This document shows, one piece after another, positions 1-64,000 of a DNA stretch of 64,000 nt (positions are counted from its first letter, which is position 1; every line of letters starts with the position of its first letter). Source of the stretch: Sulfurospirillum sp. 1612 (GTDB taxonomy: Bacteria > Campylobacterota > Campylobacteria > Campylobacterales > Sulfurospirillaceae); assembly GCF_036556685.1 (NCBI RefSeq), contig NZ_CP140614.1, forward strand, positions 186,001 through 250,000, given 5' to 3'. The notes beneath the pieces are model-generated. The model worked only from the letters and a program-made list of their open reading frames with translations, made no database searches and had not been told where the DNA came from. A program made the position numbers and the translations under genes.

Positions 1-921
1 AGGAACAAAAAGTTTTTTGAGGATTAAGAGCATCAAAATCAAGCCGATGAGGGTAAAACATAGTGTCATGATAATATTTTTGATGAATTGATTGCCGATT
101 TCTTGATACGCTTCTTTTGTTGTTGTTGAGATGACGAGTTTCCAGCCGGTTCCCTTGATGGTATCAAAGGCGATGATTTTACTGCTATCATGATCGTGAT
201 ATTCTAATAAGCCCTGTTTAGATTTCAAGATGTTTTGTTTGATTTGGGATAGAGATTTTTTAAGCATAGCGTGTTGTTGGGGTGAATGAAATTGTTTTGG
301 ATACGCTAAAAGGGTGCCGTGATTGTTGAGCATAAAAGCGTATCCGCCTTTGACTTTGATATTTTTTACGATATTTTCTATGTCTGAAAAATTATTGACA
401 GCAGCCAATACTCCGACAAATTTTGAACTATCACTTCCCATTTTTACTAAAAAAGCATAAGATTTTTTACCCGTTGTGTCGTTGATATAGACATCAGATA
501 TTTCATCATGATGTGATGTTGTTGCTTTTTGATACCACGCTTGTTTTCTTGGGTCCTCATTATTTTTGAGTGGATTTAAAGAAGAGCTGACAAATCTTCC
601 ATCTTCTTGGAATCCCATATAAACATCGCTAGCTTGCATCACCTTTTGAAAACTTCTAAATCTTTTTAATAGATAACTGTCTGAGCGATTTTCTGGATTG
701 GTTAAACTTTTGGATATATTAAGAAGTACCTGATGCTTGAATGAAATCGCATCACCGATTGCTGAGGCATTTGAGGTGGCGAGGTCCTTTAAAATGGTGC
801 CGACCTTTTGTTCCATTAAACTCTTTGATGCTTGATAACTTAAGATATTGCTTGAGAGTAAACTCAAGACCAATATCACACCGACTGATACATAAATTTT
901 GTTTTTAAATCCTAATTTCAT
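1..921 (-). CDS. Cache-domain sensory transducer, probably a methyl-accepting chemotaxis protein (3' part cut by window edge)
   Basis: The frame is open from an ATG at 921, preceded by an AAAGGTGG ribosome site, to the window edge (307 codons). Residues about 9-29 form a transmembrane helix. A long extracytoplasmic region follows, with the look of a double Cache ligand-binding domain, including an AWYQKA segment and a 'GVLAAV' strand. A second hydrophobic helix near residues 283-303 leads into what should be a HAMP linker. This layout is typical of chemoreceptors that bind small organic ligands in the periplasm. The signalling domain lies outside the window, so a histidine kinase or GGDEF protein with the same sensor cannot be excluded. 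Confidence 0.7.
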   Translation of the reverse strand, partial: MKLGFKNKIYVSVGVILVLSLLSSNILSYQASKSLMEQKVGTILKDLATSNASAIGDAISFKHQVLLNISKSLTNPENRSDSYLLKRFRSFQKVMQASDVYMGFQEDGRFVSSSLNPLKNNEDPRKQAWYQKATTSHHDEISDVYINDTTGKKSYAFLVKMGSDSSKFVGVLAAVNNFSDIENIVKNIKVKGGYAFMLNNHGTLLAYPKQFHSPQQHAMLKKSLSQIKQNILKSKQGLLEYHDHDSSKIIAFDTIKGTGWKLVISTTTKEAYQEIGNQFIKNIIMTLCFTLIGLILMLLILKKLFVP

Positions 922-1011
922 TGTAAAACCACCTTTTGGAACTGTAATTTTACCCTAAAAAAATAAAGATATTAAAAATTTAATGATTTATTTTATGGTT
1001 TAAGATTGATA

Positions 1012-1043
1012 AAAAGTGCAGAAGTTGAAATTTCTACACTTTT
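1012..1043 (-). terminator. Stem-loop terminator after the CDGSH gene
   Basis: A 12-base arm (AAAAGTGCAGAA on the + strand) pairs with TTCTACACTTTT across an 8-base loop, with one mismatch that becomes a G-T wobble in the minus-strand RNA. The A-run and T-run flanks allow it to act in both directions. It lies 10 bases past the CDGSH stop codon and separates it from the transducer gene. Confidence 0.6.
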
Positions 1044-1052
1044 CTTTGAGTA

Positions 1053-1268
1053 TTACACCGATGCGTGAGTTCCATCACAAAAGGGTAGATTGTTGCTTTT
1101 TTTACACGTACAAAGATGATAATTTTTGCTCTCTTTGACACTAAAATGTAGTGGCTTAAAACGTGTATCTCGGTGCGCACCATCGCATAATACGGTGTCT
1201 TTACTTTTACCACAGGTGCAAAATAGATATTTTTTTTCTGCTTCTAACTTCATGCTAATAGGTCCCAT
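1053..1268 (-). CDS. CDGSH-type iron-sulfur domain protein, tandem motifs
   Basis: This 71-residue protein consists of two CDGSH motifs, each of the form C-x-C-x2-S-x3-4-x-C-D-G-x-H: CTCGKSKDTVLCDGAH and CTCKKSNNLPFCDGTH. In this family each motif binds a redox-active [2Fe-2S] cluster through three Cys and one His, and bacterial two-motif members are small cytosolic proteins. The role is unproven; redox or iron-sulfur homeostasis is usual for relatives. The ATG at 1268 has an AAAGGA ribosome site seven bases upstream. The gene is followed by a terminator, and the MarR gene upstream ends 46 bases away, so the two may be co-transcribed. Confidence 0.85.
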   Translation of the reverse strand: MGPISMKLEAEKKYLFCTCGKSKDTVLCDGAHRDTRFKPLHFSVKESKNYHLCTCKKSNNLPFCDGTHASV

Positions 1269-1314
1269 AAATCAATCCTTTATTAAAGTATTTAGTGTGT
1301 AGTGCTACTGAAAA

Positions 1315-1767
1315 TTACTGTGCTTTTTGTAGTTTTCTCAGTAGGGTAAACAAAGTCTCCACATCATCATCATCAAACGCTTCAAAATAAGATTCAAAAT
1401 TTTTGACATGCTGGGGAAACAACCGCTCGATAACATCTTTTCCTTTAGGGGCGATAGAGAGTATTGAAGCGCGTTGATCTTTTTCATTGGTATGTGTTGT
1501 GATGTATCCATCTCGTTTGAGATTTCGTACCACAACAGTAGTATTCCCAGGGGTGCTCATCGTGAGTTTTGTAATAGAACCGATGGTGAGATCACCACGG
1601 TGATAGAGAACTTCTAAGACTTGAAATTGATTCATGGTTAAGTCAAAAGTGTGAATATAGCCGGTCTCTTTTGCTCTAATCTTATGGTATGACCTGAAAA
1701 GCTGTATCCACGTTTTCATCAATTTGTCTGCTCGTGTACCGTAGCTTTTTGTGCTTTTTATCTTCAT
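1315..1767 (-). CDS. MarR-family transcriptional regulator
   Basis: The 150-residue length and layout fit MarR: an N-terminal dimerisation helix, a winged helix-turn-helix around residues 55-105 (LTIGSITKLTMSTPGNTTVV then the wing with KDGYITTHTNEKDQRAS), and a C-terminal helix pair. The D-x-R motif of the wing (DQRA) is present. MarR dimers bind palindromic operators and are released by small ligands or thiol oxidation; no Cys is present, which argues against thiol sensing. A perfect 18-base palindrome sits inside its own promoter (1791-1808), so autorepression is likely. The target may include the downstream CDGSH gene. AGGAG lies seven bases before the ATG. Confidence 0.85.
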   Translation of the reverse strand: MKIKSTKSYGTRADKLMKTWIQLFRSYHKIRAKETGYIHTFDLTMNQFQVLEVLYHRGDLTIGSITKLTMSTPGNTTVVVRNLKRDGYITTHTNEKDQRASILSIAPKGKDVIERLFPQHVKNFESYFEAFDDDDVETLFTLLRKLQKAQ

Positions 1768-1786
1768 CTACCAACTCCTGAAAATC

Positions 1787-1815
1787 ATTATATTACTAAT
1801 TAGTAATAATGTCAA
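1787..1815 (-). promoter_or_regulatory. Consensus sigma-70 promoter with a MarR operator in its spacer
   Basis: Read on the minus strand, TTGACA (1810-1815), a 17-base spacer and TATAAT (1787-1792) form a perfect consensus promoter. The perfect palindrome TATTACTAATTAGTAATA (1791-1808) fills the spacer and touches the -10 element, so a bound MarR dimer would block RNA polymerase. It lies 23 bases upstream of the MarR start codon. Promoter and palindrome are seen directly; the identity of the binder is inferred from position. Confidence 0.8.
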
Positions 1816-1832
1816 GCATCATCATGATAATT

Positions 1833-2495
1833 TTATTTTTTGAAATTTTGCACAAGTCCGACTACTTTTCCAATAATCCTCACCGCTTCAAAATCAATCA
1901 TTTCTGCCTCATAAGCAGGATTTTCAGAAATGAGTTTGAGTTTGCCAGATACGGTGATATCCAGACGTTTGACTAAAAGACCTCCGGGTGTGTGAAGGAC
2001 GTAAATCTCTTTTTTATCTTTGTGCACGGTGGTGTTGTTCCTATCAATAAAAAGAATCGCATGATCGTTGATGAGAGGTTCCATCGAATCACCAATGGCA
2101 TTGAGGGCTTCGATGTGTTTGAGGTTACTTTTGTTAGCCAACGTGGCCGTAAGTGTTTCATCGAGTGTTAGGTATTCAAAATCTTCTTGATCATTGAGTG
2201 CACCGCCTCCTGCTGAGGTATTGACGTGTTTAAAGTACTTGATTGTTATGAGTTTGTTAGTTGTTTGCATGAGTGAGTCTGGGGATTGGTCAAATAAGAT
2301 ATAGTTAATCACAATGTTCTCTTTAGCACAAAACTCGATAATCGATTTAAGGGGGACATTATTGTTCTTTTTGGAGCGACTGTAATGTTCTTTGGAAATA
2401 CCCAGCGCTTGGGCGATATCTGAGTCATATATCTTTGTATTGCGTTTTTGTTGCAAATACATTCTGATTTTTTCTGTGATTTTTTTGAAATCCAT
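1833..2495 (-). CDS. LexA/CI-like repressor with S24 self-cleaving peptidase domain
   Basis: The N-terminal part (about residues 1-60) holds a helix-turn-helix (DIAQALGISKEHYSR). The C-terminal half is a peptidase S24 domain: an Ala-Gly pair in SAGGG (residues 95-96), the catalytic Ser in GDSMEP (137) and the Lys in LLVKRL (176). The spacing matches the LexA/UmuD/CI Ser-Lys dyad. In that family RecA-ssDNA triggers cleavage at Ala-Gly and derepression. The gene is divergent from the Y-family polymerase with inverted repeats between, which suggests a small damage-inducible unit. Two ATGs are in tandem; the second (2495) is better spaced from AGGAG. A phage-derived or purely regulatory role is possible. 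Confidence 0.8.
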   Translation of the reverse strand: MDFKKITEKIRMYLQQKRNTKIYDSDIAQALGISKEHYSRSKKNNNVPLKSIIEFCAKENIVINYILFDQSPDSLMQTTNKLITIKYFKHVNTSAGGGALNDQEDFEYLTLDETLTATLANKSNLKHIEALNAIGDSMEPLINDHAILFIDRNNTTVHKDKKEIYVLHTPGGLLVKRLDITVSGKLKLISENPAYEAEMIDFEAVRIIGKVVGLVQNFKK

Positions 2496-2510
2496 CATGA
2501 TCTCCTGATG

Positions 2511-2563
2511 ATTGATATCTTTATCAATTTATTTGCTTATTATATCAAAAATAGGGATAATAA
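2511..2563. promoter_or_regulatory. Divergent promoter region with two inverted repeats (candidate S24-repressor operators)
   Basis: ATTGATA-TCTT-TATCAAT (2511-2528) is a perfect inverted repeat with a 4-base spacer, 15 bases upstream of the repressor start. A second, wider repeat, TTATTAT (2537-2543) and ATAATAA (2557-2563), lies closer to the polymerase gene. Either could be the operator; the first is the stronger candidate. Its AT-rich half sites do not resemble the CTGT-type LexA box, so a private operator is inferred. Confidence 0.5.
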
Positions 2564-2585
2564 CGCGAGTATTTAAAGGAAATTG

Positions 2586-3872
2586 ATGAAGATACATATG
2601 GATTTGGACTGTTTTTTTGCATCATGTGAGCGGACGAAAAACCCTATGCTTATGGGCAAACCCATCGCGGTGGGTGGACGCAGTGATGTGCGCATCTTTG
2701 AAAAGGGCTACACGCAGCGTAAACTTTACAATCAAAATAGCGGTGCTTTTGTCCCCAATGTTTTTTATTCTAATAAGCAACAATGGCGCGCCAAAACAGA
2801 AGAGTATTTTTTTGAAAAAACAGATCATAAAACAAAAATCCGAGGCATTATCACCACCGCTTCGTATGAAGCACGCGCCTATAAAATTAAAACAGGAATG
2901 ACTATCAATGAGGCATTGCAACTTTGTCCAAAACTCATCGTGTTGCCGCCCAATCATCTTTTATATCATGAATTATCACACCAATTGGCTCAATTTTTAG
3001 CTACAAAGATTCCACTATTGGAACAATACAGTATTGATGAATTTTTTGGAGATTTGAGCGGTTGGGTTAAGGATGAGGATATGGTGTCTTATTGTGAACA
3101 TTTAAAAGATGAGATTTTAAAGCGTTTTGGGTTGCCGATATCTTTTGGTATTGCACAGTCCAAATGGGCTGCCAAATTAGCCACAACGCATGCCAAGCCT
3201 TTTGGAGTGTGCCAAATCAAACCAGAGGAGTGGGACGCCTTTATTCGTGAGATGAAAATCGAGCAATTTCCCGGTATCTCAAAAGGATACAAAAAACGAC
3301 TCAATGCCCGAGGGATTGAAACGTTAGGAGATATCAAGGAGGCAAAAGCGCTTTTTTATTCTTGGAAAAAACCTGGAATCCAGCTTTATAAAAGAGTGCA
3401 GGGGATTGATGAGGAGCAAATCCATCCCCAACATCCTCGCAAATCCATCGGAATCAGCCGCACGTTTGATCCGATTAAAAAACGTGATGAAGTACTGCGT
3501 CGAGCCGTAATCTTGGCGCGAAATCTCACCTATACGACGCTTCATCTTGGACTCAATCCGACAACTTATTATATGAAAATTCGCTATGAAGTAGGGCTTA
3601 AAGAGGAGTGCCGCATCAGTGTTGAGCGGCTGTTTCATGAGCGGTTTTTTAAAGCTCTCGTGATAGAGATGTTCTCCAAAATCGATAAACATCACACTCA
3701 AGCGATTAAATACATTGGCTTGAGTGTGTCAAATTTCATGGAATACAAAAACAGACCTTACGATTTGCTTCATTTTGATAAAGATACCAAACACAATAAA
3801 CTCAGCCACAGTATCCAAACCCTTAGAGACAAATACGGAATCGATGTCGTCAAAACGGCCAATGAAATATAG
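2586..3872 (+). CDS. dinB: Y-family DNA polymerase (DinB/Pol IV type) with an N-terminal insertion
   Basis: Translesion polymerase. The palm begins MKIHMDLDCFF, with metal-binding Asp6, and contains the YSIDEFFGD motif with the catalytic Asp-Glu near residues 151-152. The motif TTASYEARAYKIKTGM is the fingers signature. At 428 residues it is longer than E. coli Pol IV (351). About 50 residues are inserted between the IAVGG strand and RGIITTASYEAR, roughly residues 34-85. The ATG at 2586 follows AAAGGA by five bases. It is divergent from a LexA-like repressor that probably controls it. It ends at a bidirectional hairpin. UmuC is a less good match because the typical UmuC C-terminus is absent. 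Confidence 0.88.
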   Translation: MKIHMDLDCFFASCERTKNPMLMGKPIAVGGRSDVRIFEKGYTQRKLYNQNSGAFVPNVFYSNKQQWRAKTEEYFFEKTDHKTKIRGIITTASYEARAYKIKTGMTINEALQLCPKLIVLPPNHLLYHELSHQLAQFLATKIPLLEQYSIDEFFGDLSGWVKDEDMVSYCEHLKDEILKRFGLPISFGIAQSKWAAKLATTHAKPFGVCQIKPEEWDAFIREMKIEQFPGISKGYKKRLNARGIETLGDIKEAKALFYSWKKPGIQLYKRVQGIDEEQIHPQHPRKSIGISRTFDPIKKRDEVLRRAVILARNLTYTTLHLGLNPTTYYMKIRYEVGLKEECRISVERLFHERFFKALVIEMFSKIDKHHTQAIKYIGLSVSNFMEYKNRPYDLLHFDKDTKHNKLSHSIQTLRDKYGIDVVKTANEI

Positions 3873-3881
3873 CACGATAAA

Positions 3882-3898
3882 AGGGGAGCGCCTCCCCT
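3882..3898. terminator. Bidirectional hairpin between convergent genes
   Basis: AGGGGAG-CGC-CTCCCCT forms a perfect 7-base-pair stem with a 3-base loop. It is flanked by an A-run on the left and by GTGATTTT on the right. It lies between the stop of the Y-family polymerase and the stop of the convergent flavoprotein gene and could end both transcripts. Confidence 0.65.
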
Positions 3899-3904
3899 GT
3901 GATT

Positions 3905-5293
3905 TTAGCTTGCGCCACTGAGATATGTGTGAATGGCTTTGGCGGCGTTTTTGCCCTCTCCTAAGGCTTTGATAACCGTAGCAGCACCACTGGCAGCATC
4001 GCCTCCTGCGAAGGTTCCCTCCACACTGGTCATGTAATTTTCATCAACGATAATGACGCCATTTTTGTCGCGCTTGATTTCTGGAGCGCGATCTAAGAAG
4101 AGTCTGTTTGGTACCGTTCCAAGCGCTTCGATGATGGTATCTACTCCCATATAAAAGTTGCTTCCTGGTATGGGCATAGGGCGCAGACTACCATCTGCTT
4201 GTTCGACCAACTCCATACGAGCAAGTTCCATATAATCGATAAATCCCTCATCATTACCATGGAATCGCACAGGATTGACTAATTCATGAAAGATGATGCC
4301 CTCTTCAAGCGCATGATGGAGCTCCTCAGCTCGTGCAGGGGCATATTCTTTGGTACGTCGGTAGATGATATGTACTTCTTCTGCACCTAGGCGTATGGCG
4401 GTTCTGGCCGCATCCATAGCGACATTCCCTGCCCCTAAAACAGCGACGATTTTGCCTACATCAATCGGGGTGTCCCATTCTGGGAATTTGTACGCTTTCA
4501 TCAGATTGGCGCGAATCAAAAATTCATTAGAAGAGTAAACCCCATCGAGTGGATTTTCCCCTTGTATGCCCATGAATTTTGGTGCTCCTGCTCCCATCGC
4601 TAAAAAGACAGCATCATTTTGTGAGACCAATTCATAATAATAGATATTTTGTCCTACGGTATTATTCAGAACGATTTTGACCCCTTTTGCTTCAAGTTTG
4701 GCGACTTCATCATCGACAATATCTTTTGGCAATCGAAACTCAGGGATACCATATTGTAGTACGCCCCCTGCTTTGTGCAATGTTTCATAAATGGTGACAG
4801 CATACCCGTATTTACGACACTCAGCAGCACAAGCAAGCCCTGCCGGTCCTGAGCCAACGATGGCTATGTGTTTGTCTTCATTATCGCTAATACACTCTTG
4901 GACTTCTACTTGATGTGCCGCTCCCCAATCTGCGATAAACGCCTCAAGTTTACCAATAGAAACGGGCTGGTCGAATTTTTTCAAGATACAATCACCCTCG
5001 CACTGTTTTTCCTGAGGGCAGACTCTTCCTGAACAAGCCGGAAAGGCATTGTCTTCTTTGACCAAAAGATAAGCTTCTTTGAATTTTCTCTGCGAAATTA
5101 AAAGGTTCATCTCTTTGATGCCAATATTGACAGGACAAGCACTCTCACATGCTGGTTTTTTACATTGGATACAACGAGCGGCTTCTTCTACGGCTTGGTC
5201 TTCTGTGTAACCATAAGGCACGGAATCAAAGTTTTTGATACGTTGTAAAGCCGGTTGTTCTTTCATCGGGACTCTTGGTTTTATTTTTGGCAT
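3905..5293 (-). CDS. nfnB: NADPH-dependent flavoprotein of the GltD/NfnB/SudA type (large subunit)
   Basis: About 462 residues. The N-terminal region carries the two [4Fe-4S]-binding stretches of this family (CIQCKKPACESACPV and CSGRVCPQEKQCEGDC). Two dinucleotide-binding folds follow: FAD at IVGSGPAGLACA and NADPH at AVLGAGNVAMDAA, with the terminal FAD-contacting GGDAASGAATV. The family covers the glutamate synthase small subunit, sulfide dehydrogenase SudA and the large subunit of the bifurcating NADH-ferredoxin:NADP oxidoreductase. The immediately upstream partner is a SudB/NfnA-type subunit, so Nfn/Sud is favoured over GltD; no gltB is in view. ATG at 5293 lies nine bases after AAAGGAGG; the in-frame GTG at 5302 touches that site and is unlikely. 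Confidence 0.85.
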   Translation of the reverse strand: MPKIKPRVPMKEQPALQRIKNFDSVPYGYTEDQAVEEAARCIQCKKPACESACPVNIGIKEMNLLISQRKFKEAYLLVKEDNAFPACSGRVCPQEKQCEGDCILKKFDQPVSIGKLEAFIADWGAAHQVEVQECISDNEDKHIAIVGSGPAGLACAAECRKYGYAVTIYETLHKAGGVLQYGIPEFRLPKDIVDDEVAKLEAKGVKIVLNNTVGQNIYYYELVSQNDAVFLAMGAGAPKFMGIQGENPLDGVYSSNEFLIRANLMKAYKFPEWDTPIDVGKIVAVLGAGNVAMDAARTAIRLGAEEVHIIYRRTKEYAPARAEELHHALEEGIIFHELVNPVRFHGNDEGFIDYMELARMELVEQADGSLRPMPIPGSNFYMGVDTIIEALGTVPNRLFLDRAPEIKRDKNGVIIVDENYMTSVEGTFAGGDAASGAATVIKALGEGKNAAKAIHTYLSGAS

Positions 5294-6132
5294 TGTCCGC
5301 ACCCTCCTTTATGAGCTTCATAATATTCATTGGCGATTTTTTCTTCTTTTTTGAACATACCATAGCGTTTCATCGCACGGGTCCAATTCACTTTTCTGCT
5401 ATCAAACATCGGGCCATCGACACAGGCTAGTTTCATCTCTCCATCGATATAAAGACGACATGCTCCACACATGCCTGAGCCATCGACCATCATCTGTCTT
5501 GTGGTGAAAAGATTGTCGATATTGTTGATAGCAAGAATCGTCGAGACGGCTTTCATGGTAGGCAATTTACCTCCTCCAAAGACAAAGTCAATCGGCACGT
5601 CATTTTTGAGTAATCTCTTGAGTGTCGTGACATAGCTGCCTGCATCACCAAATGAACCATCTTCGGTTGTGATGAAGTGGCGATCGGCCACATTTTTTGC
5701 TAGGTATTCATCGGGATAAATCTCTGCTTTACTTGGAAATGTCTGCACTGAGGTGATTGTATTGCCTTCTATTTTTCCTAGTGCGTCACAGATTGCATAA
5801 TTTTCAGCATGTCCACATACCGCATCGGAGAGTACCAGAATATTGCCATAGACCTTCTCTTCAACACCATGGCCCAAAGGACCGATGACATTTTCAAAAG
5901 CCTCTATGCCATCTCTCAATTCCTTAGACGTTTTGCCCAATTTTCGTATGAACATGCTCAGTTTGCCATCTTCTGCTTTCATGACAGACATAGGAATACG
6001 TTCTCCCTCTTTTCTTGTCATGAGCATCACAAACTGTCCCGGATGAAATCGCTCTGCGATCTCAGGAGCTTCAACATCGACCAAAAAATCTATAGAATCC
6101 AGATCGATCATCTTTGTAATCTTAAATGCCAC
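5281..6132 (-). CDS. nfnA: Ferredoxin-NADP reductase-like subunit of the NfnA/SudB type (small subunit)
   Basis: 283 residues: an N-terminal FAD-binding barrel (FHPGQFVML, RIPMSV), a nucleotide-binding domain, and a C-terminal [2Fe-2S] site, DGSGMCGACRL followed by ACVDGP, which is diagnostic for NfnA/SudB. It pairs with the downstream large subunit, whose ATG lies 13 bases inside this gene. Together they would move electrons between NAD(P)H, ferredoxin and possibly sulfide or polysulfide in the cytoplasm. Oddly, the glycine-rich GGGVG-type loop expected after the second domain's first strand reads LVLSDAVCGHAENYA, so the pyridine-nucleotide site may be altered. GTG start with AGGAGG five bases upstream; a consensus promoter lies at 6166-6194. 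Confidence 0.82.
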   Translation of the reverse strand: MAFKITKMIDLDSIDFLVDVEAPEIAERFHPGQFVMLMTRKEGERIPMSVMKAEDGKLSMFIRKLGKTSKELRDGIEAFENVIGPLGHGVEEKVYGNILVLSDAVCGHAENYAICDALGKIEGNTITSVQTFPSKAEIYPDEYLAKNVADRHFITTEDGSFGDAGSYVTTLKRLLKNDVPIDFVFGGGKLPTMKAVSTILAINNIDNLFTTRQMMVDGSGMCGACRLYIDGEMKLACVDGPMFDSRKVNWTRAMKRYGMFKKEEKIANEYYEAHKGGCGQCQK

Positions 6133-6165
6133 GGTACCCTCCTACTTATATTTTAATTTCATATT

Positions 6166-6194
6166 ATTATAATAAGAAAAGAATATGATGTCAA
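6166..6194 (-). promoter_or_regulatory. Consensus sigma-70 promoter for the nfnAB-like operon
   Basis: On the minus strand TTGACA (6189-6194), a 17-base spacer and TATAAT (6166-6171) match the consensus at every position. The start codon is 34 bases downstream of the -10. No palindrome overlaps it, so strong constitutive expression is the simple reading. Confidence 0.75.
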
Positions 6195-6262
6195 AAAACA
6201 CAACTTAGACATAAATAGCGCGTTTATTTTGTTTTATGTGTAGAAAAGGAACATCTATTAAA

Positions 6263-6307
6263 AAGACTAAAATAGTCTTCAAAAACCCGTCTTTTGGGCT
6301 TTTGAAG
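6263..6307 (-). terminator. Tandem stem-loops ending the msrA transcript
   Basis: Reading the minus strand from msrA, the first hairpin pairs CTTCAAAA with TTTTGAAG plus an inner GCCC/GGG-type stem (6277-6307). A second, AAGACTA-TTT-TAGTCTT (6263-6279), overlaps its foot and is followed directly by a T-run. The second has the classical rho-independent form. The two share bases and so are alternatives. Confidence 0.6.
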
Positions 6308-6331
6308 GCATTATGGTAATTTGGAAATTTA

Positions 6332-6928
6332 TTATTTTTTTAAGGTTGGGAATTTTTGTAAAAATTTCTCTACTTTTGGTTTGACAACATAAACACAATA
6401 TCCTTGGTATGGATTTTTCTTGAAGTAGTCTTGGTGGTACGCTTCAGCCTTGTAAAACACAGGGGCAGGAGCGAGTTCTGTCACGATGGGTTTGTTGAAT
6501 TTTGGAGCCTCTTCTTGCATCACTTTTTGCGCGATTTCTTTTTGTGCATCATCGGTATAAAAGATGACCGATCGGTATTGGGTTCCGATATCATTACCTT
6601 GCTGATTGAGTGAGGTGGGGTCATGAATGGCAAAAAAGATATTCAAAAGTTTTTCCAGCGTGACGATGTGCTCATCAAAGGTGACTTTGACGACTTCTGC
6701 ATAGCCGGTTTTTCCAGTACTAACTTGTTCGTATGTTGGGTTTTCTCCCACGCCACCGGCATAGCCACTCTCCACTGACGTGACTCCTTTGACATCTTCA
6801 AATACAGCTTCTAAGCACCAAAAACAACCACCGCCTAATATGACAGTTTGTGAATGTTCCATCTTATCTCCTTTGGCATATGCCATGATAGTCATCAATA
6901 CAAATAACATCAATCCGATTTTCTTCAT
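6332..6928 (-). CDS. msrA: Peptide-methionine (S)-S-oxide reductase MsrA, exported
   Basis: Reduces methionine-S-sulfoxide in oxidised proteins. The catalytic motif GGCFWCLEAVF is at residues 33-43, and the family blocks VESGYAGG, HDPTSLNQQGNDIGTQYRS and YHQDY are intact. The protein has a hydrophobic N-terminal signal (KKIGLMLFVLMTIMAYA), so it should act in the periplasm rather than the cytosol. Length is 198 residues including the signal. No MsrB domain is fused or adjacent. The divergent mla operon begins 64 bases away, and tandem hairpins follow the stop codon. Confidence 0.93.
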   Translation of the reverse strand: MKKIGLMLFVLMTIMAYAKGDKMEHSQTVILGGGCFWCLEAVFEDVKGVTSVESGYAGGVGENPTYEQVSTGKTGYAEVVKVTFDEHIVTLEKLLNIFFAIHDPTSLNQQGNDIGTQYRSVIFYTDDAQKEIAQKVMQEEAPKFNKPIVTELAPAPVFYKAEAYHQDYFKKNPYQGYCVYVVKPKVEKFLQKFPTLKK

Positions 6929-6992
6929 ATCATTTCCTTTGCCACTGCGCCATTTAAGGCAATATTATAATAAATACTATTACAATACTTAC

Positions 6993-8120
6993 ATGAGTAG
7001 TTTTGATATCATACAAAAAGATAGTAAACGATGCAATATAAAAATTTCCGGTGATTTTGATAAAGTTAATCTGAAAAAATTATATCCCAAGATCAAAAAA
7101 ATCAAGCAGGGAACTTTTGCTATCGTGACTATTGATTGTCAGGATTTACAAGCATTGGACTTTGCTGGAGCGATTGTTCTGGCAGATTTGGGTGCATATT
7201 TTAGTGACATAAAAGTACCGTTTGTTCTCACCGGTATGAATCCGGACTTTGAGGGACTACTCCTCTTTGCTAGACGAAATCTAAGACAAAAATCCAAAAT
7301 TACAATCAAAAAAGAAAACATTTTTGCATCGAGTGTCTATAAAATTGGAAAACTTGTTATTGACATGTTTGAATCACTACTTCTGTTTTCCTCTTTCTTG
7401 GGGCAAAGTACGATTGAATTTTTACGTATTCTTCCTAAACCTTGGCGCTTTCGCTATAAGGCAACGGCGGTACATATCGAACGCTCAGGTGCGCAAGCGC
7501 TACCGATTGTGGCATTGACCTCATTTTTGGTCGGACTGGTGATTGCCTATCAAGGGGCTGAACAGTTAGCGAGATTTGGGGCCAATATTTTTATTGTTGA
7601 ATTGGTCAGCATCTCGATGTTTCGGGAACTCGCTCCATTGATTGCGGCGATTGTTATTGCAGGTAGAAGTGCTTCTGCTTATACGGCAGAAATTGGCACG
7701 ATGAAGATTACGCAAGAAATTGATGCGATGAAAACGATGGGACTTGACCCGGTTTTGTTTCTTGTATTGCCACGGATGTTTGCTCTGTTGATAGCCATGC
7801 CTTTGATTGTATTTTTTGCTGATATTATTGGCACCTTTGGGGGCATGATTGTAGCGAAATACCAATTGGGCATTTCCTATCATGAATTTATTATCAGAAT
7901 GCGCAATGTTGTAGAAGTCAAACACATTCTTATCGGGCTTTTCAAAGCACCATTTTTTGGTTTGCTTATTGCCTTGATTGGATGTTTTCGTGGTTTTCAA
8001 GTCTCTGGGAGCACTGAGAGTATCGGTAAATATACGACCATCAGCGTCGTCAATGCAATCTTTTGGGTGATTGCGTGTAATGCTCTGATATCGGTCGTTT
8101 TGACTAAGGTTGGCATTTGA
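6993..8120 (+). CDS. mlaE: MlaE-type lipid ABC transporter permease with N-terminal STAS domain
   Basis: Residues 1 to about 95 form a STAS-like domain (MlaB-like, fused), followed by an MlaE/YrbE permease: PWRFRYKATAVHIERSGAQALPIV, several helices, and the EIGTMKITQEIDAMKTMGLDP loop characteristic of the family. With MlaF and MlaD downstream it forms the inner-membrane MCE complex that moves phospholipids between the inner and outer membranes. The frame is open 71 codons further upstream, but that stretch is antisense to msrA; the ATG at 6993 gives the normal domain start (375 residues). The stop codon overlaps the TTG of mlaF. Confidence 0.9.
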   Translation: MSSFDIIQKDSKRCNIKISGDFDKVNLKKLYPKIKKIKQGTFAIVTIDCQDLQALDFAGAIVLADLGAYFSDIKVPFVLTGMNPDFEGLLLFARRNLRQKSKITIKKENIFASSVYKIGKLVIDMFESLLLFSSFLGQSTIEFLRILPKPWRFRYKATAVHIERSGAQALPIVALTSFLVGLVIAYQGAEQLARFGANIFIVELVSISMFRELAPLIAAIVIAGRSASAYTAEIGTMKITQEIDAMKTMGLDPVLFLVLPRMFALLIAMPLIVFFADIIGTFGGMIVAKYQLGISYHEFIIRMRNVVEVKHILIGLFKAPFFGLLIALIGCFRGFQVSGSTESIGKYTTISVVNAIFWVIACNALISVVLTKVGI

Positions 8121-8851
8121 AACCGATTATTATTAGCGCTCATGATATTGTCACGCAATTTGGTAAAAAAGTGGTTCATGATAAGGTCTCGGTTGATATC
8201 TATGAGGGTGAGATTTATGGTATTTTAGGAGGAAGTGGGAGTGGTAAATCGACGCTTTTGAGAGAAATTGTCATGCTTCAACCCTTTAAAAGTGGCACCA
8301 TTGATATCTTAGGCTATCGCATCGGGGCACTCACATACTCACAAATGGAAGCATTGCGAAAAAATTGGGCGGTTTTATTTCAGTTTGGTGCCCTTTATTC
8401 TTCGCTTAATGTTTTGGAAAATGTCTCGATTCCATTGATTGAGCATACCAATTTGCCTATGGAAGTGATAGAGCAGATTGCCCTTAGTAAATTAAAAATG
8501 ACAGGACTTGATCCTGAGGCTACTTATCTGTTCCCGAGTGAACTAAGCGGGGGTATGAAAAAGAGAGTGGCGCTCGCACGTGCGCTTGTTATGGACCCTA
8601 AAGTGCTCTTCTTGGATGAGCCTACAAGTGGTTTGGACCCTGTTGGTGCGGAAAATTTTGATATACTCATACGCGAGATTGCATCACTTTTGAAACTCAC
8701 TGTGGTGATAGTGACGCATGATTTGCATACGATTGAACATGTTTTGGATCGATTTTGTATCCTTCAAAATAAAAAAATTGCATTTGAAGGAAACTATAAA
8801 GAGGCGATTCAATCAGAGAATTATGCTATCAGAGAGTTTTTGAAAAACTGA
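8117..8851 (+). CDS. mlaF: MlaF-type ABC transporter ATPase
   Basis: Cytoplasmic ATPase that powers the MlaE permease. Walker A is GGSGSGKST, the signature is LSGGMKKRVALARAL, and Walker B is VLFLDEP followed by the SGLDPVGA D-loop; the switch His is in VTHDLHT. 244 residues, the usual length. Translation starts at TTG (8117), whose last bases overlap the MlaE stop (TTGA), a coupling that fixes equal expression. The next gene, mlaD, begins 24 bases after the stop. Confidence 0.92.
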   Translation: MKPIIISAHDIVTQFGKKVVHDKVSVDIYEGEIYGILGGSGSGKSTLLREIVMLQPFKSGTIDILGYRIGALTYSQMEALRKNWAVLFQFGALYSSLNVLENVSIPLIEHTNLPMEVIEQIALSKLKMTGLDPEATYLFPSELSGGMKKRVALARALVMDPKVLFLDEPTSGLDPVGAENFDILIREIASLLKLTVVIVTHDLHTIEHVLDRFCILQNKKIAFEGNYKEAIQSENYAIREFLKN

Positions 8852-8875
8852 TGGATACGATAAAAGGAATATAGT

Positions 8876-9886
8876 ATGGAAAAAAGACTCAGTTATACCA
8901 TCGTTGGTACCTTTGTGATTGCTATCACATTGGCACTTTTTTCTTTTTTGTATTGGATCACAAAATATGGAGACAATGCGATAGAGCACCATTATTACAA
9001 GACCTATTTTACAGAATCGGTCTCGGGGCTCAGTTTGGACTCCCCTGTAAAACTTCGAGGGGTAGAAATCGGACGGGTTAAAAGCATTTCAATCAGTGAA
9101 AAAAACAGTGAAGAGGTAAAAGTACTCCTTGAGATTAATAAAGGCACGCCGATTAAAAAGGATACCTTTGCCCTATTAGATTCCCAAGGCATTACCGGAC
9201 TCAAGCATGTTGAACTTGAAGGTGGCAGCAAAGATTCCCCCCTTCTTATGGGCGATGATAAAACAAAAATTCCTACGATTCCCTCCAAAAAATCAGTCAT
9301 TGCGATGTTGTATGATAGTGGCGAATCCATGATTGAAAAACTCAATGTCATCTCAGAAAAAGCCAATAAAATTTTGAGTGAACAAAACGTCCAGTATCTT
9401 TCTAATATTATTCAAAACTTATCGCGTACGACAACATTTATCGATGAAAACAAACATCGTCTCACTGAGATGTTTGATCAGATTAGCTTGTTAAAAGCAA
9501 GTGTGGAGACCAATTTTAATGCGATAGAAAAAGATTTTAAAAGTTTTAAAGATAGCAGTAGTGATTTGATTGAACATACCAAAAAATTCGAAGACAAACT
9601 CACGCCTACCTTTGATAAACTAGGACGTGCTAGTGACCAGCTCGGTGATGCTAGTGATATGGCGAAATTGTTTTTTCGCTCCGTACAAAAAGAGCTCGAT
9701 AGTGGGGCATTTAATCTCTCAGATATTGTAGAGAGAAATTTACAGATACTCAATGATGCGGCTTTCTCAATCAAGGATACCTCCTTGAAGCTCGATGATG
9801 TAATAGAAGAGTTCAAACAAAGCCCAAGTGATATCTTTTATAAAGTGGGCACAAAAATTCCAGGACCAGGGGAGCGTCATGAATAA
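8876..9886 (+). CDS. mlaD: MlaD-type MCE-family protein
   Basis: 336 residues with one N-terminal membrane anchor (about residues 7-27) and a single MCE domain near residues 40-120 (SVSGLSLDSPVKLRGVEIGRV, then the LLDSQGITGLKHVEL block). The remaining 200 residues are mostly helical and probably form a periplasmic stalk or bundle. MCE hexamers make the hydrophobic channel that carries lipids across the periplasm. It lies in the operon after mlaF and its last eight bases overlap the start of the lipoprotein gene, which fits a complete transporter. Confidence 0.9.
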   Translation: MEKRLSYTIVGTFVIAITLALFSFLYWITKYGDNAIEHHYYKTYFTESVSGLSLDSPVKLRGVEIGRVKSISISEKNSEEVKVLLEINKGTPIKKDTFALLDSQGITGLKHVELEGGSKDSPLLMGDDKTKIPTIPSKKSVIAMLYDSGESMIEKLNVISEKANKILSEQNVQYLSNIIQNLSRTTTFIDENKHRLTEMFDQISLLKASVETNFNAIEKDFKSFKDSSSDLIEHTKKFEDKLTPTFDKLGRASDQLGDASDMAKLFFRSVQKELDSGAFNLSDIVERNLQILNDAAFSIKDTSLKLDDVIEEFKQSPSDIFYKVGTKIPGPGERHE

Positions 9887-10463
9887 GATTTTAACGGCTA
9901 TTTTTATAGTGATTTTCATCAGTGGATGTTCGATTAAAGAGGTCAGCCCTCCTGTTGTGACCTATCATCTCGAAGACAATCATCAAGCACAGCAACAGAT
10001 TATAGGGGATAAAATCTTGAAGATAGCACGGTTTAAATCTCCAAATTTCTTGCAGAGTAGAAAAATTTGGTATCAGGAACCTTCTGGGAGAATAGGAGCG
10101 TATTTGTACTCAACATGGAATGAAAATTTCACCAGTATGGTAGCACAAAGTTTGACGGACAATATTTTTAAAAGCGGTCTTTTTAAAAGTGTTTATAGTG
10201 AGTATTCCAAAATGTTACCGGATTTGTTGTTGGAGGCAAATATCGTCAATGCCGTGCAAAATATGAAAAAGGTTTCCTTTGAGATACGCGTGTATGTGGT
10301 TGAGAGAAAAAGTGCTGCTTTGGTGGCTACTAAAGCATTTATCTATCAGGAGACTTGTGATAGTATCGATGCCAAAGGGGCGGTGGATGCGTATCAAAAA
10401 ATACTTAATAAATTTAATAAAGATGTGATATTATGGCTAAAGAGATCAGTGAAAATAAATTAA
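9879..10463 (+). CDS. ABC-transport auxiliary lipoprotein (PqiC/YmbA-like)
   Basis: The ATG at 9879 starts MNKILTAIFIVIFISGCS, a lipoprotein signal with the acylated Cys at residue 17; an earlier in-frame start inside mlaD would ruin this signal. The mature part, 177 residues, resembles the ABC_trans_aux family found with MCE transporters (IARFKSPNFLQSRKIWYQEPSGRIGAY and the later SLTDNIFKSGLF block). Such lipoproteins sit in the outer membrane or periplasm and are thought to receive or dock the MCE complex. It overlaps mlaD by eight bases, which supports the role. Confidence 0.78.
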   Translation: MNKILTAIFIVIFISGCSIKEVSPPVVTYHLEDNHQAQQQIIGDKILKIARFKSPNFLQSRKIWYQEPSGRIGAYLYSTWNENFTSMVAQSLTDNIFKSGLFKSVYSEYSKMLPDLLLEANIVNAVQNMKKVSFEIRVYVVERKSAALVATKAFIYQETCDSIDAKGAVDAYQKILNKFNKDVILWLKRSVKIN

Positions 10464-10930
10464 ACCAATTATTAGAACTCAACAAAAAACTCGTCTCACA
10501 AGAAGAGAATCCCAAAAGACTCAAACTGCTATCTGATGCGATTAAATCGATGTTAAATGTCGATCGCTGTACCGTATTTATGCATGATGATACCAATGGT
10601 AGCTTTTGGTCTGTGTGTCTGGATGGGCTGAGTTTTTTAGAAGTGCCTGATGATACTGGGATTGTGGGTGAAGTTTTTAAAACCAAGAACACAATCATGA
10701 TCAATAATGCTAAAAACTCAAAACTCTTTAATGATGTGATTGATACAAGTATCGGCTATGATACCCGCAATATCTTGACTATGCCGATTTTTGGTTATGA
10801 TAAAAAGACGATTGGAGTCATCCAGCTTTTGAATAAAACCGATGGCAGTGAGGGCTTTAGCGAAGAAGATGAGAAAGTCTTGAATTATGTCATGAGCCAT
10901 ATCAGTGCGTATTTGGAAGCGATGTTGTAA
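10433..10930 (+). CDS. Stand-alone GAF-domain protein
   Basis: 165 residues, made of an N-terminal helix and one GAF domain (LKLLSDAIKSMLNVDRCTVF, then DDTGIVGEVFKTKNTIMINN and GYDTRNILTMPIF with IGVIQLLNKTDG). GAF domains bind cyclic nucleotides or other small molecules, or act in protein contacts. There is no attached output domain. The gene overlaps the 3' end of the lipoprotein gene by 31 bases, so it appears to be the last gene of the mla operon. Its partner is not evident; a role in sensing linked to lipid transport is only conjecture. Confidence 0.75.
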   Translation: MAKEISENKLNQLLELNKKLVSQEENPKRLKLLSDAIKSMLNVDRCTVFMHDDTNGSFWSVCLDGLSFLEVPDDTGIVGEVFKTKNTIMINNAKNSKLFNDVIDTSIGYDTRNILTMPIFGYDKKTIGVIQLLNKTDGSEGFSEEDEKVLNYVMSHISAYLEAML

Positions 10931-10941
10931 ATTAAGAGTGT

Positions 10942-10974
10942 TTCACAATCGCAACACAATTATTTTGATACAAT
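10942..10974 (+). promoter_or_regulatory. Promoter with a candidate response-regulator box
   Basis: TTCACAATCGCAACAC (10942-10957) lies 11 bases upstream of a TACAAT -10 element (10969-10974), in place of a -35. Twelve of its 16 positions match a box at 14912-14927 placed almost identically before the cytochrome c553 gene. Half-site spacing of 11 bases suits an OmpR-type dimer. The regulator encoded at 11218 is the likely binder; this is inference. Confidence 0.5.
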
Positions 10975-10993
10975 AATAAAAAGGATTAATACT

Positions 10994-11221
10994 ATGAAAA
11001 AAGTGTTTTGCTGCCTTTTCATCTTTAGCATAGCATTATTGGCAAAAGTTGATTATAGTGTCGTAAGCACTGAAGAGTTGATGGCGATGGTGGGGTATGT
11101 ACCGGCTGAGAATAAAAGTGCCTTTTTGCGAGAAGTCAATGCCAGAATTCGTACCATGTCGGACCAAGAGAAACACGTCTATCAACACAATATCAAAAAA
11201 TTAAAAAAAGTAAAAAAATGA
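10994..11221 (+). CDS. Small periplasmic protein, DUF1104-like
   Basis: 75 residues with a cleavable-looking signal peptide (KKVFCCLFIFSIALLA) and a mature part of about 57 residues, KVDYSVVSTEELMAMVGYV and a Lys-rich helical tail. It recalls the DUF1104 family of Campylobacterales, small secreted proteins of unknown function with an STEEL-type motif; this is from memory and not checked. It is the first gene of an operon with a response regulator and kinase, whose ATG overlaps its stop, so it may be a periplasmic modulator of the kinase. Confidence 0.6.
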   Translation: MKKVFCCLFIFSIALLAKVDYSVVSTEELMAMVGYVPAENKSAFLREVNARIRTMSDQEKHVYQHNIKKLKKVKK

Positions 11222-11892
11222 ATACCGCCAAACTGTTCTTGCTCGAAGATGATGTGAACCTCAATGATACTATTGTAGAATTTCTTGAAGAATCAGGTTT
11301 TGAGGTGGATACGGCGTATGATGGCGATGAAGCGGAGAGCATGATATATGAAAAGAATTATGATCTTTATCTCTTAGATGTCAATGTCCCGGGAATCAAT
11401 GGATTTGAATTATTGAAAAAAATCCGCACCAATCGGGATATGGTGCCTGCTATCTTTATGACCTCACTCAATACGATGGATGATGTCGAAAATGGATATG
11501 CAAGTGGTTGTGATGATTATATCCGTAAGCCCTTTGAACTCAAAGAATTGCGCCTGAGGATTCAGACATTGTTGGCCAGAGAATTTTTTCATGCGCGCGA
11601 TTCTAAGATACAAATTGACCAATCGATTACTTACGATACACTAACTCATGAGCTCAGCGTGAGTGGTAAAGTGATGCAACTACAAAAGAAAGAGGCACTG
11701 CTTTTAAAGCTGTTTTTACAGAAAAAAAATGAGATTATAACTCACGATGTTATTTACGCGACATTGTGGGATTACAACGAAGTTAGTAGTGATGATGCGC
11801 TGCGGACGTATATCAAAAACTTACGAAAAATCATAGGGAAAGAAAAAATTGTCAGTGTTAAAAAGCTGGGATATAAATTTACGACAGAGTGA
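11218..11892 (+). CDS. OmpR-family response regulator
   Basis: 224 residues: a receiver domain with acidic pair Glu10-Asp11-Asp12 and phospho-acceptor Asp54 (LYLLDVNVPG), Thr/Lys switch residues (MTSL; IRKPF), and a winged-helix DNA-binding domain (residues about 130-224: LQKKEALLLKLFLQKKNEI, SDDALRTYIKNLRKIIG, and the terminal KKLGYKF). ATG overlaps the stop of the DUF1104-like gene. The cognate kinase gene overlaps its 3' end. Boxes at 10942 and 14912 are candidate targets, which would make it autoregulated and a controller of cytochrome c553. Confidence 0.9.
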   Translation: MNTAKLFLLEDDVNLNDTIVEFLEESGFEVDTAYDGDEAESMIYEKNYDLYLLDVNVPGINGFELLKKIRTNRDMVPAIFMTSLNTMDDVENGYASGCDDYIRKPFELKELRLRIQTLLAREFFHARDSKIQIDQSITYDTLTHELSVSGKVMQLQKKEALLLKLFLQKKNEIITHDVIYATLWDYNEVSSDDALRTYIKNLRKIIGKEKIVSVKKLGYKFTTE

Positions 11893-13039
11893 GAAAAAAA
11901 CACTCGTCTCATTTTTTATTCTTTATGCATTTTTTACGATTGTGTTGTTGCTCTTTTTTGCAATCTATTACTACAATACACAAAAAGATTTGATGCTTCA
12001 AAGTAAACGATTAGGATTGTCTACTTTGGCGAGTGAGCAGATTGAAAGGCTCAAAGAGGTGCATGTCAATTTTGATAAAACGAAGCGCTACCCAAGAGAC
12101 ACACGGTTCAAATCAGCGATTTATGATAGTACCTATCACAAGATATTTTCTCTTTTGGATCATGATGCCGATGTGGATCTGAATCAAGATATTTATATGC
12201 GCGGGAATAAAATCTTTTTTATAAAAGAGCCTGAATACTACTATTTGGGTGCCAAATATGTCGTCATTGAAGTCAAAGATAGTGGGATTTGGAAGCAAAC
12301 AGTTTATAAAAATCTTGTGATATATGGTGGAGTATTTTTGTTCATGATGCTTGCGATGGGATATTTTTTGATGCATCTTATTTTAAAACCGATGAAAGAG
12401 GCCATCTCCTTATTAGACCGCTTTATCAAAGATACCACACACGAACTCAACACGCCTGTGGGTACGATTCTCTCCAATATCGAGTTGAGTGAAAACACGC
12501 ATTTGGATGAAAAATTAAAAAAAAGATTGGCACGAATCAAAATCGCTGCACGCACAATCTCAAATCTCCATCAAGATTTGATTTTTCTCACGCTTGAGAA
12601 TAAAATCATCTCCAAAAATGAATCGATTGATATGAAAGCGTTGATTTTAGAGCGCTTGGAGTATGTCTCTTTATTCTTAAAATCAAAAAAAATCCAAACA
12701 AAAACCCGCTTACAAGAGCAGGTGTTCCTTGAGGCAGATCGCAACAAAATAGTAAAATTAATCGATAATCTCATCTCCAATGCTATCAAATACAATAAAA
12801 TCAATGGCTCATTAGAAGTCATCCTCTCAGCGCATCATCTATCGATTAAAAACAGTGGTCGGGGCATTGCCAAAGAAAAATTATCGCAGATTTTCAATCG
12901 ATACGAGCGTGCGGATAAAAGTGTCGGGGGCTTTGGTATTGGCTTGAGTATTGTGAGCAAGATTGCAGAAGAGTATCATTTGAAAATTACAATTGACTCC
13001 AAAGTCAATGAATACACGGAGGTACAACTCTCATGGTGA
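11849..13039 (+). CDS. Membrane sensor histidine kinase
   Basis: 396 residues from the TTG at 11849 (GTG at 11855 is an alternative; no ATG is available before the first membrane helix). Two membrane helices (about 20-42 and 157-178) enclose a periplasmic sensor of about 115 residues. The H-box is FIKDTTHELNTPV with His198. N, G1 and G2 boxes follow (NLISNAIKYN, NSGRGI, GGFGIGLSIV). There is no obvious HAMP domain. The start overlaps the response-regulator gene by more than 40 bases and the stop overlaps the cytochrome-like gene, so all four genes form one unit. The ligand is unknown. Confidence 0.88.
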   Translation: MSVLKSWDINLRQSEKKTLVSFFILYAFFTIVLLLFFAIYYYNTQKDLMLQSKRLGLSTLASEQIERLKEVHVNFDKTKRYPRDTRFKSAIYDSTYHKIFSLLDHDADVDLNQDIYMRGNKIFFIKEPEYYYLGAKYVVIEVKDSGIWKQTVYKNLVIYGGVFLFMMLAMGYFLMHLILKPMKEAISLLDRFIKDTTHELNTPVGTILSNIELSENTHLDEKLKKRLARIKIAARTISNLHQDLIFLTLENKIISKNESIDMKALILERLEYVSLFLKSKKIQTKTRLQEQVFLEADRNKIVKLIDNLISNAIKYNKINGSLEVILSAHHLSIKNSGRGIAKEKLSQIFNRYERADKSVGGFGIGLSIVSKIAEEYHLKITIDSKVNEYTEVQLSW

Positions 13040-13362
13040 AGATTGTCGTGCTTATATTGAGTCTCTTCATACATCTACACGCCTCAGTATATCAAGATAA
13101 CTGTGTGCAATGCCATCAAAAATTGCCGGTTAAAATCGATAAGTTTTTTTATCGTTATCTTTTGAAATACAGCAGTGCCATTGAGACCAAATATGCGATG
13201 AAACTGTATCTTTTAAATCCGACAAAAGAGACGTCGATTTTAAATAAAGCGTTGTTAAACCGTTTTGGTGTGAAGCAAAAAACAACACTGAGCGAGCAGC
13301 AACTCGACGAGGCGATTGATGAATATTGGGATATTTATAAGGTATTTGGAAAATTAAAATGA
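13033..13362 (+). CDS. Small periplasmic protein with one CxxCH heme motif
   Basis: 109 residues: a signal peptide (VKIVVLILSLFIHLHA) then YQDNCVQCHQ, a c-type heme attachment site at residues 24-28. The rest is helical, without the usual Met-containing cytochrome c fold that I can recognise; a distal Met at residue 56 (YAMKLYLL) is available as ligand. It starts inside the kinase gene, so it is the last member of the two-component operon. A heme-bearing periplasmic protein co-produced with a sensor kinase could be its redox-sensing partner or its regulated product. Function unknown. Confidence 0.7.
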   Translation: MVKIVVLILSLFIHLHASVYQDNCVQCHQKLPVKIDKFFYRYLLKYSSAIETKYAMKLYLLNPTKETSILNKALLNRFGVKQKTTLSEQQLDEAIDEYWDIYKVFGKLK

Positions 13363-13375
13363 ATAGGATAGGATC

Positions 13376-13909
13376 ATGAAAACGTTGATACTGCATGGCT
13401 GGGGCGGCAGTGATATGCCCCATTGGCAGAGTTGGCTTGCGGGAGAACTGGCCAAAGATTATGGTACCGTCTGTTTTCCCCTCTTAAAAGATAAAGATGC
13501 GCCAATAAAAGAGGTGTGGATGCAACAGGTCAAAGCGCTGTTGGATGATTTTAAACCCGATACCGTTGTGTGTCATTCACTGGCAAACACATTGTGGTTT
13601 CATCTGTGCCAAGCGTATGATTTGCCTGAGGTACACAAGCTGTTTTTAGTGGCACCACCGAGTTTAAAGGTCACGATTCAAGAGGTGGCGACTTTCTTCC
13701 CCGTGGAGGTACCACGTAATTTGCATGCGAGTGATGTGGTCTTAATCACCTCGACCACCGATCCGTATATGAGCCAAGATGAAGCCAATGATTTGGCACA
13801 TCAATTGGGAGTGACTCACAAAATTTTGGATCAAGCCGGACACATCAATGCCGATAGTGGATTTGGTGTCTGGGATGATATTTTGGATATGATAAAGAGG
13901 GATGATTGA
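13376..13909 (+). CDS. RBBP9/YdeN-like serine hydrolase (alpha/beta fold)
   Basis: 177 residues, typical of the small RBBP9/YdeN hydrolases. It opens with the strand and oxyanion loop ILHGWGGSDMPHWQSWL. The nucleophile Ser is in VVCHSLANTLW (Cys replaces the usual first Gly of G-x-S-x-G), an acidic residue is in SSTDPY-like STTDPY, and the catalytic His is in AGHIN near the C-terminus. Substrates of the family are poorly known. It has no signal and should be cytoplasmic. Its stop overlaps the TTG of the methyltransferase gene (TTGA), so the two are translated together. Confidence 0.82.
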   Translation: MKTLILHGWGGSDMPHWQSWLAGELAKDYGTVCFPLLKDKDAPIKEVWMQQVKALLDDFKPDTVVCHSLANTLWFHLCQAYDLPEVHKLFLVAPPSLKVTIQEVATFFPVEVPRNLHASDVVLITSTTDPYMSQDEANDLAHQLGVTHKILDQAGHINADSGFGVWDDILDMIKRDD

Positions 13910-14910
13910 ACTATATTGGCTCAAAATCTAGACTCTCTTCTTGGATCAAAGAAGAGATAACAGATGTTTTCAATGCGGACCTCTCGGATAAAATTTTTTG
14001 TGATATTTTTGCAGGTACGGGTATCATCGGTAGAACTTTTAAAGGGCATGTCAAGAAAATCATCAGCAATGATTTTGAATATTACAGTTTTGTATTAAAT
14101 AAAAATTATATTAGCAATCGACACGCTTTAGAAGATAAAGAGTATTATTTGGAATATCTCAATACTGTGCCACTGGTGCGTGATGGATTTATTTATCAAC
14201 ACTACTGTCTAGGAGGCGGGAGCGGTCGGCAATATTTTAGCGATACCAATGGTATGAAGATTGATGCCATACGTCAACAAATCAATCGATGGTTTTCACA
14301 TCATGAGATCAGTGAGGAGATGTATTATTTTTTATTGGCATCGTTGATTGAGAGTGCTGATAAAGTGGCCAATACCGCTTCGATTTATGGAGCTTATTTA
14401 AAACACCTCAAAAAATCAGCACAGCAAGAGTTGCGATTACAACCGGCGCATTTTGAATATGATGTGGGACAACATGAAGTGTATCATGAGGATGCCAATG
14501 TGCTGATTAAAAAAATAAGTGGCGATATTTTATATCTGGACCCACCCTATAATGAACGTCAATACAGTGCCAATTATCATATCCTCAATACTATTGCGCT
14601 GTATGATCATTTTATACCGAGAGGGAAAACTGGCCTTCGTGGTGATTTCAACAAATCAAATTATTGCAGGCGAAATCGCGTGCATCGCAGTTTTGAAGCA
14701 TTAATCAAAAATGCGCAATTTCCTTATATATTTTTGAGCTACAACAATGAAGGCTTGATGCATAAAGAAGATGTCAGCGCGATTATGTCACGCTATGGGA
14801 CGTATGATTTGGTGACAACAGAATACAAAAGGTTTAAAGCCGACCAAACTCTAAGTCGCAACCATAAAGCATCCGTGACTAAAGAGTATCTTCATATTTT
14901 AAAAAAATAA
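13906..14910 (+). CDS. D12-class DNA adenine methyltransferase, orphan
   Basis: 334 residues. The motif order is that of the Dam/D12 class: N-terminal NYIGSKSRL (substrate-binding start), AdoMet-binding FAGTG near residue 35, then DPPY in YLDPPYNERQYSANYH near residue 212, and a C-terminal FLSYNNEG block. It would transfer a methyl group to N6 of adenine in a specific DNA sequence. No restriction endonuclease is adjacent; neighbours are a hydrolase and a cytochrome, so it is either a solitary regulator-type methylase or a remnant. TTG start, coupled to the gene before. The recognition sequence cannot be read from the protein by eye. Confidence 0.85.
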   Translation: MNYIGSKSRLSSWIKEEITDVFNADLSDKIFCDIFAGTGIIGRTFKGHVKKIISNDFEYYSFVLNKNYISNRHALEDKEYYLEYLNTVPLVRDGFIYQHYCLGGGSGRQYFSDTNGMKIDAIRQQINRWFSHHEISEEMYYFLLASLIESADKVANTASIYGAYLKHLKKSAQQELRLQPAHFEYDVGQHEVYHEDANVLIKKISGDILYLDPPYNERQYSANYHILNTIALYDHFIPRGKTGLRGDFNKSNYCRRNRVHRSFEALIKNAQFPYIFLSYNNEGLMHKEDVSAIMSRYGTYDLVTTEYKRFKADQTLSRNHKASVTKEYLHILKK

Positions 14911-14911
14911 C

Positions 14912-14943
14912 TTCACAATGACTTCACTTTTTTATTTTATACT
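14912..14943 (+). promoter_or_regulatory. Promoter of the cytochrome c553 gene with a direct-repeat regulator box
   Basis: TTCAC-N6-TTCAC (14912-14927, TTCACAATGACTTCAC) forms two direct half sites 11 bases apart, followed after 10 bases by TATACT (14938-14943). Placement and sequence parallel the box at 10942. It begins immediately after the methyltransferase stop codon. The arrangement is typical of activation by an OmpR-type regulator. Confidence 0.5.
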
Positions 14944-14967
14944 GTGACAAATCAAAAAGGAGTCGAA

Positions 14968-15270
14968 ATGAAAAAGTTACTTTTGGCCGTATTGGCAGTA
15001 TTTGCTATCAATGTGATGGCAGCAGAAGATGGTGCCACATTGTACAAAAAATGCTCAGCCTGCCACGGGATGCATGGAGAAAAAAAGGCTTTGGGTAAAT
15101 CTGTCGTCATTAATACATGGGATGCACAAAAGCTTGAAGATGCCCTCAAAGGCTATAAAGATGGCACCTTTGGTGGTGTGATGAAAGGCATCATGAAAGG
15201 GCAAGTCGCACATATGACTGACGCGCAAATCAAGGCGGTATCTGAGTATATCACGACGTTGAAGAAGTAA
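14968..15270 (+). CDS. Cytochrome c553-type class I cytochrome
   Basis: 100 residues from the ATG at 14968, which follows AAAGGAG and begins a signal peptide (KKLLLAVLAVFAINVMA); an upstream in-frame start would spoil that signal. The mature protein is about 82 residues with heme motif CSACHG and several Met residues in GVMKGIMKGQVAHMTD that can supply the axial ligand. Small monoheme cytochromes of this sort carry electrons in the periplasm from the bc1 complex to terminal oxidases or peroxidases in Campylobacterota. The 3' end overlaps the convergent methyltransferase gene by 20 bases. Confidence 0.9.
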   Translation: MKKLLLAVLAVFAINVMAAEDGATLYKKCSACHGMHGEKKALGKSVVINTWDAQKLEDALKGYKDGTFGGVMKGIMKGQVAHMTDAQIKAVSEYITTLKK

Positions 15271-15898
15271 GGATTATGACCCTTTTATCATCATGTTTGA
15301 TGATGTTAAGCCCACACATATCGGCCAAAACTTCAAAAGAGTGCGGCGTGTAAAAGGTGATATGTGTGGGGTCTCTATGATACCACCAATCTAAAAATTC
15401 ACGAGAATCATTGGTATGAAAGAGTGTCATGATAGCAATGATACCTCTGTTCTTTAAGTGCTTTTTAAAGAGCATCAACAGGGCTTTTGGGTCGGCAACA
15501 TGCTCTAAGACTTCAGTACACGTAATCAAATCATACTGCTTGTCTTCATAAACTTTTTCGGGTTGAAAAAATTTATCATACCCATCTGCTTGCAACCCAC
15601 GGCGTTTTAAAATCTCAGCTAAAACCGGTCCAGGACCAGAACCAAAATCGAGTGCTTGGGTTGCATCTTTTGGTAAATCTGACCAAAAATAATCCAAAAA
15701 GTTTTCAAACATTTTGACATAACCGGTGCTTTCAAAATTATTATGGTGTTGATTATATTGTTGCTTTTCTTTGGAATCATCTAAGAAGCATTCTTGATCC
15801 ATCCAGATGGTTTGACAAGCGTGACATTGGTGATATTTTTTGTTTTGTTTTACGTCATTGATCAACGTCGTATCATGATGACAAATCTTACAGCGCAT
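15251..15898 (-). CDS. SAM-dependent methyltransferase with N-terminal zinc-ribbon-like segment
   Basis: 215 residues. The first 33 hold two CxxC pairs (CKICHH and CHACQTIW), a zinc-ribbon-like arrangement. A class I methyltransferase fold follows: AdoMet-binding ALDFGSGPGPVLAEIL, motif II-type YDLITCTEVLEHV, and NRGIIAIMTLF. The FHTNDSREFLDWWYHRDPTHI segment matches the Methyltransf_23 type, including the RDPTHI signature. The substrate is unknown; similar proteins often act on small molecules or lipid/glycan parts. ATG at 15898. It is convergent with the cytochrome gene, with overlapping ends. Confidence 0.8.
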   Translation of the reverse strand: MRCKICHHDTTLINDVKQNKKYHQCHACQTIWMDQECFLDDSKEKQQYNQHHNNFESTGYVKMFENFLDYFWSDLPKDATQALDFGSGPGPVLAEILKRRGLQADGYDKFFQPEKVYEDKQYDLITCTEVLEHVADPKALLMLFKKHLKNRGIIAIMTLFHTNDSREFLDWWYHRDPTHITFYTPHSFEVLADMCGLNIIKHDDKRVIILTSSTS

Positions 15899-15979
15899 TT
15901 TTTACCTTAATTTATCTTTGTTAAGTTTTATTTACTTATTTAAGCAGTTATACAAAAACTTATTGCTATTATATCTTTT

Positions 15980-17120
15980 ATGAATAAAATTGTAACTGCA
16001 CTCTTTTTATTGTTACTGCTTTTGAGCGCTATTTATGTCTCACAAGGGAAATTTTCTGGTAAAGAAATACGTTTGGGGATGAGTGGACCCTTCTCCGGGA
16101 GCAAAAAAAATCTCGGTCAAGAGATGTTGATGGGGGCACAAGCATATTTCAAAGGAATCAATACCCAAGGGGGTGTTTTTGGTAGATATATCAAAATTAT
16201 TACTCGTGATGACCGATACGAACCCAATCTTGCTATTGAAAATGCTAAGAAATTTATAAACGATGATAAAATATTTGCTTTTTTCGGATTGATTGGAACG
16301 CCTACGGCTAAAGTCATCTTGCCGATTGCCCTCGAACATAATATTCCCGTGATAGGGACATTTTCTGGAGCAAATTTTCTACGAAAACCCGCTCATTCTC
16401 AATGCCCGTGCTGGATATGAAGCAGAGACCGAGAATCTCGTCAATCTTTTTGTGAATAAAAAGAAAATGACACGGATTGCAGTGTTGTATCAAAATGATA
16501 GCTATGGTCGAAGCGGATTACGAGGCATTAGAAAAGCATTGGACAAAAGAAATCTCAAAATTATTGGAGAGGGGAGTTACAAACGCAACACGCTCTCAGT
16601 AGGGAATGCACTCTATGAGATTAGTCTCACGCGACCCGAAGCGATTATTTTGGTCGGTACAACAAATCCCGTAGCAGAATTCATAAAGCGGGCACGCAAA
16701 GATGATAAAATTATCAAAAATATTCATTTTGGTGTTCTCTCTTTTGTGAGTCCCAAATTGCTGGTGAAAACCCTACACTATAAAACCAAAAATATCTATT
16801 TTTCTCAAGTCGTACCCACACCTTGGACGTCTCAAAAAGAGACTGTAAAAGCGTATCGTAAGGCTATGAAAAAATATTTCCCAGGGCATGATTTGGGCTA
16901 TGTCTCTTTAGAAGGATATTTTGCCGCTAAGATGATTACAGAAGTGTTTAAATCCGTCGGTGAGACCTTCACAAAAGCTGATTTTATTCAAGGCATGGAG
17001 AAACTCTCACGAGAGATTGATAACAACAGACACCCCGATAAAGTCTCCAAAAAATGTCCGTGCTTGCGTCTGGTGACCATCAGTCGATATATCAATGGCA
17101 CATTTGAGTTGGTACCATGA
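15980..17120 (+). pseudogene. Periplasmic Leu/Ile/Val-type binding protein linked to a two-component system, frameshifted
   Basis: The first part (15980-16420) has a signal peptide and the start of a Peripla_BP_6 domain (LGMSGPFSGSKKNLGQEMLMG, then GTPTAKVILPIALEHNIPVIGTFSG). Near 16380-16390 the homology moves to the +1 frame (ENPLILNARAGYEAET), and the second part (to 17120) completes the domain (RIAVLYQNDSYGRSGLRG). The total of 1141 bases is three times 380 plus one, so one extra base or two missing bases explains it. Everything else is well preserved and the stop overlaps the kinase ATG (ATGA). It may be a recent mutation, a phase switch or a sequencing error. Intact, it would present a ligand to the kinase. 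Confidence 0.8.
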
Positions 17121-18745
17121 AAATTAAAACGACCAAGGATTTGATTGCTAAAATCAACGATATGACGATTGAGACCAAGACAAGCTTGCTGTTTTTAGTG
17201 ATGGTAACAGGGATGCTCTTTATCGGTAGCTTTTCACATATCAGCCTCAACCGCATCATGGAAAATTACAATATTATCTACACCAAACGAATGCTTCCTA
17301 TCGCAAGCTTGGAAAAACTCAAAGATATTTATAGCGTCAATGTCCTCGATACCCTGCGAGATATGGAGCGTCATTTAATCGTTTACAAACAAGGAGAAGA
17401 TGTGATCTCTTTGGCGCAAGAGTTGATACGACGCGATTGGAGAGATTATAAATCAGGATTGAGTGATGAAAAAATAGATTTTTTTGATCGGTTTATTAAT
17501 CTTTTTTATAATTATAAAACACCAAATGCGACCACACCTCTAGATATTGATGAAGAGAGTTTGATTGAAAAAGTAGATAAGAAAATTGATTATATTGACA
17601 ATATTTTGACGCATATTTTTGCCCTGCTTAAGAGTCATCATGAGGTTCAAGCCTATAAGATACTCAAAACACAACTCTATCCGACGGTTTATTCTGTCAA
17701 TATTGATTTGACGCAGTTAATTAATCTCAATTTAGAAGCCTCTATTCAAGACAAAGATAAGACGCATCAAGTCTATAAGGCAACATTTGAGTGGATTGTC
17801 GCTGGTACTATTGGTACGATTATTGTCGCGGCATTGATTGCTATTGTGATTTTACAAAATATCAGGATGCTGCATGATAGTCTGGCTCAAAGGGTGGATC
17901 AAAAAACCAAAGAGTTGCAAGCGCTTAATCATGATTTGGAGCTCAAAATTGACCAAGGAATCGAAGTATGCCGACAAAAAGATGAGATCATGATACGCCA
18001 ATCGCGCCATGCTGCGATGGGTGAAATGATTGGAAATATTGCCCATCAATGGCGTCAACCGCTTAATGCCTTGAGTTTGGTCATACAGAGTTTTCAAACC
18101 AAGCAAATGCTCGGACAAGAATTGAGCGAAGAGTTTGTAGATAAGCAGGTTAAAGAGGGCTTGATGCTCGCTGGAAGTATGTCCAAAACGATTGATGATT
18201 TTAGAAATTTTTTCAACCCAAACAAGCATAAATCACGCTTTAGTATTGCGCAATCTATTAAGAAAAGTATTGAGATTATGGGCGGTTATTATAAACGACA
18301 CCATATTAATATTATATTGAGCGTGAGAGATGATTTTGAAATCATGGGCTTTCCTAATGAGTTTTCGCAAGTCATCGTCAATCTTTTGTCAAATTCAAAA
18401 GATGTATTATGTGAAAAGGAGATTGAGAATCGATTAATTGAAGTATTGATTTATACCGAAGAAGAATACGGATATGTCCGCGTTATAGACAATGGAGGAG
18501 GAATCAAGCCAGAGGTGATTGACAGGATTTTTGAACCCTATTTCACCACCAAGCACAAGTCCTCAGGCAGTGGCATTGGTCTTTATATGTCGCAACAGAT
18601 TATAGAGAAACAGATGCAAGGAAGTATTATTGCAGAAAATATTTCTCATACCTTTACAAATTTTAAAGCGTATGAAAAATGTGCAAATATAAAAATATGT
18701 TTACCATTAAAAGGAGGTAAAGGTTATGGATTTAAACAGTCTTAG
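17117..18745 (+). CDS. Membrane sensor histidine kinase partnered with the binding protein
   Basis: 542 residues. Membrane helices at about 22-42 and 225-247 flank a helical periplasmic region of about 180 residues, probably a four-helix-bundle sensor. A coiled coil (about 250-295) leads to the Campylobacterota-type H-box NIAHQWRQPLNALS with His310, and to the ATPase boxes NLLSNSKDVL, DNGGGI and SGSGIGLYMS. Its ATG overlaps the stop of the binding-protein gene, and the response regulator starts inside its 3' end. The kinase likely reads ligand occupancy of that binding protein, as in LuxPQ-type or TorTS-type systems; this is inferred from the operon. Confidence 0.88.
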   Translation: MKIKTTKDLIAKINDMTIETKTSLLFLVMVTGMLFIGSFSHISLNRIMENYNIIYTKRMLPIASLEKLKDIYSVNVLDTLRDMERHLIVYKQGEDVISLAQELIRRDWRDYKSGLSDEKIDFFDRFINLFYNYKTPNATTPLDIDEESLIEKVDKKIDYIDNILTHIFALLKSHHEVQAYKILKTQLYPTVYSVNIDLTQLINLNLEASIQDKDKTHQVYKATFEWIVAGTIGTIIVAALIAIVILQNIRMLHDSLAQRVDQKTKELQALNHDLELKIDQGIEVCRQKDEIMIRQSRHAAMGEMIGNIAHQWRQPLNALSLVIQSFQTKQMLGQELSEEFVDKQVKEGLMLAGSMSKTIDDFRNFFNPNKHKSRFSIAQSIKKSIEIMGGYYKRHHINIILSVRDDFEIMGFPNEFSQVIVNLLSNSKDVLCEKEIENRLIEVLIYTEEEYGYVRVIDNGGGIKPEVIDRIFEPYFTTKHKSSGSGIGLYMSQQIIEKQMQGSIIAENISHTFTNFKAYEKCANIKICLPLKGGKGYGFKQS

Positions 18746-19388
18746 AGATTGCGTTATTCTCTATGTTGAAGATGATATTGCTGTACAAAATCAGACAAAA
18801 ATGATATTGAGCGATTTTGTCAAAGAAGTTTTGGTTGCTAGTAGTGGCGCTGAAGGACTGGCAGTACTGAGAGAGAAAAAAGTAGATTTGATTATTACTG
18901 ATATTACGATGCCAGAATTAAACGGTATTGAGATGCTAAAAACACTTCGATATGAAGATAAAAATATGACACCGGTCATCATTACGACAGCTTTTACAGA
19001 GACAGATTATCTTTTGGATGCGGTGAAACTTCGCGTCGAAGGGTTTATCATGAAGCCTATCAATATCAAAGAGTTGGTGACTTCGATGTATAATATAGTC
19101 TTGCCAATTATGCAAAAGAAAGAGCTTGAAGATTGTTCGAGCATTGTTGAGAGTTTGTCGGTATTAGTGGGGGGTAAGAAGATTGAGATCCTCAAATATA
19201 TTATGAATAATCTCGACGATGATCACATCTTTAATGGTTCTTATCAAGATATTATGGACAATATCGGTGTGAGTAAGCCAACCGTTGTGGGGATGTTCAA
19301 GCAGTTGATTAAGGCGGGTATTTTAGAAAAATTGAAAAATAAAATGTACAAATTCACCAACAAAAGATTGATATCAAAGATTAATTAA
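18726..19388 (+). CDS. Response regulator with a RepL-like winged-helix output
   Basis: 220 residues. The receiver has Asp16-Asp17, phospho-acceptor Asp59 (LIITDITMPELNG) and Lys in IMKPIN. The output (about residues 145-215) is not an OmpR, NarL or NtrC domain. Its GGKKIEILKYIMNNL start, a helix-turn-helix NIGVSKPTVVGMFKQLIKAG and short wing resemble the winged helix of RepL-type plasmid replication proteins (Firmicute RepL, PF05732), by memory of that family. It probably binds DNA as a transcription regulator. It is encoded 20 bases inside the kinase gene's end with AAAGGAGG upstream. Targets unknown. Confidence 0.82.
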   Translation: MDLNSLRDCVILYVEDDIAVQNQTKMILSDFVKEVLVASSGAEGLAVLREKKVDLIITDITMPELNGIEMLKTLRYEDKNMTPVIITTAFTETDYLLDAVKLRVEGFIMKPINIKELVTSMYNIVLPIMQKKELEDCSSIVESLSVLVGGKKIEILKYIMNNLDDDHIFNGSYQDIMDNIGVSKPTVVGMFKQLIKAGILEKLKNKMYKFTNKRLISKIN

Positions 19389-19454
19389 GAACCAAAATAA
19401 GGAGAATCAATCATGTTTTGTATTTTGTATCCATATATAAATATAAAATTATAA

Positions 19455-19832
<378 letters not shown>

Positions 19833-19845
19833 TTATAATCTTACT

Positions 19846-19872
19846 AAAAGAGGGACAAATCCCCCTTTTTTT
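19846..19872 (+). terminator. Rho-independent terminator after glnB
   Basis: AAAAGAGGGA pairs with TCCCCCTTTT around a CAAA loop with one mismatch, followed by a run of Ts. It starts 14 bases after the glnB stop. The A-rich left arm could also serve the convergent ferritin-like gene, whose stop is at 19878. Confidence 0.8.
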
Positions 19873-19877
19873 AGGAC

Positions 19878-20393
19878 TTACTGTACATTTTTTTTCACTT
19901 CGGCTATAAATTCATGAATATCATCATACAAGGCTTGCAAGTCCTCTTCATGTTCAACTTCATCTGCTAGTATTTGAGAGACCATATCATAGGTGACAAT
20001 ATCGCGCTCTCGTGTCGTATCGGCAAGTTTCGAATAGATGCTAATGGCGCATTGTTCTCCTTTGATGGCTTGTTCTAATACCGGCAATACGTTGGCATCA
20101 GTTGGGGCATCATAACCGCAATTTGTGTGCGTGAGCCAATCTTGCGGATGTAAAAGGGGCGTACCGCCAAGTTGCATAATCCTATCACACACCATTGTCG
20201 CATGGCGCAACTCATCAGCCGCGTGTTGGTCAAGCTCTGCAATAGCCGCATCTTTCATGATGCCTTTGACGACTTTAGCTTCAATAAAATATTGATAATA
20301 GGCCAACCATTCATCGGCATAAGCTTTATTGAGAAGTGTGACGACTGCGTCAGCTTCGATTCCCTTTAAGATAGAAATTCCTCTTTTTGCCAT
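19878..20393 (-). CDS. Ferritin-like di-iron protein (Dps/bacterioferritin-like)
   Basis: 171 residues with a four-helix ferritin core: helix A DEWLAYYQYFIEAKVVKG, helix B ELDQHAADELRHATMVCDRI (E-x-x-H pair), helix C EQAIKGEQCAISIYSKLAD and helix D QILADEVEHEEDLQ (second E-x-x-H type pair). The Glu/His set is that of a di-iron ferroxidase site. Related archaeal-type Dps-like proteins and bacterioferritins store iron and consume peroxide. There is no obvious heme-ligand Met to be sure of. It lies 55 bases downstream of the desulforubrerythrin gene on the same strand with a hairpin between, which fits an oxidative-stress operon. Confidence 0.8.
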   Translation of the reverse strand: MAKRGISILKGIEADAVVTLLNKAYADEWLAYYQYFIEAKVVKGIMKDAAIAELDQHAADELRHATMVCDRIMQLGGTPLLHPQDWLTHTNCGYDAPTDANVLPVLEQAIKGEQCAISIYSKLADTTRERDIVTYDMVSQILADEVEHEEDLQALYDDIHEFIAEVKKNVQ

Positions 20394-20416
20394 AATATTT
20401 TCCTTTGATTCAGTAA

Positions 20417-20441
20417 GGTACTTACTTTTTAGGCAAGTACC
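20417..20441 (-). other. Intercistronic stem-loop between desulforubrerythrin and ferritin-like genes
   Basis: GGTACTT and AAGTACC pair perfectly over an 11-base loop. It is not followed by a T-run, so it looks like an RNA-stability or partial-attenuation element rather than a full terminator. It would set different amounts of the two proteins from one transcript. Confidence 0.4.
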
Positions 20442-20447
20442 AAGGGG

Positions 20448-21095
20448 TTAGACGAGGTGTTGTCTTTTGAAATACTCTTGTGGTACTTTACAAAGTGGGC
20501 ATACTTTTGGTGGTTTTTTGCCTCTGTGAACATGGCCACAGACTTCACAAACCCAAAATTCATCTTCATCACTATCAAAGAAGCCCTCTTCTTCGAGTAC
20601 TTTTTTAAGTTCGGCATATTCTCTCTCGTGTTCGACTTCTACTTTAGCGATGGCTTTGAGCAATCTTGAGATCTCTTTATGTCCTTCTTCTGCGGCAATG
20701 GCTGCAAAATTTGGATACATCTCTGTATGCTCATAATTTTCACCTGCAATTGCAATGTCGAGATTTTTGAGGGTTTCGTGCATTTCTATGCCATAGACCA
20801 GTTTGTTGTAAGCTTCATATTCTGCTTTGGCGTGGTATTTTTCATTTTGTGCCGCTTCCATAAAATGTTCTGCAATGACATGCCATCCTGCCTCACGTGC
20901 GAGTTCGCCGAAAAATTCGTATTTATTTCGAGCTTGAGACTCTCCGGCAAAGGCCTTCATGAGATTGACGGCTGTGAGATCCTTGGTAGTGCATTCCATG
21001 GCTTGATCACAACAAGTCAGTGTTCCGCCCCCAACATTTTGTACCTCTACTTCGTTACCGCAAACATTACATTTGTAGGTTTCGTACTGCTTCAT
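20448..21095 (-). CDS. Desulforubrerythrin (three-domain rubrerythrin)
   Basis: 215 residues in three domains. An N-terminal desulforedoxin-like centre has C9, C12 and the adjacent pair C28-C29 (LTCCDQ). A rubrerythrin di-iron four-helix bundle follows (residues about 42-175: AFAGESQARNKYEFF, EKYHAKAEYEAY, ENYEHTEMYP, KVEVEHEREY). A C-terminal rubredoxin domain has CEVCGH and CPLCKVP. This is the architecture described for Campylobacter jejuni desulforubrerythrin, a peroxide reductase. It likely protects the cytoplasm of this microaerophile or anaerobe. AAGGAG lies six bases before the ATG; a good promoter is at 21125-21153. Confidence 0.93.
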   Translation of the reverse strand: MKQYETYKCNVCGNEVEVQNVGGGTLTCCDQAMECTTKDLTAVNLMKAFAGESQARNKYEFFGELAREAGWHVIAEHFMEAAQNEKYHAKAEYEAYNKLVYGIEMHETLKNLDIAIAGENYEHTEMYPNFAAIAAEEGHKEISRLLKAIAKVEVEHEREYAELKKVLEEEGFFDSDEDEFWVCEVCGHVHRGKKPPKVCPLCKVPQEYFKRQHLV

Positions 21096-21124
21096 TCTTA
21101 CTCCTTCATTAAAGTGTTTGTAAA

Positions 21125-21153
21125 ATCTTAACTGAATAAAAATAATATGTCAA
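21125..21153 (-). promoter_or_regulatory. Sigma-70 promoter of the desulforubrerythrin gene
   Basis: On the minus strand a perfect TTGACA (21148-21153) is followed by a 17-base spacer and TAAGAT (21125-21130). The leader is about 24 bases. An AT-rich region upstream could hold a PerR or Fur site, but I see no convincing palindrome. Confidence 0.6.
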
Positions 21154-21174
21154 TAGGAATTATTTGCATTATAT

Positions 21175-22533
21175 TTACTCTGATATAATATGATGTTTGC
21201 GCAAAATATTTCGAAGCGTACTGCGTGAAATATCCAAATATTTTGCCAAATGTGTGATGTTGTCACATTTTTGTAGTAATATGTCATAAAACTCTTTTTC
21301 TAGACTATTGTGAATCTCTTTTGCATTTTCGATACCGCGTATTTCAATCATTTGTGCAATAATCTCTTGGGCGCTGCAATCTTTTGTTTTTTCGATTTCA
21401 AATTGAATATGCTCTTTTTGGATGACATCTTCATGCGCATTGAGGGCTGAGTTATAAACGGTATTTTTTAATTCTCGGATGTTGCCCTTGTAGGTTCGTT
21501 TTTTGAGCAATTCCAATGCGTCATTTGAAATACCTTTGATATTGAGATTGAGTTCAGTGTTGGCTTGCTTGATAAAAAAATCAACCAATGCCGGAATATC
21601 TTTTTTGCGTTGATTGAGTGCGGGTATTTCAATTTTAATCATGGAGAGACGATAGTATAAATCTTGCCTAAAAAGATCCTTCTCGATATTGTCATTGATG
21701 TTGATATTAGTCGCAGAGATAATCCTACCATGAAATTTTATATCATGAGTACCTCCGACACGTCGAAAGGTTTTATTTTCTAAAAATCGAAGCAATTTAC
21801 TTTGTGATTCTGTACTAATCTCTCCGATTTCATCCAAAAATAGCGTGCCATCTCCCACTGATTCTGCAAATCCGATATGTGCCGTTCTCGCATCAGTAAA
21901 AGCGCCTTTTTCATGACCAAAGAGTTGCGATTCAAAGAGTTCTTTGGGAATCGAAGCACAATTGATGGCTAAAATTTCAGATTTTGAATTTCTTGAATTT
22001 TTGTGGATCAGGTTGGCGATGAGCTCCTTTCCTGTGCCGGTATCCCCTAGTATCATGATAGGCAAATCATTGTTAGCCGCTACGCCGATTTTGCTATAGA
22101 TATCCTTCATCGTCTCAAAAGAGCCGACAAATTCTTCATTGATTTGATCTAGTACCTGGATAAAAGCATCATCTTTTTCTTCATATTTTTTGACGATATT
22201 CTTGAGTTCATCGACGGTGAAAGGTTTTTGAAGAATATCTTTGATACCAATTTTTGAGGCTTCAATCATATTCGTAGGGGTGGTATAGGCCGTCATCAAA
22301 ATCGCAGGGAGTGTGATGTTGTGCTGTCTCAAATTTTTTATCAAATCAATACCTGAAAAATCATCCGAGAGCATAATATCTACAATCAAAAGCTGAATCT
22401 GCTCGTCTTTAATGCGCGCAATAATATCAGATTCCAAACCATGGAATAGAACCGTTTCATATTTTGCTCTCTTTAAAATCTTAGAAACAGAATACCGAAT
22501 CTCATCTTGATCGTCTATGATGGCAATCTTCAC
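21175..22533 (-). CDS. NtrC-family sigma-54-dependent response regulator
   Basis: 452 residues: receiver (acidic Asp7-Asp8, acceptor Asp52, KPF switch Lys), AAA+ domain with Walker A GDTGTGKE (163-170), Walker B LFLDE (231-235), and a C-terminal Fis-type helix-turn-helix (LAKYLDISRSTLRNILRKHH). The sigma-54 contact loop reads GAFTDA instead of GAFTGA. GTG start overlapping the kinase stop (GTGA). With kinase and PhnD-like protein it forms a three-gene unit divergent from the ttrBCA-like operon, whose promoter has sigma-54 elements, so activation of that operon is the probable job. The well-known Salmonella TtrR is a different, LuxR/FixJ-type regulator. Confidence 0.92.
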   Translation of the reverse strand: MKIAIIDDQDEIRYSVSKILKRAKYETVLFHGLESDIIARIKDEQIQLLIVDIMLSDDFSGIDLIKNLRQHNITLPAILMTAYTTPTNMIEASKIGIKDILQKPFTVDELKNIVKKYEEKDDAFIQVLDQINEEFVGSFETMKDIYSKIGVAANNDLPIMILGDTGTGKELIANLIHKNSRNSKSEILAINCASIPKELFESQLFGHEKGAFTDARTAHIGFAESVGDGTLFLDEIGEISTESQSKLLRFLENKTFRRVGGTHDIKFHGRIISATNININDNIEKDLFRQDLYYRLSMIKIEIPALNQRKKDIPALVDFFIKQANTELNLNIKGISNDALELLKKRTYKGNIRELKNTVYNSALNAHEDVIQKEHIQFEIEKTKDCSAQEIIAQMIEIRGIENAKEIHNSLEKEFYDILLQKCDNITHLAKYLDISRSTLRNILRKHHIISE

Positions 22534-24200
22534 GATAATTCTCCTTGTGGTAGTTTTATGATAAAGGTCGTCGTATCGTCATCGGCGATGTGAATTTGAC
22601 CTCCTGAGAGATAGACAATCTTATACACCGTAAAAAGTCCCAATCCAGAGCCGTGACTTTTGGTTGTAAAAAAAGGTTTAAAAATTTTCTTTCGCAATGT
22701 TTTTGGTATGCCACATCCACTATCTGTGATTTTGAGTTCACTCATTTGGTTAGGTTTTTTGACCCAACTTATCTCTATATTCCCCTTTTGTTTGATGGCA
22801 TCTATCGCATTATTGATGAGGTTGAGTACAATCATCTCAAAGGAATTTTTACTGATTTTGACATGCAAACCATCTTGGACATACTGTTTTATATGGATGT
22901 GGTGTTCTTGCAGTTTTGGTTGCAAAATAGCCAGCAATTCATCCAAAGATTTTTGAATGGGAAGAGCGACGATATCCCGCTGGTCAATCGGTTTTCCTAA
23001 TGATAAAAAGTCGATAACTTGGGCATCCATACGATTGAGAGTGTTATGAATGATGTGCAAATCCTCTTTATCAATCTCTTCATCTTCTTGGAGTAATAGT
23101 TTTAAAGGTTGCAAAAGATTTTTGATTTCATGCGCAAATAAAGAGCTGATTTCACCCAACGTTTTGAGGGAGTGGAGGATTTTCTCATTTTCTTCTAGCT
23201 TTGAGAGTTGCGTGATGTCAGAAAATGAGATGACAAGGTATTCATTGACCAATTGAATTTGATAATACAATGATAAATCTTCGCCCAAATCATTCGTGAT
23301 TTTTTGTTTACAAAAAGTACATGAGTGATTTTGATAGCATTGAATGAGGTTTGTGATGTATTCGCTTTTAAATTGATTCTCTTCAAGCAACAGTGTGCTG
23401 ATGGGATGTTCGTTTTGATACATGATATTGAGATCTTCATCACAAATGACAATGAAAACATCCACCGATGCCAAGGTGCGTTGGTAAAAGTTTTTGAGTT
23501 CTTCTTCTTTTTTAACCGATTCTTTGATCTCTTTGAGTAAGAGGGTGGTTGTCTTGACAAGATCCGTAATTTCATCATTTTCAACACTTTGTATCTCGCG
23601 TATGTCATCCCACTTTTTCAGCGATATCGCTTTGGTATTATCTCGCAATATATTGAGTCGATCCAGTAGATTTTTCATAAAATAAATGGCAAAAAGAAAT
23701 GAAAAAACAGCTGCAAAGGTCATGATTAAAAAGTTGGTTGAAAAGCTCCTCTCGAGCATATTTTTGATGGAGCTTTTTTCAATATCTAAGACAAAATATC
23801 CCAGCAGTACACCATCTTTTTTGAAAGGAAGTATTTTGTGTTCTTCGGGGTCATCAAGGCGGGTTCCCATCTTGTGACGCGCGGTGTCGGTATGTGCCAA
23901 GACAATAGAGTGCTTATCGATAATACCGGCATCTTTAATAGCACTATTTTGAGAGAAGGATTTGAGAAACTTAAACAAAGCCCACCGGTCATTAGCCAAG
24001 ATGGCACTGGTGAGAAAATCTTTGTTAGATTGGATGTTGCTATCAATCATTTCATTGATGATTTCATTGGTCTGTTTTTTGGACGTATCGATGGCAAGTA
24101 CGACGATGAGAGAAGAGAATATGAAAATAATCATGAAAATCAAAAAAGCCAATTTGGTATAGATGGATTGTGAGTGCAACCAGTGTAAGAGTTTGGTCAT
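22530..24200 (-). CDS. Membrane sensor histidine kinase of the Ttr-like unit, with a Cys-containing PAS-like region
   Basis: 556 residues. Membrane helices at about 17-37 and 153-175 flank a periplasmic Cache-like sensor (SNKDFLTSAILANDRWALFK). A HAMP-like linker and coiled coil lead to a PAS-like domain (about 240-335) with Cys at 288, 294 and 297 (C-x5-C-x2-C). The H-box is LFAHEIKNLLQPL with His357, and the ATPase boxes are NLINNAIDAI, DSGCGIP and GSGLGLFTVY. Start and stop overlap the flanking genes by four bases each. It probably takes one input from the PhnD-like protein and a second from the cytosolic PAS-like region. Confidence 0.88.
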   Translation of the reverse strand: MTKLLHWLHSQSIYTKLAFLIFMIIFIFSSLIVVLAIDTSKKQTNEIINEMIDSNIQSNKDFLTSAILANDRWALFKFLKSFSQNSAIKDAGIIDKHSIVLAHTDTARHKMGTRLDDPEEHKILPFKKDGVLLGYFVLDIEKSSIKNMLERSFSTNFLIMTFAAVFSFLFAIYFMKNLLDRLNILRDNTKAISLKKWDDIREIQSVENDEITDLVKTTTLLLKEIKESVKKEEELKNFYQRTLASVDVFIVICDEDLNIMYQNEHPISTLLLEENQFKSEYITNLIQCYQNHSCTFCKQKITNDLGEDLSLYYQIQLVNEYLVISFSDITQLSKLEENEKILHSLKTLGEISSLFAHEIKNLLQPLKLLLQEDEEIDKEDLHIIHNTLNRMDAQVIDFLSLGKPIDQRDIVALPIQKSLDELLAILQPKLQEHHIHIKQYVQDGLHVKISKNSFEMIVLNLINNAIDAIKQKGNIEISWVKKPNQMSELKITDSGCGIPKTLRKKIFKPFFTTKSHGSGLGLFTVYKIVYLSGGQIHIADDDTTTFIIKLPQGELS

Positions 24201-25063
24201 TTTTTTTCTTTTAATGCATTGAGCATTTTGTAGATATTAGAATAGGTTTGATTGGTTGGCTTCTCAAATCGGTCAATATTGAGATGATTCAAAATTTCTT
24301 TACCGATTTTGGTGTGGTGCATATTTAAAAAGAGGTTTTGAAGTTCTTGAAATTCTCTTTTATTGAGGTTGTTACGCGCTACGATAGGTGAAATGGTATA
24401 GGGGCCCAATTTTTGTACCACTCTTAGATTTTGCATATCTTTGGGGTGTTTTTTGGCATATTGTGTCAAGACCAAACTATCGATACTCGCCCCATCAACA
24501 AATCCATCTAATACCGCTTTTATAGATTCACCATGATCATACGTATAGATAAGATTGCTAAAAAAATTGGTGATTGTGTCTCCGTGCATAAAAATTGTAT
24601 ACGTGGGGGCAATGGAGCCTGAGGTGGAGTCAGGGTCAGTAAACGCAAAGATTTTTCCTTTAAAATCCATAATACTTTTATATTTTGTGCCTTTGAGTGC
24701 AATGATTTCTGAGTAGTATTTGTCCTGACCATTGATAATCGGGATGGCCAATAAATCAGCATTGTCTTTGTCTTTTAATAGGGTATAAGTAGAGCTACAA
24801 ACATAGGCGATATCAGATTTTGCATCTTTTATATTGGAGACGACCTCCGCATAAGTTCGGGCAAATTTAATATCAATTTTAAACTTTGAATTTTGTTCTA
24901 AATATGTTTTCCATTGTAGATAGGTTTTTAAATCTTCTTTGAGTGTAGTGCCGGTAAATGAAAAGGTAATATTTTTAGCATCAAGCGGTAAAAAGAGTGT
25001 AAAAAGCAGTAAAAAAGTGGTAAAAATTTTACCACCGGTGGAAAATTTTTTATCGTTTTTCAT
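24197..25063 (-). CDS. PhnD-like periplasmic binding protein (sensor component of the Ttr-like unit)
   Basis: 288 residues: signal peptide (KIFTTFLLLFTLFLPLDA) and a PhnD/phosphonate-type type-2 periplasmic binding fold, with AYVCSSTYTLL, ALKGTKYKSIMDFKGKIFAFTDPDSTSGSIAPTY and the later DGFVDGASIDSLVL. No ABC permease or ATPase accompanies it. In Salmonella the tetrathionate kinase TtrS carries a PhnD-like sensor as its own N-terminus; here the sensor appears to be a separate gene coupled to the kinase (ATGA overlap). So its ligand is probably the substrate of the divergent reductase, which is inference. Confidence 0.88.
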   Translation of the reverse strand: MKNDKKFSTGGKIFTTFLLLFTLFLPLDAKNITFSFTGTTLKEDLKTYLQWKTYLEQNSKFKIDIKFARTYAEVVSNIKDAKSDIAYVCSSTYTLLKDKDNADLLAIPIINGQDKYYSEIIALKGTKYKSIMDFKGKIFAFTDPDSTSGSIAPTYTIFMHGDTITNFFSNLIYTYDHGESIKAVLDGFVDGASIDSLVLTQYAKKHPKDMQNLRVVQKLGPYTISPIVARNNLNKREFQELQNLFLNMHHTKIGKEILNHLNIDRFEKPTNQTYSNIYKMLNALKEKK

Positions 25064-25120
25064 ATTGTATTTCCTTTAAAAATATACGACAACGCCCAAA
25101 TTGTGGGATTTATAAAAAAC

Positions 25121-25136
25121 TGGAATAGTATTTGCG
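25121..25136 (+). promoter_or_regulatory. Sigma-54 (-24/-12) promoter of the ttrBCA-like operon
   Basis: CTGGAATAGTATTTGC: GG (25122-25123) and GC (25134-25135) are separated by exactly 10 bases, with TTTGC at the -12 end, as sigma-54 needs. The start would be near 25147, leaving a leader of about 60 bases. A small inverted repeat CCCA-N5-TGGG lies at 25095-25107 and might bind the NtrC-type activator encoded next door. The -24 half is imperfect (TGGAAT versus TGGCAC). Confidence 0.65.
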
Positions 25137-25205
25137 CCTATAGAGGTACAAACTGTATGCGTATTATATACATGTAATGTAAAAATCTGCTTTAAAGGAG
25201 TTGCC

Positions 25206-26162
25206 ATGAGCAAAGATGAGCTTCGAAAAGTTGGCGAAACACTGACTTTAGAAACCGATGCGTCTAGGAGAGAATTCTTAGACAAGTTTAGTAAAGGCAT
25301 ATTTGGCGGGTTGATAGCAGGAGGTATTGTCAATGCCCTTGCCCCCACTCAAGCCAAAGCGAGGATGGATGGTAGCAATATCAATTTTTCTACACCATTT
25401 GAATCTTTTGACTTGCCAGAATACCAACCCGGAGAGGATTCTATCCTAAGAATGATGCGTGATCTTCAAAGAGCACTTAAAAAACCAATCGAGCTACGAC
25501 GCTGGAATATGGTGATTGATTTAAGAAAATGTGTCGGTTGTGACGCCTGTTCTGTTTCATGTGCTGCTGAAAATAAACTACCACCAGGGGTGATTTACCG
25601 ACCTGTTATTCAACAAGAAATCGGAACTTATCCCAATGTAGGTCATGTGACACTACCCCGTCCTTGTATGCATTGTGATGAGCCTCCTTGTGTGCCGGTT
25701 TGTCCGGCTGAAGCGACGTGGAAACGTGCCGATGGTATTGTGATTGTTGATTATGACCAATGTATTGGATGTCGGTATTGTTTGACTGCATGTCCTTATG
25801 ATGCGAGAACTTTTGATTTTGGTTTAGAGTACATCGATGATGCCGCAGACGCTCCAAAAGTATTTTTAGGCAAAGATAAAGCAGGCAAATATGAAACGTT
25901 GGCTTCTTATGAATATGCCAAAGAGTGGAAGCGAGAAGGCGAAGAATCACCGATAGGCAACGCGCGAAAATGTCATTTTTGTATCCCTAGAATCGAGAAG
26001 GGGTTGCTTCCTGAGTGCGTTGTGACATGTATTGGACGGGCTACTTATTTTGGCGATGCTAATGATCCAGATAGTTTGGTTTCTGAGCTTGTGGCATTAC
26101 CTAATGCTTTTAGACTCAAAGAAGAGATTGGTACACATCCTAGTGTGTATTATATTAAGTAG
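25206..26162 (+). CDS. ttrB: TtrB-like Tat-exported 4x[4Fe-4S] electron-transfer subunit
   Basis: 318 residues. A twin-arginine signal (SRREFLDKF then a hydrophobic run ending at PTQAKA) precedes a DMSO-reductase-B-type protein with four cluster sites: [35 protein letters not shown] and CHFC...CVVTC. It passes electrons from the membrane subunit to the molybdenum subunit on the periplasmic side. Gene order B-C-A matches tetrathionate reductase of Salmonella and the selenate reductase SrdBCA of Bacillus. AAAGGAG lies five bases before the ATG. Transcription probably starts from the sigma-54 promoter just upstream. Confidence 0.85.
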
Positions 26163-26171
26163 GGGGATGAG

Positions 26172-27341
26172 ATGACAAGAGAAAAAATGGGCAACATCCT
26201 GGTTTGGATTTTAATCATTGGTTTTGGTGCCTGGGGTATGCCTGGTATCATAGATAGATTTACGAATGGACATATTAATACCGCGTATGGTTCTTATATC
26301 CCTTGGGGATTGTGGATTTCATCTTATATTTGGTTGATTGGGTTATCAGCAGGGGCTTTGATGATTTCGGTCATGACCTATGTGTTTGATATCCAAGCTG
26401 TTAAAAAAGTAGGCAAGATGGCGTTTTTGGTAGCCATAGCTACTTTGGTTGGTGCGATGATTTCTGTGGGACTTGATTTGGGTCATCCTTTGCGAGCCTT
26501 CAACCTAATCCTTGATCCAAATCTTCACTCCATGATGGGATGGATGGCGATTTTATATACGGCTTATTTTATAACACTTTGTGTTGAATTGTATTTAGCA
26601 ATCAAAAAAGAGCAAGCACAAGGTGCCAAACAAAAGTCTATCAAAAAGATTTTAATCGTTTTAGGAATTTGGAGTATTCCATTGGCATTTGCGTTCCACG
26701 GAGGTGTGGGTGGTGTTTTTGCTAATGTCATCGCAAAACCGTTCTGGCATGGACCCATGTTACCGGTTGTCTTTTTGGCGGGCGCCTTTTTGAGTGGGGG
26801 TGCACTATTTGCAACCGTCGCTTATATCTGGAGACCCAACCAGTCACAAGAAGAGTTTTCAAAAATGATGATATTTTTGGGAAAAACCACTTTGGCACTT
26901 TTGATTTTAGATGAAATTTTAGAGATTTCAGAAGTGTATATTGGAACTTTTTATGCCGCATTTGGTGAGGGACATATCTGGCAAGAGATTTTGTTCGGAC
27001 CCTATTGGTTTACTTTTTGGGTTGTTCACATCCTCATTGGGGTGTTAATTCCACTGTTTTTACTCACTGTCAAATCAAAATCCCCCGGTGCCATCGCGCT
27101 GGCTGGTTTATTGATTGCGGGTAGTTTCTTGGCGGTGAGACTCAATATCGTAATCCCAGGGATGATTGATCCGGGATTTCAAGGTATCGCTGAAGCTTGG
27201 GTGCATAGCAAATTGACATTCTCATATTTGCCATCAACCATGGAGTGGCAGGTACTGTTCTTTATCGTAGCGGTTGTGATGGCCGTCTTTATGATCGGTA
27301 AAAAACTCTTACCAATATATCAAGTAGCAGGAGAAGAATAA
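26172..27341 (+). CDS. ttrC: NrfD/TtrC-like membrane quinol-oxidising subunit
   Basis: 389 residues with about nine to ten membrane helices and no cofactor motif, typical of NrfD/PsrC proteins, which oxidise menaquinol and anchor the iron-sulfur subunit. Family-like segments include YIPWGLWISSYIWLIGLSAGALMIS, GLDLGHPLRAFNLILDPN and HSMMGWM. It lies between the iron-sulfur subunit (nine bases upstream) and the catalytic subunit, whose ATG overlaps its TAA. It is the probable site where the quinone pool joins the pathway. Confidence 0.85.
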   Translation: MTREKMGNILVWILIIGFGAWGMPGIIDRFTNGHINTAYGSYIPWGLWISSYIWLIGLSAGALMISVMTYVFDIQAVKKVGKMAFLVAIATLVGAMISVGLDLGHPLRAFNLILDPNLHSMMGWMAILYTAYFITLCVELYLAIKKEQAQGAKQKSIKKILIVLGIWSIPLAFAFHGGVGGVFANVIAKPFWHGPMLPVVFLAGAFLSGGALFATVAYIWRPNQSQEEFSKMMIFLGKTTLALLILDEILEISEVYIGTFYAAFGEGHIWQEILFGPYWFTFWVVHILIGVLIPLFLLTVKSKSPGAIALAGLLIAGSFLAVRLNIVIPGMIDPGFQGIAEAWVHSKLTFSYLPSTMEWQVLFFIVAVVMAVFMIGKKLLPIYQVAGEE

Positions 27342-30300
27342 TGAAAAATGAAATTATAGAAAACAAACCCATGGACCGAAGAAGTTTCCTTAAAACTTCA
27401 GCCCTACTTGGTGGTTCTGCCGCATGTTTGGGTGCCGTTGAAAAGATTAATTCACAAGGAACAGGAAGGGGTAAAATCGATTATCCTCTCAATGATGCTG
27501 AGAATGTGATTTATTCTGTCTGTTTGCAGTGTCATACTGCCTGTCCCATCAAGGTCAAAATTGAAGATGGCGTCGCGGTGAAAATCGATGGTAATCCATA
27601 CTCGATACAAAACCTTAACAGCCCGATTCCAACATCCACAGATATCCAAGTGGGTGCGAAGATTGATGCGGGTCTTTGTCCTAAAGGTCAAGCAGGGATT
27701 CAAACGATTTATGACCCATACCGTGTTGTCAAAGTATTAAAAAGAGATGGTAAACGGGGTGAAAATAAATGGAAAGTGATTCCTTTCGATCAAGCGATTA
27801 CTGAAGTCGTTGAGGGAGGAAAACTGTTCTCACACGTACCAGGAGAAGAGAATCGAGTGGTAGAAGGCTTGCGACAAGTGCGTGCCTTGCAAGATGCTAG
27901 CATTGCCAAAGCGATGGCAGCAGATGCGATGAATGTCGGTAAAGGCAAGATGGCATTAGCCGATTTTAAGGCAAAGTACAAAGCACACCTTCATACATTA
28001 ATTGATCCGGACCAGCCCGATCTTGGACCCAAAAATAACCAATTTGTCATGTTGGCAGGAAGAATGGAACACGGACGAAAAGAACTGGCAAAAAGATGGC
28101 AAAAAGGCTCTTTTGGAAGTATCAACTTTATGGAGCATACTACCGTTTGTGAGCAATCTCACCATATCGCCTATAAACAAGTCACCAGCCAATATTTAGG
28201 CAAAGGCAAATGGAAACCAGCAGCAGAGCATCTAAAACCCGATTTTAGAAATGCCAGATTTGTTATCTTTTTTGGAACGGGCTTTGTGGAAGCAAACTTT
28301 GGACCTCCAATCATGGCCAACTTAGTCACCAATTCCGTGACGCATGAAGGTTGTAAAGTCGCAGTAGTCGATCCTAGATTTTCAAAAAGTGCGGCTAAAG
28401 CATGGCAATGGGTTCCCGTACGCCCTGGTGGTGATGCTGCCTTGATTTATGCGATGATTAGATGGATGTTTGAAAATGACAAGATTAATAAAGAATTTTT
28501 GGCCAATGCCAATAAAGCCGCGGCAAAAAATGCGAATGAAGAGAGTTGGACGAGCGCGACACACTTAGTGGCATTTGATAAAGAGGGACCGGGCAAAAAA
28601 CTAAGAGCCAGTGATATTGGCATCGGAACCAGTGATGAGTTTGTCACGACCAAAGATGGAAAGCCCGTGGCCGTTAATACCAACGACAAGCTCAATCCAA
28701 TCGTTGGAGATCTCTTCTTCTCAGGTGAGCTTGGGGGTATCAAAGTCAAATCAGAATTGATGATGGTAAAAGAGTATGCCATGAGCAAATCTATGGAAGA
28801 GTGGGCAAAAGAGGCCGGTCTTAGTGTGAAAGAGATTGTAAAATTAACGAGAGAATATACAAAATACGGCCGACAAGCCGGAGCGGAGATGTACCGAGGT
28901 CCGGTGCAACACACCAATGGATATTATAATGGAATGGCCGTTATTTATCTCAATATGTTGATTGGAAATATCGATTATAACGGGGGTTTGATTAAAGGGG
29001 GTGGACATTACCACGAAGATGGTAGTAAAGGTGGTCCTTTTAATCTTAAAGTAGATGCATATCCGGGAAAAACCAAAGCGTTTGGACACAAAATAACCCG
29101 CGAGGGCTCTTATTATGAGCATAGCAGTTATTTCCAAAAATACGGCTATCCTGCCAAACGACCGTGGTTCCCACATACAGGAAATGTCTATCAAGAAGCA
29201 ATTCCTTCTATGGATGATGCCTACCCTTATAGCGTCAAGATTTTGATGACGATTATGGGGACACCGCTTCTGTCAAATCCGGCAGCACAAATGTCAATGC
29301 AGACCATTCTTGATCTGAAAAAGACGCCACTGTATATTGCTAATGATGTAGCGATTGGTGAAAGTAGTATGTTTGCTGATTATATCTTTCCGGATGAAGC
29401 GATTTGGGAACGATGGGGAAGCCCACATGTGCCACCATCTGCGGTGACGAAAATGTCAAAATTTAGACAACCAACCATCGAGCCATTGACCGATGTCGTG
29501 AGTGTTTTTGGTGAAAAACAACATATCGGTTATGAATCCATGCTTTTAGCGATGGCTGAAAAACTAGGACTTCCAGGATTTGGAGATGATGGTTTTGGCA
29601 AAGGTATTCCCTTCAAAAGAACGGAAGATTGGTATCTCAAATTGGCCGCAAATATTGCAGCAGGGGATCACAAGGGGGATGATTTACCAGAAGCAGATGA
29701 TAGAGAGATTGCAATTTTCAAAAAAGCACGACGTCATATGAGTTCGGCAACCTTTGATTTTGCACGATGGGAAAAAGCTTGTATTGATGCCAATGGTAAA
29801 AATTGGTTCAAAAAGACCATTTACCTCCTCAACCGTGGTGCTCGTGGTGAGGATTTCACAAAATATACCAAAAATGTGGCAAATAGTGATAAGATATTGC
29901 ATAAATTTGGCAAAATGTTTAATTTCTACTGCGAAAATGTTGCCAATACACGACACTGTTATACCGGTAAAAAGTTTGGTGGCATTAGTCAATTTAACAA
30001 AGCCGTGGATTATACGGGTAAAGAAGTCGTGGGAAGCAGTGCCTATCCACTTCGCTCTATCACTTATAAACCGATAACCGGAGGTCAAGCAAGAACGCAA
30101 TCTGTGGATTACTGGTTGCAAGCGATAATGCCTGAAAATACTATCGACATCAATGCCCAAACTGCCTCAGATATGGGATTAAGAGATGGTGATATGGCAA
30201 AAATCGTCTCAGCGGACAATCCAAGTGGTAACTGGGATTTGGGACCATCAGGTAAAAAGCCAATGATCGGTAAAATTAGAGCGATTGAAGGCCTAAAACC

Positions 30301-30523
30301 TGGTGTCATCAGCGTCTCTTGGAGTTTTGGTCACTGGGCATATGGTGCCAGAGATATCATGGTAGATGGTACTGTTATCAAAGGGGAAAAAGCCAGAGAG
30401 AGCGGTTTGTGTTCTAATGCCGCATTGACGGTGGATAGCGGACTCAAAAATTCTACTTTAGAAGATATGATCGGCGGGTCAGCTGTGTTCTATGATTCAT
30501 TTGTAGGACTTGAAAAAGTGTGA
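27341..30523 (+). CDS. ttrA: TtrA-like molybdopterin oxidoreductase, catalytic subunit (tetrathionate/selenate/related)
   Basis: 1060 residues, close to Salmonella TtrA (about 1020). Tat signal MDRRSFLKTSALLGG. The [4Fe-4S] site is C61-x2-C64-x3-C68 with C113 (LCPKG). The probable molybdenum ligand is Cys270 in EHTTVCEQSHH. The C-terminal molybdopterin-dinucleotide-binding domain (from about residue 910) holds INAQTASDMGLRDGDMAKI. It would reduce a sulfur or oxyanion substrate in the periplasm with quinol electrons. Relatives use tetrathionate, thiosulfate, selenate or arsenate; the PhnD/kinase neighbours favour tetrathionate, but the substrate is not proven. A hairpin follows seven bases after the stop. 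Confidence 0.82.
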   Translation: MKNEIIENKPMDRRSFLKTSALLGGSAACLGAVEKINSQGTGRGKIDYPLNDAENVIYSVCLQCHTACPIKVKIEDGVAVKIDGNPYSIQNLNSPIPTSTDIQVGAKIDAGLCPKGQAGIQTIYDPYRVVKVLKRDGKRGENKWKVIPFDQAITEVVEGGKLFSHVPGEENRVVEGLRQVRALQDASIAKAMAADAMNVGKGKMALADFKAKYKAHLHTLIDPDQPDLGPKNNQFVMLAGRMEHGRKELAKRWQKGSFGSINFMEHTTVCEQSHHIAYKQVTSQYLGKGKWKPAAEHLKPDFRNARFVIFFGTGFVEANFGPPIMANLVTNSVTHEGCKVAVVDPRFSKSAAKAWQWVPVRPGGDAALIYAMIRWMFENDKINKEFLANANKAAAKNANEESWTSATHLVAFDKEGPGKKLRASDIGIGTSDEFVTTKDGKPVAVNTNDKLNPIVGDLFFSGELGGIKVKSELMMVKEYAMSKSMEEWAKEAGLSVKEIVKLTREYTKYGRQAGAEMYRGPVQHTNGYYNGMAVIYLNMLIGNIDYNGGLIKGGGHYHEDGSKGGPFNLKVDAYPGKTKAFGHKITREGSYYEHSSYFQKYGYPAKRPWFPHTGNVYQEAIPSMDDAYPYSVKILMTIMGTPLLSNPAAQMSMQTILDLKKTPLYIANDVAIGESSMFADYIFPDEAIWERWGSPHVPPSAVTKMSKFRQPTIEPLTDVVSVFGEKQHIGYESMLLAMAEKLGLPGFGDDGFGKGIPFKRTEDWYLKLAANIAAGDHKGDDLPEADDREIAIFKKARRHMSSATFDFARWEKACIDANGKNWFKKTIYLLNRGARGEDFTKYTKNVANSDKILHKFGKMFNFYCENVANTRHCYTGKKFGGISQFNKAVDYTGKEVVGSSAYPLRSITYKPITGGQARTQSVDYWLQAIMPENTIDINAQTASDMGLRDGDMAKIVSADNPSGNWDLGPSGKKPMIGKIRAIEGLKPGVISVSWSFGHWAYGARDIMVDGTVIKGEKARESGLCSNAALTVDSGLKNSTLEDMIGGSAVFYDSFVGLEKV

Positions 30524-30529
30524 CAGTGT

Positions 30530-30561
30530 GAACCCGTCAAGGAAACATCCTTGGCGGGTTC
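30530..30561 (+). terminator. Strong hairpin after ttrA (attenuator-like)
   Basis: GAACCCGTCAAGGA and TCCTTGGCGGGTTC pair over 14 positions with one T-G wobble and an AACA loop. No T-run follows (CATTGTATCA), so it may only reduce read-through, or protect the ttrBCA message from 3' decay. A small exported protein gene lies 24 bases beyond it on the same strand. Confidence 0.55.
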
Positions 30562-30584
30562 ATTGTATCATGAGAGGGGTGATG

Positions 30585-30872
30585 ATGCGAGGTAGATTAT
30601 GGTGTGCGGTTTTTATGGCTATCATGATAGGTTCTGTTGCGCCAGCACATGAGAGAGATGTGTTCGAAGATATCATGAAGCCCAGTATTGTACGCTACTA
30701 TAAAAATCAAAAAGTAATATTTTTATTTTTTCAAAAAATGGAAAATGGAAATTATTATGCCATCATAAAAACGAAACATTTACAAGAGTGTCTTACCTTA
30801 GATAAAACCGGCAAGATATTAAGTGTCATGGAAGATTTGAATGCACTTGATGAGGTAGAAGAGGGCTGTTAA
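30585..30872 (+). CDS. Small exported protein of unknown function after ttrA
   Basis: 95 residues from the ATG at 30585, five bases after AGAGGGG; a tandem ATG lies three bases earlier. The N-terminus is a signal peptide (MRGRLWCAVFMAIMIGSVAPAH-like region, residues 1-22). The mature part of about 73 residues is compact, with two Cys (in QECLTL and at the C-terminal end, EEGC) that could form a disulfide. I do not recognise a family. Its place in the same direction behind ttrA suggests a periplasmic accessory factor. A longer frame from 30510 would run through the hairpin and ttrA stop and is unlikely. Confidence 0.55.
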   Translation: MRGRLWCAVFMAIMIGSVAPAHERDVFEDIMKPSIVRYYKNQKVIFLFFQKMENGNYYAIIKTKHLQECLTLDKTGKILSVMEDLNALDEVEEGC

Positions 30873-30879
30873 ATCAAGC

Positions 30880-31569
30880 TTACTCAAATACACATGCCTT
30901 ATCTTCTATCTTCATAATTCGATCACAATACTCCAGCATCCGATCATCATGCGTGACCATGATAATAGCAACATCTTGTTGGGTGGCGATTTGTTTGAGC
31001 ATTTTGACAACATCAACAGACCGTTGCATATCCAGAGCTGCTGTGGGTTCATCTGCTAGGATGATTTGTGGATTATTTGCTAATGCCCTCGCGATAGCAA
31101 CACGTTGATTTTGTCCTCCTGAGAGTTGCGAAGGCATTGCTTTTTCTTTTTCTGCAATATCAAAATATTTTAAAAGCTCGCGTGCTTTTTCTTTTGTGAT
31201 TTTTTCTTCAACCCCGTTGGCTTGCGGCACGAGCGTGATATTATCGATGATATTTAAAAAAGGTACTAAATAGTGTGCTTGAAATATAAAGCCGAGTTTT
31301 TCTCTTCGTATCTTTCGTGTCTCTTTGGTGAGCCATTTATCATGATAAACCAGTTCATCACCCAGCCATATTTTGCCACTATTGGGCTCTTCAAGGCAGC
31401 CAATCATCATCAAAAGTGTAGTTTTGCCTGCCCCACTAGGTGCGATGAGTGCGACCAATTCGCCTTTGTTAATCTCAAAAGAGGCCTCTTTGATGACATC
31501 AACAAAAGTGTCACCTTCTCCAAAATGTTTGTTGAGATTTTCTACTTTAATCGCTTGTTTGATGCCCAT
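30880..31569 (-). CDS. ABC exporter ATPase (LolD/MacB/DevA-like)
   Basis: 229 residues, a stand-alone ATPase. Walker A is APSGAGKTT, the signature LSGGQNQRVAIARAL, Walker B IILADEP with the AALD D-loop, and switch His in VTHDDRM. The EEPNSGKIWLGDE and FIFQAHYLVPFLNI segments are typical of the LolD/MacB branch. It is the last gene of the operon TolC, adaptor, FtsX-like permease, ATPase, all with near-overlapping ends. It would power export or mechanotransmission through the tripartite pump. Confidence 0.88.
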   Translation of the reverse strand: MGIKQAIKVENLNKHFGEGDTFVDVIKEASFEINKGELVALIAPSGAGKTTLLMMIGCLEEPNSGKIWLGDELVYHDKWLTKETRKIRREKLGFIFQAHYLVPFLNIIDNITLVPQANGVEEKITKEKARELLKYFDIAEKEKAMPSQLSGGQNQRVAIARALANNPQIILADEPTAALDMQRSVDVVKMLKQIATQQDVAIIMVTHDDRMLEYCDRIMKIEDKACVFE

Positions 31570-31570
31570 A

Positions 31571-32716
31571 TTATCCTCCTATCGCAGCAGCGGGGTCTGC
31601 ATTCATGACTTTTTTAATCCCGACAAATGAAGCTAGAATTGATGCCACAATCACAATAAAAAAGAGCATCCAGGCATCAGGGATTTCTAAAACAACGCGT
31701 TTTGGAAATTTTGCATAGATGAGATGTGAAAAGATATTGCCAAAAATAAATGCCAAAATACCCAAAATCAAAGCTTCTTGGATAATCATCTTAAGAATCA
31801 TGCTATTGGGTAAACCAATCAGCTTCATGATAGAGATTTCTTTCATCTTCTCGAGCGTCATCGTGTATAAAATCAGCGCGATAATAATCGTGGAGACGAT
31901 GATGAGGATGGCGGTAAACATCCCGATTTGTTTTGAAGATTTTTCGATGAGATTTTTAGTGAGTATGGTTTGTTGTTGATCTCTTGTGTAGACGCTTTTA
32001 TGTTGCCACGTTCGGATACTTTGAGCGATTTCATCCACTCCATATCCTGGTTTTATCGTGGCGATGATTGCATTGACCATATGGGAGTCTTTGTTGATGA
32101 TACCACGGGCACGGTCATTTTGAATCTCTTTATTAGAATATAAAAACTGTAATTCTTGTGCATCTTTTAAACTCAAATAAACAAGCAAATCTCCACTTGA
32201 TGAGACGGTACCTGTGGTGATACCCACTACTTTGTACCAATTTCTTCCCAGTGGAATCTCATCTCCCAATTTAAAGCCAGTTTTATCCGTGACGACAATC
32301 TCATAATGGTCTCTTTTTAATCCTCTACCTGCGATGAGTTTGGATTCTTTTATAGGATTGATGCGTCCATAAGGGTCAAACCCCACCGCGGTGACACGGA
32401 TTTTTTGGCCATGCTGTGGGAGTTGGATATTTTGAAAGGTGATGGCCTCACTTTTATCGATGCCTTGAAGTGCGGCAATGGTGTATTTTAAATCCTCATG
32501 AACACGAGAAGACTCAGCAAAAGGCCCTAGCGTATCTTGCTGTACAATCCAAAGATCAGCATTGATATCATCGAGTAAGACTTCTGCATCGACAATCATC
32601 CCGCGATACACGCCTATCATGATAAGGACAATACCCAATAACATTCCCACCCCCATTGCGGTGACGATAAACTTGCCGAATGTATGCTTGATATCTTCTT
32701 TGGCTAGATTAATCAT
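31571..32716 (-). CDS. FtsX-like ABC permease (DevC/MacB-type)
   Basis: 381 residues: membrane helix at about 13-35 (VTAMGVGMLLGIVLIMIGVY), a periplasmic MacB-core-like domain of about 230 residues, then three C-terminal helices (FTAILIIVSTIIIALILYTM, ILGILAFIFGNIFSHL and MLFFIVIVASILASFVGI). It has the four-helix MacB/FtsX layout without a fused ATPase, as in cyanobacterial DevC. Start overlaps the adaptor stop by four bases; two bases separate it from the ATPase gene. Substrate unknown; antibiotics, metals, lipids or peptides are all possible. Confidence 0.85.
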   Translation of the reverse strand: MINLAKEDIKHTFGKFIVTAMGVGMLLGIVLIMIGVYRGMIVDAEVLLDDINADLWIVQQDTLGPFAESSRVHEDLKYTIAALQGIDKSEAITFQNIQLPQHGQKIRVTAVGFDPYGRINPIKESKLIAGRGLKRDHYEIVVTDKTGFKLGDEIPLGRNWYKVVGITTGTVSSSGDLLVYLSLKDAQELQFLYSNKEIQNDRARGIINKDSHMVNAIIATIKPGYGVDEIAQSIRTWQHKSVYTRDQQQTILTKNLIEKSSKQIGMFTAILIIVSTIIIALILYTMTLEKMKEISIMKLIGLPNSMILKMIIQEALILGILAFIFGNIFSHLIYAKFPKRVVLEIPDAWMLFFIVIVASILASFVGIKKVMNADPAAAIGG

Positions 32717-33855
32717 TCTCTTATTTTCATCCCCTCTTGTAGTGGTTTTTTATTGGCCTCAGGCACGATGATTCTGGTTTGTTCATCAATATTTGAGAGT
32801 GCGATTTCATTCTCATTTTGTGCGATTTTATGAATCCTTTGAAAGGAGGCGTGTCCATCCTTTACAGTCCAAATACCCAGTGTTCCTTTGTAATTCACTA
32901 GCAAGTTCAAAGGGATTTTAAAAACATTCTCATAGCTTTTGACATGGATGGTAACCAGCGCTTGGGCATTGATATAAAAGGGTTCAGGAATCGTATCAAA
33001 GGCAACATCAATTTTGCGCTCTAGCGTCACCGCGTCACTTTGCGTTTCGATTCTGACCACTTTGCCCGAATAGGGATGATTGGGGTGCGATCTGAGGGCG
33101 ATGGAAGCTTTTTGATTGGGCTTGATTTGTGCACTGATACGCTCATCAATATTGGTTTCAACCCACAAGGTTTTGGGATCGACGATTGTCAAAATGGCCG
33201 TGGTCGGAAGGACATCTTGTGCTTCTTGTGCCCCTTTGGATAATACCAATCCATCAACAGGGGCATACACTTTTAAGTTTTTGATTTTGATTTGTAGCGC
33301 TTCGACATTTTTTTGGGCTCGGAGTGCTTCTGCCTTGGAGGCTTTGATTTTAGCGCGTGCTGCTGTGATGGCCGCTTGGATACTTTGGAGATCACTTTGG
33401 GCTTTATCGTACTCCGCTTTGGTGACATAGCCTTGTTGATTAAGTGTTTGGTAGCGATCATAGGTTTTTTGGATCAATGTTTTTTGCGCTTGAGTATTTT
33501 TGAGCTCACTGTTGCTGGCTTGGATATCAAATGTTGCTTTTTGCAAACTGGCTTGTGCACTTTCAAGTTGTGCTTGTAACTCCTCACCATCCATCACAAT
33601 GAGCACATCTCCTTTTTTGACCCATTGGCCTTCATCTGTGAGAATGGCTGTAATTTTGCCGCCGCTTTGTGCGGTAATGGGATAGATTTCTTTAGCGCTG
33701 ACATTGCCGATACCATGGATACTCACATGCAAGGTGCCTTTTTGGGGAGAGACGATGGTAAAGGTATCTTTTGGAATATAGACTTTGGTGTAAAAAAGGA
33801 TTCCAAATAGAGCGATTAGAATGATAGCGATGAGGTATTTGACCCATGTTTTCAT
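32713..33855 (-). CDS. Periplasmic adaptor of the ABC efflux pump (HlyD/MacA-like)
   Basis: 380 residues with one N-terminal membrane anchor (about 5-24). A biotinyl-lipoyl half site (TAQSGGKITAILTDEGQWVKKGDVL), a long coiled-coil hairpin (about residues 90-200), the second lipoyl half (APVDGLVLSKGAQEAQDVL) and a beta-barrel domain follow. It would bridge the FtsX-like permease and the TolC protein. Its ATG overlaps the TolC stop. The pump lacks any fused MacB, so the system resembles DevBCA-TolC rather than MacAB. Confidence 0.88.
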   Translation of the reverse strand: MKTWVKYLIAIILIALFGILFYTKVYIPKDTFTIVSPQKGTLHVSIHGIGNVSAKEIYPITAQSGGKITAILTDEGQWVKKGDVLIVMDGEELQAQLESAQASLQKATFDIQASNSELKNTQAQKTLIQKTYDRYQTLNQQGYVTKAEYDKAQSDLQSIQAAITAARAKIKASKAEALRAQKNVEALQIKIKNLKVYAPVDGLVLSKGAQEAQDVLPTTAILTIVDPKTLWVETNIDERISAQIKPNQKASIALRSHPNHPYSGKVVRIETQSDAVTLERKIDVAFDTIPEPFYINAQALVTIHVKSYENVFKIPLNLLVNYKGTLGIWTVKDGHASFQRIHKIAQNENEIALSNIDEQTRIIVPEANKKPLQEGMKIRE

Positions 33856-35108
33856 AGTGTTTTTCCTTGTAAATATTCGATTCTATTGATGATATTGTGT
33901 TGTTCATAATGTGCTTCAATCAAGCCTAATTTAGCATTTAAATAAAGAGATATTGCATCTAACACTTCGATATAAGTGGACAAGCCCTCTTTGTATCTGG
34001 CTTCAATGAGCTGTTTGGTCTGGATGGATGCTTCGAGTTGAACTTTTTTGGAAGCTATGGTTGTATTGTAGCGTTTGAAATCGGTCAATAATTGTGCCAA
34101 TTCTTGTTGTAGGGCTAGTTTTTTTGATTGATACGCTCTCTTTGAAATCTCTTGGCTGATTTTAGCCTGCTGAATCACAGCAGCCGTGCGTCCGCCACTG
34201 TAAAGTGGGATTTTAAAGCTGATGCCGACGATAGAATTATTGTAGCGGTACAATATGTCCTGGTGCGAATAGGATAGTGAGGCATCAATGGAGCCATAAC
34301 GCGATGCTTTTGCTTCTTGATATAAATATTTATTTTTGTCTATCGTCTCTTTGATTTCTTGTAATTGTGGATTGTGCTCAAGCATTGAAGCGTTATTAAG
34401 ATGCATTATCTCTTTGGTATTTTTGTAAATCATCGCATCCAGAGTGACATCTTTTTTAATCGGTTCGCCGATTAGGGTAGCCAACGCAATCCTTGCTTTT
34501 TCAAGATTGGCGTGTGCGATACTCAGGTTATCTTTGGCGTTATAAAAGGCGGAGAGAAATCGTGTCGTATCGGCTTTGGTTTTTATTCCTTGTTTGAGCA
34601 ATGCTTTGGCTTGTTCATAAAGCTCTTTTTTGCTTTTCATATCTTGTTCTCGCACAAGAATAGCCTCTTTTTGTACGCGTATTTGTTCGTATTGCAATTT
34701 CACATAATAGACCAAAAGTGCCCTGGCATCTTTGAGTGAAAGTGCGGCGATATTTTCGCTTTTTTGTGCGGCTTTGATGGCAAAAGAGGTTTTAGAAAAA
34801 TCCCAAATTTTTTGATTGATGTTCACCCCACCTTGCCAACCGCTTGCTTGCGTAGTATCAAACGCCCCATTTTGTGTCATGGTGAAGGTGTGCGTTGGGT
34901 CATATTCGGCATTGAGACTGATTTGCGGTCGATTATCTGCCTTAATGGCGTCTTTTGCATACCTGCTTTGTTCTACTTGCAAGATGAATTTTTTGATATC
35001 AGGATGGGTAGAGAGTGCTTTAGTGATGCATTCATGGAGGGTAAGAGATTGGGCATTTAAGGGACTAAGCATCACCAAAAACGCTATGAAAATAGTCATC
35101 GTTTTCAT
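33852..35108 (-). CDS. TolC-family outer-membrane efflux protein (ABC pump)
   Basis: About 418 residues: signal peptide (TIFIAFLVMLSPLNAQS), two repeated helical coiled-coil blocks (ALLVYYVKLQYEQIRV; LAQLLTDFKRYNTTIASKKVQLE) and outer-membrane beta segments. It is the first gene of the four-gene pump operon. ATG 35108 lies five bases after AAGGA; the TTG one codon earlier is disfavoured. The promoter carries the 17-base box shared with the regulator gene. Confidence 0.88.
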   Translation of the reverse strand: MKTMTIFIAFLVMLSPLNAQSLTLHECITKALSTHPDIKKFILQVEQSRYAKDAIKADNRPQISLNAEYDPTHTFTMTQNGAFDTTQASGWQGGVNINQKIWDFSKTSFAIKAAQKSENIAALSLKDARALLVYYVKLQYEQIRVQKEAILVREQDMKSKKELYEQAKALLKQGIKTKADTTRFLSAFYNAKDNLSIAHANLEKARIALATLIGEPIKKDVTLDAMIYKNTKEIMHLNNASMLEHNPQLQEIKETIDKNKYLYQEAKASRYGSIDASLSYSHQDILYRYNNSIVGISFKIPLYSGGRTAAVIQQAKISQEISKRAYQSKKLALQQELAQLLTDFKRYNTTIASKKVQLEASIQTKQLIEARYKEGLSTYIEVLDAISLYLNAKLGLIEAHYEQHNIINRIEYLQGKTL

Positions 35109-35142
35109 CAATATCCTTGCGATAAATCAATTTTATTTTGAG

Positions 35143-35174
35143 ATTATGACATAGTATTGTTAGCGCATCGTTAA
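35143..35174 (-). promoter_or_regulatory. Pump-operon promoter with OmpR-type box
   Basis: On the + strand TGTTAGCGCATCGTTAA (35158-35174) matches 14 of 17 bases of the box at 36883-36899, in the same orientation. A CATAAT-type -10 (35143-35148, minus strand) lies nine bases downstream of it. The box overlaps the stop codon of the kinase gene, so the kinase-coding end also serves as an operator. It lets the pump genes be induced separately from the regulator genes. Confidence 0.6.
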
Positions 35175-36221
35175 GATAAAAATACTCCCTTCATGATTGG
35201 ATTGCACTTGGATTTGTATCTTCATCGCATAAGCGAGTCGTTTGACAATATCCAACCCAATCCCACTACTTTGCTTACCACTATAGGAGCGGTCGAAGAT
35301 TTTTTCTGGTTCTTTGATGCCACTACCTCCATCTTGGATATACAGCGCATTATGGCTAACATAGATTTTGATATATCCGTGCTTTTTATTATATTTACAC
35401 GCATTGGCGATAATGTTTTGCAAGATTTGTTTCATAGCTTTGGGATTGACTTTGGCCTCAAAAGAAGAAAATTCAATCTTAAAATTCAAGTGTGGGTAGA
35501 GCGGTTCTTGGATTTGTACAATCTCTTGCACAATAGGAAAGAGATTGGTTTTTTGCATCTGAAAGGTCTCTTCTTCGAGAAGAATCGTCAAATTTTCATG
35601 TAATTCTGAAATCGTTTGAACACTTTTATTTAATCGTTGTATTGCTTTATTCTCTTTTGCATCGAGCTGTTTTTCAAGTAATTTCATATTGAGTTTTATA
35701 GAAGTGACCGGTGTGTTGAGATCATGAATCAAATCTTTTGCAAATTTATCAAGGGTCGTGATACTTTTTTCAAGTGGTTTGAGCGCATTTTTGGCCAAGC
35801 GAAAACTAAGCAAGGCAAACAGTAACAATAAGATGATTTGAATAGTGATAATCTCTACTTTTAACTCCTTTAGATGACTCAGAAAGTGCGCTTTTGTTTT
35901 GGTGATTTTCAGATAATTTCCATATTGGTCCATCGGCACATATTTGATAAATGCATTTTGGGTTATCGTAAAATTTCGAATATCGATATATTCCCCTTTT
36001 TTATCGACATACGTATGATGAAAGGTATGGTCAAAGGAATCCGAATTGTCCATGATTTTGATATGTCGCGCATAATCGATGATAGAAAACTCTTCTGCTT
36101 TTAAAAATTGATTTTTCATCTCAATAAAGTAAAAAGACCCTGCCATCAAGATTAAAATAGCGACACTAAGAAAGTAGATGAGAAAAAATTTTAAAAATGC
36201 ACTTTTTTCATGATGTGCCAA
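35160..36221 (-). CDS. Membrane sensor histidine kinase of the ABC pump cluster
   Basis: 353 residues. Membrane helices at about 11-33 and 122-143 enclose a small periplasmic sensor of about 88 residues. The H-box is DLIHDLNTPVTSIK with His166; ATPase boxes NIIANACKYN, DGGSGIK and SSGIGLDIV follow. It starts at TTG, overlapping the response-regulator gene by 14 bases. The 3' end contains the regulator box in front of the TolC gene. The signal is probably the compound exported by the neighbouring pump; this is inferred from position. Confidence 0.87.
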   Translation of the reverse strand: MAHHEKSAFLKFFLIYFLSVAILILMAGSFYFIEMKNQFLKAEEFSIIDYARHIKIMDNSDSFDHTFHHTYVDKKGEYIDIRNFTITQNAFIKYVPMDQYGNYLKITKTKAHFLSHLKELKVEIITIQIILLLLFALLSFRLAKNALKPLEKSITTLDKFAKDLIHDLNTPVTSIKLNMKLLEKQLDAKENKAIQRLNKSVQTISELHENLTILLEEETFQMQKTNLFPIVQEIVQIQEPLYPHLNFKIEFSSFEAKVNPKAMKQILQNIIANACKYNKKHGYIKIYVSHNALYIQDGGSGIKEPEKIFDRSYSGKQSSGIGLDIVKRLAYAMKIQIQVQSNHEGSIFILTMR

Positions 36222-36861
36222 GACGATATCCTATCCCTTTGATGGTGGTAATGGGTAATCCAATATTGCGCAGTTTATTGATATGCACCCGAAGGGCTCC
36301 TTCGCTCATCTCTTTGCCGCTGCTCAGTGCTTCTAGTAAGTATTCTTTTAGGAGGGTTTTATTGAGATTTTGAAACAATAATCGTGTGATATGTAACTCA
36401 TAAGGGGGCAAAGGGATAAAATCGGCATCTTTGTAGAGTTCATCCTTTTCGATGACAAAACGAAAACGGTCGATTTTGATTTCATTGGCATAGGTATGAT
36501 AGCGTTTTTTGATTAGTGCTTTGATGCGGATTAACAGCTCATTGAAATCAAAGGGCTTTTTGATATAATCATCCGCTCCGACATCAAAACCTTGCGACAA
36601 CGATGCGACATCGCTCAGAGCGGTGATAAAGATAGCAGGCGTCATATCCCCACTGTGTCGTAGTTCACTCAGAAGTTCAAAGCCATTGAGAAAGGGAACA
36701 TTGACATCGAGTAATAATAAATCAAAGTGCTTAACAAATGTGGCATCAAGCGCTTTTTCTCCATCATTGACATGAACGACTTCAAAATTTTCACTCTCTA
36801 AGAGTTCTATTAAGGTTTCGGATAAGACATCATCATCTTCTAATAATAATATTTTTGACAT
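36208..36861 (-). CDS. OmpR-family response regulator of the ABC pump cluster
   Basis: 217 residues: receiver with Glu8-Asp9-Asp10, acceptor Asp52 (LLLLDVNVPF), ITAL and IKKPF switch residues, and a winged-helix DNA-binding domain (SEGALRVHINKLRNIGLPI, ending IKGIGYRLG). It is close in style to the regulators at 11218 and 48331. The ATG at 36861 has no ribosome site and the best -10 elements lie only six to nine bases upstream, so a leaderless message is possible. A box at 36883-36899 suggests autoregulation. Confidence 0.9.
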   Translation of the reverse strand: MSKILLLEDDDVLSETLIELLESENFEVVHVNDGEKALDATFVKHFDLLLLDVNVPFLNGFELLSELRHSGDMTPAIFITALSDVASLSQGFDVGADDYIKKPFDFNELLIRIKALIKKRYHTYANEIKIDRFRFVIEKDELYKDADFIPLPPYELHITRLLFQNLNKTLLKEYLLEALSSGKEMSEGALRVHINKLRNIGLPITTIKGIGYRLGTS

Positions 36862-36866
36862 AAGTG

Positions 36867-36899
36867 AGTATAGTAAAAACTACGTTAACGTATCGTTAA
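36867..36899 (-). promoter_or_regulatory. Autoregulated promoter of the pump response regulator
   Basis: CGTTAA-CGTAT-CGTTAA (36883-36899) is a direct repeat with 11-base period, the spacing expected for tandem OmpR-type binding. On the minus strand TATACT (36867-36872) lies ten bases beyond it, and TACTAT (36870-36875) overlaps. A related box at 35158-35174 precedes the TolC gene. The regulator gene starts within a few bases of the predicted transcription start. Confidence 0.6.
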
Positions 36900-36951
36900 T
36901 AAAAATTAAAACGTGATAAATTTATTTATAGTGGCTTAAGTTTGTTTGGAT

Positions 36952-36977
36952 TATAATTAACCAACTGGTTAGTTAAT
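36952..36977 (+). promoter_or_regulatory. TetR promoter/operator for the RND efflux operon
   Basis: TATAAT (36952-36957) overlaps an imperfect 22-base palindrome at 36956-36977: ATTAAC-x-AAC on the left and GTT-x-GTTAAT on the right are exact mirror halves. It lies 14 bases before the TetR ATG, with TAAGGAG between. A TetR dimer bound here would cover the -10 and the start of transcription. Confidence 0.7.
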
Positions 36978-36991
36978 AAGGAGCGTTTCAG

Positions 36992-37615
36992 ATGGCAAAA
37001 AAAACAAGGAATACGACGGTTTCTAAGAAGCTTATTTTGGAAAATGCCATAAAACTTTTCTCTACTAAAGGCTATGGGTCAAGTTCAATGGAAGAATTAG
37101 CCACCATGTGCGGCTTAAACAAAGCGATGATTTTTTACTATTTTAAGAACAAACAAGGGTTGTATGATGCGGTCATTGAGATGGTAATCGATGAAATCTA
37201 CCAAACCGTACATCATGATGAAGAAAAAGTGCAAGACCCTATGGCTGAGCTTGAGTATTTTATCAAAACGTACGCCTCTTTTGCCTGTGTGCATCCCTAT
37301 TTACCGGCACTATTGCTTAGAGAGTTGAGTGCTAGTGGTGCGGCGATTTCAGAAAAACTATTTTTTAAAATGAGAAAATTATTTGTGCATTTTAGTGATA
37401 TTTTGAGGCGGGGAGAAGAAGAAGGGATATTTAAAGATGCCATCCCTATGGTGTTGTATTTTATGGTTCTTGGGACGATTAATCTCATCATCACGACCAA
37501 ACCGCTGAGAATAAAAGCACAGGAAATCGAAGGCATTGATACCTGTGCCCAATGCGATATTAATGATATGTCTGAGTATTTAGTAAAAAAAATAAAAAAA
37601 ATGTTAAAGGAGTAG
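36992..37615 (+). CDS. TetR-family regulator of the RND efflux operon
   Basis: 207 residues. The N-terminal helix-turn-helix is classical TetR (KLILENAIKLFSTKGYGSSSMEELATMCGLNKAMIFYYFKNKQGLYDAV, residues 12-60 in segments), and the C-terminal ligand-binding part is helical with an ALLLRELSASGAAISE stretch and a Cys pair near the end (DTCAQCDIND, C-x2-C) that is unusual and might sense thiols or metal. It is the first gene of the pump operon, three bases ahead of the TolC gene, and an operator covers its promoter. So it probably represses the pump and itself. Confidence 0.88.
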   Translation: MAKKTRNTTVSKKLILENAIKLFSTKGYGSSSMEELATMCGLNKAMIFYYFKNKQGLYDAVIEMVIDEIYQTVHHDEEKVQDPMAELEYFIKTYASFACVHPYLPALLLRELSASGAAISEKLFFKMRKLFVHFSDILRRGEEEGIFKDAIPMVLYFMVLGTINLIITTKPLRIKAQEIEGIDTCAQCDINDMSEYLVKKIKKMLKE

Positions 37616-37617
37616 CC

Positions 37618-38898
37618 ATGAAGAGATTCTTTCTCCTGCTTTTTGTCGTGGCAGTGATAGATTTGCAAGCTGTGACCATGTCGGATTTGTTTCATGCTAT
37701 CAAGCAACAACCCTCCAGCCAACTCGATAGTATTCGCACCAAAATGGCTCAAATAGGCAAAGATCAGGTGCGTGCCAACTATTTTCCAGTCGTGAATGGA
37801 TTTGCAGCGTACACACACTACAATTCGCCCACGAATATGAAACCGCTCGATCCTCTCAATGCCGCAAAATTGATGGGTGACAATAAATCGATTCCCTTTG
37901 CTAAAACCATCCAAAAATTTGGAGTGCATCTCAGTGTGCCACTTTTTGTCAAAGAGTTGAGTGATTTAAGCCACAAAGCAGCCTATCTGTTAAAAAGTGC
38001 CAAATTAAGAAAAAAACTAAATTTTTATCAAAATGAAGCGTTAGTCTTAGGGGCCAATGCCAATTTACAATATTTACAAAATCTCACACAAGCTCTAGAG
38101 GCGACTAAGCGATCGTTAATGAGCACCAAAAAGACGCTTGAAGTTTCTGTCAATTCCGGACGAACGCCTGCGATTGCCCTCGATAAGCTTGATGAAAAAC
38201 TCAATCAACTTGATATTGCTCTTAATAATGTCGCCATCAAAAGTTTACAAATCCGAGGAAGTATCGAAAATCTCACCGGGATAACACTCAAAGATGCCGT
38301 ACCGATGGAATCGATTGCAACGGTACAAAAGCATGAACTCTATGCGCTCAAACCTTTGCAAGAAGCCATTCATGCATCGCAAAGTGATTTAAAAGCAGCC
38401 CAAGCAAAACGTTACTATCCAAAGGTCACCCTAAGCGGTTTGTGGAGTGAAAATTATGCGCCTCATGATGTTTTCAAAAACGATAGCGTGCATACTGGCT
38501 ATGGATATTACGAATTGGGAGTTTCATTGCCACTGTACAATAAAAACGGAGATGTTGCTGTGGAGATGAAGCAGGTTGCTATTTTAAAAGAGAAGATGCA
38601 ATTAGCTAAAACTAAAAATGCGTTGCAGATTGAAGCAAAAGAGTTAGAAAACAATTTGGTATTACTCAAACGCTCCCAAAAGCTCAATCGTCTCAATATC
38701 CAAAAACGCAAAGCCCTATTGCAGTATGCCAAAGTAGCCTACCAAGAGGGACGGATGATTGAAGAAGATTATCTCAATTATGAGGACAAACTACTGAGTG
38801 CGAAAGCGAGTTATTTTGAAACGATTTCTCAAGAGTGGCAAAGCAGAGCAAAACTTGCAGTGCTTTATGGAAATGATTTAAAAGGAATAGTCAGATGA
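37618..38898 (+). CDS. TolC-family outer-membrane efflux protein (RND pump)
   Basis: 426 residues: signal peptide (KRFFLLLFVVAVIDLQA), then the two-fold repeated TolC layout with long helices (EALVLGANANLQYLQNLTQAL; NALQIEAKELENNLVLLKRSQKLN) and short outer-membrane strands (FAAYTHYNSP; SGLWSENYAP). It starts three bases after the TetR gene and its TGA overlaps the adaptor's ATG. It forms the outer-membrane duct of the RND system. Confidence 0.88.
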   Translation: MKRFFLLLFVVAVIDLQAVTMSDLFHAIKQQPSSQLDSIRTKMAQIGKDQVRANYFPVVNGFAAYTHYNSPTNMKPLDPLNAAKLMGDNKSIPFAKTIQKFGVHLSVPLFVKELSDLSHKAAYLLKSAKLRKKLNFYQNEALVLGANANLQYLQNLTQALEATKRSLMSTKKTLEVSVNSGRTPAIALDKLDEKLNQLDIALNNVAIKSLQIRGSIENLTGITLKDAVPMESIATVQKHELYALKPLQEAIHASQSDLKAAQAKRYYPKVTLSGLWSENYAPHDVFKNDSVHTGYGYYELGVSLPLYNKNGDVAVEMKQVAILKEKMQLAKTKNALQIEAKELENNLVLLKRSQKLNRLNIQKRKALLQYAKVAYQEGRMIEEDYLNYEDKLLSAKASYFETISQEWQSRAKLAVLYGNDLKGIVR

Positions 38899-39980
38899 AA
38901 AAGTTATTAAGATATGGAATCATATTGGTGGTGATTGCCATCATTGTAGTGCTTGGCATGCGTGTGATTAAGGCAAAACGAGCGGATGAGGCCAAGTTGC
39001 CCCTTGCTGTGAATTATGATATGCTAATCAAAACAATTTCTCCCACGCCCAAAGAGGTCACTTTGAGTTTGCCGTATTTAGCCTTGACAAAAAGCAATGA
39101 TGATGTCAAGATTAGTTCTCGCATCAGCGGTCGGATTCAATCAATCGTCAAAAGCGGCAGCATTGTCAAAAAAGGTGATACCATCCTGAAAATCGACGAT
39201 CAAGAGTTAAAGACCCAGCGCAAAAGTATTAATTTAAATATTGACACCTTGAAATCTCAATACCACGCAAAAAAAGTAGCATTAAAAAATCTTGAAGAGT
39301 CACACCAAAGAACTCAAAAACTTTTAGCCGTTAAAGGGGCATCAAAAGAGGCTTTTGACAAAGAAGTGAGCAATATTGTGGCAACAAAATCTGCACTTGA
39401 TGCTCTCAAATTTAAAATTCAAGAGTTACAATCTAGTCGGGCATCAATCGATAACATGCTCTCTTATGCGACGATAAAATCGCCCATTGATGGTATCGTG
39501 ACCAAGTTAGCCAACATCGGTGATGTGGCATTTATGGGAAAACCGTTGATTAGTATCAGTGCGAAATCTAGTAGTTATCTGTTGGTGCGTTTACCCAGTG
39601 ATATTAAGCCAAAGGCGATTATTTACAATAAAAAGAGTTATCCGCTTAGTGCATTAAACACGACGGACAATGGACTATTAGAGTATTTGGCCAATATTGA
39701 TGCGCATGTTGTGAGTAATCAAAGTGTGAATATCGATGTGGTTATCTTTCATGATAAAGGCATACTACTGCCTCATGATGCGATTTTAAATCGCAACGGT
39801 CACAGTGCGGTTTTAGTATTAAAAAATCACAAAGCCATCGCCAAAAACGTCATGATTTTAGCCAATGGTGAACAGGGTGTCATCGTCGATGGAGTACATC
39901 ATGATGAGAAAATTATCGTAGCCAAACAAGATATCTTGCTGAAGCTTTTAGGCGGTGTGAACGCACGAGCAGAAAAATAA
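38895..39980 (+). CDS. RND efflux periplasmic adaptor
   Basis: 361 residues: one N-terminal membrane anchor (about 7-25), lipoyl half site (SSRISGRIQSIVKSGSIVKKGDTILKI in parts), a coiled-coil hairpin (about 105-180, including SHQRTQKLLAVKGASKEAFD), a second lipoyl half (ATIKSPIDGIVTKLANIGD) and a barrel domain. This is the membrane-fusion protein between the RND transporter and the TolC protein. Start overlaps the TolC stop (ATGA). It lacks a lipoprotein Cys, so it is anchored by its helix. Confidence 0.88.
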   Translation: MKKLLRYGIILVVIAIIVVLGMRVIKAKRADEAKLPLAVNYDMLIKTISPTPKEVTLSLPYLALTKSNDDVKISSRISGRIQSIVKSGSIVKKGDTILKIDDQELKTQRKSINLNIDTLKSQYHAKKVALKNLEESHQRTQKLLAVKGASKEAFDKEVSNIVATKSALDALKFKIQELQSSRASIDNMLSYATIKSPIDGIVTKLANIGDVAFMGKPLISISAKSSSYLLVRLPSDIKPKAIIYNKKSYPLSALNTTDNGLLEYLANIDAHVVSNQSVNIDVVIFHDKGILLPHDAILNRNGHSAVLVLKNHKAIAKNVMILANGEQGVIVDGVHHDEKIIVAKQDILLKLLGGVNARAEK

Positions 39981-39987
39981 AGGATTT

Positions 39988-42900
39988 ATGATGATATTTG
40001 AATATTTTTATAAAAGACCGTATCTGCTTTATAGCATCATTTTTGGTTTTTTTATTATGGGTATCGTAGGGCTGGCCACTTTGCCAAAAAATCTCTTCCC
40101 TGATGCCAATCCTGCCAAGATTGTTGTCATCACCAAAGTACCCGGTGCGACAGCAAAAGTAGTGGCAAGTACGGTTTCAAAACCTATCGAAGAGGAACTC
40201 TCGCGCTTAGGTGAAGTGAGTGATGTGAGCAGTGTCAATGTGGCGAATATGTCTGTTGTGAGTGTGGAATTTGGATACAAAAAGAGTCTCAATAATGCCG
40301 CCGTTGAAGTAGCCAATGCCCTCAATATCGCCAAAGCTAAAATTCCATCGGGTTTAAATCCTGCCATTTATGAAGCAGGAGATTTTACGCTTCCTGTCGA
40401 TGTGATTGCGCTGAGTCCCAAAAATAAATCCATCACACTGGGTGAAATTAGAAAGATTGCCGATAGTTTTATAAAACCACGTCTTTTAAGCAACGAAAAA
40501 ATTGGTAATGTTGAGGTGTTTGGTGGATATGAGAGTGCTATTAATGTGGAAATCGACCCTTTTAAAGCTAAAAAATATGGCGTTGATTTTGCGACTATTG
40601 CGAAAGTAATCGCCGCACAAAACAAAGATATCCCCGTAGGTTTTATCAAAGGCAATGATAGTTTTTATACGGTGACCATTTATGGTGAAAAAGATAATGT
40701 TTTAAATTTAGAAAATCTTCTCATTAAACCTAATGTGAGATTAAAAGATATTGCGACGGTCAAATGGGGACATCAAAAACGAACCAGCGGTTATATCGGA
40801 AATGGTAAGCAAGCAATCGCACTGGCGATTCAAAGAGCACCCGGTGGTAGTGTGCTTGATGTGAGCAAAGCCGCACGGGCACAGATGGCTAAACTTGAAG
40901 TCAAATATCCTAATATTAACTTTGAAATCAGTGATACCCAAAGAGATTTGATTGAACAAGCCAATAGCAATATGCTCGATGCCCTCAAAGATGCAGTGAT
41001 TTATACTTTGCTTGTGATTATGCTATTTTTGGGTAATTTTAGAGCTATCATTGCAGCGGGTCTTTCGATTCCGATGGTATTTTTCTCCACCATTGCTGTT
41101 ATTTGGTTGATGGGAGGAGAGTTAAATATCGTGATTTATACTGCGATTATTTTAGCCCTAGGGATGCTCACCGATGATGCGGTGGTAGTGTTAGAAAATA
41201 TCGAGCGGCATTTGGTTGAGGGGAAGGAAAACCTGCAAGAGGCCATCAAACATGGAACCAAAGAGGTTTTAAGCCCCGTCTTTGCAGGAACCTTTGCTAC
41301 GGTGGCGATTATGTTTCCTTTGATGTTTGTAGGGGGATATCCTCAAAAGATATTTAAACCTTTGATTGAGACCTTAATCATCGCCTTGATTATCAGCTAC
41401 TTTTTATCCATCACTTTTATCCCGCTATTATCGGCGTGGCTGTACAAAAATGGCACCAAAAAGACAAAAATTGAGAATGCATTTGAGTGGTTTTATCAAC
41501 ACAGTGTTGGAAAGTTGGTCAAGCCCTATGAAGGCATTATAAAATTCTCAAACAATGGTTGGAAAATCGCACGGCGTGTGATTTTGACGATGGGTGTGGT
41601 GATGTTTTTAGTCTTTAGTATGAAAAATATTATGCCAACAATCGGGAAAGATGCGATGCCTCCGATGGATACGGGTATCTTAAAAGCTCAAATCACCTTT
41701 AGTGCTAATAGCACCGTCGATGATGCTGAAAGCAAGCTCACTCCTTTTCTCAAATGGCTCAATAAACAACCCTGGAATATTCGCAGTTCCATCGCTTTTG
41801 GGACAGAACCGGGTGTGTTGAGCTTAGGAAGTGGGAATCTTCCAACTGAGGCGACCATCACCATCAATGCCATCAACCGCTTTGATCGTAAAAAGACACT
41901 GTGGGATCTTGAAAACAGTGTGAGAAAACAACTCTCATTAATCCCAGGAATCAAGAGAAATGATGTGTTTGATTTTGGTGCGACACCACTCTCAAGCATC
42001 AAAGCAACCGTGGATACAAGAATCACAGCTCCAACACTCGATGGTATGGCGCCGTATTCTAAAAAAGTAGCGGGGGCCCTCAAACAGGTTCGAGGATTGA
42101 CCTCAGTGTCGACAAGTTGGGGTAAAGATTTTACCGAATACATCATTGATGTGAATCGCAACAAAGCCTTGCGCTATGGTATTACGCCGTTAAATGTTGC
42201 CATGCAAATTCCAATCAAAGGCGAAATCGTCTCATTTGATGCCAACTTAGAATCGATGAATACGCAGTTTGTGAGACTCTATCTCAAAGATCGCTTTACC
42301 AAAAATCTTGAGACATTAAAATTATTGCCGATTACAACAAAATTTGGCAATATTCCGCTTTCTCAAATAGCGACGATTAAAAAAAGTTTGACCTATGCAA
42401 AGATTGAGCGCGATAAGATGCAATACGCTCTTGATGTCAATGGATACCGCGCTAAAAGACCGGTGACACATCTCACCGATGATACTGTCACCGCACTAAA
42501 AAGTGTCAAATCTGATGCCTTCACTCTGACACAAACGGGAACCATTGCCACGATTAATGATAGTTTTAATCGTATGTTTAAAGCCATCGGTTTGGGTGTC
42601 GTGTTGTTGATTATTAGTTTGATAGCGATTTATCGATCGATTCGTATGGCTTTAATCATGATACTCGTATTGCCCCTCTCTTTGATAGGTGCTTCATGGG
42701 GAATGCTGCTATTTGATAAGCCAAGTTGTATGCCAAGTTTGCTGGGAATCTTACTGCTTTTTGGGATTATCATCAAAAATGCGGTCTTGCTCATCGACTT
42801 TTATCAAGCCAATAAAGCCAAGGGAGAGAGTCCTTTTCAAAGTGCGATTGATAGTGTTACTGTGCGATTTCGTCCGGTTATGATGACTGCTTTTGGTACG

Positions 42901-43068
42901 ATTGCGGGGATGATTCCGATTGCGTTAGAGCAAGCAGTAGGCTTAGAGCGGTTGAGTCCTCTAGCAGATGTAGCGATTGGAGGACTTTTGATTGGGACAT
43001 TGTTGACACTGATTTATGTACCAATATATGCTTATATATTTGATAATAAAAAATCAAAAAAGGAGTAA
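39988..43068 (+). CDS. RND-family efflux transporter (AcrB/HAE-1-like)
   Basis: 1026 residues, the normal size. It has twelve expected membrane helices in two pseudo-repeats with large periplasmic loops. The proton-relay helix 4 contains ALGMLTDDAVVVLENIERH with the Asp-Asp pair, and the second half ends with RPVMMTAFGTIAGMIPIAL and ERLSPLADVAIGG. The loops match drug exporters better than heavy-metal exporters, since no Met-rich metal motif is seen. It forms a proton-driven tripartite pump with the preceding adaptor and TolC protein. Substrate unknown; downstream rhodanese and TSUP genes hint at sulfur compounds. Confidence 0.9.
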   Translation: MMIFEYFYKRPYLLYSIIFGFFIMGIVGLATLPKNLFPDANPAKIVVITKVPGATAKVVASTVSKPIEEELSRLGEVSDVSSVNVANMSVVSVEFGYKKSLNNAAVEVANALNIAKAKIPSGLNPAIYEAGDFTLPVDVIALSPKNKSITLGEIRKIADSFIKPRLLSNEKIGNVEVFGGYESAINVEIDPFKAKKYGVDFATIAKVIAAQNKDIPVGFIKGNDSFYTVTIYGEKDNVLNLENLLIKPNVRLKDIATVKWGHQKRTSGYIGNGKQAIALAIQRAPGGSVLDVSKAARAQMAKLEVKYPNINFEISDTQRDLIEQANSNMLDALKDAVIYTLLVIMLFLGNFRAIIAAGLSIPMVFFSTIAVIWLMGGELNIVIYTAIILALGMLTDDAVVVLENIERHLVEGKENLQEAIKHGTKEVLSPVFAGTFATVAIMFPLMFVGGYPQKIFKPLIETLIIALIISYFLSITFIPLLSAWLYKNGTKKTKIENAFEWFYQHSVGKLVKPYEGIIKFSNNGWKIARRVILTMGVVMFLVFSMKNIMPTIGKDAMPPMDTGILKAQITFSANSTVDDAESKLTPFLKWLNKQPWNIRSSIAFGTEPGVLSLGSGNLPTEATITINAINRFDRKKTLWDLENSVRKQLSLIPGIKRNDVFDFGATPLSSIKATVDTRITAPTLDGMAPYSKKVAGALKQVRGLTSVSTSWGKDFTEYIIDVNRNKALRYGITPLNVAMQIPIKGEIVSFDANLESMNTQFVRLYLKDRFTKNLETLKLLPITTKFGNIPLSQIATIKKSLTYAKIERDKMQYALDVNGYRAKRPVTHLTDDTVTALKSVKSDAFTLTQTGTIATINDSFNRMFKAIGLGVVLLIISLIAIYRSIRMALIMILVLPLSLIGASWGMLLFDKPSCMPSLLGILLLFGIIIKNAVLLIDFYQANKAKGESPFQSAIDSVTVRFRPVMMTAFGTIAGMIPIALEQAVGLERLSPLADVAIGGLLIGTLLTLIYVPIYAYIFDNKKSKKE

Positions 43069-43071
43069 GAG

Positions 43072-43260
43072 ATGAATGAAACAGAAAAAGGAGTCGCCGC
43101 ATTGAAAGATGAGATTCGAGCGGAAATCCGAGGCATTTATAAGTTAAATATGACCTTTGAAGGTTGGAGTGTGCCGGAGATGGATGCGGCGAAGGCCAAA
43201 GAGAGAATTTTAGCAGTGATGCAAGAAGCATTGGATGAATTAAAAGAAGAAAATCAATAA
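43072..43260 (+). CDS. Small acidic cytoplasmic protein of unknown function
   Basis: 62 residues, with no signal peptide or membrane helix. It is mostly charged helix (KGVAALKDEIRAEIRGIYK and AKERILAVMQEALDELKEEN) with a short central GWSVPEMD segment. I do not recognise the family. It begins three bases after the RND stop with AAAGGAG upstream and ends 14 bases before the rhodanese, so it is a true operon member. A helical, acidic small protein here could modulate the pump or the rhodanese. Confidence 0.6.
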   Translation: MNETEKGVAALKDEIRAEIRGIYKLNMTFEGWSVPEMDAAKAKERILAVMQEALDELKEENQ

Positions 43261-43274
43261 AAGGAAACAATACC

Positions 43275-43640
43275 GTGGATGATATAATAAAAGAAGTAAC
43301 CCCCAAAAATATGAAAGATATTCGGGTGGATGTTGAGGAATTTATCACTTTATACAATGAACAAAAAGCAGAACTCATTGATATCAGAATGGAGACAGAA
43401 ACTCAAGTATGGCAAGTAAATTTTGGCTTAAAAATCCCAGCACATGAGCTCCCCAATCGATTGGATGAATTACCCAAAGACAAAGAGCTTGTCGTCGCAT
43501 GTCCACATAATGACCGCTCCAATATGGCACGATTTTATCTGGCTTCCAAAGGTTTCAAAGTGCGTTATTTGACAGAAGGATTGCTAGGATTAATGAGCCG
43601 ATTAAAAGGCGGCAAGGCTAAAGATATAGCTGTGCATTAA
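43275..43640 (+). CDS. Rhodanese-domain protein, copy 1
   Basis: 121 residues, a single rhodanese domain. The active-site loop is VVACPHNDRSNMARF with Cys76 in a C-x4-R-S frame; the domain's usual opening strand is AELIDIRMETE and the closing block is ASKGFKVRYLTEGLLGLMSRLKGG. It would carry a persulfide sulfur in the cytosol. GTG start. It abuts the TSUP permease gene (stop 43640, next ATG 43641). A second copy, roughly 70 percent identical by eye, lies on the other side of that permease. Confidence 0.85.
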   Translation: MDDIIKEVTPKNMKDIRVDVEEFITLYNEQKAELIDIRMETETQVWQVNFGLKIPAHELPNRLDELPKDKELVVACPHNDRSNMARFYLASKGFKVRYLTEGLLGLMSRLKGGKAKDIAVH

Positions 43641-44384
43641 ATGATGTATGAATATCTATTATATTTTGGTGTGACACTTTTTTTCTCCACCTTTTTTGCT
43701 ATGGGTGGAGTGGGTAGTGCTGTGGCGTTAGTGTCCGTATTTCCAATGCTGGGGCAGAGTTTTGAACTCTCCCGAGCTTTGGCCCTTTTTGTCAATACCT
43801 CCTCAACACTGAGTGCGAGCGTGATGAATTTCTATCGCGGGGTATTAGATTTTAAATTTGTACTGCCGTTGGTACTCTCTATTTTGATTTTTACCCCTAT
43901 TGGCGCCTATTTTTCTCAATATGTTGATCATAAGATTTTGATGTGGATGCTGATAGTTTTTTTATTAGTGAGTGCGACGTTGATGCTCTTTTATAAAAAA
44001 GAGGCCAAAGCACAATATACCAAACGTTGGATTTTATACCTTCTTGGTGCCGTTGTTGGTACGATTTCTGGGATGTTAGGGGTTGGTGGTGGTGCCTTGT
44101 TGATGTCCCTTTTGATACTGCTTGGTTTTGATGCGAAAAAAGCAGCCTATGGGGTGAGCTTTATCATTCCCTTTTCTTCTTTTGGTGCTTTTGTGACCTA
44201 TTTGCAATTTGTCAAGATGGATTGGATTCTCCTAGCCGATGTGACGGTGGCTGCATTAATAGGAGGCTATTTGGGTGAAAAAATTATGCATTTCAAACTT
44301 TCACAATCTCAAATCAAAAAGTTAATCGGATTGGTACTTTATTTGATTGCGACCAAAATGATTTTAAAATTAGTGACATCATGA
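43641..44384 (+). CDS. TSUP/TauE-family membrane permease
   Basis: 247 residues with about eight membrane helices in two repeats. The TauE/SafE signature blocks appear as GVGSAVALVSVFPMLGQSFELSRALALFVNTSST (in parts) and GAVVGTISGMLGVGGGALLMSLLILLGFDAKKA. Family members export or import sulfite, sulfoacetate or other anions of sulfur compounds. It is flanked immediately by two rhodanese genes, which supports a sulfur substrate. It is the last gene of the operon that starts at the TetR gene, unless read-through continues to the second rhodanese. Confidence 0.85.
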   Translation: MMYEYLLYFGVTLFFSTFFAMGGVGSAVALVSVFPMLGQSFELSRALALFVNTSSTLSASVMNFYRGVLDFKFVLPLVLSILIFTPIGAYFSQYVDHKILMWMLIVFLLVSATLMLFYKKEAKAQYTKRWILYLLGAVVGTISGMLGVGGGALLMSLLILLGFDAKKAAYGVSFIIPFSSFGAFVTYLQFVKMDWILLADVTVAALIGGYLGEKIMHFKLSQSQIKKLIGLVLYLIATKMILKLVTS

Positions 44385-44408
44385 TGCCCATCTGGTTCTA
44401 AAAATCGC

Positions 44409-44414
44409 TATAAT
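44409..44414 (+). promoter_or_regulatory. Possible -10 element before the second rhodanese
   Basis: TATAAT in CGCTATAATATGCC, 39 bases upstream of the ATG at 44454, after a 69-base gap from the TSUP stop. No -35 match is seen. It suggests that the second rhodanese and the radical SAM gene can be transcribed apart from the pump operon. Confidence 0.4.
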
Positions 44415-44453
44415 ATGCCAAATTTTTGAAAATTACAAAATAGGAGTAACGCG

Positions 44454-44819
44454 ATGGACCAAGTAATACGTGAAGTGATGCCAAAAAATATGGCAAAAAT
44501 TCGTATTGATGTGGAGGAGTTTATCACACTTTTTAATGAAAAAAAGATTGAAGTTATTGATATTAGAATTCCCAAAGAGACAGCAATCTGGCAGATGAAC
44601 TTTGGGCTTAAAATCCCTGCACACGAGCTTCCTGACCATTTAGATACATTGCCAAGAGACAAAGAGTTGATTATCGTTTGTCCTTATACCGACCGCTCTA
44701 ATATGGCACGATTTTATCTGGCATCCAAAGGTTTTAAAGTACGCTATCTTTATCCTGGATTGATGGCCTTGATGGATCGCCTCAAAGGGGGATTAAGCAA
44801 CGATTTGATTCTATCATGA
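44454..44819 (+). CDS. Rhodanese-domain protein, copy 2
   Basis: 121 residues, collinear without gaps with the copy at 43275. The active-site loop is IIVCPYTDRSNMARF, again with Cys76. Conserved blocks NFGLKIPAHELP, RSNMARFYLASKGFKVRYL and the C-terminal RLKGG are shared; differences cluster at the N-terminus, after the active-site Cys and at the C-terminal tail. So it is a tandem duplication with the TSUP gene now between the copies. ATG with TAGGAGT upstream. Its stop overlaps the ATG of the radical SAM gene (ATGA). Confidence 0.85.
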   Translation: MDQVIREVMPKNMAKIRIDVEEFITLFNEKKIEVIDIRIPKETAIWQMNFGLKIPAHELPDHLDTLPRDKELIIVCPYTDRSNMARFYLASKGFKVRYLYPGLMALMDRLKGGLSNDLILS

Positions 44820-45673
44820 GCTTTCATAGAGCCTATATTGAAATTACCAATATTTGTGGACTTCAATGTACTTTTTGCCCTACTAAAACAAAACCTACGT
44901 GTACCATGGATTTGGATTTTTTCACCCAAGTACTCCGCGAGGTGCGCCCCTATACTAAAGAGGTAGCCTTGCATGTCTTTGGTGACCCCTTGGCGCTTTC
45001 AAATCTCAATGATTATCTTGATATCGCTCAAAGTTTGGGGATTAAAGTGATGATTACAACCAGTGGCTTATTTCTCAAAAATCACAAAGATTTGTGTCAT
45101 CCAAGCATCCGACAAATCAATATCTCACTCAATAGTTACAATAAAAATACCATGCGCTGTACTTTTGAGGAGTATATGGCTGAGGTGCTAAGGGTATGCC
45201 AATCGCGTGTTGATGAGGAAGTTTTTATCAATCTGAGATTGTGGAATTTGGATAAATTAAACAGTGAAGATGCCTATAACAAGAGGGTACTCTCTCTTTT
45301 GTCTGAGTATTTTCATGTTAAAATAGATGATAATATTATGCAAAATCCTCCCAAAACACTGCGTTTAGCCAAGAAGATTTTGGTACATTTTGATCATTAC
45401 TTTGAATGGCCAAGTCTGAATAATCCTCATTATGGCGATGGATTTTGTCACGGTCTGAGTGCGCAACTTGCGATTTTAGCAGATGGTACAGTGGTGCCTT
45501 GTTGTTTAGATGGTGAGGGGGTGATTCATTTGGGAAATTTGCATCATGATAGATTAAAAACCATACTCAATGCTCCAAGAGCACAAGCGATTATCGAAGG
45601 ATTTGCCAATCACAAAGCCGTCGAATCGCTGTGTCAAAAATGCTCATTTAAAGCCCGATTTAATAATCCCTAG
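44816..45673 (+). CDS. Radical SAM protein with SPASM-like C-terminus
   Basis: 285 residues. The radical SAM cluster motif is CGLQCTFC (C-x3-C-x2-C) near residues 14-21. The barrel continues with ALHVFGDPLALSNLNDYL and INISLNSYNKNTM. The C-terminal part (from about 215) has FCHGLSAQLAILADGTVVPCCLDGEGVIHLGNL and LCQKCSF, a SPASM-type auxiliary [4Fe-4S] arrangement. Such enzymes modify peptides or small molecules; no precursor peptide is evident nearby. Translation is coupled to the rhodanese copy 2, so persulfide sulfur might be part of the chemistry, which is speculation. Its end overlaps the convergent SulP gene by 14 bases. Confidence 0.85.
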   Translation: MSFHRAYIEITNICGLQCTFCPTKTKPTCTMDLDFFTQVLREVRPYTKEVALHVFGDPLALSNLNDYLDIAQSLGIKVMITTSGLFLKNHKDLCHPSIRQINISLNSYNKNTMRCTFEEYMAEVLRVCQSRVDEEVFINLRLWNLDKLNSEDAYNKRVLSLLSEYFHVKIDDNIMQNPPKTLRLAKKILVHFDHYFEWPSLNNPHYGDGFCHGLSAQLAILADGTVVPCCLDGEGVIHLGNLHHDRLKTILNAPRAQAIIEGFANHKAVESLCQKCSFKARFNNP

Positions 45674-47141
45674 CTACTTTATACGTCGGATTATCTACCT
45701 CATGAGTGCAAAATCGACCCGCATTTTGCAAGGCTTCGATGCAGTCATCACTGAGGTGGCGGAGTTTGAGGCTTTTGCCAAGTTCCGTGTATTTTTTCGT
45801 GACCTTATCAATCGCTTCCACGCCGCTTGAATCCATCACGCGGGTATTGGTAAAGTCAATAACGACATTTTGTGGATCTTGTTTGGCATCAAAGATATCA
45901 TTGCTAAATTGCGTGGCGGAACCAAAAAAGAGGGGACCGTTTAATTCATACACTTTGGTGCCATCTGCTTCTATTCGTGTACGTTTGGTGAGTTTGGCTT
46001 GTTGATAAGCAAAGACAAGTGCTGAGATGACGACACCTGAGAGTACGGCGATTGCAAGATCAAAAAAGATAGTAATAATCGTCACAGTGATGAGAATAAA
46101 GGCATCGGCTTTGTGCATTTTCTGAAGTCGTGCGACACTCGCCCACTCGAAAGTCTCGATGGAAACCATAAACATAATCCCCACAAGTACGGCGATAGGA
46201 ATGGTTCCGATGATAGATGAGAGTTGTACGACAAAGGTGATGAGCAAAATCGCCGCGGTGGCACTGGAGAGTCTTGTGAGACCGCCTGAGGTGAAGTTGA
46301 TAATCGATTGCCCAATCATCGCACATCCTGCCATCCCGCCAAAGAGACCACAGGTGGCATTGCCAATTCCTTGTGCGACGCACTCTTTGTTACCACTTCC
46401 TCGCTTTTCACTCATCTCATCAAGTACGGAGAGGGTAAGCAGGGATTCGATTAATCCAACCAAAGCCAAGATCACCGAATAGGGCAAAATCGTTATCAAA
46501 GTATCAAGGTTAAGAGGGGCATTAGGGAGCGCAAATTTTGGCAACCCACCACTAATATTACCCAAATCGGCTACAGTTTTTGTCTCAATCCCTGAAAAAT
46601 AGACGACTAAGGTTAAAATCACGATGGCGACCAAACCGCCTGGGATGGCTTTGGTGTATTTGGGTAAAAAATACATAATCAGCATCGTGGTGAGGACTAA
46701 AAGGTACATACTCTCATGTGCTTCTTTGAAAAATCGAAATTGACTCATCGCAATGACCACGGCCAGTCCATTGACAAAACCAAATATTGCAGGTTGTGGT
46801 ACAAAACGGATTAATTTTCCCAATCTCGCCAACCCGATTGTCATCTGAATCAGTCCGGTTAATATGGTCGCCCATAAGACATACTGTAAGCCATGACTTT
46901 GGGCCAAGGAAGCAAGGACGACGACCATAGAACCTGTTGCACCACTAATCATACCCGGTTTCCCGCCGATGAGTGCGGTGATAAGTCCTAGGATAAAAGC
47001 GGTATAAAGTCCCACAAGTGGACTAAAATTTGCTACTAACGAAAAGGCAATAGCCTCAGGTATGAGTGCGACAGCAACAACGGAGCCTGAAAGCAGGTCA
47101 TTTTTGGTATTAGATACGTCATAATTTTTGAGTGTAAACAT
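45660..47141 (-). CDS. SulP-family anion transporter with STAS domain
   Basis: 493 residues from the ATG at 47141; the TTG one codon upstream is less likely. The N-terminal block LLSGSVVAVALIPEAIAFSLVA and the GLITALIGGKPGMISGATGSMVVVLA segment are SulP hallmarks, with about 10-14 membrane helices. A C-terminal STAS domain (about 400-493) ends with NVVIDFTNTRVMDSSGVEAIDKV. Family substrates are sulfate, bicarbonate, or dicarboxylates. The neighbouring sulfur genes favour sulfate, but some marine members carry bicarbonate. The gene is monocistronic and divergent from pyrC. Confidence 0.88.
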   Translation of the reverse strand: MFTLKNYDVSNTKNDLLSGSVVAVALIPEAIAFSLVANFSPLVGLYTAFILGLITALIGGKPGMISGATGSMVVVLASLAQSHGLQYVLWATILTGLIQMTIGLARLGKLIRFVPQPAIFGFVNGLAVVIAMSQFRFFKEAHESMYLLVLTTMLIMYFLPKYTKAIPGGLVAIVILTLVVYFSGIETKTVADLGNISGGLPKFALPNAPLNLDTLITILPYSVILALVGLIESLLTLSVLDEMSEKRGSGNKECVAQGIGNATCGLFGGMAGCAMIGQSIINFTSGGLTRLSSATAAILLITFVVQLSSIIGTIPIAVLVGIMFMVSIETFEWASVARLQKMHKADAFILITVTIITIFFDLAIAVLSGVVISALVFAYQQAKLTKRTRIEADGTKVYELNGPLFFGSATQFSNDIFDAKQDPQNVVIDFTNTRVMDSSGVEAIDKVTKKYTELGKSLKLRHLSDDCIEALQNAGRFCTHEVDNPTYKVARDY

Positions 47142-47333
47142 CAATGGGTTCCTACTTTTTGTAATGAATTTTGTTATAAATATGAATCGAATGCTTGAAG
47201 TTCGCTTTAAGAGTCATTTAAAAATGCCGCGAATTCTAACGAAGTTTGGATTAATTTTTACTAAATAAAGCTTAATTTTTCATATTACTTTGATGATTTG
47301 GTATAATATACAATCATTTTAAGGAATACCATC

Positions 47334-48341
47334 ATGACACTAACGCTTCACTCGCCACTTGATATGCATCTTCATCTTAGAGATGAAGCGATGCTAAAAG
47401 TCGTCGCACCTTTGAGTGCCACTTCATTTGCCGGAGGGATTATCATGCCCAATCTTGTTCCTCCTATCACAACCATCAGTGCCTTGGTTGCGTATAAAAA
47501 GCGCATCATAGAGGCGATGGGTGCACACGATTTTGAGCCGTTGATGACGCTCTTTTTTAAAGATAGCTACGATTTTAAATTTTTAAGTGAAGCCAAACCT
47601 TATATCCATGGACTCAAACTCTACCCCTCAGGTATCACGACCAATTCACAAGGTGGAGTGAGTAATATGGATATAGAAGCGCTTAGGGAAACATTTGAGG
47701 CGATGATTGCGCTCGATATTCCTCTTTTGGTGCATGGAGAGAGTGATGGTTTTGTGATGGATCGTGAGCGAGAATTTGGCCTTGTATATGAGAATTTTGC
47801 CCAAAATTTTCCCAAGTTGAAAATCATTATGGAGCATATCACGACAAAAGAGAGCGTGGCCTTGCTGGATCGGTATGAGAATCTTTATGCGACGATCACC
47901 TTGCACCATCTGTTAATCACACTCGATGATGTTGCTGGTGGTATGTTGCAACCGCATCTTTTTTGTAAACCAATTGCAAAAAGACCCGAAGACCGCGAGG
48001 CACTTTTAGATGTTGCATTACGGGCCCACCCAAAAGTGATGTTTGGCAGTGATTCAGCGCCGCATCCCATTAGCAAAAAAGAGTGTTGTGGTTGCGCTGC
48101 GGGAGTCTTTACCGCACCCATTGCGTTGCAAGTCTTAGCAGAGATTTTTGAACAACACAATCAATTGGAACATTTGCAAGCTTTTGTGAGTGATAATGCG
48201 AAAAGGATTTATCATTATAGGCCTTTGGAAAAGAAGGTGATTTTAGAAAAAAGCCCTTTTTTGGTGCCTGCTTCTTATGATGGGGTGGTGCCAATGATGG
48301 CAGGGCGTAACATTTCATGGAGTATTCACAGTGTCGTGTAA
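47334..48341 (+). CDS. pyrC: Dihydroorotase
   Basis: 335 residues, type II (E. coli PyrC-like, about 348). Zinc ligands are in [11 protein letters not shown] (His12, His14), the carboxylated Lys is in HGLKLYPSG, further His in VHGES and MEHITTKE, and the catalytic Asp is in FGSDSAPHP. It closes carbamoyl aspartate to dihydroorotate in pyrimidine synthesis. The ATG at 47334 follows AAGGAAT. Its stop overlaps the GTG of an unrelated response regulator gene, so the two are translationally coupled. Confidence 0.93.
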
Positions 48342-48990
48342 AATTTTAGTATTAGAAGATAATAAACTGTTGCTTGAAACGCTCGAAGAGTTTTTGAGTG
48401 ATCATGGTTACATCGTCAAAGCAGTAGATCGGGGAGTCGATGCGCTGAATGCCTCTTTTGCAGAGAGTTTTGATCTGTTTTTACTTGATGTAAAGGTGCC
48501 CGATATGAGTGGGTTTGAATTTTTAAAAAGCCTGCGTGATGCTGGCAATAATACTCCTGCGATTTTTTTGACTTCATTGACCGATAAAGAGAGTTTAACC
48601 AAAGGGTTTAATTTAGGTGGCGATGATTATATCAAGAAGCCTTTTGATTTGGATGAACTTTTGTTGCGTGTTCGCGCGATTATGGAGCGTATGTGTCATA
48701 AAAACAAGCAAGTGAAAATTGATGAGAATTTTACCATTGATTTAGATCGCAAGCGTCTTATCAAAAATGGTAAAGAATTAAATCTCAATCTCAAAGATTT
48801 TCAATTATTATGCTTACTGGTCGAAGATCGCGGAAAAGTTGTGACGACGGATATGATTGTAGATACACTTTGGAAGCATGATGAGGCAAATATCGGATCG
48901 ATTCGAGTGTATGTGACAAATTTGAAAAAAATATTTGGAAAAGATGCGATATCAAATATTAGAGGCATTGGTTACCGATTTGAAAAATAG
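48331..48990 (+). CDS. OmpR-family response regulator coupled to pyrC
   Basis: 219 residues: receiver with Glu9-Asp10, acceptor Asp53 ([10 protein letters not shown]), LTSL and IKKPF switch residues, and a winged-helix domain ([37 protein letters not shown] and terminal IRGIGYRFE). GTG start inside the last codons of pyrC. The kinase gene overlaps the 3' end. There is no separate promoter, so expression depends on pyrC. This seems a secondary association rather than pyrimidine control, but pyrimidine-linked sensing cannot be excluded. Confidence 0.9.
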
Positions 48991-49846
48991 CGATCAAAAG
49001 CTTTTGCTGTTAAATACTTTTTTTGTATTTTTTCTGACGATGGTGTTTGCTTTATGTTTTTGTTCCTTTGTGGATTTTGATGTTTTTGCGACTCATCGTT
49101 ATACGATTATTGTCATTTACTGTATTGTTGTGATGATATCGAGCTACTATTTATCAGCATTTTTATTGTCTAGATTTTTTAAGACCAATAATCTTTTGAA
49201 ACTATTACTTAAAGATACCTTACATGAGTTAAATATCCCTCTTTCTGTCATCAAAGCCAATACTCAAATGCTGAAAAGCCAGACAGATAAGGATAAAACC
49301 TTAAAAAAACTTGAAAGAATAAATCTTGCGTGTGATGAGCTGTATGGATTGTATCAAGATGTGGATTATTATATAAAAAAAGAGACAAAATATGAAATTA
49401 GAGAGGCATTTTTTTTGGATGATTTAATTCATGATGAAAGTGAAAAATTCAAAGTGCTCTATCCTCATGTTGCTCTACGCCAAGAGGTTGAAAAGCTTCA
49501 AATATATACCGATCGAAGAGGTTTTGTCAAGGTTATTAACAACTTGATTGCTAATGCGCTGAAGTACAATCAAGACGATCATGATGTCTTCATCTACACC
49601 AGAGGAAATAATCTCATCATAGAAGACCATGGTGTGGGGATGAGTGAGTCTGAACTTTTTGTGATATTTGACAGATATTATCAAGGGAACAGTAAAAAAG
49701 ATGGCTTTGGAATCGGTTTGAGCATTGTCAAAGCGTTCTGTGATGAATATAAAATACAAATCAAGATAGAATCGCAACTTGGCAAAGGAACAAAAATTTA
49801 CCTAGATTTAGATAGAATACTATCACAAATTAAAAATGAGAGATAG
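48944..49846 (+). CDS. Membrane sensor histidine kinase with minimal sensor region
   Basis: About 300 residues. Two membrane helices (about residues 22-40 and 54-76) are separated by only a dozen residues, so there is almost no periplasmic domain; sensing may be in the membrane. The H-box is LKDTLHELNIPLSVIK (His near 94), and the ATPase boxes NLIANALKYN, DHGVGM and DGFGIGLSIV are intact. The start is uncertain: ATG 48944 has a weak GGA ahead, TTG at 48935 and 48980 are in frame, and the first 12 codons overlap the conserved tail of the regulator. The PilZ gene follows nine bases later. Confidence 0.82.
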   Translation: MRYQILEALVTDLKNSDQKLLLLNTFFVFFLTMVFALCFCSFVDFDVFATHRYTIIVIYCIVVMISSYYLSAFLLSRFFKTNNLLKLLLKDTLHELNIPLSVIKANTQMLKSQTDKDKTLKKLERINLACDELYGLYQDVDYYIKKETKYEIREAFFLDDLIHDESEKFKVLYPHVALRQEVEKLQIYTDRRGFVKVINNLIANALKYNQDDHDVFIYTRGNNLIIEDHGVGMSESELFVIFDRYYQGNSKKDGFGIGLSIVKAFCDEYKIQIKIESQLGKGTKIYLDLDRILSQIKNER

Positions 49847-49854
49847 GGAAGGAA

Positions 49855-50970
49855 ATGGATAGTGCTTTTATAAAGAGTTTTGATACCTTTGTCGATGGTT
49901 TTAGAGGTGAATTTGAGAGTTTTCTAAGATTGCAGTGTGATTTATACGGTTATACCATGCCTCATGATAATTGCACAATTTTGGCTCAAGATATACTCAA
50001 TAATATCGCAAAAAAAGATATTGATATTACCGATGACAGTATTGAGCTTTTTATCAATATCACCGGGCATCATTCGATGTCAGGATTTCTTCTCAGTAAA
50101 AGCCTATTGTATATTCTCGAAAATTATACACTTTTTTTGAAACAACATCCTGATCACAACTTTGAACATATTGGGGCATGTTTGCACTATTTTAGCAGAT
50201 TTTCCTACCTTTTTGAGCAAAAAACACGTGAAAAAGAGGAGTTGAAAATTGCCGCTGTTAACTTCTCCACCAATAATGAAATCGCAATCAAAAATAATAT
50301 TATAGAAATTTTTGAACAAATGAAACAAGACAAAAAACCCGTCACCTTTATGAACCTGTATCAAGGTATTCCCATCAGTTATGAAGGAAAGATTTTGGAT
50401 ATTGGTGATGATACGGTTGTATTTGAAGTCTCAAATGAGCTTCAAGAAATCGCGATGAAACTCAAAGGTAAAGCGCACTTTATCCAAAACGAATACCTTC
50501 TCAGACATGTGAAAGCCGATGTCGTTTACAGCAATTTTTATGACCATACCGTGACCTTGAGTAATTTTGTCTATCTTCTTAATATGCCCGCTATCAAAAG
50601 AGAGTTTGTGCGTATTTATCCTGATTTCTTTGTGAACGTGACCTTGATAGGGCATGAGAGCGAACAGATAAATGGTAATTTATATGACTTATCTCAAAAT
50701 GGCATGGGACTGATTAGTAGTTATAATCCTGGATTTTATATCGGGGCTAAGGTGATTGTATCGTTTTCATTGACCTATGGAAGTTCAGAACACGAAATAC
50801 GCACCAGTGGTGAAATCGTGAATATTTTAGATTATGAAAATGCCTACCGATATTGTCTTAAAATTTTTCCAAACGAAGAGCATTTGGTAGATATCATGGC
50901 ATATATTGCGCAAAGAAAAAAAGATATTATCGAAACATTGCGCACGGAATTAAAAGAATATCAATTTTAA
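49855..50970 (+). CDS. PilZ-domain protein (probable c-di-GMP effector)
   Basis: 371 residues. The first 230 are helical and unfamiliar, with no signal or membrane helix. The C-terminal 130 form a PilZ domain: the R-x3-R motif in KREFVRIYP near residues 243-247 and the D-x-S-x2-G motif in LYDLSQNGMGLIS. These bind cyclic di-GMP. A YcgR-N-like segment (YEGKILDIGDDTVVFEVSNELQEIAMKLKG) precedes it, so it may resemble a flagellar brake or surface-attachment regulator. It is encoded nine bases after the kinase gene and probably belongs to the same operon. Ends overlap the convergent PhoH gene by four bases. Confidence 0.82.
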   Translation: MDSAFIKSFDTFVDGFRGEFESFLRLQCDLYGYTMPHDNCTILAQDILNNIAKKDIDITDDSIELFINITGHHSMSGFLLSKSLLYILENYTLFLKQHPDHNFEHIGACLHYFSRFSYLFEQKTREKEELKIAAVNFSTNNEIAIKNNIIEIFEQMKQDKKPVTFMNLYQGIPISYEGKILDIGDDTVVFEVSNELQEIAMKLKGKAHFIQNEYLLRHVKADVVYSNFYDHTVTLSNFVYLLNMPAIKREFVRIYPDFFVNVTLIGHESEQINGNLYDLSQNGMGLISSYNPGFYIGAKVIVSFSLTYGSSEHEIRTSGEIVNILDYENAYRYCLKIFPNEEHLVDIMAYIAQRKKDIIETLRTELKEYQF

Positions 50971-52346
50971 TTTTTGGACTTATTTTCATAAATACGTTCG
51001 CTAAATTCTGCAAATTTACCTCTGACGGCTGTTTGTAAATCTATCGCAAAAATATTTAACTCTTGAGTCGGATTTTGTGTCTCTTTGATGAGGCTGGTTA
51101 GGCCATTGTTATATTTATTGAGATAGAGATTGTCGATTTGTCGATTGGAGCCGATGACGATGGCCATACAACTGTTGTCAAGTCTTGAGAGGATGAGCTG
51201 CGTGGTGCTTTGGGAGCTGTTTTGCCACTCATCCAAAATCACAATCGCATTGCTAAGTGTCCGTCCTCGTGCCTCTCCTGGCCATAATTTTTCGATACGG
51301 TACTTAACCATCAACTCCTCTACTTTGGTTTTGATAATATCTACATTTTCTGTGGTTTCTTGTTTTTTGAGCATAAATTTTGCGATAAATTCTAAAGTAT
51401 CATAAAGGGCCATATTATAAACACGAAATTTCTCTTCATTACCAGAGAGGTATCCAATATCTGCCCCTTTATCGAGGCTTTCGATTGAATTTCTAGTATA
51501 GACGATTTTATCGTATGCCCCCTGAGATATTAATCGCATCGCACCATAAAGGGAGAGGAGTGTCTTGCCACTTCCTGCTTTGGCATCGACGACGATGAGA
51601 TCATAAAGATTACTAGAGATTGCTTTCATGAGGAGTTTTTGATTGATATTGACCGGTTTGATTTTATATCCTGTAAAATCATTTTTGGTGTGTAATAAAA
51701 TCTTTTTATTATGGATGATACCATACTCTTTTTTGCCCTCTTGCGTCCAAAATTCATAACTTTTATTGCAATGGCGATATTCTGGATCAAGGGTATCAAT
51801 AGCATGCTCATTGAGCGTTTCTAATGTCTCTAAGTCTACTTCAAGTTTCTTGAAGAGTTCGATTTTTGGTACTTCAGCACGGTCATCACGAAGCGTCTCG
51901 GTTTCGACTTCTTTAAGCAATGCGAAAATCCTCGCATAGACATCAATGGACAAAAAGGTAACGGGATAGTTTTTATAATACTTTTTTGCGAGTTCGGCTA
52001 CTTCGATAATACGTTTGTCATTGCTCTCTGCGATATTGTTATCTGTCAGCGGGGTGTCGTAACGATCTTTTGAGATGATGTCAATAATGATGGTTTGATT
52101 GGACATGCGCACGACTTTAAATCCATCATTTTGTTCTATCTTTAACACTGCGGCATTGGCTAAAAATCTAGCAAATTCTCGGGCATTATATCCCACATCA
52201 TCAAGGAGCTTTTTCTTATTTTCCACTTCGATGAGAACCGTCTCTGCGATGACGATGATATTGGTGCCCTCTTGCGAGAGGTTGGTGATATTGTAAAGAC
52301 CTTGTAAAATAATGTTGGTATCAACGATAAATATTTTTTTATTCAT
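50967..52346 (-). CDS. PIN domain-PhoH-like ATPase fusion
   Basis: About 459 residues. The N-terminal PIN domain (1-150) has the acidic residues IFIVDTNIIL, VLIEVENKKK and the NDKRIIEVA block. The C-terminal PhoH-type P-loop ATPase has Walker A DAKAGSGKTLLS and Walker B AIVILDEWQNSS. PIN-PhoH proteins act as RNA helicase-nucleases (cf. PhoH2). The start is debated: the ATG at 52346 has no ribosome site and a TATAAT lies only six bases ahead (leaderless), while TTG at 52361 follows GGAG by three bases. No antitoxin-like gene is visible next to it. Confidence 0.87.
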   Translation of the reverse strand: MNKKIFIVDTNIILQGLYNITNLSQEGTNIIVIAETVLIEVENKKKLLDDVGYNAREFARFLANAAVLKIEQNDGFKVVRMSNQTIIIDIISKDRYDTPLTDNNIAESNDKRIIEVAELAKKYYKNYPVTFLSIDVYARIFALLKEVETETLRDDRAEVPKIELFKKLEVDLETLETLNEHAIDTLDPEYRHCNKSYEFWTQEGKKEYGIIHNKKILLHTKNDFTGYKIKPVNINQKLLMKAISSNLYDLIVVDAKAGSGKTLLSLYGAMRLISQGAYDKIVYTRNSIESLDKGADIGYLSGNEEKFRVYNMALYDTLEFIAKFMLKKQETTENVDIIKTKVEELMVKYRIEKLWPGEARGRTLSNAIVILDEWQNSSQSTTQLILSRLDNSCMAIVIGSNRQIDNLYLNKYNNGLTSLIKETQNPTQELNIFAIDLQTAVRGKFAEFSERIYENKSKN

Positions 52347-52352
52347 GATAAG

Positions 52353-52390
52353 ATTATACAATAACTCCGCTCAGAAACTATCATGATAGT
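52353..52390 (-). promoter_or_regulatory. Promoter region of the PIN-PhoH gene with a perfect palindrome
   Basis: On the minus strand TATAAT (52353-52358) is preceded by GAGTTATTG; the same 15-base core GAGTTATTGTATAAT also stands before the binding-protein gene (53337-53351). ACTATCATGATAGT (52377-52390) is a perfect 14-base palindrome at the -35 position and may be an operator. The -10 lies so near the ATG that the transcript may lack a leader. Confidence 0.5.
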
Positions 52391-52453
52391 GTTGCTTTTT
52401 TATGATAGATGGGTAAAATGTGTAAAAACCAGAGTGAAGAAGAGGGTGGGGAT

Positions 52454-52483
52454 AAAGTGACGACCAAAGAGGATCGTCACTTT
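52454..52483 (-). terminator. Hairpin after the first amino-acid-binding protein gene
   Basis: AAAGTGACGA and TCGTCACTTT pair perfectly, with an inner CC/GG pair around AAAGA. It lies 22 bases beyond the stop at 52505. No T-run follows on the minus strand, so it may work with Rho or act as a message-stabilising end. Confidence 0.5.
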
Positions 52484-52504
52484 GTTTGAGTTTTTAGGGC
52501 AAAA

Positions 52505-53305
52505 TTATAACACTCTTTTTTGCCATGCGGAATCATTAAACCATTTGTTATACATCTTTTGATAGAGGCCATCATTTTTGATTTGATTTAAGAAATTATC
52601 CAACCAGTTGATAAAATCTGGATCTCCTTGTTTGATTGCAAAGCCTAAAGGCTCATAGGTTAAATCATGGTCTAAGTGAACGATTTTACCTTTACCTTTT
52701 GTGGCATAGAAGATAGCATTAGCAGGTTTATCATAGATAAAAGCATCGGCTTTGCCATTGATGACTTCTTGTGCCGCATCTGATTGCGAGTCAAATGTTC
52801 TGACTTTTGCATGTTTGAACATTTTTTTGGCGACGATTTCACCGGTTGTACCAATTTTTGTGACGATGGTGTATTGTGGTTTGTCAAGATCTCTCCATGT
52901 TTTGTTTGCAAATTTTTTCTGTGCTAAGAGTGTTTGTCCGACGCTAATATAAGGGGTTGCAAAACTGACTTGAAGATTTCGTTTTTGGGTAATGGTCATC
53001 CCGGCAATAATAATATCGTATTTTCCTGCTAATAACCCTGCAATAATTCCATCCCATGCTGTTGGAACGATGACAAGTTTCACTCCCATGCCTTTGGCCA
53101 TGGCGCGTGCGATATCGATATCAAAGCCAATCAGTTTGCCTTTTTTGTCTTTCATCTCAAATGGCATGTAGCCCGGATCCAATCCAACACGAAGTTCCCC
53201 TCTTTGTACGATAGCGTTCAAAGTAGATTTTTGCCACAAATTGATATCATCAGCCATCGCATGAATGCCCAACATCAATAATAATGCAACCAAAACTTTT
53301 CTCAT
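52505..53305 (-). CDS. Amino-acid ABC transporter binding protein, copy 1
   Basis: 266 residues: signal peptide (RKVLVALLLMLGIHAMA) and a type-2 periplasmic binding fold of the polar amino-acid class (GELRVGLDPGYMPFEMKDKKG, GFDIDIARAMAKGMGVKL, AGKYDIIIAGMTIT). It is collinear with the copy at 55888 over the whole length with clear high identity by eye. It has its own promoter and is separated from the transporter genes by two genes on the opposite strand. It probably feeds the same permease (54921). Ligand not fixed; the set resembles glutamine/glutamate/cystine binders. Confidence 0.88.
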   Translation of the reverse strand: MRKVLVALLLMLGIHAMADDINLWQKSTLNAIVQRGELRVGLDPGYMPFEMKDKKGKLIGFDIDIARAMAKGMGVKLVIVPTAWDGIIAGLLAGKYDIIIAGMTITQKRNLQVSFATPYISVGQTLLAQKKFANKTWRDLDKPQYTIVTKIGTTGEIVAKKMFKHAKVRTFDSQSDAAQEVINGKADAFIYDKPANAIFYATKGKGKIVHLDHDLTYEPLGFAIKQGDPDFINWLDNFLNQIKNDGLYQKMYNKWFNDSAWQKRVL

Positions 53306-53376
53306 TTTTTCTCCTTATCTATTTTATGTAGAATCAATTATACAATAACTCTATGGAGAAAGTAAGTGATTTGTTG

Positions 53377-53396
53377 CTGTTTTGTAATCAAAACAG
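53377..53396. promoter_or_regulatory. Perfect inverted repeat before the LpxH-like gene
   Basis: CTGTTTTG-TAAT-CAAAACAG is an exact 8-base inverted repeat with a 4-base spacer, 15 bases before the ATG at 53412. It may be an operator or a leader hairpin. It also lies upstream of the divergent binding-protein gene, so it could control either. Confidence 0.4.
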
Positions 53397-53411
53397 TGTA
53401 AAGTGTCACAT

Positions 53412-54149
53412 ATGAAATACAAAACGATATTTATATCTGATATGCATCTTGGTACACGGTTTGCAAGGGCAGAACTTTTTTTAGATTTTTTGAGAGAAAA
53501 TGAGTCTGATACCTTGATTTTTGTAGGAGATATTATCGATGGCTGGGCGATTAAGAGAAAATTCAAATGGGCACAATCTCATTCTGATGTCATACAAAAA
53601 GTCATCAGAAAGGCGAGAAAAGGAACCAAAGTCCACTATATCACCGGCAATCATGATGAATTTTTGCGCCCCTTTGTGCCCCTTCGTATGGGGAATAATT
53701 TGGAAATCAAAAATGAGATGGATTTTTATGCCCTCAATGGCAAGCGCTATCTCATCACGCATGGAGATTTTTTCGATAGTATTACTATGACTAAAAGATG
53801 GCTAGCAATATTGGGCGATATTGGGTATGATTTTGTTTTGTATATTAATCATGTGCTTAATATACTAAGAAATAGACTTCACATACAAAGACAATGGTCG
53901 CTTTCCAAATACGTGAAGGATAACGTCAAAAGCTCCATTAGCTTTATTACCAACTTTGAGGAGGTGTTATCGATGCATGCAAAAAGACAAGCGTATGATG
54001 GCGTGATATGCGGACATATTCACAAGGCTGAATCTCGTATGATAGATGATATTGAGTATCTCAATTGTGGGGATTGGGTTGAATCTTGCACCGCTTTGGT
54101 AGAACATTTTGATGGGACTTTTGAGATTGTTGATTGGTTGCATCGATGA
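53412..54149 (+). CDS. LpxH-like metallophosphoesterase (UDP-2,3-diacylglucosamine diphosphatase family)
   Basis: 245 residues. Calcineurin-type metal motifs are in order: FISDMHLGT (D-x-H), GDIIDGW, TGNHDEFL, and GHIHKAES near the C-terminus. LpxH splits UDP-diacylglucosamine to lipid X in lipid A synthesis; related enzymes of this size act as broader phosphoesterases. A C-terminal NCGDWVESCTALVEH block matches the UDP-2,3-diacylglucosamine hydrolase family (YbbF-like). The ATG at 53412 is preferred to the GTG three codons earlier. Its stop overlaps the patatin ATG (ATGA). Confidence 0.8.
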   Translation: MKYKTIFISDMHLGTRFARAELFLDFLRENESDTLIFVGDIIDGWAIKRKFKWAQSHSDVIQKVIRKARKGTKVHYITGNHDEFLRPFVPLRMGNNLEIKNEMDFYALNGKRYLITHGDFFDSITMTKRWLAILGDIGYDFVLYINHVLNILRNRLHIQRQWSLSKYVKDNVKSSISFITNFEEVLSMHAKRQAYDGVICGHIHKAESRMIDDIEYLNCGDWVESCTALVEHFDGTFEIVDWLHR

Positions 54150-54898
54150 CATCCATCACCCTAGCACTCTCAGGAGGTGCAGCAAGAGGGGCGTATCACT
54201 TGGGTGTTTTAGAATACATCGATCATCATGATATTTGTGTTGAGGCCATCTGTGGGACTTCGATTGGTGCTATTATTGCTGCGAGTTACTTCAGTGGTGT
54301 CACACCGAAAGAACAGCTTGAGATTATCAAATCCAAGGCATTTCGTGAGATATTTTCTTTTCATTATTTCAAAGGCTCACTCTTCCAAATAGAAGGTAAT
54401 CATGAACTCTTAACACGATGGATCCCTACCAAAAATCTGGAAGATTTGAACAAACCTTTATATCTGACAGCGGTGGATCTTTATAGTGGTAAAAATCTCT
54501 ATTTTGACCATGGTGACATTAAAACACTCTGCATGGCCTCTTCTGCCTTGATTCCATTTTTCCCTCCGGTTTCGTATCAGGAGTATCGTTTGGTTGATGG
54601 CGGGGTGAAAGATCACATGCCAATGCAACCACTGAAACAATATTATTATCCCATTGTGGGTGTCAATTTGCATCCTCTGTTGCCCAACGATGGAAAACAA
54701 ACATTGTGGAGTACGGCCAAAAGAGCGCTATTTTTATCGATTTACGGGCATAGTGTTGAGGCAAAAAATATATGTGATTTTTATATCAGTTCTGATGAGT
54801 TAGCCAAATACAGCCTTTTTTCTTTTAAGCATTTTGATGAGCTTTTTACCATGGGGTATCATGAGGCTGAAAAAGTGTTGGATACTATTGTAGAATAA
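54146..54898 (+). CDS. Patatin-like phospholipase
   Basis: 250 residues. The oxyanion loop is LSGGAARGAYHLGVLEYI (residues 8-25), the nucleophile Ser39 is in CGTSIGA, and the catalytic Asp is in LVDGGVKDHMP. This Ser-Asp dyad hydrolyses acyl esters of lipids; bacterial homologues are often cytoplasmic or membrane-associated. There is no signal peptide. It is coupled to the LpxH-like gene, so a role in lipid or lipid A turnover is plausible. ATG 54146 is taken over TTG 54134 because of the ATGA overlap. Confidence 0.87.
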   Translation: MTSITLALSGGAARGAYHLGVLEYIDHHDICVEAICGTSIGAIIAASYFSGVTPKEQLEIIKSKAFREIFSFHYFKGSLFQIEGNHELLTRWIPTKNLEDLNKPLYLTAVDLYSGKNLYFDHGDIKTLCMASSALIPFFPPVSYQEYRLVDGGVKDHMPMQPLKQYYYPIVGVNLHPLLPNDGKQTLWSTAKRALFLSIYGHSVEAKNICDFYISSDELAKYSLFSFKHFDELFTMGYHEAEKVLDTIVE

Positions 54899-54905
54899 AA
54901 TGAGA

Positions 54906-54930
54906 CGGATGTAACGAGTGTTACATTCCG
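54906..54930. terminator. Hairpin between convergent patatin and permease genes
   Basis: CGGATGTAAC and GTTACATTCCG pair around a GAGT loop with one bulged T. It begins eight bases after the patatin stop and overlaps the stop codon of the permease gene. It is not followed by a T-run, so a two-way transcript end rather than a classical terminator is suggested. Confidence 0.5.
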
Positions 54931-55886
54931 CCTTGTGTTTTCATACGATTTTCTAATTTTCTTCCCAATACTGAGAGTGCAAAGGTGACCGTAAAATACA
55001 TCGCTGCGACGATGAGCCATGTCTCAAACGGTGAAAAGGTATTGGCAACAATTTCCCTACCGACTTTTGTGAGATCGGTGATGGAGATGACTGATACCAA
55101 TGATGAATCTTTGACGAGCGCAATGATTTCTCCTACTAAGGTTGGCAATGCGCGTTTAAAAGCTTGCGGCATGATGATGCTTGACATGGTTTGAATATAG
55201 TTCATGCCCAAAGATTTAGCCGCCTCATATTGACCTTTATCGATAGATTGGATTGCTCCTCTTAGCACTTCAGCAATATATGCGGCATAAAAAAGTCCTA
55301 AAGATATGGCTCCTGCCATAAACCTTTCGAGATTGAATATGGTGGCGATTATAAAATAAAAGATGAAGATTTGCACCAAAAGGGGTGTCCCTCTGATGAC
55401 TGCAATATACAAGGTCGCGATATCTTTTAAAAACTGAAAACTCGATATCCGCATAAAGGCTAATATAGAAGCCAGAATAAAAGCAATGACAACCGCCATG
55501 CCAGAGATCTTCAAGGTGACTAACAAGCCATCTATCAAAGGACCTTTTGTCCACGTTTGATATGTTGCTAAATTATCATTTTGATAGACTTCATCTCCAG
55601 AATCGACAATAATTTTGTATTTTTCTGGAATGTCCAGGGTTTTAGGACCGTCTTCTCCTCGAATCACAATTTTTCTGTTGTCCACTTTGATAGTACCATC
55701 AAATGGAGCCTCAATGGCTACAGTTTTTTCATAGGCAAAGTATTTCGGAACACTCGTCCATTTCCATATGTAATTCATATTGGATGCGGCAATAAAGAGT
55801 GAGTAGCCAAGTAATACGTAAAAAGCAATGGCCACAAAGTGACCAAATACTTTATTTTCTAACAAAGGTTTATGTTTTTTAGACAA
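54921..55886 (-). CDS. Amino-acid ABC transporter permease with an added periplasmic domain
   Basis: 321 residues, against 220-250 for most His/Glu/Gln-type permeases. After the first helix (about 15-35) come about 75 extra residues (41-115) that include IEAPFDGTIKV and IVDSGDEVYQNDNLATY, which look like the two halves of a biotinyl-lipoyl-type sandwich. A standard BPD permease follows (LLVTLKISGMAVVIAFILAS; the EAA loop EAAKSLGMNYIQTMSSIIMPQAFKR in parts). TTG start, two bases from the binding-protein stop. It moves amino acids across the inner membrane with the ATPase at 56715. Confidence 0.85.
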   Translation of the reverse strand: MSKKHKPLLENKVFGHFVAIAFYVLLGYSLFIAASNMNYIWKWTSVPKYFAYEKTVAIEAPFDGTIKVDNRKIVIRGEDGPKTLDIPEKYKIIVDSGDEVYQNDNLATYQTWTKGPLIDGLLVTLKISGMAVVIAFILASILAFMRISSFQFLKDIATLYIAVIRGTPLLVQIFIFYFIIATIFNLERFMAGAISLGLFYAAYIAEVLRGAIQSIDKGQYEAAKSLGMNYIQTMSSIIMPQAFKRALPTLVGEIIALVKDSSLVSVISITDLTKVGREIVANTFSPFETWLIVAAMYFTVTFALSVLGRKLENRMKTQGGM

Positions 55887-55887
55887 A

Positions 55888-56688
55888 TTACATTACCTTT
55901 TTTTGCCATGCGGTACTATTAAACCACTTGTCATAGATTTTTTTGTAAAGGCCGTCGTTTTTTACTTGATTTAAGAAGTTATCCAACCAGTTTAGGAAAT
56001 CAGGATCACCTTTTTTGATAGCCCATCCCAGTGGTTCATAAGTCAAATCTTTATCTAAATAAGCCAATTTACCTTTTCCTTTGGCTGCATAAAAGATAGC
56101 ATTAAAAGGTTTGTCATAAACAAAGGCATCAGCACGTCCGTTTAGGACTTCTTGAGCGGCATCAGCTTCAGTTTCAAAGGTTCTGATTTTAGCATGTTTA
56201 AACATTTTTCTTGTAGCAATTTCACCAGTAACACCGAGTTTTGTGACGATAGTATACTCAGGTTTGTCAAGGTCTTGCCATGTTTTACCTTTGAATTTCA
56301 AATTAGCAAGGATTGTTTGACCGACACTAATATAAGGTTTTGCAAAATTGACTTTAAGATTTCGCTCTTGTGTGATGGTCATACCGGACATAATGATGTC
56401 ATATTTTCCCGCCAATAAACCGGCAATAATTCCATCCCAAGCTGTTGGAACTAAGACCAATTTGACACCCATAGCTTTTGCCATGGCGCGCGCCATATCA
56501 ACATCAAATCCTATAATGTGACCTTTTTTGTCTTTCATTTCAAAAGGCATATAGCCCGGTTCCAAGCCGACACGAAGTTCACCTTTTTGTACGATGGAAT
56601 TCAGGGTCGATTTTTGCCATAAGCTGATATCATCAGCCATTGCATGAATACCTAACATCAGTAATAGTGCTACCAAAACTTTTTTCAT
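55888..56688 (-). CDS. Amino-acid ABC transporter binding protein, copy 2
   Basis: 266 residues, the same length and layout as the copy at 52505. The signal peptide is nearly identical (KKVLVALLLMLGIHAMADD), followed by GELRVGLEPGYMPFEMKDKKG and AGKYDIIMSGMTIT. It lies within the transporter operon between ATPase (26 bases upstream) and permease. AAGGAG precedes the ATG. The differences between copies (for example NLKFKGKTW versus QKKFANKTW) are on the surface rather than in the binding loops that I can see, so they may bind the same ligand. Confidence 0.9.
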   Translation of the reverse strand: MKKVLVALLLMLGIHAMADDISLWQKSTLNSIVQKGELRVGLEPGYMPFEMKDKKGHIIGFDVDMARAMAKAMGVKLVLVPTAWDGIIAGLLAGKYDIIMSGMTITQERNLKVNFAKPYISVGQTILANLKFKGKTWQDLDKPEYTIVTKLGVTGEIATRKMFKHAKIRTFETEADAAQEVLNGRADAFVYDKPFNAIFYAAKGKGKLAYLDKDLTYEPLGWAIKKGDPDFLNWLDNFLNQVKNDGLYKKIYDKWFNSTAWQKKVM

Positions 56689-56714
56689 TTTTTCTCCTTA
56701 AGATTTTTTAGAAT

Positions 56715-57452
56715 TTAATGTGTCAATATCTCTTGTAAAAACTTTTTCGCTCGTTCAGTTTTTGGATGAGAGAAAAACTCTTCGGGCGAGCCCTCTTCTA
56801 AGATTTCACCTTCGTCCATAAAAACAACGCGATTGCTAACTTCTTTAGCAAAACCCATCTCATGAGTCACACAAACAATCGTAAAGTTCTCAAGAGCAAG
56901 TTGTCTCATAACATCAAGAACCCCACCAATCATCTCGGGGTCTAGGGCACTCGTTGGCTCATCAAATAACAATACTTTGGGTTTCATCGCTAACGTTCTA
57001 GCGATGGCGACACGTTGTTTTTGTCCCCCGCTGAGTTCATTAGGATAGCCCTCTGCTTTTTGAACAAGCCCCACTTTTTCTAAAAGAAGCAATGCTTCTT
57101 CTTTGGCATCATGTTTTGAAATTTTTTTCACTTTCTCTTGTGCAATGGTAATGTTTTCTAAGATGGTTAAATGGGGAAAAAGATTAAAATGCTGAAAAAC
57201 CATACCGGTTTCTGCTCGCAACTCATTGAGCTTAGTCTTTTTGTGATAGGCATCTATGCCATCCACGATTAACTCACCGCTATCGATATCTTCAAGTCGG
57301 TTGATACATCGAATCAATGTTGATTTGCCACTTCCACTTGGGCCACAAATGACGACGATTTCGCCTTGCTTTACTTCAAAATTTATATTTTTTAGTGCAT
57401 GAAAATCTCCAAAATATTTTTCGATATTTTTCATACTGACTATAGTATCCAT
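56715..57452 (-). CDS. Amino-acid ABC transporter ATPase (GlnQ/HisP type)
   Basis: 245 residues. Walker A is GPSGSGKST, the Q-loop [12 protein letters not shown], the signature [19 protein letters not shown], Walker [15 protein letters not shown] and the switch His in [11 protein letters not shown]. The HFNLFPHLT block and the [19 protein letters not shown] tail are typical of polar-amino-acid importers. First gene of the operon ATPase, binding protein, permease. The 186 bases upstream are AT-rich and shared with the divergent DMT permease gene; I see no clear operator. Confidence 0.93.
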
Positions 57453-57638
57453 TCAAGCCTTTCTGCTGTAGAACTTTTTATAAAGTTTATTAGGGTCACT
57501 TTGTAAAAAGTTATTCTAGCAATAATATCTAAAAATAAGATAAATAGAAATAATATCGTGCTTAATTATTAATCTTTTGATTTTTAGTAAATAAATTTGA
57601 GTAATTTTTGATATTATTACACTTTTAGAAAAGGTTAA

Positions 57639-58541
57639 ATGATGATAATGGCGAGAATTCGTGAATATGGAGCAGATTTTTTGCTGCTTTTGGTGGCATT
57701 GGCTTGGGGCAGTACTTTTTTTATTGTTCAAGATGCAATCCGTGACACTCCGGTATATATCTTTCTGTTTTGGAGGTTTTTATTTGCAGGCATTTTGATG
57801 GGAGTGATTTCGTACAAGCATCTTGGTGCCATTGACAAAGATACTCTCATAGCAGGGGGCGTTTTGGGGCTTTTTATGTTTTTAGGCTTTGCGTTTCAAA
57901 CTTTTGGGCTTTCGTTAACATACTCTTCCACCGTTGCATTTATTACCGGACTCAATGTCATCATTGTCCCTTTTTTGCTTTTTATTATCTTTAAAAATAA
58001 AGCCTCAATTTACTCAATTTTTGGAGCTTTTTGTGCCGCATTGGGATTGTACTTTTTGACCTTAAAAAGCTCGATTGGATTTGGAAAAGGGGAACTTTAT
58101 GCTCTAGTTTGTGCTTTTATGTTTGCCGCACATATTGTCTTTACGGATCGATTTTCTAAAAAATACAATGTGTTATTGTTGGTCATGATACAATTACTCA
58201 CCGTCGCACTACTCTCTTTTGTAGCCGCAGGGATTTTTGACCACAAAATCATGCCACAAGCCTTTGATGGTGTCTTTTTAGACGCTTTGATTGTGACGGT
58301 TTTATTTGCTACAGTTTTTGCTTTTGGTGTTCAAACCGCAATGCAACGCTATACGACACCCGCAAAAACGGCGATTATTTTCACACTAGAACCGGTGAGT
58401 GCGGGAGCTTTTGGGTATTATTTTGCTGATGAAGTCTTCTCTTTTACACAACTCTCAGGTGCTTTTATGATTCTCTTTGGCATGCTTTTGGCGGAACTTG
58501 GAACCTATTTTAGAAATAAAAGACGAGATGCACATGCTTAA
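57639..58541 (+). CDS. EamA/DMT-family permease
   Basis: 300 residues with ten membrane helices in two EamA repeats (LLLLVALAWGSTFFIVQDAI start; second repeat GFGKGELYALVCAFMFAAHIVFTDRF). The C-terminal ALTP-type segment TPAKTAIIFTLEPVSAGAFGYYFADE is the EamA consensus. These permeases export amino acids or other metabolites, or act as importers of unknown solutes. It is the first gene of an operon that continues through the lipoprotein and endonuclease IV genes. ATG 57639 follows AAAAGG. Confidence 0.88.
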   Translation: MMIMARIREYGADFLLLLVALAWGSTFFIVQDAIRDTPVYIFLFWRFLFAGILMGVISYKHLGAIDKDTLIAGGVLGLFMFLGFAFQTFGLSLTYSSTVAFITGLNVIIVPFLLFIIFKNKASIYSIFGAFCAALGLYFLTLKSSIGFGKGELYALVCAFMFAAHIVFTDRFSKKYNVLLLVMIQLLTVALLSFVAAGIFDHKIMPQAFDGVFLDALIVTVLFATVFAFGVQTAMQRYTTPAKTAIIFTLEPVSAGAFGYYFADEVFSFTQLSGAFMILFGMLLAELGTYFRNKRRDAHA

Positions 58542-59007
58542 ACAACTGCTCTTGGTTTTTATAATATTGCTCTTTGGTGGGTGTGGCCTCAAACAGGAGA
58601 GTATTCGCACCTATCCGTATAAGATTGTCGTGAAAACAAAAACCATTCGAATTGCAGATGCGGGGTTTTTAAAAGAATCACAAGGATATCAGAGTCTACA
58701 GATTTTTACTGCCGGCACGGCGGTATTGCGGGTAGAATTAGCAGATCGCGCGTGCCTCAATGGCCGGTGTACGACACGTGAAGATTTTAATACGCGTTTG
58801 TTTGGATATGCCTATTATAAAAATATGATGGATGATATTTTGAGCCAACGTCCCTTATATAATAGGAAAAATCTGGTAAAAATAGACGGTGGATTCAAAC
58901 AGCAAATCCAATCAAAATATTATAATATTTTTTATCGAGTAGAGGGGAGAAATGTCTATTTTAAAGATACCCTCAATCATGTGTTAATAAAATTACAAAG
59001 GATTTAG
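58534..59007 (+). CDS. Small lipoprotein of unknown function
   Basis: 157 residues from the ATG at 58534: MLKQLLLVFIILLFGGCG, a lipoprotein signal with Cys17. A longer reading frame from 58477 inside the permease gene would bury this signal. The mature part is basic, with a CLNGRCTT pair of Cys (C-x4-C) and many Tyr. I do not recognise a domain. Its ATG lies within the DMT permease's last codons, and its stop abuts the endonuclease IV ATG, so expression is tightly coupled. Likely outer-membrane attached on the periplasmic side. Confidence 0.65.
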   Translation: MLKQLLLVFIILLFGGCGLKQESIRTYPYKIVVKTKTIRIADAGFLKESQGYQSLQIFTAGTAVLRVELADRACLNGRCTTREDFNTRLFGYAYYKNMMDDILSQRPLYNRKNLVKIDGGFKQQIQSKYYNIFYRVEGRNVYFKDTLNHVLIKLQRI

Positions 59008-59853
59008 ATGAAATACGTAGGAGCCCATGTCAGTGCTAGTGGTGGTGTTTTTAATGCACCTATTAATGCTCAAAAAATTGGGGCCAAAGCTTTTGCCCTC
59101 TTTACAAAAAATCAGAGACAATGGATCGCAAAACCTTTGGATGAAGAGACGATATCACAGTTTAAAGAGGCACTTGAGCGTGCTGAAATTTTACCAAAGC
59201 ATGTCTTGCCTCATGATAGTTATCTCATCAACCTCGGACATCCCGATGCTGAAAAAAGAGCCAAATCACTAGCGGCGTTTATCGATGAATTGGAGCGCTG
59301 CGAGCAGTTGGGATTGGATCGGCTAAACTTTCATCCGGGGAGTCATCTTAAGCTTATTAGTGAAGATGCGTGCTTGGAACTGATCAGTCAATCGATGAAT
59401 GAAGCGATTAAGAGAACCAAAAATGTGAAACTTGTCATCGAAAATACTGCCGGACAAGGGAGCAATTTAGGTTACAAATTGGAACACTTGGGATATTTGG
59501 TTGATAACTGTATCGATAAAGAGCGTGTCGGTGTTTGCATCGATACGTGTCACATTTTTACAGCCGGATATGATATTAGAACCAAGGAAGCCTATGAGCA
59601 AACTATGAAAAAATTTGATACAATTGTCGGATTTAGGTATCTTCAAGGAATGCACCTCAATGATTCAAAACCTGATTTGGGAACTCGGGTGGATCGTCAT
59701 GATTCTTTAGGTAAGGGCAAAATCGGTCTTGAGGCTTTTAGTCTGATCATGAATGATAAAAGAATCGATGATATTCCGATGATACTTGAGACCATAGATG
59801 AGAGTCTGTGGAGTGAAGAGATTGAACTCTTATACAGTTTAATCGAAAAATAA
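59008..59853 (+). CDS. nfo: Endonuclease IV (AP endonuclease)
   Basis: 281 residues (E. coli Nfo has 285). It opens with [17 protein letters not shown] and contains the metal-binding signatures [59 protein letters not shown] (in parts) and ILETIDE. It cuts DNA 5' of abasic sites, using three zinc ions, in base-excision repair. The ATG follows the lipoprotein stop directly. The next gene, FadL-like, is 15 bases downstream. The neighbourhood is not a repair cluster. Confidence 0.95.
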
Positions 59854-59868
59854 TATAAAAGGATACGA

Positions 59869-61092
59869 ATGAAAAAATATGTAGCAATGGCATCAATGCT
59901 AGGCCTAAGTGCGGCAACACTCTTTGGTGCAGGATACAAAATACCCGAGCAATCTTTAAACGGGGTTGCTTTGAGTGCTGCTTATGTGGCCAATGCAAAA
60001 GGTGCTGATGCGAGTTATTATAACCCTGCAAACATGGCATTTAGTCCAGCAGGAGCAGCCTTAGAAATGGGCATGACTTATATTAACTTGCCTAGCATTA
60101 AATATGAAGATGTCACTCCTGCTTATAGTGGTGATTCAAAAGTGGAAAACTTTCTTGTCCCAACATTTCACTATATCTCACCTGAAGTCAATAAGTGGAG
60201 ATTTGGTCTCTCTTTTACAGCTCCTGGAGGGCTCTCTAAACGATGGGACAATGGATATTCAAAAGCGACAGCACAAGAATTTACGCTTAAAATAATGGAG
60301 CTCAATCCAACAGCCAGTTATAAAGTCAATGACAAATTTGCCATTGGTTTTGGTGTTCGTGGGGTTTACACTGATGGTATTGTAAAAAGTGATGCAAATG
60401 GTGTTGGAGTTAATTTAGTTCGAGATTTAAATGGTGATTCGATAGATTTTGGATATAACTTAGCTTTAAGTTATAAACCTATCAAAGAGATGACGCTCTC
60501 AGCAACATATCGCTCTAAAGTTGATTTAACTGTTGAAGGAAATGCAAAATTGACGAGCCCAATTGGCGGACATTATGATGGGGGTGCCAGTGTGACAATT
60601 CCACTGCCTGCAACTTTGGATTTAGCCGCAGCGTATACCTTTGATAAAACAACCGTAGAATTGGTGTATGAACGCGTTTATTGGTCTAGTTATAAAAACT
60701 TAGATTTTAATTATAATGGAACCATTACCGACCCATATTTATTGGCAAAATTTGACGCTTCAATTCCTAAAAATTGGAAAGATACTAATACTTACCGAAT
60801 TGGTATTACACATCAGTATAGCGATAAATTAAAACTAATGCTGGGATTTGCGATTGATGAAAGCCCAGTACCAAGCGATACTTTAGGATTTGAATTGCCA
60901 GATTCTGATGCAAAACTCTACTCTGTGGGATTTGAATATCAAGTCAATAAAGCCACAAGTTTTGGTTTGGCCTATTTGTATGACCAAAAAAAGACCCGAA
61001 CCATCACTCCGACAAATTCTGGGCATGTCAATGGAACATTTAAAGATGCTTCGGCACATCTTGTAACGGCTTCTATCAAATATAGGTTCTAA
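59869..61092 (+). CDS. FadL/OmpP1-type outer-membrane porin for hydrophobic substrates
   Basis: 407 residues with signal peptide (KKYVAMASMLGLSAATLFGA). The mature N-terminus has the FadL features YKIPEQSLNGVALSAAYVANAKGADASYYNPANM (in parts), where the hatch domain and NPA-type motif lie. The rest is beta-barrel, ending in the terminal Phe expected of outer-membrane proteins (IKYRF). It imports long-chain fatty acids or other hydrophobic compounds. The adjacent acyl-CoA ligase, one base away, supports fatty-acid uptake followed by activation. Confidence 0.9.
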   Translation: MKKYVAMASMLGLSAATLFGAGYKIPEQSLNGVALSAAYVANAKGADASYYNPANMAFSPAGAALEMGMTYINLPSIKYEDVTPAYSGDSKVENFLVPTFHYISPEVNKWRFGLSFTAPGGLSKRWDNGYSKATAQEFTLKIMELNPTASYKVNDKFAIGFGVRGVYTDGIVKSDANGVGVNLVRDLNGDSIDFGYNLALSYKPIKEMTLSATYRSKVDLTVEGNAKLTSPIGGHYDGGASVTIPLPATLDLAAAYTFDKTTVELVYERVYWSSYKNLDFNYNGTITDPYLLAKFDASIPKNWKDTNTYRIGITHQYSDKLKLMLGFAIDESPVPSDTLGFELPDSDAKLYSVGFEYQVNKATSFGLAYLYDQKKTRTITPTNSGHVNGTFKDASAHLVTASIKYRF

Positions 61093-61093
61093 A

Positions 61094-62671
61094 ATGCTTG
61101 AATATAAGTATCAGAATTTTTATGATATTATCCAAAATAACGCCAAAGTCGCGCCGAAGAAAACGGCGATATTTTTAGATGATAAAAAGGTATCAAACTT
61201 AGCATTAAAACAAGATATCGATACCTTTGCGAGGTTTTTAGAATTTAGCGGTATCAAAAAAGAGGATCGCGTTGCCATGGTCGTTGGCAACTCGATTGAG
61301 TTTATCGTATCTCTATTTGCGATTACAAAGATTGGTGCTATTGCTGTGCCAATCAATACTTTTTTAAAAAGAGAAGAGTTAGAATACATCATCAACGATT
61401 GTGAAGCAAGACTGCTCATTAGTAGCCCTGCGTATGCAAAAGAGACAAAAAATATTATTAATTCTACTCAGGTTGAGAAAATTGTCTGGACTGAAAAGTA
61501 TGATGCCCTTGATGATAGAAACTATAGTTTTGCAGAGATGGAAGCAAGCATGGGAGAGGAAGATGAGACAAAAGAACTCCCGACACTCAATGATTTAGCC
61601 TGTATTGTCTATACTTCAGGTACTACCGGTAAGCCCAAAGGTGCCATGTTGAGTTTCAGAAACATTCTCTCAAATTCTGTAGGTGCCAATGAAGTCTTCA
61701 GTGTGCGCACCAACGACAGATTTATCGTATTTTTACCGATGTTTCACTCCTTTACCCTTTCCACTTCGGTACTCTTGCCCCTCTTTGCCGGAGCTTCGAT
61801 TGTTGTGGTGAAATCAATCTTCCCATTTGCCCATGTGCTTAAACAAGTGTTGTTGCGACGGGTTACAGTATTTTTAGGAGTACCAACACTTTATACTTCA
61901 CTGCTTAAAGCGAAGATTCCGTGGTATTTTATGTACTTTCACAAAGTACGATTATTTATATCCGGTGGTGCCCCTTTAAGCGAGGCAGCATTGAATGCTT
62001 TTGGAAAAAAATTCAAAAAATCAACCTTGATTGAAGGATATGGCCTTAGTGAATGCTCTCCCGTAGTTGCTGCAAATACCCTAGAGTTGCAAAAACCACT
62101 CTCTGTGGGAGCCCCAATTCCTGGATACAGCGTGAAAATTGTCAATGATGAAATGGTCGAACTTCCAATAGGAGATATTGGTGAGATTATCGTCAAGGGT
62201 GATAATGTGATGCAAGGCTACCTTAATCGACCCGATGCCACAGATGAGACGATTATCAACGGATGGCTTAGAACGGGAGATTTAGGGAAAGTTGATGAGG
62301 ATGGCTATATCTTTATTGTAGATCGAAAAAAAGATTTGATTATCGCCAAAGGTATCAATATTTACCCTCGCGAAATCGAAGAGTTGATTTTAAAATACGA
62401 TGGTGTGGACTCCACCGCTGTGGTTGGTTTAAAAAGCAAAGACGGTGATGAAGAAGTTATAGCTTTTATTCAACCAAAAGAGGATACAATTCTAGCCGAA
62501 ATGGATATCAAAAAATATCTAAAAATGCATTTGGCAAACTTCAAAGTGCCAAAGATGATTTATATGGTTGAAGAATTGCCTAAAAATGCAACAGGAAAAG
62601 TCCTCAAGAGGGTTTTGAAAGAGCAGATTGCAAAGGGCGATTTTGCAAGAGATAAAAAGGGGCGCCACTAA
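61094..62671 (+). CDS. Long-chain fatty-acid--CoA ligase (AMP-forming)
   Basis: 525 residues. The ANL-superfamily motifs are present: A3 YTSGTTGKPKGAMLS, A5 EGYGLSECSPV, A7 GWLRTGDLGKVDEDGYIF, A8 RKKDLIIAKGINIYPREIEE and A10 PKNATGKVLKRVL with catalytic Lys. It activates fatty acid to acyl-AMP and then acyl-CoA in the cytosol or at the membrane. Start is one base after the FadL-type gene, so the pair forms an uptake-activation unit. No beta-oxidation genes are seen here; the acyl-CoA may serve membrane lipid recycling. Confidence 0.9.
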   Translation: MLEYKYQNFYDIIQNNAKVAPKKTAIFLDDKKVSNLALKQDIDTFARFLEFSGIKKEDRVAMVVGNSIEFIVSLFAITKIGAIAVPINTFLKREELEYIINDCEARLLISSPAYAKETKNIINSTQVEKIVWTEKYDALDDRNYSFAEMEASMGEEDETKELPTLNDLACIVYTSGTTGKPKGAMLSFRNILSNSVGANEVFSVRTNDRFIVFLPMFHSFTLSTSVLLPLFAGASIVVVKSIFPFAHVLKQVLLRRVTVFLGVPTLYTSLLKAKIPWYFMYFHKVRLFISGGAPLSEAALNAFGKKFKKSTLIEGYGLSECSPVVAANTLELQKPLSVGAPIPGYSVKIVNDEMVELPIGDIGEIIVKGDNVMQGYLNRPDATDETIINGWLRTGDLGKVDEDGYIFIVDRKKDLIIAKGINIYPREIEELILKYDGVDSTAVVGLKSKDGDEEVIAFIQPKEDTILAEMDIKKYLKMHLANFKVPKMIYMVEELPKNATGKVLKRVLKEQIAKGDFARDKKGRH

Positions 62672-62706
62672 AACTCAAGACGCCACTGATAAAAATAGAG
62701 GTGATT

Positions 62707-64000
62707 TTGCAATATTTAATTGATTTTTTAGAAAATAAAAACATACAACAGAGCAAAATATTTGAGTATCTAAAATGTTCTCTTGAAGAGGCGCTGATAC
62801 TCAAATATTTGGCGAAAAACTATATCAACGGCTCTCCTGAAGTCGTTGTGCTTGATATCTTAAAAGATGTCTTTTCAAGTGACTATGAAAAGTACTTAGA
62901 TTACCTACCCTTAGTCAAAAGCTTGATGGAGCAAGGTTGGATTATCCAGGAAAATTTCTTGCATGTTAATGCCTCGGAGATTACTAATTTGGAACTCCTT
63001 AACAGCTCTATTTCGCTGAGTTCTTCCTTTTTGAAAATCTTAGAAGAGGGCTCTTTAGAACTTGCATTACCAGAAATTACCCCTTATGTGGATCATTTAG
63101 AATATTTAAAAGACCAATTTTCACGTATTGATTTGTACCAAAAACTCGCACATTTGAAACAAAGTGTTGCCGGGCATTCTCCGAGTATTAGTCGGGTTAA
63201 AAATAGATTGCAAGAGCTAGAAGAACGCATTGAAGAGCGAGTGAAAGCCACTGAAGATAATATGGTCGTGGATGCCATTTTCAAAGAGCATGGTCTCAAT
63301 CCAAAAGAACAGTTGATTTTTTTAGCACTTTTAAAAGAGGAATATTCTGCGGAATTTGAAAGTTTACGTGATATGAATACGCTGATTAATTTGATTAGTT
63401 TTGATGATTATGAGAAGATAAAAAACCGCTCCTTACTCGAAGATGGTTCCAAACTGATTGAATCATTATTGATTGATTATGATGAGATGCTCAATGGTTT
63501 TGGTGGGGTGTCGCGGAGCTTTTTTATCAGTGAGGAAATTCTCCAAAAGATTATGCATCCCAATAAAGAGAAAAAAAGTAAAAAAATCAAACTCGATATG
63601 CTCATCGGTGAGCAAGAGTTGTTTGAATTGATTGATCCGCGTACCAATATGGATGATGTTGTATTGCATCCAAAGACGCGAGAGGTCTTGGAATACCTGC
63701 TGAAACAAATCGATACCAAAGTGCTTAAATTACTCCGTGAATGGGGTATCAAAGAGCGCCGTAGCGGCATTGATGCGAGGGTTATTTTTTATGGACCTCC
63801 GGGGACGGGTAAAACGATGACAGCCCTTTCTTTAGCCAAAACGATGAAAAAAAGAGTGCTTAGTTTTGATTGTTCTAAAATTCTCTCCAAATACATCGGA
63901 GAGAGCGAAAAAAACGTCAGAAATATCTTTGATACGTACAAAGATTTGTGTCAGCGTACGAAAAGTGAGCCTTTGCTATTGCTCAATGAAGCCGATCAAT
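62707..64000 (+). CDS. AAA-family ATPase (3' part cut by window edge)
   Basis: 431 codons are visible, open to the window end. The start is TTG 62707, five bases after AGAGG; GTG 62701 is an alternative. The first 340 residues form a helical, coiled-coil-containing N-domain (for example RLQELEERIEERV) that I do not recognise. The AAA module follows: Walker A FYGPPGTGKTMTALS and the sensor-like KYIGESEKNVRNIF. The Walker B begins LLLLNEAD, with Asn in place of the usual first acidic residue, as in some stand-alone AAA proteins. The substrate is unknown. It lies 35 bases after the acyl-CoA ligase gene. Confidence 0.78.
   Translation, partial: MQYLIDFLENKNIQQSKIFEYLKCSLEEALILKYLAKNYINGSPEVVVLDILKDVFSSDYEKYLDYLPLVKSLMEQGWIIQENFLHVNASEITNLELLNSSISLSSSFLKILEEGSLELALPEITPYVDHLEYLKDQFSRIDLYQKLAHLKQSVAGHSPSISRVKNRLQELEERIEERVKATEDNMVVDAIFKEHGLNPKEQLIFLALLKEEYSAEFESLRDMNTLINLISFDDYEKIKNRSLLEDGSKLIESLLIDYDEMLNGFGGVSRSFFISEEILQKIMHPNKEKKSKKIKLDMLIGEQELFELIDPRTNMDDVVLHPKTREVLEYLLKQIDTKVLKLLREWGIKERRSGIDARVIFYGPPGTGKTMTALSLAKTMKKRVLSFDCSKILSKYIGESEKNVRNIFDTYKDLCQRTKSEPLLLLNEADQ

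Follow-up and report, generated by a model that had tools for sequence, protein, structure and literature searches.

The locus lies within a window of 64,000 nucleotides, which spans positions 186001–250000 of the single-contig 2.38 Mb genome of Sulfurospirillum sp. 1612. On the reverse strand, R (21175–22533) encodes an NtrC-type response regulator that contains a receiver domain, an AAA+ domain with a GAFTDA loop and a Fis-type HTH (Pfam receiver, Sigma54_activat and HTH_8), S (22530–24200) encodes a membrane sensor histidine kinase (Pfam HATPase_c), and X (24197–25063) encodes a periplasmic PhnD-like sensor (Pfam Phosphonate-bd), which is assigned to the AioX/ArrX/ArxX subfamily by its PDB matches, pocket and phylogeny. 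The three genes are joined by 4-base overlaps and are divergent from B, C and A on the forward strand. B (25206–26162) is the Fe-S subunit, which matches Fer4 families and has a Tat-like signal as judged by eye; its top family models are TtrB and DsrO, both scoring below cut-off. C (26172–27341) is an NrfD-type membrane subunit (PF03916), and A (27341–30523), as indicated by family models and phylogeny, is the molybdopterin catalytic subunit, with TVCEQSHHIA as the presumed Mo-Cys loop. The initial annotation had described this arrangement of six genes, and both the coordinates and the Pfam domains agree with it.

A scan of the contigs of named genomes recovered 13 loci with an A subunit 80–89% identical to that of the window, all of which are titled Campylobacterota metagenome bins; we refer to them as vent-type, a label that is our reading of their probable origin. 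A class-wide search for relatives of A returned solely TtrA proteins at 30–35% identity, and plasmid searches yielded reference sequences and no close relative of A. R-S-X and B-C-A are divergent in every vent-type locus of sufficient length, with a nearly constant gap between X and B, and S is present in all loci that reach that far. The six-gene set, for which a genome comparison had been proposed, is accordingly kept in these relatives. In L038 (3845–7733), R, S and X are each interrupted by a stop or frame change, which represents decay or assembly error.

One or two small, probably exported proteins are encoded 3´ of A (window 30510–30872, forward strand; L048:13246–13808; L042:10139–10999). 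The window ORF has no family match among the Pfam and NCBIfam models, and its counterparts, 36–52% identical, are placed after A in many vent-type loci. In L042–L044, the small exported protein or proteins are followed by another small protein, in which a CHGK heme-type motif occurs. A set of TetR, TolC-like, membrane-fusion and RND pump genes lies a few kb past the operon (window 36992–43068; L041:7593–11449; L048:15192–21283).

The intergenic region between X and B

A sigma-54 promoter core for B-C-A (TGGAATAGTATTTGC, TGG-N8-TTGC) is located at 25121–25135 on the forward strand. The motif is too weak as single-sequence evidence, with 21 matches of the pattern in the 64-kb window against 10.5 expected, and conservation was used instead. 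TGG and TTGC are invariant in all 11 aligned intergenic regions, and sigma-54 sites of equal geometry precede arrC in relatives, which makes the element credible and bears out the earlier proposal of a sigma-54 element (TGG-N10-GC, 25121–25136) ahead of B-C-A. The AAA+ domain of R contains a Walker A motif and a GAFTGA-type loop that reads GAFTDA. RpoN is encoded once in the genome, and the clear sigma-54 activators number two: R itself and a FlgR-like protein, which has the GAFTDA loop as well.

Upstream of the promoter core, a dyad at 25095–25107 (CCCAAATTGTGGG, CCCA-N5-TGGG; no strand assigned) is proposed as the operator of R, based on its recurrence in relatives and in arr operons. In most relatives some 19 bases separate the dyad centre from TGG. 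The layout is shared by the arr intergenic regions, where a CCCTA-TAGGG-like dyad stands 17–19 bases upstream of a TTGGCAC-type sigma-54 site. Compared with shuffled upstream sequences, the dyad has a combined p of 2e-10 over 19 sequences, which are related and not independent, and about 6 of the 19 are without a perfect dyad at the expected spot. The combined pattern of dyad and sigma-54 site occurs twice genome-wide, once at the window locus. On the other side, ATTATATAC is invariant in 11/11 intergenic regions and reads TATAAT on the opposite strand (25163–25168, reverse), which is likely the sigma-70 –10 box of X-S-R.

The X-S-R sensory system and its neighbours

The best PDB matches of X are ArrX (E=2.7e-36) and AioX. 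The binding pocket of AioX consists of Tyr88, Cys106, Tyr131, Ser161, Ser163, His192 and Asp210 (AioX numbering; Badilla et al., PMC5908839), and the window X keeps all seven residues. The pocket is equally complete in nine vent-type X proteins and in the relatives linked to arr or aio genes, as far as these were read in the correct frame; X of L107 enters the X tree only. A Sulfuricella protein has Thr at position 163, and in the transport-type PhnD relatives of the phylum position 106 is Gly or Asn and position 210 is Asn or Ser. Two TtrS proteins align weakly to X, and the better, profile-based alignment reveals none of the aligned pocket positions kept. In the X tree, the window protein falls inside a Campylobacterota arsenic group (support 100/99), apart from the transport PhnD proteins, and is placed beside the arr-linked cluster with a pairing support of 95/78. 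X had initially been interpreted as a sensor split off from TtrS, a reading that we reject in view of the pocket residues and phylogeny.

X, S and R genes occur together in the window and its relatives, and their sequences place the three proteins almost certainly within the arsenic XSR family (AioXSR/ArxXSR/ArrXSR). An AAA+ domain is present in AioR and ArxR and absent from ArrR of Chrysiogenes (PMC5908839), so that R, being of sigma-54 type, matches the Aio and Arx branches of this design. AioX, ArxX and ArrX are reported to bind arsenite or arsenate, but none of tetrathionate, thiosulfate and selenate (PMC5908839). Together with the ArrX and AioX matches, the complete pocket and the position in the X tree, this argues that the signal of X is very probably arsenic.

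Among 298 genomes of the class searched, the closest X proteins (about 50–52% identical) are found in eight genomes of the same family (L107–L114), in which XSR is divergent from an arrCAB operon with an ArrA-sized catalytic subunit; the one such subunit tested scores 1088 bits as ArrA. R is 53–55% identical to the regulator beside arrCAB, and several of these loci contain aioBA on the other side. XSR is divergent from aioBA in L115 and is accompanied by arrCAB and ars genes in L116. Some vent-type relatives possess a second XSR set, which is divergent from aioBA where the flank is visible (L147, L148 and L150) and is adjoined by arsRBC in L147. In G307, contig L047 carries a second set, of aio type, immediately after A. 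In G299, a second set starts downstream of A (L039), and a further contig, L147, which we infer to join onto L039, carries the remainder of S2 along with X2, aioBA and arsRBC. An arsB gene is located near R in L048. The operon of the window has no ars genes beside it, which counts against an arsenic reading; the arsRBC genes of this genome lie about 2 Mb away.

Subunit A and the canonical TtrA clade

A scores 460 bits against the NCBIfam TtrA model NF011567, below the cut-off of 1750, which is strict, as the other TtrA of this genome (955) and the Azospirillum TtrA (1191) also fall below it. Against the ArrA model A reaches 129 bits (cut-off 1600), and its branch is separate from ArrA. In the enzyme tree, which was built without SrdA, Pyrobaculum or Melioribacter sequences, the canonical TtrAs form a clade (100/100) that is joined next by a Citrobacter ars-island enzyme (100/99). 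The clade of the window A branches deeper (82/77 versus haloarchaeal enzymes), still among the TtrA-type enzymes; it is separate from the Arr, Arx and Psr-like proteins. This grouping, the B-C-A order and the Tat-like signal seen by eye on B agree with the TtrA/SrdA/archaeal or alternative arsenate reductase lineage defined by Wells et al. (PMC7331816, PMC10100899), and A is assigned from its sequence to a deep branch of that lineage, outside the canonical TtrA clade. The label ttrBCA-like in the initial annotation holds for the gene order and the lineage and fails for canonical TtrA itself, given the score and the position in the tree.

The active-site motifs also differ. Canonical TtrAs have CGxxxR at the presumed Mo-Cys and are without a Gly-Arg pair, whereas ArrA and ArxA contain Gly-Arg 28 positions before the presumed Mo-Cys. 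The Arg of this pair is, we assume, a contact of arsenate in ArrA; a literature check for the ArrA active-site residue numbers was without result. The clade of the window A and the Citrobacter enzyme combine Gly-Arg with CExSHHIA, and the corresponding ArxA loop is CESSKKVG. A is ArxA-like in its Gly-Arg and CExS[HK][HK] loop, unlike TtrA.

At 428851 of the same chromosome lies a further, ordinary ttrBCA operon, served by a two-component system of its own; genes for an OmpR-like regulator and for a kinase that has no PhnD-like domain stand before it (L051:8791–16276). The proposal that the locus places the same kind of respiration, on tetrathionate, under sigma-54 control is not supported, given this second operon and the arsenic XSR family of X, S and R. 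What stands of the altered regulatory design is a sigma-54 promoter conserved in front of B-C-A, an activator of NtrC type, a membrane-bound kinase and a PhnD-like protein encoded by its own gene, rather than a divided TtrS or a transfer of tetrathionate respiration to sigma-54.

TtrA-like B-C-A genes are found in other settings as well. On a Citrobacter freundii plasmid (NZ_CP024882.1; L071:8019–13414), they lie between ars genes, with a hypothetical gene after them, and encode the CExSHHIA loop; this enzyme is a candidate for the basis of arsenate growth without ArrA in Citrobacter. Similar ars-flanked sets occur on Salmonella and E. coli plasmids. Two haloarchaeal plasmids (L072 and L155) carry TtrA-like B-C-A-TorD beside a bacterio-opsin-activator-type regulator, and their enzymes branch deeply and separately within this lineage.

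Proposed function and comparison with known systems

We propose that X-S-R would be expressed at a basal level from the divergent sigma-70 promoter suggested by the conserved TATAAT, and that periplasmic X, as its family and pocket predict, would bind an arsenic oxyanion and signal to S, which would phosphorylate R. R may then bind the dyad and drive sigma-54 RNA polymerase at the conserved core. A and B would be exported by Tat, C would hand quinol electrons to them, and A would reduce As(V) to As(III), to be dealt with by the arsRBC products encoded elsewhere in the genome.

A lies outside the ArrA/ArxA branch, so that the argument for its substrate comes from its regulation and gene neighbourhood. 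In addition to the features of X, the nearest X, S and R genes flank arrCAB in eight genomes with a shared dyad and sigma-54 layout, and an aio-type second XSR beside A (G307 and G299) and arsB near R (L048) point in the same direction. Together with the ArxA-like motifs and the precedent of Melioribacter roseus, these features suggest that A is probably an arsenate reductase. Neither ArrA nor AioA is matched above the cut-offs in the window genome, and a strong ArrA match is missing from ten related genomes (best 181 bits), a weak absence as the bins are possibly incomplete; these observations argue for replacement of ArrAB. It is probable, as far as sequences can tell, that A is an alternative arsenate reductase of the TtrA family, controlled by an arsenic XSR system and used in place of ArrAB. 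With more moderate confidence, we suggest that closely related bacteria have coupled a single arsenic-sensing regulator, complete with operator and sigma-54 promoter, to two distantly related molybdoenzymes, ArrCAB in certain genomes and the deep TtrA-family B-C-A in the rest. The second of these would constitute a new class of bacterial respiratory arsenate reductase, substituting for ArrAB.

The B-C-A order, TtrA as the best family model and the abundance of sulfur at vents would also suit a second tetrathionate or polythionate reductase whose arsenic-family sensor was recruited to read a sulfur oxyanion, a version of the idea in the initial annotation. We consider it quite improbable, as X keeps the full arsenic pocket, A is without the CGxxxR loop of TtrAs, arsenic genes are neighbours in relatives and a conventional, separately regulated ttrBCA is present elsewhere on the chromosome. 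It is also unlikely that A reduces a different oxyanion (selenate or antimonate, for example) under an XSR sensor that is either matched to this substrate or broadly specific: SrdA, a selenate reductase, belongs to the same lineage (PMC7331816) and this enzyme family often shifts substrate, but selenate is not bound by the characterized AioX-family sensors (PMC5908839) and it is arr, aio and ars genes that are linked to these sets in relatives.

If A ran in the opposite direction, as an arsenite oxidase analogous to Arx, this would account for the ArxA-like CExS[HK][HK] loop and for the arx layout, in which XSR is likewise divergent from B-C-A-D (PMC6549141). We consider this improbable, since A falls outside the Arr/Arx branch, some relatives already have aioBA under a separate XSR, and the described enzymes of the TtrA lineage are reductases (PMC7331816, PMC10100899).

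If the arsenate reductase reading holds, arsenate respiration of this lineage would be missed in surveys, which commonly rely on arrA, and filed under tetrathionate. Some cultured arsenate respirers are without arrA, and for two of these, Pyrobaculum aerophilum and Melioribacter roseus, suspicion has fallen on a TtrA-type enzyme (PMC9751042, PMC7331816, PMC5492636). Comparative genomics here yields a specific candidate enzyme along with the sensor, promoter and putative operator that belong to it, and whether some TtrA-like enzymes are arsenate reductases becomes directly testable.

Among known systems, the XSR-arrCAB loci of the same-family Campylobacterota (L107–L114) resemble the window in divergent layout and in dyad and sigma-54 geometry, and differ in controlling ArrCAB, whose catalytic subunit matches A at about 20–23% identity, and along parts of the sequence only. 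AioXSR-aioBA of Pseudorhizobium NT-26 and ArxXSR-arx of Azoarcus KH32C, the latter also divergent, share a separate PhnD-like sensor, a kinase and a sigma-54 activator with the window; their enzymes are AioBA or Arx, X is about 27% and R 28–31% identical. Salmonella-type TtrSR-ttrBCA has the same B-C-A order and enzyme lineage, but its PhnD-like domain is within TtrS and without the pocket, TtrR is not a sigma-54 activator, and A is 27% identical.

A non-Arr, TtrA-like, arsenate-induced enzyme tied to arsenate respiration is known from the archaeon Pyrobaculum aerophilum; the likeness is drawn from its description as cited in PMC9751042 and PMC7331816. The Melioribacter roseus ttr locus, as described in PMC5492636, comes from another phylum and places a TtrA-type enzyme beside a PhnD-like protein, a kinase and a regulator ('ArrTSR') and arsRPCB, a pairing of sensor and enzyme that we liken to the window by description. 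According to the same study, the ttrA transcript was higher on arsenate, an increase that is not statistically secure, and the authors regarded the enzyme as a possible auxiliary arsenate reductase. This looser case is one published precedent for coupling a TtrA-type enzyme to an arsenic-type sensor. The present locus goes further: the set is conserved family-wide in Campylobacterota, its operator and promoter are arranged as in true arr operons, ArrAB is apparently replaced, and the regulator is of the sigma-54 class.
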